Assembly (NCBI GenBank): GCA_030830865.1
Contig: JAURME010000010.1
Coordinates: 1-47,993 of the forward strand
Length of the DNA stretch: 47,993 nucleotides
Reading direction: 5' to 3'
Source: Candidatus Nanopelagicales bacterium
GTDB lineage: Bacteria > Actinomycetota > Actinomycetes > S36-B12
Part shown: in pieces, positions 1 through 47,993 of the stretch
How the letters are laid out: each line of letters starts with the position of its first letter
Position numbering within the stretch: position 1 is the stretch's first letter
Program-made: the position numbers and the translations under genes
The notes under the pieces: model-generated
What the model was told of the DNA's origin: nothing
What the model saw: only the letters and a program-made list of their open reading frames with translations
Databases searched by the model: none

Positions 1-1
1 G

Positions 2-1864
2 GCGCCCGAGGAGGGTGCTGTCGAGGCTGCCGACGGTGACGAGGACGCCGAGGAGGGTCGTCGTCGCCGGCGACGCCGGGGCGGCCGTCGCCGGCGCGGC
101 AAGGGCGGTGACGAGGACTTCTCGGAGGAGAGCGATTCCGGCGACGCCGAGGCCGATGGTGAGGCCTCCGAGGAGGGCTCCTCCGACGATTCCGAGGGGG
201 GCGCCACGCGTCGTCGTCGTCGTCGCCGCCGTCGGGGCTCCGGTGATGACGACGGCTCCATGGATGATCCGCCGAACACCGTCACACGGGTCCGTGAGCC
301 GCGCGGCAAGGGCGGCGACGACGTCGCCAGCCTCAAGGGATCCACGCGTCTGGAGGCCAAGAAGCAGCGCCGCCGTGAGGGACGTGAAGCCGGTCGACGC
401 CGTGCCCCGATCCTCACCGAGTCCGAGTTCCTCGCCCGGCGCGAGGCCGTCAACCGGGTCATGGCGGTCCGCCAGGAGGGTGATCGGACCCAGATCGCGG
501 TTCTGGAGGACGGTGTCCTCGTCGAGCACTACGTCACGCGAGGCACCTCCTCGTCGATGGTGGGCAACGTGTACCTCGGTCGGGTGCAGAACGTCCTGCC
601 GAGCATGGAGGCCGCGTTCATCGACATTGGTCGCGGTCGCAACGCCGTGCTCTACGCCGGTGAGGTCAACTGGGACGCCGCGGGACTCGAGGGTCAGCCC
701 AAGCGGATCGAGTTCGCCCTGAAGTCCGGCGACCCGGTCCTCGTGCAGGTCACCAAGGATCCGGTGGGTCAGAAGGGTGCTCGTCTGACGAGCCAGATCT
801 CCCTGCCCGGGCGCTTCCTGGTCTACGTGCCGGACGGTTCCATGACCGGCATCAGCCGCAAGTTGCCCGACACCGAGCGCAGCCGACTGAAGAAGGTCCT
901 CAAGCGGGTCATGCCCGAGGACGCCGGCGTCATCGTGCGCACGGCCGCCGAGGGCGCTCCGGAGGAGGCTCTCGAGGCCGACGTCGAACGGCTCAAGGCC
1001 CAGTGGGAGGACATCTCCAAGGCGACCAAGACCGCCAATCCGCCCTCGCTGCTCTACAGCGAGCCGGATCTGGCCATCAAGGTCGTCCGGGACATCTTCA
1101 ACGAGGACGTCAACTCCCTGGTGGTCTCCGGCGACACGGCCTGGACGTCGTTGAGCGCCTACATCGGCGCGGTCGCCCCGGATCTCACTGACCGCCTGCA
1201 GCACTGGATGGAACCAAAGGACCTCTTCGCCGAGTACCGGGTCGACGAGCAGCTCATGAAGGCACTGGACCGCAAGGTGCACCTGCCCTCTGGCGGCTCG
1301 CTGGTGATCGACCGCACCGAGGCCATGACCGTGGTCGACGTCAACACTGGCAAGTTCACCGGGCAGGGCGGCAACCTCGAGCAGACCGTCACGCGCAACA
1401 ACCTGGAGGCGGCCGAGGAGATCGTCCGCCAGCTCCGCCTGCGGGACATCGGCGGCATCATCGTCGTCGACTTCATCGACATGGTCCTGGAGAGCAACCG
1501 CGACCTCGTGCTACGCCGATTGGTGGAGTGTCTGGGCCGCGATCGCACCAAGCACCAGGTCGCCGAGGTGACGTCCCTGGGCCTCGTGCAGATGACTCGC
1601 AAGCGCATCGGATCGGGCTTGCTGGAGTCCTTCTCCGAGACCTGTGAGCAGTGCAACGGTCGCGGGATCCGAGTGTCGCTGAACGACCACCACCACGAGT
1701 CCCCGAAGGCCCGCAAGCCGGCAGGATTCGTGGACCCGGCCGAGGCTGCGGCCAAGGCGCTCGCCGCCAGTGCTGAGTCTGAGGCGGCCGAGGCCGTCGA
1801 GGTGGAGGTCGAGGTGACAGTCGAGGAGCCGGAGGCTGCCGAGGCGGAGGAGGGGTCGGTTTGA
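2..1864 (+). CDS. rne: Ribonuclease E/G family protein, 5'-truncated by the window edge
   Basis: Frame 2 is open from the window edge through the ATG at 260. Contains S1-like region (GNVYLGRVQNVLPSMEAAFIDIGRGRNAVLYAGEV), VVDVNTGKFTG, GGIIVVDFIDM and CEQCNGRG. Followed by rplU-rpmA, as in actinobacteria. Confidence 0.93.
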   Translation, partial: APEEGAVEAADGDEDAEEGRRRRRRRGGRRRRGKGGDEDFSEESDSGDAEADGEASEEGSSDDSEGGATRRRRRRRRRGSGDDDGSMDDPPNTVTRVREPRGKGGDDVASLKGSTRLEAKKQRRREGREAGRRRAPILTESEFLARREAVNRVMAVRQEGDRTQIAVLEDGVLVEHYVTRGTSSSMVGNVYLGRVQNVLPSMEAAFIDIGRGRNAVLYAGEVNWDAAGLEGQPKRIEFALKSGDPVLVQVTKDPVGQKGARLTSQISLPGRFLVYVPDGSMTGISRKLPDTERSRLKKVLKRVMPEDAGVIVRTAAEGAPEEALEADVERLKAQWEDISKATKTANPPSLLYSEPDLAIKVVRDIFNEDVNSLVVSGDTAWTSLSAYIGAVAPDLTDRLQHWMEPKDLFAEYRVDEQLMKALDRKVHLPSGGSLVIDRTEAMTVVDVNTGKFTGQGGNLEQTVTRNNLEAAEEIVRQLRLRDIGGIIVVDFIDMVLESNRDLVLRRLVECLGRDRTKHQVAEVTSLGLVQMTRKRIGSGLLESFSETCEQCNGRGIRVSLNDHHHESPKARKPAGFVDPAEAAAKALAASAESEAAEAVEVEVEVTVEEPEAAEAEEGSV

Positions 1865-1890
1865 CCCTCGCGGACGCTGGTCCGTATCCT
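1861..1890 (+). promoter_or_regulatory. Candidate sigma70-type promoter for rplU-rpmA (TTGACC - 18 nt - TATCCT), overlapping the rne stop codon
   Basis: TTGACC at 1861-1866 and TATCCT at 1885-1890, upstream of the rplU SD (aggag). Confidence 0.5.
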
Positions 1891-1946
1891 TTCCCCTTGT
1901 GCCTCGGGGCCTCAGCCTGGGCACGTCGTTGAGATGACAGGAGTTC

Positions 1947-2264
1947 GTGGTGTACGCCATCGTTCGCGCCGGCGGCCGGCAGGAGAAGGTCGCAGTGGGC
2001 GACGTCGTTGTGCTCGATCGGCAGGCAGGTGAGCCGGGGGCGACCCTCGACCTCCCCGTACTGCTGCTCGTCGACGGCGAGGCCGTGACCACGGATCCGG
2101 CCGTGCTGGCCAAGGCCACCGTCACTGCTGAGATCGTCGACCACCGTCGTGGTCCCAAGATCGACATCCTCCGCTACAAGAACAAGACCGGCTACCGCCG
2201 TCGTCAGGGTCATCGTCAGGACCTGACCGCGGTCAAGGTCACCGACATCACCCCGGGGAAGTGA
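1947..2264 (+). CDS. rplU: 50S ribosomal protein L21
   Basis: [19 protein letters not shown]...; GTG start; followed by rpmA. Confidence 0.97.
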
Positions 2265-2269
2265 ACTAG

Positions 2270-2521
2270 ATGGCACACAAGAAGGGCGCATCCAGCACCC
2301 GCAACGGTCGCGACTCCAACGCGCAGCGGCTCGGCGTGAAGCGTTTCGGCGGCCAGCAGGTCAACGCCGGCGAGATCATCGTCCGCCAGCGCGGCACCCA
2401 CTTCCACCCGGGACACAATGTGGGCCGAGGCGGCGACGACACCCTCTTCGCCCTCGCGGCGGGAGCGGTGAAGTTCGGCACCCACCGCGGTCGACGGGTC
2501 GTCAGCATCGTCGCGGAGTAG
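2270..2521 (+). CDS. rpmA: 50S ribosomal protein L27
   Basis: [29 protein letters not shown]. Confidence 0.98.
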
Positions 2522-2540
2522 CGCCGCACAGATCTTCATC

Positions 2541-2572
2541 AGGGAGGGTGGGCCGCACGGCTCACCCTCCCT
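2541..2572 (+). terminator. Probable intrinsic terminator hairpin after rpmA
   Basis: agggagggtg ggcc-gcac-ggct caccctccct: about 14-bp stem with one G-T pair and a 4-nt loop, followed by cgttcat (weak T tract). Confidence 0.7.
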
Positions 2573-2593
2573 CGTTCATAGAGTCGAAGTTCC

Positions 2594-2655
2594 CGCGAGT
2601 GGTCAGTTGTCGGGGTGTCCGGGCCCCGGATCACCCCGACAACTGACCACTCGCG
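2594..2655. repeat. Long perfect inverted repeat (element A)
   Basis: Left arm cgcgagtggtcagttgtcggggtg (2594-2617), right arm caccccgacaactgaccactcgcg (2632-2655). 24/24 complementarity; the 14-nt centre can itself fold (tccgg-gcc-ccgga). Confidence 0.95.
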
Positions 2656-2689
2656 CAGGGGAGCCGGTGGCTCCTGAGAGGATTCGGGC

Positions 2690-4084
2690 ATGGCCACGTT
2701 CGTCGATCGCGTCGTCCTGCATGCGCAGGCCGGGGACGGCGGCAACGGCTGCGCCTCGGTCCTGCGAGAGAAGTTCAAGCCCCTCGGCGGCCCCGACGGC
2801 GGCAACGGCGGACGTGGCGGCGACATCGTCGCGGTCGTCGATCCGCAGGTCACGACGCTGCTGGAGTTCCACCACGGCCCGCACCGCAGGGCCGGCAACG
2901 GCAAGCCCGGTCAGGGCGGCAACCGCAACGGTGCCGAGGCGGCCGACATCGTGCTGCGGGTTCCCAGCGGCACGGTCGTCACCACCGAGAGCGGCAAGGT
3001 CCTTGCCGACCTCGTCGGACCCGGTGCCACCTACGTCATCGCCCGCGGTGGTCGCGGCGGCCTGGGCAACGCCGCCCTCGCGTCCCCGCGCCGCAAGGCG
3101 CCCGGCTTCGCCCTCCTCGGTGAGCCCGGCGAGCACCGTGACGTCGTCCTTGAGCTCAAGACAGTCGCCGACGTCGCGCTGGTGGGCTTTCCCAGCGCCG
3201 GCAAGTCCAGCCTCGTCGCCGCCCTGTCGGCGGCCCGCCCGAAGATCGCCGACTACCCCTTCACCACTCTCGTGCCAAACCTCGGCGTCGTGACGGCCGG
3301 AGAGGTCGTCTTCACCGTCGCGGACGTGCCCGGGCTCATTCCCGGGGCCAGCGAGGGCAAGGGGCTCGGCCTGGAGTTCCTTCGCCACGTCGAGCGCTGC
3401 AGCGTGCTGGTCCACGTCCTCGACTGCGCCACGATGGAGTCTGAGCGCGATCCGCTGGTCGACTTCGACATCATCGAGCATGAGCTGATGGAGTACGGCG
3501 GTCTGGCCGACCGTCCCCGTCTCGTGGCGCTGAACAAGATCGACGTGCCCGACGGTCGCGCCATGGCGGACCTCGTCCGTCCGACACTGGAGGCGCGGGG
3601 CTATGCGGTGCACGAGATCTCGGCAGCGACCCATGAGGGTCTTCGGCCGCTGACATTCGCGATGGCCGAGCGCGTGATGGCGGCCCGTGCCGCGGCGGTC
3701 CCTGACGAGACGGCCCGCATCGTGCTGACCCCCAAAGCCGTCGACGACTCCGGCTTCACCGTCTCTGTCGAGGACGACGGCTTCCGGGTACGCGGTGACC
3801 GTGCGGAGCGATGGGTCCGCCAGACCGACTTCAGTAACGACGAGGCCGTCGGCTACCTGGCCGATCGACTTGCCCGGCTGGGGGTCGAGGAGGCGCTCGT
3901 CGAGCAGGGAGCGACTCCCGGCTGCACCGTCATGATCGGTCCGGACGAGAACGCCGTGGTGTTCGACTGGTACCCCAGCATCGTTGCCGGCGACAGTGCA
4001 GCGATGATGCGGGAGGCCAGTCCGCGTGGCACGGATGTTCGTCTCGACGCGCGGATCGACGAACTGCCCGGTGGTGACCGGTGA
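2690..4084 (+). CDS. obgE: GTPase Obg/CgtA
   Basis: [29 protein letters not shown]..., [27 protein letters not shown]-terminal OCT domain. Confidence 0.98.
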
Positions 4085-5214
4085 TGGCCGGGACCTCCGT
4101 GCGTCAGGCCATTGCGGAGGCAGAGCGACTGGTCGTCAAGGTCGGCTCCTCCTCACTCACGCAGGTCGGTGGCGGCCTCGACGCCGGCCGAGTCGACGCC
4201 CTTGTCACGCAGCTCGCGGCGCGGCGGAGGTCTGGTCATCAGGTCATCCTCGTGTCCAGCGGTGCGATCGCCGCGGGCATGCCGACCCTCGGGCTCACCC
4301 GGCGCCCGCAGGATCTGGCGACCCAGCAGGCCGCTGCGTCCGTGGGACAGGGGATGCTCGTCGCCCAGTACAGCGCGTCGTTCGCGCGGCATGACCTCAC
4401 GGTGGGGCAGGTCCTCGTCACCGCCGACGACGTGATCCGTCGGGCGCACTACCGCAACGCGCAGCGCACCCTGTTTCGCCTGCTCGACCTCGGGATCGTG
4501 CCCATCGTCAACGAGAACGACACGGTGGCCACGGACGAGATCCGCTTCGGAGACAACGATCGCCTCGCGGCCCTGGTCGCCCACGTGGTCCGGGCCGACG
4601 CGCTTATCCTGCTCTCAGATGTCGATGGGCTCTATGACGGTCCACCCTCGGAACCGGGCACGTCGCTGATCCGCGACGTGTCAGGCCCGTCGGATCTCGA
4701 ACATGTCCGGATCGGCGGTGTCGGCACCGCGGGAGTCGGGCTCGGCGGAATGGCCACCAAGGTCGAGGCCGCCACCATCGCGACAGCGGCGGGGATCCCC
4801 GTCCTCCTCTCGGCCGCCGCCGATGTCGAGCGCGCGATCACACATGCGGATGTCGGAACCGTGTTCCATCCCACGGGTCGACGGTCGTCGAGTCGGCTGC
4901 TGTGGCTCGAGCACGCCACGGCACCGCAAGGTCGCCTGTTCCTGGATTCCGGGGCAGTCACGGCGGTCGTCGAGGGCCGCAAGTCGCTCCTGCCGGCCGG
5001 GATCGTCCGAGTTGAGGGCACCTTTGTGGCGGGGGATCCGGTCGAGCTTCTGGACGAAAACGGCACCACGGTGGCCCGAGGTCTGGTCAACTTTGACGCA
5101 CAGGAGCTTCCAGGCCTGCTGGGTCGATCGACGAAGGAGCTGGCCCGGGAGCTCGGACCGGAGTATGAGCGGGAGGTCGTCCACCGTGATGACCTGGTCA
5201 TCATGACCTCCTGA
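4081..5214 (+). CDS. proB: Glutamate 5-kinase with PUA domain
   Basis: [39 protein letters not shown]; overlaps the obgE stop; near proA. Confidence 0.97.
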
Positions 5215-5258
5215 CTCGGCCATCCGACACATGGTGTCGAACGGGAGGAGGCGACGTC

Positions 5259-5654
5259 GTGTCCTCCGATGTGCGGCGCCTCCAGGCCGTCCCGAGCCCC
5301 CCGGCCATCCCCCGCGACATGTGGCACGTGACGCTCACCGTCGCTGGTGCAGCCGTGGACGGCCAGGTCATCAAGGCCGCGTTGGAGCGCCTGAGCGAGG
5401 AGCATCCCTTCCTGCTCTCTGGTCGCTACACGGTCGACCGCGCCGAGGTTCGCTACTGGGAGGAGGCGCCGGACGTCACCACTGCCCTGCGGATGGCGGC
5501 GCAACTGTGGGACGAGCACACCGAATCGGCGCGTCTGCCGGCTTGGCGGGTCGTCGGAGTCGAGGTGGTCGACCGAGAGACCTTCCATCGTCGAGGCCGC
5601 TACATCCATGAGCAACCCGGGCTCGTGGCTGCCGGGCGGGTCATTCCCTTCTAG
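5259..5654 (+). CDS. Conserved hypothetical protein between proB and proA
   Basis: 131-aa ORF with GTG start, no overlap with neighbours, co-directional. Confidence 0.75.
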
Positions 5655-5686
5655 CGCGCACCCTGGCGCTCGGTATCGTCCTCCCC

Positions 5687-6979
5687 ATGACGACGCAGCA
5701 GGATGTCACGACCGATGAGCGAGGGGCCGTTCGGCAGACCGCTCAGAGGGCCCGCGATGCCGCGGTGGTCCTGCGCACGCTCACGCGAGACCAGAAGGAC
5801 GCCGCGCTGGTGGCCATGGCCGATGCTCTCGACGCTGCCGCGGCCGCGATCGTGGGGGCCAACGCCGCCGACGTCGACCGGGCCCGGGAGATCGGAACCC
5901 CTGAGGCCATCGTCGACCGCCTGACCCTGACGCCGCCGCGGATCGCCGCGATCGCGCAGGCCCTTCGCGATGTCGCCGCCCTCCCGGATCCGGTCGGGGA
6001 GGTGGTCCGTGGTTACACGCTGCCCAACGGCCTGCAGGTGCGTCAGACGCGGGTGCCGCTGGGCGTGGTCGGCATGATCTACGAGGCCCGCCCCAACGTC
6101 ACGGTCGACGCTGCCGGGCTGTGTCTGAAGAGCGGCAATGCCGCTCTTCTGCGCGGTTCCTCGTCCGCAGCAGCCAGCAACGCTGCGCTGGTGGAGGTCA
6201 TGCGTGGGGCGCTCGTGGAGGCAGGCGTGCCGGCCGATGCGGTGCAGCTCGTTCCGGGGGAGACGCACGACTCGGTGACTCACCTCATGACGGCTCGTGG
6301 CCTCGTCGACGTCGTCATCCCTCGCGGGGGAGCCGGACTCATCCGCAACGTGGTCGAGAACTCCACGGTGCCGGTCATCGAGACCGGCGTCGGGAACTGC
6401 CACGTGTACGTCGACCGGGACGCCGACATCGACAAGGCCGTCGCGATCCTGCTCAACAGCAAGGCGCAGCGGGTCAGCGTGTGCAACGCGGCGGAGACCG
6501 TCCTCGTCCATCGGGACATCGCCGACACCTTCCTTCCTCGCGCGCTGGAGGCCCTGAAGGACGCGGGCGTGACCATCCACGGGGACGCGCGCTTCGCCCT
6601 CCATGCCACCGGGACCCAGATCCCGTTCGAGGCTGTGACGGACGACGACTGGGCGGCGGAGTACTACTCCCTCGACATCGCCGCGGGAATCGTCGACTCG
6701 ATCGATGAGGCCCTGGAGCACATCCGACGCTGGTCCAGTGGGCACACGGAGGCGATCGTGAGCGACAGCCAGTCGGCGATCCAGCGCTTCGTCGCCGGTG
6801 TCGACTCGGCAGCTGTCATGGTGAACGCCTCCACACGGTTCACCGACGGGGGTGAGTTCGGCTTCGGGGCTGAGATCGGCATCTCGACGCAGAAGCTCCA
6901 TGCCCGCGGACCGATGGGCCTGGCGGAGTTGACCACCACCACGTACATCGTGACCGGGGACGGGCACATCCGCACCTGA
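5687..6979 (+). CDS. proA: Gamma-glutamyl phosphate reductase
   Basis: [78 protein letters not shown]. Confidence 0.98.
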
Positions 6980-7036
6980 GCAGACCACGTCGCTAGAGTG
7001 TGAGCACTCGGACCGCATGACCTGAAGGGACCTTCG

Positions 7037-7183
7037 ATGAGCGTCGTCCACACCGCTGCCGTCTTCGCCAGCGAGGAGGCAGGTCATTCCGCCGGTCCCA
7101 ACCCCTACATCTTCGGAGGCTTCGCCCTCGGTGCCCTGATCCTGCTGCTGGTCATCACGATGATGATCAAGGTCGGCGACTGA
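7037..7183 (+). CDS. Small single-pass membrane protein (48 aa)
   Basis: MSVVHTAAVFASEEAGHSAGPNPYIFGGFALGALILLLVITMMIKVGD. One TM segment, SD-like gaaggga upstream. Absent from the supplied ORF track because of its length. Confidence 0.75.
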   Translation: MSVVHTAAVFASEEAGHSAGPNPYIFGGFALGALILLLVITMMIKVGD

Positions 7184-7208
7184 GCGTTCTGCGCTCGTCG
7201 GGGTTGCC

Positions 7209-7808
7209 GTGCGCATCGGGGTGATGGGCGGATCGTTCGACCCCATCCATCTGGGCCATCTCGTCGCGGCCTCGGAGGCGGCCCACCGGTTCGATCTGGA
7301 CCGGGTCGTCTTCAGCCCGACCGGGGAGTCCTATCACAAGCAGACGGACACCCGGGCGCCCTCGGAGGTCCGCTACCTGATGACCGTCGTGGCCACGGCC
7401 GCCGATCCCCGGTTCCACGCCACTCGCGTCGACATCGATCGACCGGGACCCACCTACACGGCCGAGACCCTCAAGGACCTGCAGTCCGCCTTCGCGGAGG
7501 AGTCAGGAGGTCAGGACGCGGAGTGGTTCTTCATCACCGGGGCCGATGCCCTCGCGGACATCCTCGGCTGGCGTGATCCGGACCGCATCCTCGACTCCGC
7601 GCACCTCGTCGGGGTGACCCGTCCCGGACACGTGCTCGAGGACCCGGGACTGCCGCAGGACCGGGTGTCCCTCATCGAGATCCCTGCCCTGGCCATCTCG
7701 TCCACCGACATCCGGCGCCGCGTCGCCGCGGGTGCGCCCATCCAGTACCTCGTCCCCTCGGGCGTTGCGCACCTGATCGACAAGTACCGGCTGTACCGCT
7801 CCGCCTGA
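7209..7808 (+). CDS. nadD: Nicotinate-nucleotide adenylyltransferase
   Basis: MRIGVMGGSFDPIHLGHLVAASEA..., ISSTDIRRR. Confidence 0.97.
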   Translation: MRIGVMGGSFDPIHLGHLVAASEAAHRFDLDRVVFSPTGESYHKQTDTRAPSEVRYLMTVVATAADPRFHATRVDIDRPGPTYTAETLKDLQSAFAEESGGQDAEWFFITGADALADILGWRDPDRILDSAHLVGVTRPGHVLEDPGLPQDRVSLIEIPALAISSTDIRRRVAAGAPIQYLVPSGVAHLIDKYRLYRSA

Positions 7809-7850
7809 TCCCGACATCGTCCTGAACCACCCTCGACCGAAGGACCTCAC

Positions 7851-8249
7851 GTGCCCGCTGCACCGGAAGCCGTCATCCTCGCCGTCGCCGCTGCCGAGGC
7901 GGCCGCCGACAAGCTCGCCACCGACATCGTCGCCATCGACGTCAGCGAGCCGCTCGCGATCACCGAGGCGTTCGTGCTGTGCTCGGCGGCCAACGACCGA
8001 CAGGTCCGTTCAGTTGTCGATGCCATCGAGGAGCGTCTCCGCGCGCTCCATGCCAAGCCGATCCGGAGGGAGGGGGAGGCCGAGGGGCACTGGGTGCTGC
8101 TGGATTTCGGGGACATCGTCGTGCACGTCCAGCTCGCCGAGGAGCGGATCCACTACGCGATCGAGCGGCTGTGGAAGGACTGCCCGGCCATACCGCTGCC
8201 GGACTCGGTCAACGCTCCCCGCACGGCCGGCCTGGACGACCCCGCATGA
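7851..8249 (+). CDS. rsfS: Ribosome silencing factor
   Basis: DIVAIDVSEPLAITEAFVLCSAANDRQVRSVVDAIEE, GHWVLLDFGDIVVHV; downstream of nadD. Confidence 0.95.
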   Translation: MPAAPEAVILAVAAAEAAADKLATDIVAIDVSEPLAITEAFVLCSAANDRQVRSVVDAIEERLRALHAKPIRREGEAEGHWVLLDFGDIVVHVQLAEERIHYAIERLWKDCPAIPLPDSVNAPRTAGLDDPA

Positions 8250-8908
8250 TCTCCCGACGACTGATCCTGTGGCGCCACGGTCGTACGGCCTGGAACGCGG
8301 AGCGACGCTTCCAGGGGCAGACGGACGTCCCGCTGGATGACATGGGGCACAGGCAGGCGGCTCATGCGGCCGAGCTTCTCGCGACGCTGTCGCCGGATCG
8401 CATCGTCAGCTCTGATCTGGCCCGGGCCCGGGAGACGGCCGAGGCCCTCGGAGTGCGCGTGGGCCTCGACGTAGCGACACATGAGGGGTTGCGCGAGACC
8501 TTCGCGGGGGACTGGGAGGGGCTGACCCGTCGGGAACTCGAGGAGGCCTACGGTGACGAGCTCGCCCGGTGGTCGGCCGGCTCCGACGTGCGCCCCGGCG
8601 GCGGGGAGACGCGGCGGGAGGTTGCCGCGCGGGTGGTGCAGGTGATCGATGCTGTCCTGGCCGAGTCCGCGCCGGGCGAGACGATCGTGGTCGCGACTCA
8701 TGGGGGTGCGGCCCGGGCGGCGATCGGTGCGCTGCTGGAGCTTCCCCCGGAGCACTGGGCGGCGCTGGGTGTGCTCACCAACTGCGCGTGGTCGGTGCTC
8801 GTGGAGAACATGGCCGGGCCGTCGGCTGAGCGTCACGGACCGAGGTGGCGACTGCAGGAGTACAACGCCGGCAGCCTTCCCGTGGCGGCCCTTGCCGACG
8901 ACCGCTGA
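8246..8908 (+). CDS. Histidine phosphatase (phosphoglycerate mutase family); candidate glucosyl-3-phosphoglycerate phosphatase
   Basis: LILWRHGRTAWNAERRFQGQTD (RHG motif), SSDLARARETAEALG, VATHGGAARAAIGALL. ATGA overlap with rsfS. Position matches M. tuberculosis Rv2419c (gpgP). Confidence 0.85.
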   Translation: MISRRLILWRHGRTAWNAERRFQGQTDVPLDDMGHRQAAHAAELLATLSPDRIVSSDLARARETAEALGVRVGLDVATHEGLRETFAGDWEGLTRRELEEAYGDELARWSAGSDVRPGGGETRREVAARVVQVIDAVLAESAPGETIVVATHGGAARAAIGALLELPPEHWAALGVLTNCAWSVLVENMAGPSAERHGPRWRLQEYNAGSLPVAALADDR

Positions 8909-9002
8909 GGGCCCCTGTCGCGCGCCCTCGACTTGCAGTCTCGCGAGGGGGTCCGACTGGTGGGAGGAGCGGGGTCATCGTGTATGGTTCGGAATCCCGC
9001 AC

Positions 9003-9075
9003 GGGGCTGTAGCGCAGCTGGTAGCGCACCTCCATGGCATGGAGGGGGTCAGGGGTTCGAGTCCCCTCAGCTCCA
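9003..9075 (+). tRNA. tRNA-Ala (anticodon GGC)
   Basis: Cloverleaf: acceptor GGGGCTG/CAGCTCC, D stem GCGC/GCGC, anticodon stem CCTCC-atGGCat-GGAGG, T arm AGGGG-TTCGAGT-CCCCT, discriminator A; CCA not encoded. Confidence 0.96.
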
Positions 9076-9092
9076 CAGATTTGACGCGCTTA

Positions 9093-9120
9093 CTGGATCA
9101 ATTCCCCAGAATTGATCCGG
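9093..9120 (+). terminator. Hairpin after tRNA-Ala, possible terminator
   Basis: ctGGATCAATTC-ccca-GAATTGATCCgg followed by ttt: 10-bp perfect stem, short T run. Confidence 0.55.
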
Positions 9121-9206
9121 TTTCGCATCGGGACTGCCGATCATGACCGAGTTGACACACCATCATGTTCCTGTGATGGCGCCGCGACCTGCTGCAGCGT
9201 GAGCCG

Positions 9207-10628
9207 ATGACCTCCCTCCAACGACGCGTCACCGTGACGGTCGCCGTGATCGTCGGACTGACGCTGCTGGTCACCACCGGGCTCACCTTCCTCGCCGAAC
9301 CGATGGCCGAGGACCTCTCTCTCACTGACGACGCCGTCGAGGGGGCCCTCGTGGCGCCGACGATCGCCTCCCTGCTTGTGGTGTTCGTCGCCGGACGAGC
9401 GGGGGACCGCATCGGCCAGCGCCGGACCATCGTCGTGGCAGGAGCGGTCTTCACGATCGGCGCGGTGGTGCTCGCTACGGCTCAGGCCGAGCCCGGCGTC
9501 GGCATCGGCCTCGCCCTGTGCGGTGCCGGTGCCATCGTCATCCAGGTGGTGGCACTGAGCCTGCTGCAGCACGTCGCCCCGGACGGTCGGGCCCACGTCG
9601 CGGCGTTCACCACCTTCGGAATGGTCTTCCCCATCGCCTTCCTCGTGCTGCCGATCGCAACGGCGCTGATGCTCGCAGTCGTGAACTGGCGCTGGGTTCC
9701 GGTGACCTGGGCCGCCTGCGGAGTCGTCATGATGGTCATGGCCAGGGTCCTGCTCGAACGGAGTGAGCCCTGCAGCTCCTCGGGCGAGTGGGCGAGCCCG
9801 ATCCTTGCCGGCGTCGCCCTCATGGCCGGCACGCGCGCGCTGGACCAACTCGACGCGGACCCTGTCGACGGCCGGGAGCTCCTCATCCTCGGCGCCGTGT
9901 GCGTCGTCGCCACCGTGGCCTGCCTCGTGGTGATGCGGACGGCGACGCATCCCGGCTTCTCCCTGCGCCCGATCCTCGGGACGATGATGCGCCCGCTGAT
10001 GATCGGTGTCGCGGTGGTGACCCTCATCCAAATCCTCACCTACGTCTCCATCGCCATGGAGTACCTCTACGAGATGACGCCCTTCGAGGTCTCGCTCGCC
10101 ATCGCGCCGGCCCAGGTGGGTGCGGTAGTCGGGGCCAAGGTCGTGGCAGGCCGCCTGACCGAGCGGTGGGGCTTCGGGCCGGCCGGGCGCGGTCTGCTCC
10201 TCGTCACGGGTCTGGTCATGCTCCTGCTGGTGTTCATGGAGCCGGGCACGCCCCCCTGGTACCTCGTCTTCGTCTCGACCCTGTTCAGCCTGACCGGCAT
10301 GGCCGCCCTCACGGTCCTGAATCTCGACATCATGGGGCGGGCTCCAGCCGACAGCACCGGGGCCGTCTCCGCATTCCGCACTGCCGCGAGCTCTGTGGGC
10401 TCCGCCGTGAGCATGGCAGTGCTCGGCGCGGTCGTCCTCTCGAGTGTGACGATGTCCCAGGGTGTCTCGGAGGCCGACACCGCCGACCTCGTGGAGCTGG
10501 CGGCAGCTCTTCGACTTGATGGCGTGGTCGGCTTCGTCATCGCCGTCGTCGGCTGGGCGATTCTGGAAGTGTCTGCCCGAAGGAATCGGTCGTCGGTCGC
10601 GGCCGGCCGTCCCGGACGGTATGCGTGA
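9207..10628 (+). CDS. MFS transporter
   Basis: 473 aa with many hydrophobic helices; MFS loop 2-3-like GRAGDRIGQRRTIV. Confidence 0.88.
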   Translation: MTSLQRRVTVTVAVIVGLTLLVTTGLTFLAEPMAEDLSLTDDAVEGALVAPTIASLLVVFVAGRAGDRIGQRRTIVVAGAVFTIGAVVLATAQAEPGVGIGLALCGAGAIVIQVVALSLLQHVAPDGRAHVAAFTTFGMVFPIAFLVLPIATALMLAVVNWRWVPVTWAACGVVMMVMARVLLERSEPCSSSGEWASPILAGVALMAGTRALDQLDADPVDGRELLILGAVCVVATVACLVVMRTATHPGFSLRPILGTMMRPLMIGVAVVTLIQILTYVSIAMEYLYEMTPFEVSLAIAPAQVGAVVGAKVVAGRLTERWGFGPAGRGLLLVTGLVMLLLVFMEPGTPPWYLVFVSTLFSLTGMAALTVLNLDIMGRAPADSTGAVSAFRTAASSVGSAVSMAVLGAVVLSSVTMSQGVSEADTADLVELAAALRLDGVVGFVIAVVGWAILEVSARRNRSSVAAGRPGRYA

Positions 10629-10662
10629 CATGTACGCGCATTGTCTGCGTTAGCCTGCCGTG

Positions 10663-11565
10663 ATGAGGTCGCCCCTGCTGCGAGTCCGAGGCGCTGACCG
10701 GCTCATCGACACCACACTGGTGATGGGCGTGGTCAACGCCAGCCCGGAGTCCTTCTCCGATGCGGGTCACTTCGCGACATTGGAGTCGCGCCTCGAACTG
10801 GCGGCCTCCCTTGTCGAGTCAGGCGCTGACGTGCTCGATGTCGGTGGCCAGTCCGCGATCACCGGAGTGCCGGAGATCGACGCGGACCTGGAGATCGAGC
10901 GGGTCGTGCCGATCGTCGAGTGGATCCACGCGACATATCCGCAGGTGCTCGTGAGCGTCGACACCTACAAGCCGCAGGTGGTCGAGGCATCTCTTGCGGC
11001 CGGCGCTGACATCATCAACGACGTCAGCGGGCTGCTGTACCCGGAAGTGGCCGTCATGTGCGCGCGCAGCGGTGCAGCGCTCGTGGTGATGCACACGGCC
11101 GCACCACCGAAGGTACGCAGACAGCAGGCAGACCTCTACGGCGACATCGCGCGCGAAGTCTGCGAATTCCTGACGGAGAAGTCGGACGAGGCCGTGGCGC
11201 TCGGGGTGCCCCGGGAGTCGATCATCCTCGACCCCGGTCCTGACTTCGCCAAGACTCCGCACCAGACCCTGACCCTCCTGCGGGGGATCGAAGGCGTGCG
11301 GGCCCTCGGACGGCCCCTGCTGCTGGCCTTGTCGCGCAAGGACTTCCTCGGTGCGCTCACGGGTCGGTCCCCCCGTGCGAGAGGGGCCGCCACGGACGCC
11401 GCGATCGCGCACTTCGCAGCGGTTCCCGGTGGCATCGTGCGCGTGCACGACGTGGCGGCCACGGTCGACGTGATCGCAACGATCGAGGCCCTCAACGGAC
11501 GGCGCGACATCGCCGTGGACTACGTGCTTCCGGACGAGATTCGACATGAGCCTCGACCCGCCTGA
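10663..11565 (+). CDS. folP2: Dihydropteroate synthase-like protein, FolP2 type
   Basis: MGVVNASPESFSDAG, INDVSG, LILDP-like IILDPGPDFAKT, SRKDFLG; directly upstream of gpgS, as in M. tuberculosis Rv1207-Rv1208. Confidence 0.85.
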   Translation: MRSPLLRVRGADRLIDTTLVMGVVNASPESFSDAGHFATLESRLELAASLVESGADVLDVGGQSAITGVPEIDADLEIERVVPIVEWIHATYPQVLVSVDTYKPQVVEASLAAGADIINDVSGLLYPEVAVMCARSGAALVVMHTAAPPKVRRQQADLYGDIAREVCEFLTEKSDEAVALGVPRESIILDPGPDFAKTPHQTLTLLRGIEGVRALGRPLLLALSRKDFLGALTGRSPRARGAATDAAIAHFAAVPGGIVRVHDVAATVDVIATIEALNGRRDIAVDYVLPDEIRHEPRPA

Positions 11566-12490
11566 CGCCGCTGATCTCTGGGCGACGTCCTCTGCGGATT
11601 GGCCGCTCGACGTCCTCCTCGGACTCAAGGGATCGAACCGGGTCGCCGTGGTGATCCCGGCTCGGAACGAGGAGCGAACGATCGGTGGAGTCGTCCACTC
11701 GATCCGATCCGAGCTCTCGTCCCTCGTCGACGATCTCGTGGTCATGGACTCGCTCTCCTCGGACGACACCGCGCGGATGGCCGCCCATGAGGGCGCGCGC
11801 GTGTGCTCGGTTGCCGACGTGCGGCCCGACCTCGGCGTCCGGGCGGGCAAGGGCGAAGCCCTGTGGAAGTCGCAGTTCGTGACGACCGCTGACGTCGTTG
11901 CCTTCATCGACGCTGACCTGACGGAGTGGGGTCCCCATTTCGTGCGCGGGGTCGTCGGGCCTTTGCTCGCCGACGCCCGGGTGCAGCTCTGCCGTGGCTT
12001 CTACGATCGCGTGCTCGACGTCGGCGACGCGGTCACGCTGGAGGGCGGTCGCGTGACGGAACTGGTCGCTCGGCCCTGGCTGGCGCTGTTCCGCCCCGAC
12101 CTCGCGGAAGTGGTGCAGCCCCTTGCGGGCGAGTGGGCGATTCGCGCGAGCATGCTCCGTGAGCTGTCGATTCCGATGGGATACGGCGTGGAGATCGCGA
12201 CGCTGCTCGACGTCCACGCCCGAAGCGGTGTGCGAGGAGTCGCCCAGGTCGACCTGGGGCGCCGTGCCCACCGCCACCAGAACATCCATGATCTCGGCGC
12301 AATGGCCCTGGAGGTCCTCGCGGCGGCCGACCGTCGCAGGTCGGCTACGGGGTACCCGAGCATCGAGCAGGGGCCTGGGGGAGGGCCCGTGGGACCGGAG
12401 GTGGAGCTGCGCTCCATGAGCGAGGCCCGGCAGTGGACCGCGCGGGAGATCTGCATCGACGAGCGACCACCTTTCGCCACCATGTTCTAG
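11546..12490 (+). CDS. gpgS: Glucosyl-3-phosphoglycerate synthase
   Basis: GT-A fold motifs VAVVIPARNEERTIGGVV, DSLSSDDTARMA, KGEALWKS, AFIDADLTEWGPHFV, PLAGEWAIR, HRHQN; adjacent to folP2. Confidence 0.92.
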   Translation: MSLDPPDAADLWATSSADWPLDVLLGLKGSNRVAVVIPARNEERTIGGVVHSIRSELSSLVDDLVVMDSLSSDDTARMAAHEGARVCSVADVRPDLGVRAGKGEALWKSQFVTTADVVAFIDADLTEWGPHFVRGVVGPLLADARVQLCRGFYDRVLDVGDAVTLEGGRVTELVARPWLALFRPDLAEVVQPLAGEWAIRASMLRELSIPMGYGVEIATLLDVHARSGVRGVAQVDLGRRAHRHQNIHDLGAMALEVLAAADRRRSATGYPSIEQGPGGGPVGPEVELRSMSEARQWTAREICIDERPPFATMF

Positions 12491-12515
12491 CGGCGCGACT
12501 GATTCGATGTGCACG

Positions 12516-13394
12516 TCACGGGTGCGGCTCGGCCTCGACGACCGGACCGCTCCGCGTGCCCAGCCAGGAGCCGATGAGCACGAGCGGGAAGCCGATGGCG
12601 ATGCCGAGGGTGATGGGCTCGCTGAGGACCACCACGCCCAACACGACGGCCACAGCTGGGTTGATGTACGTGATGACCTGGGCCCGGGGTGCACCGACCT
12701 CCGCGATCAGCAGGAACAGCCCCACGAACGCCAAGGCGGTGCAGACCAGGCCCAGCACCGCGATGGCGCTCCATGCGGAGAGCGGTACTTCGTGATCGGG
12801 CCACATGAGAATTCCGAACGGGAGGTAGATCACGGTGTTGATCGCGAGGGCGGCTGCGATCACCGGCAGGCTGGGGATCCCGTGGAGGCGCTTCTCTACG
12901 ATGATCGGACCCAGGGAGTAGCCCAGAACCGTGATGCCCACGGCGGCGATCGACAGCGCCGTGCCGCCGGTGACGTCGAAGCCGACGAGGGATCCGACTC
13001 CGAGGAAGCCGATGGCCAGTCCGGCGATGCGACGGCGGGAGATGTGCGCGTCGAGCCCGAACCGGTGGGCGAGGACGGCTCCGACGATGGGGACGGCCGC
13101 GATGAGCAGGGCTGCCAGCGAGCTCGAGATGCGCTGCTCCGCCCACGTCAGGGCGAGGAAGGTGAACGTGATCTCGACGACGGCGAACGTGACAACCCAG
13201 CGCCACCGGCCCCGGAGAAGGTGGAACTGCCGCCGGGCGAGCACGATCGGGACCAGGACCGCTGCACCGAGTGCGACGCGGGCGAACACGACGAAGGCCG
13301 GCTCGACGGACTCCACGGCGACCTTGATGAGCAGGTAGGGCATGCCCCAGACGACTCCGAGCATGGCGAACAGGGCCAAACCTCGTCTGGACAT
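12516..13394 (-). CDS. EamA/DMT superfamily transporter
   Basis: MSRRGLALFAMLGVVWGMPYLLIKVAVE...; about 10 TM segments; two EamA repeats. Start placed at the internal ATG (cat 13392-13394). Confidence 0.9.
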   Translation of the reverse strand: MSRRGLALFAMLGVVWGMPYLLIKVAVESVEPAFVVFARVALGAAVLVPIVLARRQFHLLRGRWRWVVTFAVVEITFTFLALTWAEQRISSSLAALLIAAVPIVGAVLAHRFGLDAHISRRRIAGLAIGFLGVGSLVGFDVTGGTALSIAAVGITVLGYSLGPIIVEKRLHGIPSLPVIAAALAINTVIYLPFGILMWPDHEVPLSAWSAIAVLGLVCTALAFVGLFLLIAEVGAPRAQVITYINPAVAVVLGVVVLSEPITLGIAIGFPLVLIGSWLGTRSGPVVEAEPHP

Positions 13395-13509
13395 GAGCGC
13401 AATGTAGTGCGTGGGTTCGACCGGTCCCGTGCGGCGGACGCCCGTAGTATCCGAAGTCTGGCCACGCCCTCCGCGGGTCGGTGAGTGCAAGCAGGGAACG
13501 GAGGTCGGC

Positions 13510-14739
13510 GTGACGTCAGCACCGGGTCCCGACCAGCATGCACCCACGCATCGGCCACCGCCCCACCGTCGCCGCCCGTCGGTGTTCCGGGTTGCCGGGT
13601 TCCTGATCCTGGCGGCAGCGGTGGTCGCCGGTGTGACGGTCGGCATCGTGGCCTGGCTGTCGTCGTCACCGTCCCCTGACGCGACCATGTCCGAGCAGGT
13701 CTCCGAAGTGCAGTTCGACGACGGGTCCGCCACGCTCGCAGATGCGGCGACGAACCCGTCCCCCTCCGATGCCCCGAGTCCTCCGGCCGGCGAGACGACC
13801 GACGACGCGACGGATGGTGCGAGCACGATCGTCGACTCCTCGATTCAGATCAGCGAGCTGACTCCGTCGGATGGCGCCACCGTCGGGGGAGAGGCTGTCG
13901 TCATCACGGGCGCGGGATTCCGCGAGGGCATGCGCGTCCGGTTCGCCGATCGTGACGCGCCCTCTGTCCAGGTGCTCAATGAGAACAAGCTGCGGGTCAT
14001 CATCCCGTCGGGCACGCCCGGTGATGCGACGGTGGAGGTGGGCTCTCCTACGGGCGCCTCGGTCGTCGTCGAAGGGGTCTTCGCCTACGTGGACCGGCCG
14101 CCGAGGGTGGTGATGGCCATCCGGCCCAGCAGCGGCACCCAGGAGGGCGGAACGCCGGTGACCATCGTGGGCACCGGCTTCGTGCCTGGTGCGCGCGTGG
14201 TCATCGGGGGCGAGCAGGCGGCCGAGGTGACGGTGGTGGACTCCACCCGCATCACCGCTCTGACAGCCGCGCACCCCGAGGGCATCGTCGACGTGATCGT
14301 CCGCAACCCCGGGATGCCTGCCGCGATCCTCCCGGGTGCCTACGAGTACGTGCGGGCACCGACGATCTGGGGCGTTGAGCCCTTCACGATTCCCTACGAG
14401 GGAGGGGTCACCGTCACCGTGACGGGGACGGGATTCGAGCCGGGGATCCAGGTGGGCTTCAACGGTGTGGCGGGTCGGGACGTGACTCTCGTGGACGACC
14501 GGCGCCTCACCGTCGTGGCGCCGCCGGGAATCCCGGGGCCCATCACGGTGGCGGTCCTCAACCCCGGCCAGCCGATGGCGAGCCTGGAGGGAGCAGCGGT
14601 CTACGACGTGCTTCCGGATCCGACCCCTGAGCCACTTCCGAGCCCTAGTGAGGCGGAGAATCCCGACGCCGAAACGCCGCCTGCGGATCCTGCGGCCGGG
14701 GCGCCTGCACCTGCGGGGGGTGCTCCGGCCGCTGGGTAG
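13510..14739 (+). CDS. Membrane-anchored protein with three tandem IPT/TIG domains
   Basis: N-terminal TM ([26 protein letters not shown]), then three repeats ([16 protein letters not shown] / [16 protein letters not shown] / [16 protein letters not shown]) and a Pro/Ala tail. GTG start preceded by ggaggt. Confidence 0.82.
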
Positions 14740-14810
14740 GGTTGGGCAGCACACGAACTGGCGTTGCGCGAGTCATGCGGCGCCCGCCCCAGGCAGCCCA
14801 GAGGAGCAAG

Positions 14811-17291
14811 GTGACGACGACCGACTCGCAGGACGAACGCGAGGTCTATGACGTCCAGGCCATCCAGGATCGGTGGCTGCCCGTGTGGGACGAACTGGCC
14901 CCGTTCCGATCCGGTCGGCCCGATGACGATCGTCCGAAGAAGTACGTGCTCGATATGTTCCCTTACCCGTCGGGCGACCTGCACATGGGTCACGCGGAGG
15001 CCTACGCCCTCGGCGATGTCATTGCCCGCTACTGGGTGCAGCGCGGGTTCAACGTCATGCATCCGATCGGCTGGGACGCCTTCGGACTCCCGGCGGAGAA
15101 CGCGGCGATCAAGAACGGTGCCGATCCGGTGGCCTGGACCTATGAGAACATCGCGCAGCAGAAGGCGTCGATGCGTCGCTATGCCTGTTCCTTCGACTGG
15201 GATCGGGTGTTCAACACCTGCGATCCGGAGTACTACCACTGGAACCAGTGGTTCTTCCTCCAGATGTACCAGCAGGGGCTGGCGTATCGCAAGGACAGCA
15301 ATGTCAACTGGTGCCCCAACTGCCAGACGGTGCTGGCGAACGAGCAGGTCGTCGCCGGCCTGTGCGAGCGATGCGACACCGCGGTCACCAAGAAGAAGCT
15401 GACCCAGTGGTACCTGAGGATCACCGACTACGCCGATCGACTGCTCGACGACATGGAGCAGCTCGAGGGTCAGTGGCCGGAGAAGGTGCTGCTCATGCAG
15501 CGCAACTGGATCGGCCGATCGACCGGTGCCGAGGTCCAGTTCGCGATCGAGGGCCGGGATGAGCCTGTCACGGTCTACACGACGCGCCCGGACACGCTGT
15601 ACGGCGCGACCTTCTTCGTGGTGGCGGCCGACTCCGACCTCGCTGCGGATCTCGCGGCCGGAACCCCCGCCGAGGCGGAGTTCGCCGACTACCTGGAGAA
15701 GGTCAAGCAGACCTCCGAGATGGATCGGCTGGACTCCTCGCGCGACAAGAGCGGCGTCTTCCTGCAGCGGTACGCGGTCAACCCGGTCAACGGCGAGCGC
15801 ATTCCCGTGTGGGCCTCGGACTACGTGCTGGCCGACTACGGCACCGGCGCGATCATGGCCGTCCCCGCACACGACCAGCGCGACCTGGACTTCGCCCTGG
15901 CCTTCGACCTCCCCGTCCGCGTCGTCGTGGACGCCGGTGAGGATCCCCGCGAGACCGGGGTGGCCACGGCGGACGACGGCCCCCACGTCAACTCCGGCCC
16001 GCTCGACGGTCTCGGCAAGACCGAGGCGATCGAGCGCATCATCGAGATCCTCGCCGAGCGCGGCACCGGCGAGCCCGCGGTCAACTACCGGCTGCGCGAC
16101 TGGCTCATCTCGCGACAGCGCTACTGGGGGACCCCGATCCCGATCGTCCACTGCGCATCCTGCGGTGAGGTTCCAGTTCCGGACGACCAGCTTCCGGTGG
16201 TGCTTCCGCCGGCTGAGGGTCTGGAACTCAAGCCCAAGGGCACGTCGCCGCTGGGCGGTGCGACGGACTGGGTCAACACCGCGTGTCCATCCTGCGGAGG
16301 CCCTGCTCTGCGCGATACCGACACGATGGACACCTTCGTCGACTCGTCCTGGTACTACCTGCGCTACGCCGATCCGCGGAACGAGACCGCCGCGTTCGAT
16401 CCGGAGCTCGTCCGTGAGTGGCTGCCCGTCGATCAGTACGTCGGTGGCGTGACCCACGCGATCCTGCACCTGCTCTACTCGAGGTTCTTCACCAAGGTGC
16501 TGCACGACATGGGTCTGCTCGACTTCACCGAGCCGTTCACGCGGCTGTTGAACCAGGGCATGGTCGTGATGGACGGCTCTGCGATGAGCAAGTCCCGCGG
16601 CAACCTGGTTCGCCTGTCGGACGAGCTCGCGGTGAACGGCGTCGACGCCATCCGTCTGACGATGGTCTTCGCAGGGCCGCCGGAGGACGACGTCGACTGG
16701 GCCGATGTCTCGCCGGCGGGCTCGCGCAAGTTCCTCGCCAGAGCATGGCGGGTCGCCGGTGACGTGACGTCCGCACCGGGCGTCGACGTCACCGCAGGTG
16801 ACCTCGAGTTGCGCAAGGCCACGCATCGGGCGCTTCACGACGCCGCGCTGGCGGTGGAGACCTTCCGCTTCAATGTCGCGGTGGCGCGCACGATGGAGCT
16901 GGTCAACGCCACCCGCAAGGCCATCGACTCCGGATGTGGCCCGGCCGACCCGGCGGTGCGGGAGGCGGCTGAGGCTGTCGCGATCATGCTGTCCCTCGTC
17001 GCGCCGTACACCTCAGAGGACATGTGGGCCCGGCTCGGTCACGAGCCGACGGTCTTCCTCGCTGGATGGCCGGAGGTTGATCCCGCCCTTCTGGTCGAGG
17101 ACACGGTCACCTGCGTCGTTCAGGTGGCGGGCAAGGTGCGCGATCGACTCGAGGTGGCGCCGTCGATCAGTGAGGACGACCTGCGCTCGCTGGCGCTGGC
17201 TGCTCCGGGTGTGGTCAAGGCACTGGACGGCGGCGACATCCGCACGGTGATCGTGCGAGCTCCCAAGCTCGTCAACATCGTCCTGGCCTGA
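14811..17291 (+). CDS. leuS: Leucyl-tRNA synthetase
   Basis: [17 protein letters not shown] (HIGH), AMSKSRGN (KMSKS), editing domain [17 protein letters not shown] start after gaggag. Confidence 0.98.
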
Positions 17292-17294
17292 TCC

Positions 17295-18509
17295 ATGCCG
17301 GTGGAGGTGTCACCGGCGGATGCCCGGCGCATCGCACTGTGGTCGGTGGGCCTGCTGTCGGCGTCCATGACTCCGGCACGGGCACAGCGTGCATCGAAGG
17401 CGCGTCAGGTCGATGCCGTGCGCGACGTGCTCGGTTCCCTGGGCGCCGTTCAACTGGACACGATCAGCGTGCTCGCGCGGTCTCATGAACTGGTGGCATA
17501 CGCGCGTCTCGGAGCGGTCCAGCGCACGGCGATCGAGGAGGCCTACTGGTCCGGTGACGACGCATTCGAGTACTGGTCGCACGCCGCCTGCATCCTGCCC
17601 ATGGAGTCGTGGCCGCTGTTCGCCTTCCGTCGTCGACACTACCGGTCCAAGGGGGAGCGGTGGCATGGGCCGCCTCGACACGACCTTGATGAGCTGCGCG
17701 CGCGCATGCGTGCGGACGGGCCGCTGACCACGGGAGACGTCGGTGGCGCGAAACGAGGCGGCGAGTGGTGGGACTGGTCGGACTCCAAGATCGCACTCGA
17801 GTGGCTCTTGGACACCGGGGAGGCCGTCGTCACGCGTCGCGTGGGCTGGCGGCGCACCTACGACCTCGCCGAGCGGGCCGTTCCCGTGGATCTCCTCCAC
17901 GACGACCTCACCGATGACGAGTGCCTCGCCGCGCTCGTGGAAGCGGGCGGCCGGCTCATGGGTATCGGCACGGCTGCCGAGATCGCCGACGTGCACCGTC
18001 TGTCGGTCTCGGCTGTGGCACGGTACGCCGCCGAGGTCGGCCTGGTGCCCGTGGAGGTGCGTGGCTGGCCCTCGACGTGGGCGCATCCGTCGGCGATGGC
18101 CTGGCTGGACTCCGCAGGGCGCGATCGGCACCGCACCTCCCTGCTCTCACCGTTCGACCCCCTGATCTGGCATCGCGGCCGCGTCGAGCGGATCTTCGGC
18201 ATGCGACACCGCATCGAGGCCTACACCCCGGCGCCGAAGCGAGTGCACGGCTACTTCGCGATGCCCGTCCTCCACCAGGGTCGACTCGTGGCGCGCGTGG
18301 ATCCCCGGAGAAGGGGTCACACTCTGGTCGCCCAGCGGGTCACGATGGAGTCGAGCAGCAGGGCGGCCCTGGAGGGGACGGCGCGTGCACTCTCGGAGGC
18401 CGCCGGCTGGGTGGACGCTGTCACCGTCGAGATCGGTGAGACGGTCCCGTCAGCAGTGCGGGCACCGCTGCGATCGATGACGGCTGCCGCGGGGTTGGCG
18501 TCTGAGTAG
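17295..18509 (+). CDS. Winged-helix DNA-binding protein, YcaQ/AlkX (HTH_42) DNA glycosylase family
   Basis: GAVQLDTISVLARSHELVAYARLG, YWSHAACILP, LLSPFDPLIWHRGRVERIFGMRHRIEAYTPAPKRVHGYFAMPVL. QLD matches the Q-phi-D catalytic motif. Confidence 0.88.
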   Translation: MPVEVSPADARRIALWSVGLLSASMTPARAQRASKARQVDAVRDVLGSLGAVQLDTISVLARSHELVAYARLGAVQRTAIEEAYWSGDDAFEYWSHAACILPMESWPLFAFRRRHYRSKGERWHGPPRHDLDELRARMRADGPLTTGDVGGAKRGGEWWDWSDSKIALEWLLDTGEAVVTRRVGWRRTYDLAERAVPVDLLHDDLTDDECLAALVEAGGRLMGIGTAAEIADVHRLSVSAVARYAAEVGLVPVEVRGWPSTWAHPSAMAWLDSAGRDRHRTSLLSPFDPLIWHRGRVERIFGMRHRIEAYTPAPKRVHGYFAMPVLHQGRLVARVDPRRRGHTLVAQRVTMESSSRAALEGTARALSEAAGWVDAVTVEIGETVPSAVRAPLRSMTAAAGLASE

Positions 18510-18519
18510 GGTGCAGAGC

Positions 18520-19380
18520 ATGGGTGACACCCGCGTGGCCGTCATCACCGACTCCACGTCCTACCTGCCACCGGGGTGGGCCACGGAATGGGGCATCGAT
18601 GTCGTGCCCGTGCAGGTCATCGTCGCGGGCCGGCCGTACGACGAGACGGACGATGATCAGGCCCTCCAGGTCGCTGAGGCACTGAGGGACTGGAAGCCCG
18701 TCACGACGAGCCGTCCCGCACCAGCACGATTCCTCGAGGCCTACCTGCGAGCCGCCGAAGAAGGGGCCGAGGGCATCGTCGTCGCGACCCTCTCCTCGGC
18801 CATGTCCGCGACCTTCGAATCCGCCCTCCTGGCGGCGAAGGAGGCCTCGGTGCCCGTGCGCGTCATCGACACCAGATCCATCGCGATGGGAGAGGGCTTC
18901 GCGGTCATCGCAGGGGCGCGTGCGGCACGGGCCGGCGCGTCCCTCGACGAGGTGGCGCAGATCGTGACCCAGCGAGCGGCGGCTGCACGCGTGTACTTCT
19001 ACGTCGACACTCTCGAGTATCTGCGCCGAGGTGGTCGTATCGGATCGACCCGTGCTGCGGTGGGGCAGGCTCTTCAGGTGAAGCCGCTGCTGGAGGTGCG
19101 GGACGGCCGGGTTGAGCGTCTCGAGCAGGTGCGGACGGCGGGCCGGGCCATGGCCCGGCTCACCGACCTCGCCGTCGAGGCCGCCGCGGGGCATCCTTCG
19201 GTCGACGTCGCCGTGCAGCACCTCGGGACACCCGAGCGGGCCGAGGCGCTGGCAGCGGGCCTGCGGTCGGCGATCCCGAGTGCCCGGGTCGTCGTCGGAA
19301 CGGTCGGTGGCGTGGTGGGTGCCCACGTCGGACCGGGCATGGTGTCGGTCGTCGTCACCCCGGCGGACGAGGCTTCCTGA
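18520..19380 (+). CDS. DegV family (fatty-acid-binding) protein
   Basis: VAVITDSTSYLPPGWATEWGIDVVPVQVIV, TSRPAPARFLEAY, YVDTLEYLRRGGRIG. Confidence 0.94.
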   Translation: MGDTRVAVITDSTSYLPPGWATEWGIDVVPVQVIVAGRPYDETDDDQALQVAEALRDWKPVTTSRPAPARFLEAYLRAAEEGAEGIVVATLSSAMSATFESALLAAKEASVPVRVIDTRSIAMGEGFAVIAGARAARAGASLDEVAQIVTQRAAAARVYFYVDTLEYLRRGGRIGSTRAAVGQALQVKPLLEVRDGRVERLEQVRTAGRAMARLTDLAVEAAAGHPSVDVAVQHLGTPERAEALAAGLRSAIPSARVVVGTVGGVVGAHVGPGMVSVVVTPADEAS

Positions 19381-19387
19381 GTCCCTC

Positions 19388-19993
19388 ATGGACATCGACA
19401 TGTCGTCCGTGCCGTGGGGCGTGTGGGGGGTACTCGCTGCGCTCGTCGGCTACCTCATCGGTTCCGTCAACCCCGCGGCCCTGGTGTCCCGCGCCCTCGG
19501 GGTCGACCTTCAGTCCGTCGGCTCCGGCAATCCCGGTGCCACCAATGTGGGACGCGCGCTTGGCCCTCGATGGGCCGTGCTCGTCGGCTTCCTCGACATC
19601 CTCAAGGGCTTCCTCCCCGCCGTCGCGTTCGGCGTGCTCGTCAGCCAGACCGCCGGGCAGGTCGCCGGTCTCGCCGCTGTCGTCGGGCACATCACTTCCC
19701 CCTACCTGCGCGGCCGTGGGGGCAAGGGCGTGGCGACGACGCTCGGGGCGATCCTGGGAGTCCAGCCCCTGCTCGCCATTCCCGTGCTCATCGCGTTCGG
19801 CATCGGCGTCGCGATCTGGCATCGCGTCGGCATCGGCGCCGTCGTCGGAGCGCTGACCCTCATGGCCGCGGGCGTGGTCGGCTGGGCACTGGGTTGGACC
19901 GACGTCACCGACATGTGGTTCGCGATCCTGCTCGGCCTGCTCGTGCTCGGTCGGCACGCCGGCAACATCCGACGGGCCCTGTCGGGCTCGTAG
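19388..19993 (+). CDS. plsY: Acyl-phosphate glycerol-3-phosphate acyltransferase
   Basis: GYLIGSVNPAALVSRALGVDLQSVGSGNPGATNVGRALG, RGRGGKGVATTLGA. Confidence 0.96.
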   Translation: MDIDMSSVPWGVWGVLAALVGYLIGSVNPAALVSRALGVDLQSVGSGNPGATNVGRALGPRWAVLVGFLDILKGFLPAVAFGVLVSQTAGQVAGLAAVVGHITSPYLRGRGGKGVATTLGAILGVQPLLAIPVLIAFGIGVAIWHRVGIGAVVGALTLMAAGVVGWALGWTDVTDMWFAILLGLLVLGRHAGNIRRALSGS

Positions 19994-20020
19994 TCAGGCC
20001 CGGGCGGTTCCGTCAGGGGG

Positions 20021-20058
20021 TTGTCCCCAGTCGCACACCGTGTGGTCGATCATCCACA
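20021..20058. promoter_or_regulatory. Pair of DnaA-box-like 9-mers upstream of comEA
   Basis: TTGTCCCCA (20021-20029) and TCATCCACA (20050-20058), each 8/9 to TTGTCCACA or TTATCCACA. Confidence 0.3.
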
Positions 20059-20109
20059 GGCCGCTCGTCATCCATTCCGACCGGCACCGGGCACTCCTAG
20101 CGTCGCGAC

Positions 20110-20934
20110 ATGACGTGGCGTGAGCATGCGAGGCAGGCTGCGGAGCGGCGCCTGCGAAGCCTTGCAGTGGACGGCGCGGAGCCGCGGGGTCTCCCGGACC
20201 CGACTCCCGTAGCCGAGGTCGACGAGGACGCGGCGAACGACCGGGTGCGCATCCGCACCGGCCCGTGGTCGAGTGCCGCCGTGCGGGGGCTCGCCTTGCT
20301 GACGTTGATCGCGATCGCGGTGGCCGGCTACCTCCTGTGGCAGGCCCAGCCACGATCGGTGGCCCCGGTGCCGGAGGTCATGGCCGTCGGCGAGCCCATC
20401 ACCGGAAACCTCCCGGAGGAGGTCGATCATCCGGTGGCCGCGGTACCTGAGTCCGAGCCTGCGCCCGAACCTGTCCCACCGACGGCACCCGGGGGGTCCT
20501 TGCCACCCGATGTCATCGTCCACGTCGCCGGCCAGGTGGCCCACCCCGGGCTCGTGCGCCTTCCCGGCGGATCGCGCGTCGCGGACGCGGTGGAGGCAGC
20601 GGGCGGCGTCACCAGACCACGGGCGGCCGACTCCGTGAACCTGGCGCGGCTCGTCGTCGACGGTGAGCAGATCGTGGTCGGTGGATCCGCCGGAGCCGGG
20701 GGCACTGGGGGTGCATCGGTGCCCGATCCCGGGACGCCCGGTGCGCCGCTGGACCTCAACTCCGCGACCGTGGAGCAGTTCGACTCCCTGCCCGGCGTGG
20801 GGCCGGTGATCGCCGGACGCATCGTCGAGTGGCGCACCGTGCACGGTCGATTCCGCTCTATCGAGGAGCTGGCCGAGGTCTCCGGCATCGGTGAGGCGAT
20901 TCTCGCGAACCTGCGACCGCTGGTCCGCCTGTGA
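20110..20934 (+). CDS. comEA: ComEA-like protein (TM + SLBB + helix-hairpin-helix)
   Basis: VIVHVAGQVAHPGLVRLPGGSRVADAVEAAGGVT (SLBB); LDLNSATVEQFDSLPGVGPVIAGRIVEWRTVHGRFRSIEELAEVSGIG (HhH). Confidence 0.93.
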   Translation: MTWREHARQAAERRLRSLAVDGAEPRGLPDPTPVAEVDEDAANDRVRIRTGPWSSAAVRGLALLTLIAIAVAGYLLWQAQPRSVAPVPEVMAVGEPITGNLPEEVDHPVAAVPESEPAPEPVPPTAPGGSLPPDVIVHVAGQVAHPGLVRLPGGSRVADAVEAAGGVTRPRAADSVNLARLVVDGEQIVVGGSAGAGGTGGASVPDPGTPGAPLDLNSATVEQFDSLPGVGPVIAGRIVEWRTVHGRFRSIEELAEVSGIGEAILANLRPLVRL

Positions 20935-23336
20935 TCGACGCCCGCCTTCTTGTTCCCGCGGGTGCCCTGTGGCTGGGGATCGCACTGACGTTGGCATGGG
21001 GGCAGGTGGCCAGTGCTGTGTTGGCGTTCGCCGGCCTTGTCGTCGGAGCCGTCAGCGTCGTCGGAGCCGTCAGGGTGGGGCGGGGTCGACGAACCCCGGC
21101 CGGGGGACCGGTGCTCCTCGGCGCAGTGTTCGCCCTTCTGGGCGTCGCGGCCGCGATCGCACTCCCGTGGAGGCTGGAGCCGTCGCCGATTGACGGGTGG
21201 ATCGCCGAGCGTGCGACGGTCACCGTCGTGCTCACGGTCACCGGGGACGTCCGCACACGACCGGCGGGGCGCAGCGGCGCATGGTGGGCCGCGGGAGACC
21301 AGTCGGTCCGCGCCACCACCTCCTCGTGGACGGCTCGAGGGCAGGTCGTCGAGGCCCGTCTGCCGATCCTGCTCAGGATGGACGCGGAGGTGCCGGTCCC
21401 CGCCCGTGGTGCGCAGGTCGAGGTGACCGGCCGGCTGTCCGCGCTACCGGAGGTGACCGGCCTGGCGGCGGAGGTGCGGGCGGGAGCCGGTTCCTGGGCC
21501 CTTCTGTCCTCACCGGACCTGCTCGCCGAGACCGCCACGTCGATGCGGGCGGGGCTGTCGGACTCACTGTCCCGGGCGCCGCCGTCGGCCGCCTCCGTCG
21601 TGCGAGGTCTGACCCTCGGGGACGAGGAGGGGCAGCCGGAGGAACTGGCGCAGGACATGCGAGCCAGTGGACTGGCGCACCTCATGGCCGTCAGCGGCGG
21701 CAACGTGGCGATCGTCGTCGGGGTCGTCGTCGGGGCGGCCGTCCTCGCCGGTGTACCCCTGCTCGGTCGGGCCCTCCTGGGCGGCATGGCCGTCCTCTTC
21801 TACGCCTACCTCGTCGGCCTCGAACCCAGCGTGCTCCGGGCGTCCGTCATGGGCGTCATCGCGCTGCTCGGGGTCATGGCCGGGGGTCGGCGCCCTGGGC
21901 CGTCCATCCTCGGCATCGCCGTGCTCGTCCTACTGCTCGCCATGCCGTGGCTCGCGCTGTCCTGGGGGTTCGCGCTGTCGTGCGCCGCCACGGCGGGGAT
22001 CCTGTTGGTCGCCCCGATCCTCATGACCAGCATCTCCCGGCGCGTGCCGCGATGCCCCAGACTCGTGGTCCAGGCGATCGCCCTCACCGTCGCCGCCCAG
22101 GTGGCGACGCTCCCCATCCTCGTGGCGATGGGTGGAGCCGCCGGCTGGGTGGCGGTCCCGGCCAATCTGGCAGCCATGCCGTTCGTGGCGCCGGTGACGA
22201 TCCTCGGGCTGCTCACGGCGTCCGTCTCGCCCCTCGCGCCGCAGGTGGGCGATCTGCTCGGGTCCGTGGCCGCCTGGCCGGCCGGTGCGATCGCCTGGAT
22301 CGCCTCCGCCGCGCCGCGACTCCCACTGGCCGACTGGCCCGTCGGGGCGTCGTGGCCGAGCGGCTGGCCGGGGGTCCTCCTCGTCGGCCTTCTCGCCCTG
22401 GCGGCGCTCGTCCTCGCACGTTTGCGGCGCACCCGGGTCTGGAATGGCATCCCGCGAGTCCTCCGGTGGTCGATCGCCGCCGTCTCGGCAGCCATGGTCG
22501 TGGTGCTCGTCACGCGACCGCCGTCGCTCCGGGGCTGGCCGCCGCCGGACTGGCTCGTCATCATGTGCGACGTCGGTCAGGGGGACGGGCTGCTCCTGAA
22601 CGCCGGGGGCCACGCGGCAGTCGTCGTCGACGTCGGGGTCGACCCGGACGCGATCGACCGATGTCTGACGGACGCGGGGGTGACAACTGTGCCGGCCGTC
22701 GTCCTGACGCACTTCCACGCCGACCATGTCGGCGGCCTCGCCGGCGTCACCCGCGGACGGTCCGTAGGAACGGTGCTGTCGTCGCCGTTTCTGGAACCCC
22801 GTGATCAGTCCTCACTCGCCCGCAAGGCGGCCCAGGAGGCCGGCCTGATGCTGGAGACCATCTCCGCTGGGGACGCTCGACGGGTCGGTGATGTGTCGTG
22901 GCGCGCCCTGTGGCCGCGTCGCGTGATCCGGTCCGGGTCGCTGCCCAACAACGCCAGCGTCGTGCTCCTCGCTGTAGTCCGTGATGTTCCCGTCCTTCTC
23001 ACCGGGGACATCGAGCCGGAGGCCCAGGGTGCTCTGCTCGACGACGTTCGAGGGCTGGACCCGGGCATCGTGAAGGTTCCGCATCATGGCTCCCGGCACC
23101 AGCTGCGAGCCTTCGCCGACCTGGTGCGCGCACCGATCGCCCTGGTCAGCGTCGGTGCCGACAACGAGTACGGCCACCCCGACGTGGAGACCTCCTCCTG
23201 GTACTCGGTGCCAGGGGGCCTCCTACTGCGCTCGGACGAGGCCGGTGATGTGGCCGTCGTCGCGAATATCGGTGGTGGATCGGAGGGGACCGGCCTCGGT
23301 GTCGTCGTCCGAGATGGCATGCTTCCCTCATCATGA
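20931..23336 (+). CDS. comEC: ComEC/Rec2 family DNA uptake channel-like protein with metallo-beta-lactamase domain
   Basis: HLMAVSGGNVAIVVG (ComEC core), multiple TMs, CDVGQGDGLLL, LTHFHADHVGGL, VPHHGS. Confidence 0.95.
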   Translation: MIDARLLVPAGALWLGIALTLAWGQVASAVLAFAGLVVGAVSVVGAVRVGRGRRTPAGGPVLLGAVFALLGVAAAIALPWRLEPSPIDGWIAERATVTVVLTVTGDVRTRPAGRSGAWWAAGDQSVRATTSSWTARGQVVEARLPILLRMDAEVPVPARGAQVEVTGRLSALPEVTGLAAEVRAGAGSWALLSSPDLLAETATSMRAGLSDSLSRAPPSAASVVRGLTLGDEEGQPEELAQDMRASGLAHLMAVSGGNVAIVVGVVVGAAVLAGVPLLGRALLGGMAVLFYAYLVGLEPSVLRASVMGVIALLGVMAGGRRPGPSILGIAVLVLLLAMPWLALSWGFALSCAATAGILLVAPILMTSISRRVPRCPRLVVQAIALTVAAQVATLPILVAMGGAAGWVAVPANLAAMPFVAPVTILGLLTASVSPLAPQVGDLLGSVAAWPAGAIAWIASAAPRLPLADWPVGASWPSGWPGVLLVGLLALAALVLARLRRTRVWNGIPRVLRWSIAAVSAAMVVVLVTRPPSLRGWPPPDWLVIMCDVGQGDGLLLNAGGHAAVVVDVGVDPDAIDRCLTDAGVTTVPAVVLTHFHADHVGGLAGVTRGRSVGTVLSSPFLEPRDQSSLARKAAQEAGLMLETISAGDARRVGDVSWRALWPRRVIRSGSLPNNASVVLLAVVRDVPVLLTGDIEPEAQGALLDDVRGLDPGIVKVPHHGSRHQLRAFADLVRAPIALVSVGADNEYGHPDVETSSWYSVPGGLLLRSDEAGDVAVVANIGGGSEGTGLGVVVRDGMLPSS
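21039..21074 (+). repeat. Two tandem copies of an 18-bp unit (gtcgtcggagccgtcag[c/g]) within comEC
   Basis: 17/18 identity, in frame, encoding VVGAVS-VVGAVR. Confidence 0.8.
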
Positions 23337-24322
23337 GTCCTCCGACGATCACGCTCGCCATCGGAGCCGAGACCGTGCTGGTCGAGCGGGCTGTGTCAGC
23401 CGTCGTGAACCAGGCTCGACGCGCCGATCCGGGGATCCAGCGCACGATCATCTCGGCTGCCGCCGAGGATGCTTCGCACGCATTGCGCGAGGCCGCCGCA
23501 CCGAACCTCTTCGGTGATGCCGGCATCGTGATCATCGAGGGAGTCGATGGCGCCGACGATGCGATGGCCACGGTTATCCGCGATATGCTCGCCGACCTGC
23601 CTGACGCGACGTACCTGGTCTTCACCCACCCCGGAGGCACCAAGGGCAAGGCACTGCTCGATGCCATCCGGGCCGCGGGTGCCGAGCAGGTCGACTGCCC
23701 GACGCTGAAGAAGGGGCGTTCGACCGTCGACTTCCTGACCAAGGAGTTCGCCCGGCACAAGCGGAAGGTCACCGCGGATGCCGTCGCCGTCATGTACGAG
23801 GCGATTGGTCACGATCTCGGGCTGCTGTGTGGCGCGGTGAGTCAGCTGTGCGCGGACATCGAGGGGGATCCCATCACCGCGGACGCTGTGCACGACTACT
23901 TCGCCGGGGTGGCGGAGGTGTCGGGGTTCGCTATCGCGGACGCCGTGTGGGACCGACGGCACGCCGAGGCACTCCGCATGCTCCGACAGGCGATGCTGGC
24001 GTCCGGCTCGTCCAGTCTGGGCCCGGCCACCGTCGCCTCCCTGGCCAGCGGCCTGCGCACCCTCGTTCGGGTCGGCGGAATGCCGCCGGGGGCATCCGAG
24101 GCCGACGTTGCCAGAGAAGCCGGGGTCCCGCCGTGGAAAGTCAACGCCCTCCGGCGCCAGTGGTCCCGCTGGTCCGGGGACCAGCGCCGACTCGCAGCGG
24201 CCGCTGTGGCGTTGGCAGAGGCTGATGCTGCGATGAAGGGCGGCGTGGGGGAGGGGACCAGCCTCGACGCGGACCAGAAGCTGCTGGCGATGGAGATCCT
24301 CGTCGCGGGCTCGGCCCGGTGA
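23333..24322 (+). CDS. holA: DNA polymerase III delta subunit
   Basis: Overlaps comEC by ATGA. LVFTHPGGTKGKALLDAIRAAGAEQVDCP, conserved comEC-holA-rpsT neighbourhood. Confidence 0.92.
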   Translation: MSPPTITLAIGAETVLVERAVSAVVNQARRADPGIQRTIISAAAEDASHALREAAAPNLFGDAGIVIIEGVDGADDAMATVIRDMLADLPDATYLVFTHPGGTKGKALLDAIRAAGAEQVDCPTLKKGRSTVDFLTKEFARHKRKVTADAVAVMYEAIGHDLGLLCGAVSQLCADIEGDPITADAVHDYFAGVAEVSGFAIADAVWDRRHAEALRMLRQAMLASGSSSLGPATVASLASGLRTLVRVGGMPPGASEADVAREAGVPPWKVNALRRQWSRWSGDQRRLAAAAVALAEADAAMKGGVGEGTSLDADQKLLAMEILVAGSAR

Positions 24323-24323
24323 C

Positions 24324-24914
24324 CTAGGTAGCAGGCCCCGCGAGGGCGGCGAGGCCGCCCGCGATGAAATCCAGGACGAGATCGGTCTCCCGGTCCGCCG
24401 ATGCCATCCCGGCCTCGATGCGGGTGATCGACGCATCGACGGCACCCCAGACGAACGACGATGCTGGGACCGGGTCGTCGATCCCCAGGTCAGCGATCGC
24501 GGCGGTCAGGGGCTGAATGAGGTCGCGGTGCTGGGCCTGCACCTGAGCCCGTCGGGTCGCCGGAAGCTCGATGGCTCCCGCGGCCCGCACGAGGGCGTGG
24601 CGCCCATCGGCCACGTACGTGAGGACCTCGCGGACCCAGGCGCGGATGCGGTCCATGGGGTCCTCGACGTCCGTGGTGGCCTCGACCAGAGCGGTGCTCC
24701 ACGCTCCCAGCTCGTCGACCAGCACATCGGCGATGAGGTCAGCGGCGCTGCGGTAGTACTCGTAGACGGCCGAGCGCGACAGCCCCACCTCGGTCGCGAC
24801 CTCGGCCACCGTGAAGTTGCCCTCCCGGAGGATGAGCGTGGCGGCGGCCTCGAGGAGAGCGGTACGGCGCTGCTCGCGGTGCTCGGCGACGGTCGGGGCT
24901 GAGATCTTGGGCAT
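24324..24914 (-). CDS. TetR family transcriptional regulator
   Basis: EHREQRRTALLEAAATLILREGNFTVAEVATEVGLSRSAVYEYYRSAADLIADVL (TetR N-terminal HTH). Confidence 0.93.
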   Translation of the reverse strand: MPKISAPTVAEHREQRRTALLEAAATLILREGNFTVAEVATEVGLSRSAVYEYYRSAADLIADVLVDELGAWSTALVEATTDVEDPMDRIRAWVREVLTYVADGRHALVRAAGAIELPATRRAQVQAQHRDLIQPLTAAIADLGIDDPVPASSFVWGAVDASITRIEAGMASADRETDLVLDFIAGGLAALAGPAT

Positions 24915-24967
24915 GGGGAGAGGGTACGCCACCCTGTGCCGGTGGGCCGATCGTGCGCCGTGGGCGG

Positions 24968-25000
24968 AAAAAGCAGAAGGCGCCCCGGAGGGCGCCTTCT
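24968..25000 (-). terminator. Intrinsic terminator of rpsT
   Basis: On the minus strand: AGAAGGCGCCC-tccg-GGGCGCCTTCT then gcTTTTT; 11-bp perfect stem, 4-nt loop, 5-T tract. Confidence 0.9.
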
Positions 25001-25015
25001 GGACGTGCGGAATGT

Positions 25016-25276
25016 CTAGAGGGCAGCGGCCTTCTTGGAGATGGCCGACTTGCGGTTGGCGGCCTGCTTGGCGTGGATGACGCCCTTGCTGCTGGCCTTG
25101 TCCAGTGCGCGGTTGGCCTCGCGGGCCAGGTCCTGGGCCTCGGCGGTGTTGCCGGCGTCGGCGGCTTCATGGAACTTGCGGACAGCCGTCTTCAGGGCGG
25201 ACTTGACCGACTTGTTGCGCAGGCGCGCCTTTTCATTGGTGCGGATGCGCTTCATCTGCGACTTGATGTTCGCCAC
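25016..25276 (-). CDS. rpsT: 30S ribosomal protein S20
   Basis: [35 protein letters not shown]. Confidence 0.97.
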
Positions 25277-25418
25277 GGGTCAACCTTCTCGATAGGACTG
25301 CGGTAGGAGTGCTGGAAAGACGTGGGGTGGAGCGGGTGGTCAAGCGACCCCCAAGAGTACCCGTAGGCTGGTCCTGAGCCAAAATCGGCCCCCAGTCGCC
25401 CCAGCAAGCACGATATCC

Positions 25419-27275
25419 ATGAGGAGCCCGGTGCCCGCCAACGCGCCCGCCCCGAAGCCCGGACGCACCGAACCGTCGGTGATCCGGAACTTCTGCATCA
25501 TCGCCCACATCGACCATGGCAAGTCGACGCTGGCCGACCGCATGCTCCAGCAGACCGGGGTCGTCGAGGAGCGGGCCATGCGAGCGCAGTACCTCGATCG
25601 CATGGACATCGAGCGCGAGCGGGGCATCACCATCAAGTCCCAGGCAGTCCGGCTGCCGTACCGGGCTGCCGACGGCTCCGACTACGTCCTCAACATGATC
25701 GACACCCCCGGGCACGTCGACTTCACCTACGAGGTCTCACGGTCGCTCGCCGCCTGCGAGGGAGCCGTGCTGCTGGTCGACGCGGCCCAGGGCATCGAGG
25801 CCCAGACCCTGGCCAACCTCTACCTCGCGCTGGAGACCGATCTCACGATCATCCCGGTGCTGAACAAGATCGACCTGCCGGCGGCGCAGCCGGAGAAGTA
25901 CGCCGCGGAGCTCGCCCACCTGATCGGCTGCTCCCCGGACGACGTCCTCCTCGTCTCGGCAAAGACCGGGCTCGGTGTCAATGCGCTCCTCGAGCGGATC
26001 ATCGAGCAGATCCCGGCACCTATCGGCGACGCCGACGCCCCGGCGCGCGCGATGATCTTCGACTCCGTCTACGACACCTACCGCGGGGTCGTGACATATG
26101 TCCGCGTCATCGACGGCCACATCTCGACCCGCGAGCGGATCCAGATGATGTCGACGGGTGCGGTCCATGAGCTCCTCGAGGTCGGCGTCATCTCTCCCGA
26201 GCCGATGCCCGCCGAGGGCCTCGGGGTCGGTGAGGTCGGCTACCTCATCACCGGGGTGAAGGACGTCCGGCAGTCGCGCGTCGGTGACACCGTGACCACG
26301 GAGCGCAAGGGTGCGACCGAGGCGCTGGGCGGGTATCAGGATCCCAAACCGATGGTCTTCTCGGGGCTGTACCCGATCGATGGATCGGACTACCCCGAAC
26401 TGCGCGATGCCCTCGACAAGCTCAAGCTGAACGACGCCGCGCTCATCTACGAGCCGGAGACGTCACTGGCCCTCGGCTTCGGCTTCCGCTGCGGCTTCCT
26501 TGGCCTGCTGCACATGGAGATCGTCCGCGAGCGACTGGAGCGGGAGGCCAACCTCGACCTCATCTCGACGGCTCCGAACGTCATCTACCGGGTGGTGCGC
26601 GATGATGGCAGCGAGATCGTCGTCACGAATCCCAGTGAGTTCCCGACGCAGAAGGTGTCGCGCATCTTCGAGCCGATCGTGAAGTCGACGATCATCCTGC
26701 CCAGCGAGTTCGTCGGCACGGTCATGGAACTGTGCCAGCAGCGTCGGGGCAGCCTGCTCGGCATGGACTACCTGTCCGAGGATCGCGTCGAGATGCGGTA
26801 CACACTGCCGCTGGCAGAGATCGTGTTCGACTTCTTCGACGCCCTGAAGTCCCGGACGCGCGGGTACGCCTCGCTGGACTACGAACTGTCCGGTGAGCAG
26901 GAGGCCGACCTCGTGAAGGTCGACATCCTGCTGCACGGCGATCCGGTCGACGCGTTCAGTGCCATCGTTCACCGGGACAAGGCGATGAGCTACGGCACGA
27001 TGATGACGTCCAAGCTCAAGGAGCTCATCCCGCGGCAGCAGTTCGAGGTTCCGATCCAGGCCGCCATCGGGTCGCGAGTCATCACCCGAGAGACGATTCG
27101 TGCGATCCGCAAGGACGTCCTCGCCAAGTGCTACGGCGGCGACATCTCCCGCAAGCGCAAGCTGCTGGAGAAGCAGAAGGAGGGCAAGAAGCGGATGAAG
27201 ATGGTCGGTCGGGTCGAGGTTCCGCAGGAGGCCTTTGTGGCAGCGCTCTCCACGACAGAGCCCCCGAAGAAGTAG
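25419..27275 (+). CDS. lepA: Elongation factor 4 (LepA)
   Basis: [47 protein letters not shown]-terminal [25 protein letters not shown]. Confidence 0.98.
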
Positions 27276-27277
27276 CG

Positions 27278-28405
27278 ATGGCCCCCAGCCTGGGGATGTA
27301 CGTCCACGTTCCGTTCTGCTCGAGCCGGTGCGGCTACTGCGACTTCAACACGTACACGGCCACCGAGTTGGGGAAGGACGTTCGGCGAGACACCTTTCAC
27401 GAGGTTCTAGTCGACGAGATTCGATACGCGCGATCGGTGCTGGGCGAGGATCCGCGGCCGGTGAGCACCGTTTTCGTCGGCGGCGGGACACCCACGTTGA
27501 TCGGTTCTGAGGGGCTCAACTCCGTACTCGTTGCGATCCGTGACGAGTTCGGGCTGGCGCACGACGCCGAGGTCACTACGGAGGCCAATCCAGACTCGGT
27601 CGATGCCGCGATGCTGGCTGAGCTCCTCGACGGGGGCTACACGCGGATCTCCTTGGGCATGCAGAGTTCGGCGCCCGCGGTTCTGCGGGTGCTCGATCGC
27701 ACCCACACCCCGGGGGCCAGCGTGAAGGCGGCGCGGACCGCCCGAGACATCGGGTTCCAGCACGTCAACCTCGACCTCATCTACGGCACTCCGGGTGAAA
27801 CCGACGATGATCTTCGCCGGACGCTGGACGACGTCCTCACCGCGGGCATCGATCATGTGTCGGCGTACTCGTTGATCGTGGAGGACGGCACTCCGCTGGC
27901 GCGTCGGGTTGCCCGCGGGGAGCTCCCGGCTCCCGATGACGATGTCATGGCAGAGCGCTACGTCCTGATCGATGATGCTCTGACCGCAGCTGGGTTGCAT
28001 TGGTACGAAGTTTCCAACTGGGCCGAGACGGGCGGAGAGTGCCGCCACAACCTCGCGTACTGGCGCAGTGACGACTGGTGGGGTGTCGGTCCAGGAGCCC
28101 ACAGCCATGTGGCGGGTGAGCGCTGGTGGAACACCAAGCACCCACGCACCTATGCCGAGCGGCTCTCTTCCGGCTCATCACCCGAAGACGGTCGTGAGGT
28201 GCTGGACGAGGAGCAGAGTCACACCGAGCGGGTCATGCTGGGTGTTCGCCTGGCCGAGGGGATCGCGGTCAGTGGTCTGACGGTGGATCCCGCACTGGTG
28301 ACAGAGGGTCTGATCGCTCCGGACGCCCTCGTGGGAGGAACAATCGTGCTGACGCGTCGAGGACGGCTGCTCGCGGACGCGGTGGTGCGCCGGTTGCTGG
28401 GCTGA
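27278..28405 (+). CDS. hemW: Radical SAM HemW (heme chaperone/oxygen-independent coproporphyrinogen oxidase-like)
   Basis: YVHVPFCSSRCGYCDFNTY (CxxxCxxC), VGGGTPTLI, ISLGMQSSAPAVLRVLDRTHTPG, NLDLIYGTPGE. Confidence 0.95.
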   Translation: MAPSLGMYVHVPFCSSRCGYCDFNTYTATELGKDVRRDTFHEVLVDEIRYARSVLGEDPRPVSTVFVGGGTPTLIGSEGLNSVLVAIRDEFGLAHDAEVTTEANPDSVDAAMLAELLDGGYTRISLGMQSSAPAVLRVLDRTHTPGASVKAARTARDIGFQHVNLDLIYGTPGETDDDLRRTLDDVLTAGIDHVSAYSLIVEDGTPLARRVARGELPAPDDDVMAERYVLIDDALTAAGLHWYEVSNWAETGGECRHNLAYWRSDDWWGVGPGAHSHVAGERWWNTKHPRTYAERLSSGSSPEDGREVLDEEQSHTERVMLGVRLAEGIAVSGLTVDPALVTEGLIAPDALVGGTIVLTRRGRLLADAVVRRLLG

Positions 28406-28450
28406 GGTCCCAGCGCCAGCGCCTCGCGACCCGTGCGGAAGGATCGGCGC

Positions 28451-28783
28451 ATGAGCACCGATGCCGATCACGGAGCAGCGACCGTCCGGCACGTCGTCCA
28501 CATCCGCCTCGAACCGACTCTGGACCTCGCGGTGCGCGATGCCCTGGAGGCGAGTCTCCAGCGCCTCGTCCGCGAGCACCCCCATGCCCTGACCGGATCG
28601 CTTCACCGTGACCTCGGCCGCCGGCCCCAGGCTCCCGTCTCAGCGACCTGGATGGTCGTCCTCGACTTCGCATCGATGGATGACTTCGAGGCCTACCTCG
28701 CACATCCGCTCCACCAGGACTTCCTCGCCGACCATCAGCCGTCCATGGCCTACATCAGCGCCATCCAGGTCCCGATCGGGTGA
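28451..28783 (+). CDS. Dabb (stress-responsive A/B barrel) domain protein
   Basis: VRHVVHIRLEPTLDL..., FASMDDFEAYLAHPLHQDFLADHQPSM. Confidence 0.8.
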   Translation: MSTDADHGAATVRHVVHIRLEPTLDLAVRDALEASLQRLVREHPHALTGSLHRDLGRRPQAPVSATWMVVLDFASMDDFEAYLAHPLHQDFLADHQPSMAYISAIQVPIG

Positions 28784-28856
28784 CTCTTGCGCGTGAGGGC
28801 GAAGCAGCGTAGGTTCCACGCTGACGGCCAGAGCGCCTGTCATTGAGGAGTGCACC

Positions 28857-29549
28857 ATGCCAGTGACCCGCCGTACCTTTCTCGCTGTTGCAGGTGCCTC
28901 CGCTGCCGGGGCAGTCGCCCTGGGCGCCGGATCCGCTGCCGCCATGGCCGCCGAGGGGCCCAGTGCTCGAGTCTCGCCGGCCGAGGCGTTGGAGAGGCTG
29001 AAGCGCGGCAACACCCGCGCCGCCAACGGACGCACCGTCCAGCGCAACTACTCGCCGCTGGCCCAGACGCCGGCGAAGGGCCAGGAACCGTTCGCGGCTG
29101 TCGTGTCCTGTGCCGACTCCCGCGTCGTTCCTGACACCGTCTTCGACATGGTGCCCGGAAACCTCTTCGTCGTGCGCAATGCCGGCAACTCCATCGAGGA
29201 GGTGGGGCTCGGCAGCCTTGAGTACGGAGTCGCAGTCCTGGGCGTGTCCCTCATCGTTGTGCTGGGTCACACCCGATGTGGAGCGGTGATCGCCACGGAG
29301 GACACCATCAAGACCGGCGAGATGCCACCACCCTCGATCGACAGCGTGGTGCAGGCGATCGAGCCCGCGCTCCTACCACTCCCCGCAGGCCATTCGATCG
29401 ACGACGCCATCGCCGCGAACGCCACGTACCAGGCACGCCAGGTGCAGGCCCTGAGCCCACTGATCGCCAAGGAGACCGCGGCAGGAACAGTCGGGATCGT
29501 CTCGGGCCTCTACGGGCTTGCCAGTGGCCGGGTGACCTGGCTGGCGTAG
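28857..29549 (+). CDS. Beta-class carbonic anhydrase with Tat-like signal peptide
   Basis: MPVTRRTFLAVAGASAAGAVALGAGSAAAMAAE (twin-Arg signal); zinc-site motifs VVSCADSRVVPD and VVLGHTRCGAV. Confidence 0.93.
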   Translation: MPVTRRTFLAVAGASAAGAVALGAGSAAAMAAEGPSARVSPAEALERLKRGNTRAANGRTVQRNYSPLAQTPAKGQEPFAAVVSCADSRVVPDTVFDMVPGNLFVVRNAGNSIEEVGLGSLEYGVAVLGVSLIVVLGHTRCGAVIATEDTIKTGEMPPPSIDSVVQAIEPALLPLPAGHSIDDAIAANATYQARQVQALSPLIAKETAAGTVGIVSGLYGLASGRVTWLA

Positions 29550-29597
29550 CCCGTCGACGCTGAGGCGTTCGGCGCAGCAGCCACCAACGGCGTACAC

Positions 29598-29624
29598 TTG
29601 GCACTCGCCGTCATGGAGTGCCAG
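29598..29624 (+). promoter_or_regulatory. CIRCE operator for HrcA, upstream of hrcA-dnaJ
   Basis: TTGGCACTC-N9-GAGTGCCAG (8/9 symmetric); TACACT -10-like at 29593-29598 just upstream. Confidence 0.9.
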
Positions 29625-29648
29625 ATCGTCGAGGTGGGGTGAGGTCGC

Positions 29649-30680
29649 ATGCAGGAGGAGCGTCGGCTCGCCGTCCTGCGCGCCATCGTCCAGGACTACG
29701 TCGCCACCCACGAGCCGGTCGGGTCCAAGACCCTCGTCGAACGGCACAATCTCGGGGTCTCTCCGGCCACCATCCGCAATGACATGGCCGCGCTGGAGGA
29801 GGAGGGCTACATCGCCCAGCCCCACACCAGCGCGGGCCGCGTGCCGACCGACCTCGGATACCGCCTCTTCGTCGACCGTCTGAGCGAGATCAAGCCGCTC
29901 AGCTCGCCCGAGCGCCGCGCCATCCAGCGTTTCCTGGACGAGGCCATCGACCTCGACGACGTCATGGCCCGCACCGTGCGACTGCTGGCCCAGATCACGC
30001 AGCAGACCGCGCTGGTCCAATACCCCTCGCTCACCCGCAGCACCATCCGGCATATCGAACTGGTGCCCATCAGCTCGACCCGGGTGATGATCGTCGTCAT
30101 CACCGACACCGGCCGTGTCGAGCAGCGCACCGTCGAGTGCACCCAGCCCGTCGAGGAATCGACCGTCGGCGATCTGCGCTCCCGGCTGGGTGTCGCGCTC
30201 GCCGGCAGGTCATTCGCCGAGGCCCCGGAGGCGCTGGCGGATATCGAGGAGCCCTTCTCGGCCGAGGACCGTTCCCTGGTCCGGATCGTGGTCAGCCACC
30301 TGCTGGAGGCCATGACCGAGCGCACGGACGAACGCGTGATGATGAGTGGCACCGCGCATCTGGCCCGCTATGGACAGGCATTCCCGCTGGCCATCCAGCC
30401 GGTGCTCGAGGCACTTGAGGAGCAGGTCGTCCTGATGCGACTCCTCGGTGAGGCCACGACGCAGCCCGGGGTCATGGTCCGGATCGGCCGGGAGAATCCC
30501 GTGGAGGGTCTCGAGGCCACCAGCGTCATCACTGCGCGGTACGCCCATGGCGAGCAGGCGGTCGCCTCGCTGGGCGTCGTCGGCCCGACCCATATGGACT
30601 ACCCGGGCACGATGGCGTCGGTGCACGCGGTCGCCAGCTATGTCAGCCGCATCCTCGACGAGCAGCAGGGATCCCGGTGA
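29649..30680 (+). CDS. hrcA: Heat-inducible transcription repressor HrcA
   Basis: [72 protein letters not shown]. Confidence 0.97.
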
Positions 30681-31807
30681 GCACGGACTATTACGCCCTC
30701 CTCGGCGTCTCGCGGGACGCGTCGCCGGAGGAGATCAAGAAGGCCTACCGGCGGCTCGCGCGTGAACTTCACCCGGACGTCAACCCCGATCCCGAGCACC
30801 AGGAGAAGTTCAAGGCCGTGACCGCGGCCTATGAGGTTCTGTCGGACCCGGAGAAGCGGCAGATGTACGACCTCGGGGGAGACCCCCTCTCCGCAGGTCG
30901 GGCCGGGGGTTTCGGTGCCGGAGGGTTCGACTTCGGCGACATCATGGACGCCTTCTTCGGTGGCGGAGCCCCGCGCGGCCCCCGCACACGGGCCCGGCGC
31001 GGCCAGGACGCGCTCATCCGGATCCAGATCGACCTTGCCGACGCGGTCTTCGGAAGCGCCCGGGACCTCACGGTCGACACTGCCGTGGCCTGTGGTTCCT
31101 GCGATGCCACCGGCATGGCGTCCGGAAGCACCCCCGAGACGTGTGTGATGTGCAAGGGCCGCGGCGAGATCCAGCAGGTCCAGAGATCCTTCCTCGGGCA
31201 GGTCATGACGTCGCGCCCCTGTCCGCAGTGTCAGGGCTTCGGGACGACGATCCCGCACCCCTGCACGGAGTGCTCAGGGGACGGACGTGTGCGCACTCGC
31301 CGGACCCTGACCGTGGAGATCCCCCCTGGGGTGGACAGCGGCACCCGCATCCAGCTCTCCGGCGAGGGCGAGGTGGGCGCCAACGGCGGGCCGGCCGGGG
31401 ACCTGTTCGTCGAGATCATCGTCAAGCCGCACGAGCTCTTCGAGCGTCGTGGCGACGAGCTCCACTGCCTGGTGACGGTGCCGATGACGGCCGCTGCGCT
31501 CGGTACGAGCGTCACCCTCGACACGCTCGACGGCCCGGTGAATGTCGACATCTCACCCGGGACGCAGCCCGGCGAGACGGTCACCGTGCGCGGTCAGGGG
31601 GCGTCGCGGCTGCGATCAGCTGGTCGAGGGGACCTGTACGTCCACCTGTCGGTGCAGACACCGACCGGCCTGGACCCCCAGCAGCAGCAGCTGCTGCAGC
31701 AGTTGGCCGACCTCCGGGCCGAGACGACGCAGCAGGTGGGCCAGGGAGTGGAGCATCACGGTGGTGGCCTGTTCTCCCGTATCAAGGATGCGTTCAGCGC
31801 TCGGTGA
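30677..31807 (+). CDS. dnaJ: Chaperone DnaJ
   Basis: J domain [33 protein letters not shown]; four zinc-finger CxxCxGxG-type motifs (CGSC, CVMC, CPQC, CTEC). Confidence 0.97.
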
Positions 31808-32583
31808 CCCCTCCCGTCTTCCTGCTTCCCGCCCCCGCCCTCGACGAGATCGTCGCGGGTGACACCGTCACGGTCGACGGTCACGAAGGCCGTCATGCGG
31901 TCAGCGCGCTGCGCATGACCAACGGGGAGCCGATCGTGCTCGTCGACGGCGCTGGTCGACGCGCGACCGGTGTCGTCGTCGCCACCGAGGGCCGGGACGT
32001 GGTCAGCGTGCAGGTGTCGTCGGCCTCCGTCGAGCCAGCGTCGGCGCCCAGGATCACGGTCGTGCAGGCGCTGCCGAAGGGTGAGCGTGGGGAGCTCGCG
32101 GTCGAGCTCCTCACGGAGATCGGGGTCGACGTCATCGTGCCATGGGCCGCCCGGAACTGCGTTGCGCAGTGGAAGGGGGAGCGAGCTGAGCGCGGCCATC
32201 GCAAGTGGTCCGATGCCGCGACGGCAGCCGCCAAGCAGTCTCGTCGTGCGAGATTCCCCGAGGTCGCTGCACTGCACGAGACAGCTCAGGTGGCGGAACT
32301 GCTGGCGGGGGCGGATGTGGGCGTCATCCTGCATGAGTCCGCCACGGAGTCCCTTGCCGAGATCACGCCTCCGGCCGAGGGCAATGTCGTGTTGGTGGTC
32401 GGCCCCGAGGGCGGCCTGACGGCGGACGAGCTGGCGCTGTTCTCCTCGGTCGGTGCCCGGGTCGTGCTCATCGGCCCCACAGTCCTGCGCACGTCCTCCG
32501 CTGGGATGGCCGCGGTGGCGGCCCTGCTCACCAGGACGTCTCGCTGGACGGCGGGTACGGGTGCGGCGGAGATGGAAGGATGA
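31804..32583 (+). CDS. rsmE: 16S rRNA (uracil1498-N3)-methyltransferase
   Basis: [72 protein letters not shown]. Confidence 0.95.
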
Positions 32584-32587
32584 CCCC

Positions 32588-32932
32588 ATGAGCGACTGCC
32601 TGTTCTGCGCGATCGTCGCGGGTGACGTCCCCGCCGACGTCATCCACCGTGATGACGATGCGGTGGCGTTCCGTGACATCGACCCTAAGGCTCCCGTCCA
32701 TATCCTCGTGATCCCCGCGGCGCACCACGCGACTGCCGCTGAACTGGCCGCCGCCGATCCAGCGGCGACGGGGCGACTGCTGGCCCTGGCCGGCAGCATC
32801 GCCGAGTCAGAGGGCGTCGCCGACTCCGGCTACCGGATCGTCACGAACACCGGCCCCGGTGCCGGGCAGTCCGTCCACCATGTCCACTTCCACCTCCTGG
32901 GCGGCCGGGATCTCTCCTGGCCTCCGGGTTGA
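32588..32932 (+). CDS. HIT domain protein
   Basis: CLFCAIVAGDVPADVIHRDD, HILVIPAAH, GQSVHHVHFHLLGGR. Confidence 0.95.
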   Translation: MSDCLFCAIVAGDVPADVIHRDDDAVAFRDIDPKAPVHILVIPAAHHATAAELAAADPAATGRLLALAGSIAESEGVADSGYRIVTNTGPGAGQSVHHVHFHLLGGRDLSWPPG

Positions 32933-32945
32933 GCGCGGGACCTTC

Positions 32946-33929
32946 ATGATTCAGACCGCTTCCGACCGTCCTCAGGCCGCCACGACGATCATCGTCCCGG
33001 CGTCGCAGCAGATGGTGTCGCTCCTCGGCCCGGAGGATGCCTTCCTCCGCCTCGTCGAGGATTCCTTCCCGCGGGCCGACATCCTCGCCCGAGGCAACGA
33101 GATCACCGTGACCGGCGAGCCTGAGGACGTCGGCATCATCGACACCCTCATCGCCGAGATGCTCGCTGTGCTTCGCACAGGTCAGGCGCTCAGCGTCGAG
33201 TCCGTCGAGCGCAGCATCAGCCTCCTGCGCAGCGGGACGCGCCCGACCGAGGTGCTGACGTCGAACATCCTGAGCAATCGGGGTCGCACGATCCGGGCCA
33301 AGACCCTGAATCAGAAGCGGTATGTCGACGCGATCGATCAGAACACGATTGTCTTCGGCATCGGGCCCGCGGGCACCGGAAAGACATATCTGGCCGTCGC
33401 CAAGGCCGTACAGGCGCTGCAGGACAAGCGGATCAACCGCATCGTCCTGACCCGACCAGCCGTTGAGGCCGGGGAGCGGCTGGGCTTCCTGCCGGGCACC
33501 CTGTCGGAGAAGATCGACCCCTATCTGCGGCCGCTGTACGACGCCCTGCACGACATGATCGACCCGGACTCCATCCCACGGCTGATCACCAGCGGCACCA
33601 TCGAGATCGCCCCCCTGGCCTACATGCGCGGCCGCACGCTCAACGACTCCTTCATCATCCTTGACGAGGCGCAGAACACCTCGGCCGAGCAGATGAAGAT
33701 GTTTCTCACCCGACTCGGCTTCGGCTCCACGATGGTGGTCACCGGCGACATCACGCAGGTCGACCTGCCCGGTGGCACCACCAGTGGTCTGCGGGCGGTC
33801 ACGGAGATCCTCAAGGACATCGACGATGTCGCCTTCTGCCGGCTCACGTCGCACGACGTCGTCCGGCACAAGCTCGTCGGCCGGATCGTGGATGCCTACG
33901 AACGGCACGATGCGAAGCAGGGCTCGTGA
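32946..33929 (+). CDS. phoH: PhoH family protein
   Basis: [61 protein letters not shown]. Confidence 0.96.
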
Positions 33930-34408
33930 GCGAACCTCCGCCGGCATCGTCGAGTGCCAGCAACCTGGCGATCGCCAACGACAGCGGCATCGTCGTGGAC
34001 GTCGATGCATTGGACGGTCTTGTGGGTCACCTTCTCCCGGCCATGCGTCTGCACCCCGACTGCGAACTCTCCATCACCCTGGTGGACGCGGACCGGATGA
34101 CCGACCTGCACGTCGAGTGGATGGACGAGCCGGGGCCGACGGACGTGCTCTCCTTCCCCATGGACGAGCTGCGCAGTGCACCGGACGGCGTGGAGCCCGT
34201 GCCGGGCGTGCTCGGCGACATCGTCCTGTGTCCTGACTTCGTCCGCGCGCAGGCACAGGAGAAGGGGCGCTCGCTCGACGAGGAACTGGCCTTCCTCGTG
34301 ACCCATGGGATGCTTCACCTCATCGGCTACGACCATGCCACCCCGGAGGACTACGACGCGATGTTCGCGCTGCAGGACCAACTGCTCGCCGAATGGAGCC
34401 GCTCGTGA
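33926..34408 (+). CDS. ybeY: Endoribonuclease YbeY
   Basis: DEPGPTDVLSFPMDE, LGDIVLCPDF, FLVTHGMLHLIGYDHATPEDYDAMFALQD. Confidence 0.97.
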   Translation: MSEPPPASSSASNLAIANDSGIVVDVDALDGLVGHLLPAMRLHPDCELSITLVDADRMTDLHVEWMDEPGPTDVLSFPMDELRSAPDGVEPVPGVLGDIVLCPDFVRAQAQEKGRSLDEELAFLVTHGMLHLIGYDHATPEDYDAMFALQDQLLAEWSRS

Positions 34409-35736
34409 CCATCGATGTCTGGCTTCTCGTCCTCGCGCTCGTCCTCGTGCTGCTCTCCGGAACTCTCACCATGGCCGAGACCGCCGTCGGCCGCGTCAGC
34501 CGCGGTCAGGTTGATGAGCTGAGACGGGAGGGGAGCCGTCGAGCGGAGAACCTGATCAAGGTCCTCGATGATCGACCACGGCACGTCAATGTGCTGCTCT
34601 TCCTGTCCACCCTGTCGCGGGTCGCGGCCACGGTGATCGTGGGATACGTCTTCGTCGACGCGCTCGCCCTCAGGGGCGGGCAGTCCGTCGGACTCGCCCT
34701 GGTTGCGGCGATCGTCGTCATGGTCATCGCCTCCTACGTGATCGTGGGGGTGGCGGGTAACACGCTCGGCCGCCAGCATGCGATGCGCGTGGCCCTCGCA
34801 TCGGCGCGCACCACTCGGTTTCTCACCGCGGTCCTCGGCCCGCTCGCCACGCTGTTGATCCTGCTGGGCAACGCCCTCACACCGGGCAAGGGTTATCGGG
34901 ATGGCCCTTTCGCGAGCGAGGCGGACCTGCGGGAGCTCGTCGACCTCGCCGAGGCGGAGTCGCTGATCGAAGACGATGAGCGACAGATGATCCACTCCGT
35001 CTTCGAACTGGGTGACACCTTCGCCCGCGAGGTCATGGTGCCTCGCACGGAGATGATCTTCATCGAGCGCGGCAAGACGCTGCGCCAGGCCTTGTCCCTC
35101 GGGCTGCGGTCGGGGTTCTCGCGGATCCCGGTGATCGGGGAGAACGCGGACGACATCGTCGGGATCATCTACCTCAAGGATGTCGTTCGGCGCGTCTTCG
35201 AGCATCACGATGCCGAGACATCCGAGCGGGTCGAATCCCTCATGCGCACTCCGTACTTCGTCCCCGACAGCAAGCCGGCCGACTCCCTGCTGCGGGACAT
35301 GCAGTCAGCGCGCGTCCACATGGCCATCGTCGTCGACGAGTACGGCGGGACGGCCGGCCTGGTCACCATCGAGGACATCCTCGAGGAGATCGTCGGGGAG
35401 ATCGCTGATGAGTACGACACCGCGGCGCCAGAGGTCTCCCCTCTCGCGAACGGAGCCTTCCGGGTCATGGCGCGCATGCACGTCGATGACTTCGCTGAAC
35501 TGATCGACATCGAGGTCGACTCCGAGGAGGAGGGGGTCGACACGGTGCTCGGGCTCGTCGCCAAGCGCCTGGGCCGCGTTCCGATCCCCGGGGCGTCCGT
35601 GCAGATCGACGGCTGGCGACTGACGGCAGAGCAGGGCGCGGGTCGGCGCAACCGCATCGGCTCGGTGCTGGCCGAGCCCCTGGTCGCTCCCGACGAGGAT
35701 GAGACGACAGGCTCCGACGACGTTGATGAGTCCTAG
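34405..35736 (+). CDS. Hemolysin-family/CorC-like transporter (CNNM + CBS domains)
   Basis: N-terminal TMs; EVMVPRTEMIFIE, GFSRIPVIGENADDIVGIIYLKD, IVVDEYGGTAGLVTIEDILEEIVGEI. Confidence 0.94.
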   Translation: MTIDVWLLVLALVLVLLSGTLTMAETAVGRVSRGQVDELRREGSRRAENLIKVLDDRPRHVNVLLFLSTLSRVAATVIVGYVFVDALALRGGQSVGLALVAAIVVMVIASYVIVGVAGNTLGRQHAMRVALASARTTRFLTAVLGPLATLLILLGNALTPGKGYRDGPFASEADLRELVDLAEAESLIEDDERQMIHSVFELGDTFAREVMVPRTEMIFIERGKTLRQALSLGLRSGFSRIPVIGENADDIVGIIYLKDVVRRVFEHHDAETSERVESLMRTPYFVPDSKPADSLLRDMQSARVHMAIVVDEYGGTAGLVTIEDILEEIVGEIADEYDTAAPEVSPLANGAFRVMARMHVDDFAELIDIEVDSEEEGVDTVLGLVAKRLGRVPIPGASVQIDGWRLTAEQGAGRRNRIGSVLAEPLVAPDEDETTGSDDVDES

Positions 35737-35745
35737 GGCGCCAAG

Positions 35746-36660
35746 GTGACCGGCCAGGTGCGGGGAGCCGTCGCCGTCCTGCTCGCCGCGGCGCTGTTCG
35801 GCACGTCGGCCACCTCTCTTGCCCTGCTCACCCCCGAAGCTCCCGGCCCCAGCGTGGCCGCCATGCGACTGCTGGTCGGAGCCGTCGGCCTTGTCGTCGT
35901 CGTACTCGTGCGCGGGGGAGGCGCCGACCTGACCGCGCTATGGAAGCGGCCTGCCACATGGGTCATGGGGGGTGCGGTAGCGGGGTATCAGGCGTTCTTC
36001 TTCATGGGGACCGCCCGTGCTGGCGTGGCGGTGGGGACGTTGATCTCGCTGGCTGCCGCGCCCTTCCTCGCCGGGATCCTCGGGTGGGTCCTTCGCGAGG
36101 GTGCTCCCGGCTGGACGTGGGTGGTGTCGACGCTCGTCGCCGTATCGGGCCTGACGCTGCTGGTGTCGACCAACCTCGGCGTCGACGAGCCCGTCGGCAT
36201 GCTCTACTCCCTCGGGGCCGGTGTCTGCTACGCGATCTACACGGTCGTCGGGGTGCGTCTGTCCCGGGCGGGCCGGCCGGCGAGTTCCGTGCTCGCGGCC
36301 TCCTTCGCGATCGGTGCTGCGATCCTGCTTCCGGCAGCGGTCACGTCCGACTGGTGGTTCTCTGCGGGGGGTGTGGTCGAGGTGCTGTGGCTGGGACTGG
36401 TGACCACGACTGTCGCGTACCTGCTCTTCGGGGTCGGCCTGCGGACGCTCCAGCCCGGCCACATCGCAACGCTGAACCTGTTCGAGCCGGTCGTCGCCAC
36501 GATCCTCGGGGTCGTGGTGCTGGGTGAGGTGCTCGGCATGGCAGGGTGGGTGGGCACGCTGCTGGTGCTCGGTGCGCTGTCCCTGCTGGGGCTGTCGGAG
36601 GGACGCCGGTCGCGCGCGACGGGTCCGTCGGACCCGGCCGACGAGAGGATGAGCGTGTGA
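35746..36660 (+). CDS. EamA/DMT superfamily transporter
   Basis: About 10 hydrophobic helices; LNLFEPVVATILGVVVLGE EamA signature. Confidence 0.9.
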   Translation: MTGQVRGAVAVLLAAALFGTSATSLALLTPEAPGPSVAAMRLLVGAVGLVVVVLVRGGGADLTALWKRPATWVMGGAVAGYQAFFFMGTARAGVAVGTLISLAAAPFLAGILGWVLREGAPGWTWVVSTLVAVSGLTLLVSTNLGVDEPVGMLYSLGAGVCYAIYTVVGVRLSRAGRPASSVLAASFAIGAAILLPAAVTSDWWFSAGGVVEVLWLGLVTTTVAYLLFGVGLRTLQPGHIATLNLFEPVVATILGVVVLGEVLGMAGWVGTLLVLGALSLLGLSEGRRSRATGPSDPADERMSV

Positions 36661-37571
36661 CCTTCCGCAGCGGTTTTGCCTGCCTGGTGGGACGGCCCAA
36701 TGCCGGCAAGTCGACACTGACCAACGCGATGGTGGGGCGCAAGGTCGCCATCACCTCCGATCGGCCGCAGACCACCCGCCGGGTTCTGCGGGGCATCGTG
36801 AATCGTCCCGACGGGCAGCTCATCATGGTCGACACGCCCGGCCTGCATCGTCCACGGACGCTGCTGGGGGAGCGGCTCAACGATCAGGTCCGCGAGACCT
36901 GGTCAACCGTCGATGTCGTCGGCCTGTGCATCCCGGCGGATCAGGCGGTGGGGCCCGGGGACCGCTTCATCGCGACGGAGCTCGCGGAGATGCGCAACCG
37001 CCCCGTCGTCGCCGTCGTCACCAAGACCGACACGGTCAGCCGTGAGACCGTCGCCGAGCGGCTCATGCAGGTGACCGAACTGGGTCAGGAGACCGGCGTG
37101 GACTGGGTCGAGGTCGTCCCGGTGTCGGCCCGAGAGGGGGCAAACGTCGACCTGCTGGTCGACCGCCTCATCGCGCACCTTCCCGAGGGTCCCGTCCTCT
37201 TCCCTGAAGGGCACGACGAGGCGACCACCGATGAGATCGCGATTGCCGAGCTCATCCGCGAGGCCGCGCTCGAGGGGGTGCAGGACGAACTTCCCCACTC
37301 GATCGCCGTCGTGGTCGAGGAGATCGAGCCACGCGAGGACCGCCCCGCCGATCGCCCACTGACCGACGTGCGGGCCAGCCTTTTCGTCGAGCGCGACTCG
37401 CAGAAGGCGATCGTCATCGGCAAGGCCGGGTCACGCCTCAAGGAGGTCGGGACGAAGGCCCGCAAGGAGATCCAGGAACTGCTGGGCACCCCGGTGTTCC
37501 TCGACATCCGGGTCAAGGTCGCCAAAGACTGGCAGAAGGACCCTAAGCAGCTCCGCCGCCTCGGCTTCTGA
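36657..37571 (+). CDS. era: GTPase Era
   Basis: GFACLVGRPNAGKSTLTNAMVGRKVAITSDRPQTTR, DTPGLH, KH domain IVIGKAGSRLKEVGTKARKEIQELLG. Confidence 0.97.
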   Translation: MTFRSGFACLVGRPNAGKSTLTNAMVGRKVAITSDRPQTTRRVLRGIVNRPDGQLIMVDTPGLHRPRTLLGERLNDQVRETWSTVDVVGLCIPADQAVGPGDRFIATELAEMRNRPVVAVVTKTDTVSRETVAERLMQVTELGQETGVDWVEVVPVSAREGANVDLLVDRLIAHLPEGPVLFPEGHDEATTDEIAIAELIREAALEGVQDELPHSIAVVVEEIEPREDRPADRPLTDVRASLFVERDSQKAIVIGKAGSRLKEVGTKARKEIQELLGTPVFLDIRVKVAKDWQKDPKQLRRLGF

Positions 37572-37579
37572 CCCGCCAC

Positions 37580-38794
37580 TCAACGAGGACGGATCTCCGC
37601 TGAGTGGTGCACGTCGTAGCGCTGACCGTAGGTCTCCGTCACGGCGATGATGATCGCGGCCAGTGGAATGCCGATGATGGCGCCGATGGCTCCGAAAAGA
37701 GCAGCTCCGATGAACACCGAAGCGAGCGCCACCCCGGAGTTGATGTCCATGGTTTTGGTGGAGATGCGCGGGGTGAGAACGTAATTCTCGATCTGCTGGT
37801 AGACGGTGGCGAACAGGACGATCCACAGGATGTCGAGCGGGTCGTCGAAGGCAGCGAAGAGGGCGGGCAGGGCCACGCCGATGTAGGTGCCGATCGTCGG
37901 GATGAACTGGCTCACCACGCCGGCGAAGATGCCCATCGGCAGCCAGTAGGGGATGTCGATGAACGCGAAGAACGCGGCGTGGAAGATGGCCGAGATGGTC
38001 GCCAGGAAGAGTTTCGAGATGACGAACCCACCGGCTTTCTGGACCGAGATCTCCCATACGTTCAGGAACACCGCCTGGCGCGAGGGCTTGAGCCACGAGG
38101 CGATCCAACGGCGGATCGACGGGCCGTTGGCAGCGAAGTAGAACGAGAACACCACCACCATCAGGAAGTTGAAGACGACTCCGATCACGCTGGTGACGAA
38201 GCCCAGGATCCCGCCGGCGAGGTAGGACGCGATCTCGGTGATCTGCTGCGTGGTGAGGTTCAGTCCTTGAGTCAGTGCGATGGGGTCGATCTCGGCGTTG
38301 AAGCTGTCATTGAGCCAGGCCGTGATGTCCAAGGCCAGGGCCGGCAGGGCCAGGATCAGCTCGGTGACCTGCTCGGCGAAGACGCTGCCCAGCAGCCAGA
38401 TGAACAGCCCGATGAGGGCGAGCGATGCCACCGCCACGATGGTCGTACCCAGCGCTCGTGGGACGCCGCGCCGGGCCAGGCCGGTGACCAGTGGGTCGAC
38501 GGAGATGGCGATGAGCCAGGCCAGCAGCAGGTTGAAAAGGAATCCACCGAGCAGGCCCCAGGCGTGGTTGATCACCTGAAGCGCGATGACGGCGACGACG
38601 ACCATCACCAGGACCTTGCGCAGCCAGCGCGAGTCGGCCGCGACCAGTACGGGCGCGCGGGAGCCGTCCTCGCTGATGCTCCCCGTCGGGGGGGTGTCAG
38701 CCTCGTCTGAGGGGGACTCCACTGGATCGGCGAGGTCCTCAGATGGCTCCTCGGCGCGCGCAGGCCCGGGGATCGTCGGATCCGAGCCGCTCAT
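37580..38794 (-). CDS. AI-2E family transporter
   Basis: Multiple TMs; VVSQFIPTIGTYIGVALPALFAA, YQQIENYVLTPRI, GAIGAIIGIPLAAII. Start at the ATG encoding MSGSDPTIPG. Confidence 0.93.
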   Translation of the reverse strand: MSGSDPTIPGPARAEEPSEDLADPVESPSDEADTPPTGSISEDGSRAPVLVAADSRWLRKVLVMVVVAVIALQVINHAWGLLGGFLFNLLLAWLIAISVDPLVTGLARRGVPRALGTTIVAVASLALIGLFIWLLGSVFAEQVTELILALPALALDITAWLNDSFNAEIDPIALTQGLNLTTQQITEIASYLAGGILGFVTSVIGVVFNFLMVVVFSFYFAANGPSIRRWIASWLKPSRQAVFLNVWEISVQKAGGFVISKLFLATISAIFHAAFFAFIDIPYWLPMGIFAGVVSQFIPTIGTYIGVALPALFAAFDDPLDILWIVLFATVYQQIENYVLTPRISTKTMDINSGVALASVFIGAALFGAIGAIIGIPLAAIIIAVTETYGQRYDVHHSAEIRPR

Positions 38795-38809
38795 ACGTAA
38801 GAATCTAGC

Positions 38810-39547
38810 GTGCCCGTGTACCGAGATGAGGCGATTGTGCTGCGCGCCCAGAAGCTCGGCGAGGCTGATCGGATCGTCACTCTCCTGACTCGCGAACACG
38901 GCCGGGTGCGGTGTGTGGCGCGAGGGGTACGGAAGACGACAAGTCGGATCGGCTCACGTCTGGAGCCCTTCGGGCACGTGGACGTCCAGCTGTACGAGGG
39001 ACGCAACCTGGACACCGTCACCCAGGTCGAGTCGATCGAGTCGCACGGCGCCCGGTTGTCCGCCGACTACGCGCGTTACACCGCCGGCACGGCGATGCTC
39101 GAGACCGCCGAGCGTCTGACGCCCGAGGAGCGTGAGCCCTCGCTGTCGCAGTACGCCCTCCTGGTCTCCGGGCTGCGGTCTCTCGTCACCGGGGAGCACG
39201 ATGCCGGACTGACGCTCGATGCCTACCTCCTGCGCTCCCTCGCCATCGCCGGATGGTCGCCCTCCTTCGCCGACTGTGCCAAGTGTGGGGAGCCCGGACC
39301 GCATCGGGCATTCTCCATCGTGTCCGGTGGCGTGGTGTGCCCCTCCTGCCGTCCCCCCGGGTCCGCCGCTCCCAACGAGTCCACGGTAGAGCTGCTCGGC
39401 GCCCTGCTCAGTGGTGACTGGACCGTTGCGGATGCCAGCGAGCCACGGGACCGCCGGGATGCCAGCGGGCTGATCGCCGCATTCCTCCAGTGGCACCTCG
39501 AGCGCGGACTGCGCTCCCTCCCGCTCGTCGATCGTTCCGGTCGGTAG
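38810..39547 (+). CDS. recO: DNA repair protein RecO
   Basis: [56 protein letters not shown]...CPSC zinc site; GTG start. Confidence 0.96.
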
Positions 39548-39573
39548 CCGCCACGAGGGTGCAGGATGAGCCC

Positions 39574-40374
39574 ATGGCCCGCCGAGCACCCGTCCGCACC
39601 CCCTCGCCCCATCCGAGTGGCGCGCAGCCTCCCGCGCTCCCCAAGGACCTCATCCCCAGGCACGTGGCGATCGTCATGGACGGCAATGGCCGTTGGGCCA
39701 AGGAGCGCGGACTTCCGCGCACGGCTGGGCACGAGGCGGGTGAGGCCAGCCTGTTCGACTGTGTCGAGGGAGCGCTCGAACTGGGCATCCAGTGGATCAG
39801 TGCCTACGCCTTCTCGACGGAGAACTGGAAGCGTTCTCCCGATGAGGTGCGCTTTCTCATGGGCTTCAACCGCGACGTCATCCGTCGCCGCCGCGACGAG
39901 ATGAACGACCTCGGCGTGCGGGTGCGATGGGCCGGTCGTCGTCCGAAGCTGTGGCGCAGCGTCATCAAGGAGCTCGAGGAGGCCGAGGAGCTCACCAAGA
40001 GCAACACGCGGCTCACGCTGACCATGTGTGTGAACTACGGAGGACGGGCCGAGATAGCTGACGCCGCTGCCGCCATGGCGCGCGACGTCAAGGCCGGGCG
40101 CTTGGATCCGGATTCCATCAACGAGCGGATGTTCCACCGCTACCTCGACGAGCCGGATATGCCCGACGTCGACCTCTTCGTCCGATCCTCGGGGGAGCAG
40201 CGCACCAGCAACTTCCTCCTCTGGGAGTCGGCGTACGCCGAGCTGGTCTTCCTCGACACCCTGTGGCCGGACTTCGACCGGCGCCATCTGTGGCATGCCT
40301 GCGAGATCTACGCGTCCCGTGATCGCCGCTACGGCGGGGCTGCGCCGAATCCGCCTTCCCCGTCAGGGGGCTGA
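39574..40374 (+). CDS. uppS: Isoprenyl transferase (UPP synthase family)
   Basis: [67 protein letters not shown]. Confidence 0.97.
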
Positions 40375-40803
40375 ACCGCACTCAGGGCAGAGGCCGAACA
40401 GCTCGAGGGTATGGCTCACGTCGGTGAATCCGTGGTCAGCAGCGACGGAATCAGCCCAACGCTCCACCGCGGGACCCTCGACCTCCACGGTGCGTCCGCA
40501 CTGACGGCAGACGAGATGGTGATGGTGGGTACCGCTGCATCGCCGGTACACACTCTCGCCGTCCTCCCGGACGATGACGTCCACTTCATCAGCCTCGGCC
40601 AGCGCAGTGAGTGTCCGGTACACGGTGGTCAGGCCGACGGTGACGCCTCCTTGGCGCAGGTAGTCGTGGATCTCCTGCGTCGACCTGAACTCGTCGAGCT
40701 CGTCGAGCGCGGTGATGACGGCGGTGCGCTGCCGCGTTGATCGGATACCGATGCCGGTGCGCTCAGTGGCCACGGCCGTCTCCGTGGTCGTGATCGTGGT
40801 CAT
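40363..40803 (-). CDS. zur: Fur-family regulator, probably Zur
   Basis: [79 protein letters not shown]; adjacent to znuCBA. Start codon uncertain. Confidence 0.92.
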
Positions 40804-41557
40804 GATGCTCGGTCGGCAGGAGCGGAGCGTCGCCGTCGAGGTCGTGGAGCGCACCCAGTCCGTAGGCCTCTGCGAGGTTCGCCTGTGTGAGGACCTCCTC
40901 GGGCCGTCCGCTGGCGATGACCCGGCCTCCAGTGAGGATCACATGGTCCGCGGCCTGAGCCTCCTCAAGGTCGTGGGTGGTGAGGATGACGGAGCAGCCG
41001 TGCTGGGGCTCGTCATGGATGATCGCGTCGATGGTCTTGGCTGACGTGATGTCCAGCCCGGTCAGCGGCTCGTCGAGCAGGAGCAGGGTGTGGTCCTGGG
41101 CGATGCCCTGTGCGACGTAGACCCTCTGCCGCTGGCCACCGGACAGCTCCGTCAGGTGTCGGCGCGAGAGGTGGGCGATGTCGAGACGCTCCATGGCGGC
41201 ACGGACCCGCTCCCGGTCTCGCGACGATGGGCGTCGCAGGAAGCCCATGGTCGGGTAGCGGCCCATCATGACCGCCTCCTCGACCGTCAGAGGTGATCCC
41301 TTCTGCGGGGTGGAGTACTGCAGCACGTACGCGATCTGCGGCTGACTTCGCTGGGGAGTGGCGCCGAGGACGGACAGCGATCCGCTGTCGATGGGAAGAA
41401 GCCCGGCGATCGCATGGAGGAGCGTTGACTTGCCGGAGCCGTTGGGGCCGATGACCGCGGTGATCGACCCGGGCGGCACGGTGAAGTCCGACTCCCGCAG
41501 GGCGACCGTGTCGCCGCGCGAGACGACGACATGACGGCCGGCAACGGCATCAGGCAT
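40763..41557 (-). CDS. znuC: Zinc ABC transporter ATP-binding protein
   Basis: VIGPNGSGKSTLLHAIAGLL, LSGGQRQRVYVAQGIAQDHTLLLLDEPLTGLD; His-rich C-terminus [15 protein letters not shown]. Confidence 0.93.
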   Translation of the reverse strand: MPDAVAGRHVVVSRGDTVALRESDFTVPPGSITAVIGPNGSGKSTLLHAIAGLLPIDSGSLSVLGATPQRSQPQIAYVLQYSTPQKGSPLTVEEAVMMGRYPTMGFLRRPSSRDRERVRAAMERLDIAHLSRRHLTELSGGQRQRVYVAQGIAQDHTLLLLDEPLTGLDITSAKTIDAIIHDEPQHGCSVILTTHDLEEAQAADHVILTGGRVIASGRPEEVLTQANLAEAYGLGALHDLDGDAPLLPTEHHDHDHDHGDGRGH

Positions 41558-42392
41558 GGCCGACCTCCTCGAGGACACGACGCGGGGCCAGCCGGGTGAT
41601 GCCGAGGACGATGAAGAACAGCACGATCGGGACGATCGCCATGGTCGCGGAGCCGGCGGTGCCGAGGTGATAGCTCAACGTGAGACCGAACCACACAGAG
41701 AACAGTCCGATGACCGCGGCGTACACCATCATGCGCGGCACGGTGCGAGCCAGAAGGCTTGCCGTCGCCGGAGGCCCGACCAGGAGTCCGAAGACGAGCA
41801 GCGTTCCCACGGACTGGTAGCTCCCGATCACTGCTGCCGCGATGAGGACGAGCAGTGCTGCATGCGTGCGGCGTGGCCTCATGCCCAGCAGTTCGGCCTT
41901 CTCGGAGTTGAAGCTCATAGCGAGCAAGGGGCGGTACAAGGCCACGGTGACGGCGACGACGATCACCGTCAACGCCGCCTGCCAGGCGAGGTCGGAGGCC
42001 GTGACGCCAAGTGCGTCCCCGAACAGGATGCTGGTCAGGCTTCCGCTGTAACTGTCCAGGCGAGAGATGATGACCACGCCGAGGGCCAGCATGCCCACGA
42101 ACAGCAGGCCGATGGACGTGTCCTCGCTGAGGGCTGTCTGGCGGTGCACCATCTCGATGGCCGCGACCATGATCGCGGCAGCCACGGCGGCGCCGATGAT
42201 CGGATTGATGTCGAGGACGACTGCTGCAGCGATGCCTGGCACCACTCCGTGGACGAAGGCGTCCCCGAAGAAGCTCATGCCGCGCAGGACCAACCACGTG
42301 CCGACCACGGACGTCATGAGGGCCGCCAGTGCCCCGCCGAGAAGGGCGCGCTGCTGGAAGGCCAGCGCGAAGGGCTCGAGGAACCAGTCCAT
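41550..42392 (-). CDS. znuB: Zinc ABC transporter permease
   Basis: ABC-3 family: FALAFQQRALLGGALAALMTSVVGTWLVLRGMSFFGDAFVHGVVPGIAAA. Confidence 0.94.
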   Translation of the reverse strand: MDWFLEPFALAFQQRALLGGALAALMTSVVGTWLVLRGMSFFGDAFVHGVVPGIAAAVVLDINPIIGAAVAAAIMVAAIEMVHRQTALSEDTSIGLLFVGMLALGVVIISRLDSYSGSLTSILFGDALGVTASDLAWQAALTVIVVAVTVALYRPLLAMSFNSEKAELLGMRPRRTHAALLVLIAAAVIGSYQSVGTLLVFGLLVGPPATASLLARTVPRMMVYAAVIGLFSVWFGLTLSYHLGTAGSATMAIVPIVLFFIVLGITRLAPRRVLEEVGHA

Positions 42393-42396
42393 GACC

Positions 42397-43356
42397 TCAG
42401 CGCGCCTCAGGGCTCAGGGCGTCGGCGATGAGGGCGGCGTCCGTCTGCATCATGGAGATGTAGTCCTCGGCGCCTGATCCCGGCTCGCCGACGCTGCCGA
42501 CGTACAACTGGACGACCTCGATGGGCCGACCGACCTCGGAAGCCACGGCATCAGCCAGCGTCGTGGAGTCGGCGGTGTTGGCGAAGATCGCTGGCGCGTC
42601 CTCCGTCCGGATCGTGGCGACAAGGCTGGCAAGGTCCGCACTGCTGGGCTCAGCCAGCGTGCTTCCACCGGGGATGACCGTGCCGGCGATCTCGTAGCCG
42701 TAGGCCTCTGCGAGGTAGCCCAGCGCATCGTGGTCGGTGACGAGGATGCGTCGGTCGGCGGGCACGGACTCCAGTGTCGCGCGGACACCCGACTCCGCGC
42801 TGCGGATCCCGTCAGCGACCTGCGTGCCGCACTCCGCATAGGCAGTGTTGCCACCTTCGGCCAGAGCGTCGCCGATGATCTCTGCCGCGGTGGCCATGCG
42901 GGCCATGTCGAACCACACGTGCGGATCCTCGCTGCCGTGCTCGTCGGCATGGTCAGCCTGATCGTCGGCGTGGGCTCCGAAGGGGAGGGGGTCCAACCTC
43001 TCGCCCACGGCTAGGACCGTGGCTCCGTCCGACACAGCGTTGTCGAGCGAGTCCGTGAGACCGGCCTCGAGCCCGATGCCGTTGGTGATGACCAGGTCGG
43101 CGGAGACGAGCTGCGCCACCTGCTGGGACGACGGTGCGAAGTCGTGAGGGTCGGTTCCGATGGGCATGAGCGTGGTGACGGTCGCCTCGGGATCGGCGCA
43201 GGCCGCGATGTCCGAGGTGATGCTGCCGAGGATCGTCGTCGTGGTGACGATCGACGTCCCGCTGGGGGCGTCGCCGGCCGATTCGCCGGCGGAGCAGGCC
43301 GTCAGGGATGCCGTGGCCAGTACCGCAACGAGGGCCAGGACCGGGGCTGCTCGCAT
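42397..43356 (-). CDS. znuA: Zinc ABC transporter substrate-binding lipoprotein
   Basis: Lipobox-like LTACSAG, TDPHDFAPSSQQVAQL, His/Asp-rich loop HADDQADHADEHGSEDPHVWFD. Confidence 0.94.
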   Translation of the reverse strand: MRAAPVLALVAVLATASLTACSAGESAGDAPSGTSIVTTTTILGSITSDIAACADPEATVTTLMPIGTDPHDFAPSSQQVAQLVSADLVITNGIGLEAGLTDSLDNAVSDGATVLAVGERLDPLPFGAHADDQADHADEHGSEDPHVWFDMARMATAAEIIGDALAEGGNTAYAECGTQVADGIRSAESGVRATLESVPADRRILVTDHDALGYLAEAYGYEIAGTVIPGGSTLAEPSSADLASLVATIRTEDAPAIFANTADSTTLADAVASEVGRPIEVVQLYVGSVGEPGSGAEDYISMMQTDAALIADALSPEAR

Positions 43357-43362
43357 GCCTTG

Positions 43363-43393
43363 AGCCTAGGGTTAATGAAAATGACTGTCAATT
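43363..43393 (-). promoter_or_regulatory. znuA promoter (TTGACA-17-TAGGCT) with overlapping Zur-box-like palindrome
   Basis: Minus strand: TTGACA (43391-43386), 17 nt, TAGGCT (43368-43363), 6 nt, ATG at 43356. Plus-strand aatgaaaatgactgtcaatt (43374-43393) resembles the actinobacterial Zur box. Confidence 0.75.
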
Positions 43394-43418
43394 CCGTCAG
43401 AGGTCGGGGTCAAGGTGA

Positions 43419-43823
43419 TCAGAACCGGCCCATGAACTTCAGCACCACGATGCCCGCGAAGAACACCACGATCAGTGCGCGGAAGAACCGGGAGCCCGGA
43501 GACAGGGCCGGCCACGAGAGCGCGGTCAGCCACGCGAGGAAGATCCACACGACGGCGAGCAGGATGCCGCCCAGCCAGGCCCAGGAGTCGCGGAGCAGCA
43601 ATCCGCCGAACAGCAGGATCGCCGGCAGCACCACGATCAGCCACCGCGGCGTGGCGTGGAGCTTGGCGAGGAGGGGAAGGCTGATGCGCTCCAGTGTGCC
43701 GCGGGCTCCCGGGCTCGTGCTGGTGGGTCGGGGGGCCGGACGTCCCGCCCCGGGTCCGCTGGGTCCACGAACGCCCCTGGGTGTGCGGCCCTTCCCCGAT
43801 GAGTCCTTGCTGTTCCCTGCCAT
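43419..43823 (-). CDS. Small basic membrane protein (possible DUF6703-like)
   Basis: MAGNSKDSSGKGRTPRGVRG..., three hydrophobic segments; SD-like AGGGAGAG before the ATG. Confidence 0.7.
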   Translation of the reverse strand: MAGNSKDSSGKGRTPRGVRGPSGPGAGRPAPRPTSTSPGARGTLERISLPLLAKLHATPRWLIVVLPAILLFGGLLLRDSWAWLGGILLAVVWIFLAWLTALSWPALSPGSRFFRALIVVFFAGIVVLKFMGRF

Positions 43824-43869
43824 GTCTCTCCCTGACCGACCGTGCCGCCCACGCACTAACGTTCGTGGG

Positions 43870-44292
43870 GTGTCCCACCCTAGCCGTGCCCCGCTGGCCG
43901 ACCACGTCATCGTCATCAGCCGTTTCCGTGTGTCCGATGCTGAGCGCCCCGACTTCCTCACAGCCGCCGACGACGCCCTTGCGGCGCTGACGGCGCAGGA
44001 CGGGTGCCTGGCCGCGGATCTGGCGCAGGCCACGGATGATCCGCACCTGCTGCTCCTGCGCACGGAGTGGGCCGGCATCGGGGCCTACCGACGCGCGCTG
44101 TCTGCCTTCGACGTGAAGGTGCGCGCCGTTCCGCTGCTGTCCACCTGCCTGGACGAGCCGTCGGCCTTCGAGTCCGTGCGGCACTGGGATGGGGAGCGCA
44201 TCGTCTCCCATACCTCGGGGCTCGCCGCCGACGCCGGTGCCGTGGGGCTCGGCCACGCGGCCGGACCGGACGTCGACCCGGTCACCTCGTGA
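43870..44292 (+). CDS. Antibiotic biosynthesis monooxygenase (ABM) domain protein
   Basis: HVIVISRFRVSDAERPDFLTAADDALAALTAQDGCLAADLAQATDDPHLLLLRTEWAGIGAYRRAL. Confidence 0.8.
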   Translation: MSHPSRAPLADHVIVISRFRVSDAERPDFLTAADDALAALTAQDGCLAADLAQATDDPHLLLLRTEWAGIGAYRRALSAFDVKVRAVPLLSTCLDEPSAFESVRHWDGERIVSHTSGLAADAGAVGLGHAAGPDVDPVTS

Positions 44293-44777
44293 AGGAATTC
44301 GCCGACCTCGCGGACGGCGGGCGTCAGCTGGCGGTCGCCCTGACCGCGCGCCTCGACGGGGTCGACGCACTGCTCGCTCCGATTCTGCCCAACGGGGTGC
44401 CCGTTGCCCTCGGCATCACCGCGGAGCTCCCTCTGCCCGTCGTCCCGCTCGCGACCACGCGGACCGACGAGGGCGTCCGGGTGAGCGCGAGCCCCGAGCA
44501 TCTGACCGGCACCGTCGTCGTGGTGGACGACGGTGTCGAGACCGGCACCGCCGCACGGGCAGCAGCCCAGGCCCTGCGAGAAGCGGGTGTCGACCGCGTG
44601 CTCCTGGCCGTGCCCGTGTGTCCACGGGAGGCTCTGGCAGACCTCGCCCTGCGCTACGACGACGTCATCGCGGTGACCACACCACTGGTCCGGCGCAGCC
44701 TGACCTGGCACTACGAGGACTTCGACACCATCGACGAGGCGGAGGCACTGCGACGGCTGGGCGACCACTCCTCCTAG
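44289..44777 (+). CDS. Phosphoribosyltransferase-like protein
   Basis: PRTase signature VVVVDDGVETGTAARAAAQALREAG; overlaps the ABM gene by GTGA. Confidence 0.82.
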   Translation: MKEFADLADGGRQLAVALTARLDGVDALLAPILPNGVPVALGITAELPLPVVPLATTRTDEGVRVSASPEHLTGTVVVVDDGVETGTAARAAAQALREAGVDRVLLAVPVCPREALADLALRYDDVIAVTTPLVRRSLTWHYEDFDTIDEAEALRRLGDHSS

Positions 44778-44789
44778 GATTGCCGCACT

Positions 44790-46172
44790 ATGGCCAGTGA
44801 TCGCGTCGACGCCGTCGTCAACCTCTGCAAGCGCCGCGGGTTCGTCTTCCCGTCCTCCGAGATCTACGGAGGCACCCGCTCCGCGTGGGACTACGGCCCG
44901 CTGGGTGTCGAGTTGAAGGAGAACGTGCGCCGCCAGTGGTGGCAGGCCGTCGTCCGCAACCGCGACGACGTCGTGGGCATCGACTCGTCGATCATCCTCG
45001 CGCCGCAGGTGTGGGAGGCCTCGGGTCACGTCAACGCGTTCGTCGACCCCCTCACCGAGTGCAGGAAGTGCCACAAGCGCTGGCGCGCCGATCAACTGAT
45101 CGAGGCCTACGAGGAGAAGAACGGCAAGGAGCCCGAGAACGGCCTCGCCGACATCGTCTGCACCAATTGCGGCACCAAGGGCGACTTCACCGAGCCCAAG
45201 GACTTCAACGGCATGCTCCGCACGGCCGTCGGCCCGGTCGAGGATGCCGGCTCGGTGCACTATCTGCGACCGGAGACCGCACAGGGCATCTTCGTCAACT
45301 ACCTGAACGTCATGAACGCCGCGCGCAAGAAGCCGCCGTTCGGCATCGGTCAGACGGGCAAGAGCTTCCGCAACGAGATCACGCCCGGCAACTTCATCTT
45401 CCGCACCCGTGAGTTTGAGCAGATGGAGATGGAGTTCTTCGTCAAGCCCGGCACCGATGAGGAGTGGCACGAGTACTGGATGCAGCAGCGCTGGGACTGG
45501 TACGTCGACCTCGGCATGGATCCGGAGAACATGCGCTTCTTCGAGCACCCGCAGGAGAAGCTCAGCCACTACTCCAAGCGCACCGTCGACATCGAGTACC
45601 GGTTCCGCTTTGCCGGCAGCGAGTGGGCCGAGCTCGAGGGGATCGCCAACCGCACCGATTTCGACCTCACCACTCACGGTGAGCACTCGGGCACCGACCA
45701 CTCCTACTTCGATCAGGAGACCGAGGAGCGCTGGACGCCCTACGTCATCGAGCCTGCAGCGGGCCTTACCCGCGCCGTGCTCGCCTTCTTGCTCGATGCG
45801 TATGACGAGGACGAGGCCCCCAACTCGAAGGGCGGTGTCGACAAGCGCACCGTGCTGCGCTTCGACCCGCGTCTCGCGCCGGTCAAAGTGGCCGTGCTTC
45901 CGCTGTCCCGTAACGAGAAGCTCACCCCGGCGGCCAAGGAGCTCGCGGCGACGCTCCGCAAGCACTGGAACATCGAGTTCGACGATGCCGGGGCCATCGG
46001 GCGCCGCTACCGCCGTCAGGACGAAATCGGCACACCGTTCTGCGTGACGTTCGACTTCGACTCCCTCGATGACAACGCGGTGACGGTGCGCGAGCGGGAT
46101 TCGATGCAGCAGGAGCGCATCGCGATCGCCGAACTCGTCGGCTGGCTGGCGCCGAAGCTGCCCGCCTGCTGA
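44790..46172 (+). CDS. glyS: Glycyl-tRNA synthetase (alpha2 type)
   Basis: [84 protein letters not shown]. Confidence 0.98.
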
Positions 46173-46188
46173 TCGAGGTCAGCAGGCG
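46163..46188. terminator. Hairpin spanning the convergent glyS and trkA-N stop codons
   Basis: cgcctgctga-tcgagg-tcagcaggcg: 10-bp perfect stem covering TGA (46170-46172) and minus-strand TGA (46181-46179); no T tract. Confidence 0.5.
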
Positions 46189-47585
46189 CAGCGGGCGCTG
46201 ACCGACCGCTGTGTGACCGGGGCTGACCCCGGATCCATCAGGCAGACCACGCGATCACCTTCGGGAACCACGGCGTACGGCTGCCCTCCGAGCAGAGACC
46301 GTGCGACGAACGCAGCGGTGAGACCGTTCACGTCGATGACGGGTCCGATCGGGAACAGTGATCGCGTCTCGTCGATGGCGTCGTCGGCCCCCGCTCGCAG
46401 CACCACCTGAAGCCCGGGCCGCACGGCAGTCGCAGCGAGGGCCACGGCGATGCTGTCGCGCTCCTCGCTCCCAGCCGCGACGAGAGCGACGGCGTTGTTG
46501 ATGCCGGCCCGCTTGAGCACGCGCCGTGAGGTGGCATCGCCGATGATGACCGGGATGTTCAGGTCGCGGGCGAGTCCTAGCCCCGACGCGTGGGGGAATC
46601 GCTCGATGCCCAGCACCGCAACGCCGAGGGCTCGGAGCTCCTGGGCGAGCCGGATGCCGACCTGCCCCATGCCGACGACGATCACGTGGCCACCGTGCGG
46701 GATGACCCTGCGGCCGAACAGCGCGACGTGTCGGCCCGAGAGCAGGTGGTGGACGATGCCGGCGGCGAACGCCGCGGTGAAGCCCATCACGAGCAGCGCT
46801 GCGATCGTCGCCCAGACGAGTTCCGCCGTGTGGTCCTGCAGGTCCGGTGCCGAGATCGTGGCGGTCGTCCGAGTGGCGTCGTAGAGGGCGCGGAGCAGTG
46901 AGTTGTGCTGCAGGCCCACGAGGGTGTCGATCGCGATGATGAGGAGCAGTCCGAAGGCTCCGCCGAGGAGGACCGCCGAGCCCGAGTCGTAGGCGTGCAG
47001 TTGGCCGCGGATCCTGCCGAACAGGCCTCGGAACCGCAGTCCCGACGGTGTCGTGAAGGGTTCGACCCGGGCAAGGTCGCCACCGTCGCCCGAGGGAGTG
47101 TCGATGGCGACCCACTGGGCCTCCAGCGATGAGCCACGGCGCCGGATGGCATCGTGTTCCGGAGCGATGGCGGCCGCCACGATCGACGGCACGCTGATGG
47201 ACGCGGGGGACAGCACCACGCAGTTCGGCACGTTCGCCTCGAGTTGCTTGCGCACGGTGCGGTCGAACAGCGCCACGAAGAGGCGGATGCCGGGTCGCAT
47301 GTGCTCGATGACGAGGCTGTAGCGCAGGGCGCGGATGTCGTCGTGAAGCAGGACCGCGACTCCGGTGACGCCGGCGTGCAGTGCCGCCCGGAGTTCGGCG
47401 TCCGACGGATCGTCGAGGTGGATCGTCGACGTCCCGGCGTCCTGCAGGAGTGCGCACGCGCGCCGACCCACGTCGGTGTGGCCGATCACGACCACCACCC
47501 CGGTTGCTGCGTCAGTTGTTGGGGTCGACACGCCGGTGTCGACCCCAACAACTGACGCAGCAACGTCCTCGGATGCGGGATTCAC
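46179..47585 (-). CDS. TrkA-N / two-TM / TrkA-N domain protein (putative ion channel or NAD-binding membrane protein)
   Basis: VVVVIGHTDVGRRACALL (first Rossmann), two hydrophobic helices, HVIVVGMGQVGIRLAQELRALGVAVLGIE (second Rossmann). GTG start. Confidence 0.85.
   Translation of the reverse strand: MNPASEDVAASVVGVDTGVSTPTTDAATGVVVVIGHTDVGRRACALLQDAGTSTIHLDDPSDAELRAALHAGVTGVAVLLHDDIRALRYSLVIEHMRPGIRLFVALFDRTVRKQLEANVPNCVVLSPASISVPSIVAAAIAPEHDAIRRRGSSLEAQWVAIDTPSGDGGDLARVEPFTTPSGLRFRGLFGRIRGQLHAYDSGSAVLLGGAFGLLLIIAIDTLVGLQHNSLLRALYDATRTTATISAPDLQDHTAELVWATIAALLVMGFTAAFAAGIVHHLLSGRHVALFGRRVIPHGGHVIVVGMGQVGIRLAQELRALGVAVLGIERFPHASGLGLARDLNIPVIIGDATSRRVLKRAGINNAVALVAAGSEERDSIAVALAATAVRPGLQVVLRAGADDAIDETRSLFPIGPVIDVNGLTAAFVARSLLGGQPYAVVPEGDRVVCLMDPGSAPVTQRSVSARCAC
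47503..47564. repeat. Long perfect inverted repeat (element B) within the 5' coding region of the TrkA-N gene
   Basis: Left arm gttgctgcgtcagttgttggggtcgacac (47503-47531), loop gccg, right arm gtgtcgaccccaacaactgacgcagcaac (47536-47564): 29/29 complementarity. Confidence 0.97.
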
Positions 47586-47594
47586 GGGATGAGC

Positions 47595-47993
47595 CTAGGT
47601 GTCTGAATGCTCCTTCGGGGGCTCGTATCCCTCAGACTCCACCCGGGCGGCGTTCTTCGGCAGCAGCAGGCTGGTCAGGGCGCCGAGGAGGACAAACCCG
47701 CCGGCGACCCAGGCCACGAGCTTGATCGCGTCCGCGAACCCTGCTGACGCACCCTCGACGATTACCTGACCGTCCGGGGCATTCGCGAATCCGGGCAGCG
47801 CCTGGCCGGCGGAGGCCGCCATGGCGTCGGACACCTGCTCGGCCTGGGCCGCGGGAACCCCTCGGTCCTCCAGCTGTCCGGCCACACCGTTGAGGCCGAA
47901 CAGCAGGGTCGCCCCGATGATCGCCGTGCCAATGGCGGCACCGACCTGGCGTGACGTGGACTGAACCGCGCTGCCCTGACCCGACTCGGCCAC
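47595..47993 (-). CDS. C-terminal part of DHA2-type MFS transporter, truncated by the window edge
   Basis: VAESGQGSAVQSTSRQVGAAIGTAIIGATLLFGLNG matches the EmrB/QacA TM13-14 region; final TM and hydrophilic tail. Confidence 0.85.
   Translation of the reverse strand: MAESGQGSAVQSTSRQVGAAIGTAIIGATLLFGLNGVAGQLEDRGVPAAQAEQVSDAMAASAGQALPGFANAPDGQVIVEGASAGFADAIKLVAWVAGGFVLLGALTSLLLPKNAARVESEGYEPPKEHSDT

Follow-up and report, generated by a model that had tools for sequence, protein, structure and literature searches.

The window analysed here, meaning the whole stretch of 47,993 nucleotides, is contig C44 of the Candidatus Nanopelagicales bacterium genome G000 (2.49 Mb in 176 contigs). It carries a long palindrome between rpmA and obgE and a second palindrome of the same family further downstream. 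The relevant features are as follows, the parts of the palindromes being given without strand.

2270 to 2521, plus strand: rpmA, the upstream gene; the palindrome starts 72 nt past its stop codon
2541 to 2572, plus strand: terminator-like hairpin of rpmA, separate from the palindrome and kept in congeners that have no palindrome
2594 to 2616, no strand: left 23-nt arm CGCGAGTGGTCAGTTGTCGGGGT, dialect A, the dialect of five of the six full copies of this genome and of most copies in the congener G005
2617 to 2632, no strand: 16-nt variable middle, constant in length and little conserved in sequence, flipped relative to the G005 orthologue
2633 to 2655, no strand: right 23-nt arm, the exact reverse complement of the left arm
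2690 to 4084, plus strand: obgE, the downstream gene; the palindrome ends 34 nt 5' of its ATG
47503 to 47564, no strand: second family member, dialect B, arms GTTGCTGCGTCAGTTGTTGGGGT; an orthologous copy (L052) occurs in G008

The first-pass annotation had described a 24-bp perfect inverted repeat, distinct from the hairpin of rpmA and unlike a classic terminator, and all three statements were confirmed. Positions 2594-2617 and 2632-2655 are complementary at 24/24 pairs with 14 nt between them, and the rpmA hairpin lies just upstream and is conserved where the palindrome is missing. No T run is present on either strand at 2594-2655, nor in the other copies displayed, and an intrinsic (rho-independent) terminator was rejected given the missing U tract after the hairpin. 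A known Rfam family was also discarded, as only sub-threshold hairpin look-alikes were recovered at 2594-2655, none of them above the gathering score. In the frame common to the whole family, the element consists of 23-nt arms around a middle of exactly 16 nt (23-16-23), with a total length of 62 bp. The element lies far beyond chance expectation: the paired-arm pattern (with at most 3 mismatches) occurs at 6 places in the 2.49-Mb genome and at none for the reversed control, and the copy at 2594-2655 scores 78 bits (E = 2e-17 in the window) with a covariance model that includes this copy itself.

The first-pass annotation would have been refuted by a lack of other copies in the genome and of conservation in relatives, and the opposite was found. 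The host genome holds about 7-8 copies, namely five full copies of dialect A, a sixth full copy at 47503-47564 with different outer arms, one degenerate and one half copy, and the covariance model, with every copy scored on both strands, recovered family members in every genome of the genus (14/14). Copy number ranges from about 8 in G000 to 30-40 in several other congeners, with a maximum of about 40, and a pattern search also recovered the palindrome in G041, from another family of the same order. A gap-free alignment was obtained for 33 copies from six genomes. In these first-collected copies the 10-nt inner cores TTGTnGGGGT and ACCCCnACAA are exactly 16 nt apart in 33/33 cases and belong to longer symmetric arms, each about 23 nt in length. 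Across 88 copies from 15 genomes the conserved arm positions read GAGTGG...GTTGT.GGGG, while the 16-nt middle is almost free. The arms form "dialects" that are uniform inside some genomes and different between genomes. Two hybrid copies (L055 and L160) combine arms from different sub-variants and are possible intermediates of arm-to-arm correction. As to the second palindrome of the window, its arms are perfect over 29 bp in all, and its 16-nt middle matches that of the G008 orthologue at 15/16 positions when flipped and at 11/16 directly.

Several repeats of similar appearance were set apart from this family. Palindromes with a similar core in the Chloroflexales ZM16-3 and ZM17-4, in Pirellulales and in others have other spacings and T/A-rich tails. 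Those of ZM16-3 and ZM17-4 (L091, L107-L109, L125, L131, L144 and others) are long and abundant, share a TTGTYGGGGT core and have centres of 19 or 21 nt; they are apparently unrelated. The Actinorugispora-type repeat (G276) is a separate family with a different palindrome (GTTTTCGGGGTCTC...), of which this genome carries at least 4 copies (loci L161, L167 and L171). A DNA-uptake sequence was rejected as well, with only about 10 exact 12-mers in G000, nearly all of them paired.

The palindromes occupy a characteristic position with respect to genes. They usually follow a stop codon by no more than 15 nt; the nearest stop codon lies at a median of 14 nt (measurable in 75/89 copies), in several copies a TGA stop is contained within the arm, and 25 copies sit between convergent genes as compared with 3 between divergent ones. 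Neighbouring genes are diverse (rpmA/obgE, smpB/ssrA, tig/clpP, rmlB/rmlD, mreB, groEL, infA and others), and a shared regulon was sought among them and not found. The tmRNA gene ssrA keeps a palindrome beside it, between smpB and ssrA in G000 (L043) and still next to ssrA in G005 (L057), where smpB is located elsewhere. No flanking direct repeats indicative of target-site duplication were seen by eye in the displayed copies, the empty rpmA-obgE sites being too diverged for exact alignment.

The rpmA-obgE palindrome is common to G000 and G005, and none was seen in the other congeners with a readable region. The obgE genes of these two genomes are identical at only 147/275 (53%) of their four-fold sites, which contradicts the earlier description of the element as recent, and all arm bases (46/46) are identical between the two copies. 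Their 16-nt middles agree at 12/16 positions when one is flipped and at 6/16 directly, indicating that the middle has been inverted. Maintenance of symmetry by gene conversion, also proposed by the first-pass annotation, or by template switching is plausible, given an inverted middle between 46 unchanged arm bases. Turnover is also seen at other sites. At rmlB-rmlD and 3' of tig, the site is occupied in several species by palindromes whose dialect differs, and the rmlB-rmlD copy of G000 appears, by eye, to have been deleted between CCAC repeats, one outer arm end being left. Mean identity of the 16-nt middles within genomes is barely above that between genomes, G041 being the exception, and recent copying of all palindromes from a common ancestor finds no support in the middles except within G041.

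Of the 23 arm pairs, 19 have changed on both sides, as compared with 7 to 13 in slid controls. Among 48 copies oriented by their adjacent gene, G.U cells (15) are no commoner than A.C cells (17), and the earlier suggestion of an RNA hairpin is not upheld. Since the arm pairs change on both sides and G.U is not favoured over A.C, we infer that arm symmetry is maintained at the DNA level and not for the sake of an RNA stem.

Palindrome pairs about 1 kb apart were found to bracket one gene family, as compared with a background density of 3 palindromes per 400 kb (in G002). A profile search (cut-off E <= 1e-55) recovered 28 homologues in the genus. Combined with the hits of the palindrome model and of a palindrome scan that needs no model, it shows that 24/28 have a palindrome on at least one side and 19/28 on both. 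Five of these 28 close homologues have a one-sided palindrome, some being truncated by contig ends, and 4/28 have none, three of the latter representing a single orthologous locus. This locus (L307, L309 and L318 in G004, G003 and G005, respectively) lacks a palindrome on either side and is possibly a domesticated copy. A complete cassette consists of a palindrome, about 50-115 nt, one ORF of ~290-310 codons and a palindrome over the stop codon. The geometry is fixed in most cassettes: the 3' palindrome runs over the stop codon, and about 44-115 nt separate the end of the 5' palindrome from the start. Homologues in other genera and in families f3 and f7 likewise lie between near-perfect palindromes of other arm sequence, and the protein type occurs in 18/40 genera searched.

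No cassette with the exact dialect A was found in the G000 assembly, the only homologue there being a distant one (L310, C39:50663-51415) flanked by its own palindrome pair with unrelated arms (ACCTGCAG...GCGACAC). A close match to the dialect A arm is that of cassette L348 from another genus, at about 19/23 positions by eye, and arms of the dialect B type, as at 47503-47564, flank nuclease genes in G012 (L363) and G004 (L319). Comparison of genomes revealed loci in different states. At one convergent-gene locus, a full cassette is present in G006, G013, G011 and G012 and a short clean intergenic gap in G002. At another, G007 carries the nuclease and the 3' palindrome, the 5' one missing, and G001 and G004 have a solo palindrome where that same gene ends, with only one flank alignable. 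Among the loci compared, there is as yet none in which a solo palindrome and a full cassette align on both flanks. The occupied, solo and empty loci are consistent with gene gain and loss at palindromes, without proving it.

The bracketed ORF encodes an AbiEi-like N-terminal and middle region fused to a DUF559 (Vsr-like, EDxHD-type) nuclease domain. DUF559 was recognized by Pfam in 18/18 members, and AbiEi by PADLOC profiles in the N-terminal and middle part, with E down to 9e-15. An AlphaFold2 model of a cassette protein (mean pLDDT 88.7) was matched by Foldseek to the catalytic domain of I-Bth0305I (3r3p) with a probability of 1.00 and a target TM-score of 0.71 at a modest E of 0.02, and no strong match to any solved structure was obtained for the N-terminal region. 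AbiEi occupies two inverted repeats of 23 bp with 3 bp between them, the repeat pairs bound by Rv2827c being 13 bp apart (PMC7319586), and the target on which I-Bth0305I forms a dimer measures nearly 60 bp (PMC3943268). By analogy, a 62-bp palindrome of 23-16-23 architecture would be the expected target of a fusion between an AbiEi-like and an I-Bth0305I-type protein.

Protein and palindrome diverge together. Nuclease similarity correlates with arm similarity when one representative per locus is taken (r = 0.65, p = 0.0004, or r = 0.37, p = 0.011 with the B-type left out), and it also does so in an order-wide set of 34 loci (r = 0.57, p <= 0.0005). Each cassette carries both partners, so that the correlation may partly be due to physical linkage; it shows co-inheritance and is insufficient alone to prove recognition. 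A comparison independent of linkage points in the same direction, cassette arms being nearer to the solo palindromes of their own genome than to those of other genomes (permutation p = 0.007). The agreement is clearest in G001 and G012 (22/22) and is also seen in G002 and G008, while several cassettes misfit.

The rpmA-obgE palindrome is thus a real, old and arm-conserved solo member of a nuclease-associated family. On comparative grounds, we consider it probable that this element is the recognition palindrome of the nuclease cassettes in solo form, a putative binding or docking site of such a nuclease. The earlier proposal of a palindromic mobile element stands insofar as the family behaves as a palindromic repeat element; its mobility is only partly supported, and "recent" is wrong for this copy. 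In the mechanism that we envisage, two protomers would bind the two 23-bp arms in the way that AbiEi-family proteins bind paired inverted repeats of 23 bp, while cutting or nicking by the nuclease domains would take place inside the 16-bp middle. Because the proposed cut falls within the middle of the palindrome, a palindrome devoid of the gene would become a target, and repair from a palindrome-gene-palindrome copy would insert the gene. Recombination between the two flanking palindromes would remove it again, leaving a solo copy, and the tolerance of gene 3' ends to insertions may let such copies persist there. The upstream palindrome probably doubles as an autoregulatory operator. Perfect symmetry would be held by selection for binding together with hairpin or template-switch correction, the latter also flipping the middle.

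Other explanations account for part of these observations. The protein could be a regulator, or a nuclease of phage defence, that does no more than bind the palindromes, the flanking copies serving for autoregulation and the solo copies being selected chromosomal sites (for self-marking, repression or silencing) with no mobility involved. The end of the 5' palindrome 44-115 nt before the start in most cassettes, which resembles an AbiE operator (PMC7319586), is what such a role would predict, as are arms that stay intact between G000 and G005 despite the divergence of obgE and sites 3' of tig and at rmlB-rmlD that are common to several species. We nevertheless regard this explanation as unlikely: the neighbouring genes form no regulon, solo copies shun promoters and cluster at stop codons, a palindrome is also present at the 3' end of each cassette, and copy number varies from 8 to about 40, with clean empty sites and deletions.

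Less likely still is a MITE- or REP-like system, in which the nuclease, acting like a transposase, would carry 62-bp palindromes to the 3' ends of genes, together with its own gene when enclosed by a pair of them, in the manner of RAYT and REP. The many extragenic palindromes of species-specific sequence that follow stop codons, together with the repeats on either side of a nuclease gene, are reminiscent of such a system, yet most copies within a genome differ in the 16-nt middle (G041 excepted), as recent copies of one element would not, a Y1 transposase is encoded in none of the 14 genomes and no obvious target duplication is visible by eye. An element acting at RNA level at 3' ends, either a bidirectional terminator or an mRNA-stabilising hairpin, is very improbable. 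Although the hairpins would be very stable and lie just past stop codons, often between convergent genes, the T tract is missing, conservation exceeds what pairing demands, with a middle of fixed length and the G.U and A.C counts given above, rpmA has a conserved hairpin of its own, and the association with a nuclease would be left unexplained. The REP/RAYT, terminator and RNA-hairpin explanations are all worse fits than that of a solo nuclease site.

Comparison with known systems helps to place the cassettes. EDxHD (Vsr-like) homing endonucleases of the I-Bth0305I type share the predicted C-terminal catalytic fold and act as dimers on a long target of about 60 bp (PMC3943268), close in size to the 62-bp palindrome. 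In contrast to this type, the N-terminal region is AbiEi-like, and the gene is free-standing between flanking genes, outside any intron or intein, has a full near-perfect palindrome on each side and shares its genome with many solo copies. The missing intron or intein is not decisive against a homing endonuclease, since free-standing ones are known. REP/RAYT systems likewise have extragenic palindromes at 3' ends, species-specific dialects and a nuclease gene flanked by repeats; membership was rejected, PF01797 (Y1/HUH) being absent from 14/14 congeneric genomes and detected in control genomes. Also, the nuclease is here of the Vsr/DUF559 type, and the element is symmetric, 62 bp long and has a variable centre of constant length. 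The operators of AbiE type IV toxin-antitoxin systems (AbiEi, Rv2827c) resemble the present ones in an AbiEi-like protein, pairs of 23-bp inverted repeats and a fixed short spacer before the gene (PMC7319586). They differ in the spacer, which is 16 bp here and 3 or 13 bp there. Here, moreover, the cassette has a single gene and no DUF1814 toxin between the palindromes, where only one ORF fits, a nuclease domain is added, and palindromes also occur 3' of the gene and scattered genome-wide.

In the literature, covered incompletely, no description of such an arrangement was found for DUF559 with palindromes, AbiEi or mobile elements. We tentatively suggest, at somewhat less than even confidence, that the cassettes represent an undescribed class of selfish elements: free-standing AbiEi-Vsr-type nucleases that would home into their own 62-bp palindromes and lie between two of them, nuclease and palindrome co-diverging into many specificities and genomes retaining solo docking sites, tens of them, behind stop codons. 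The association ties a so far anonymous protein type of actinobacteria, DUF559 joined to an AbiEi-like region, to a concrete DNA site, and its function is directly testable. If the cassettes do home, they would offer a natural collection of nuclease specificities, each paired with its target, and an independent counterpart of REP/RAYT built on another nuclease fold, and would explain long perfect palindromes of high-GC genomes that are easily dismissed as terminators.
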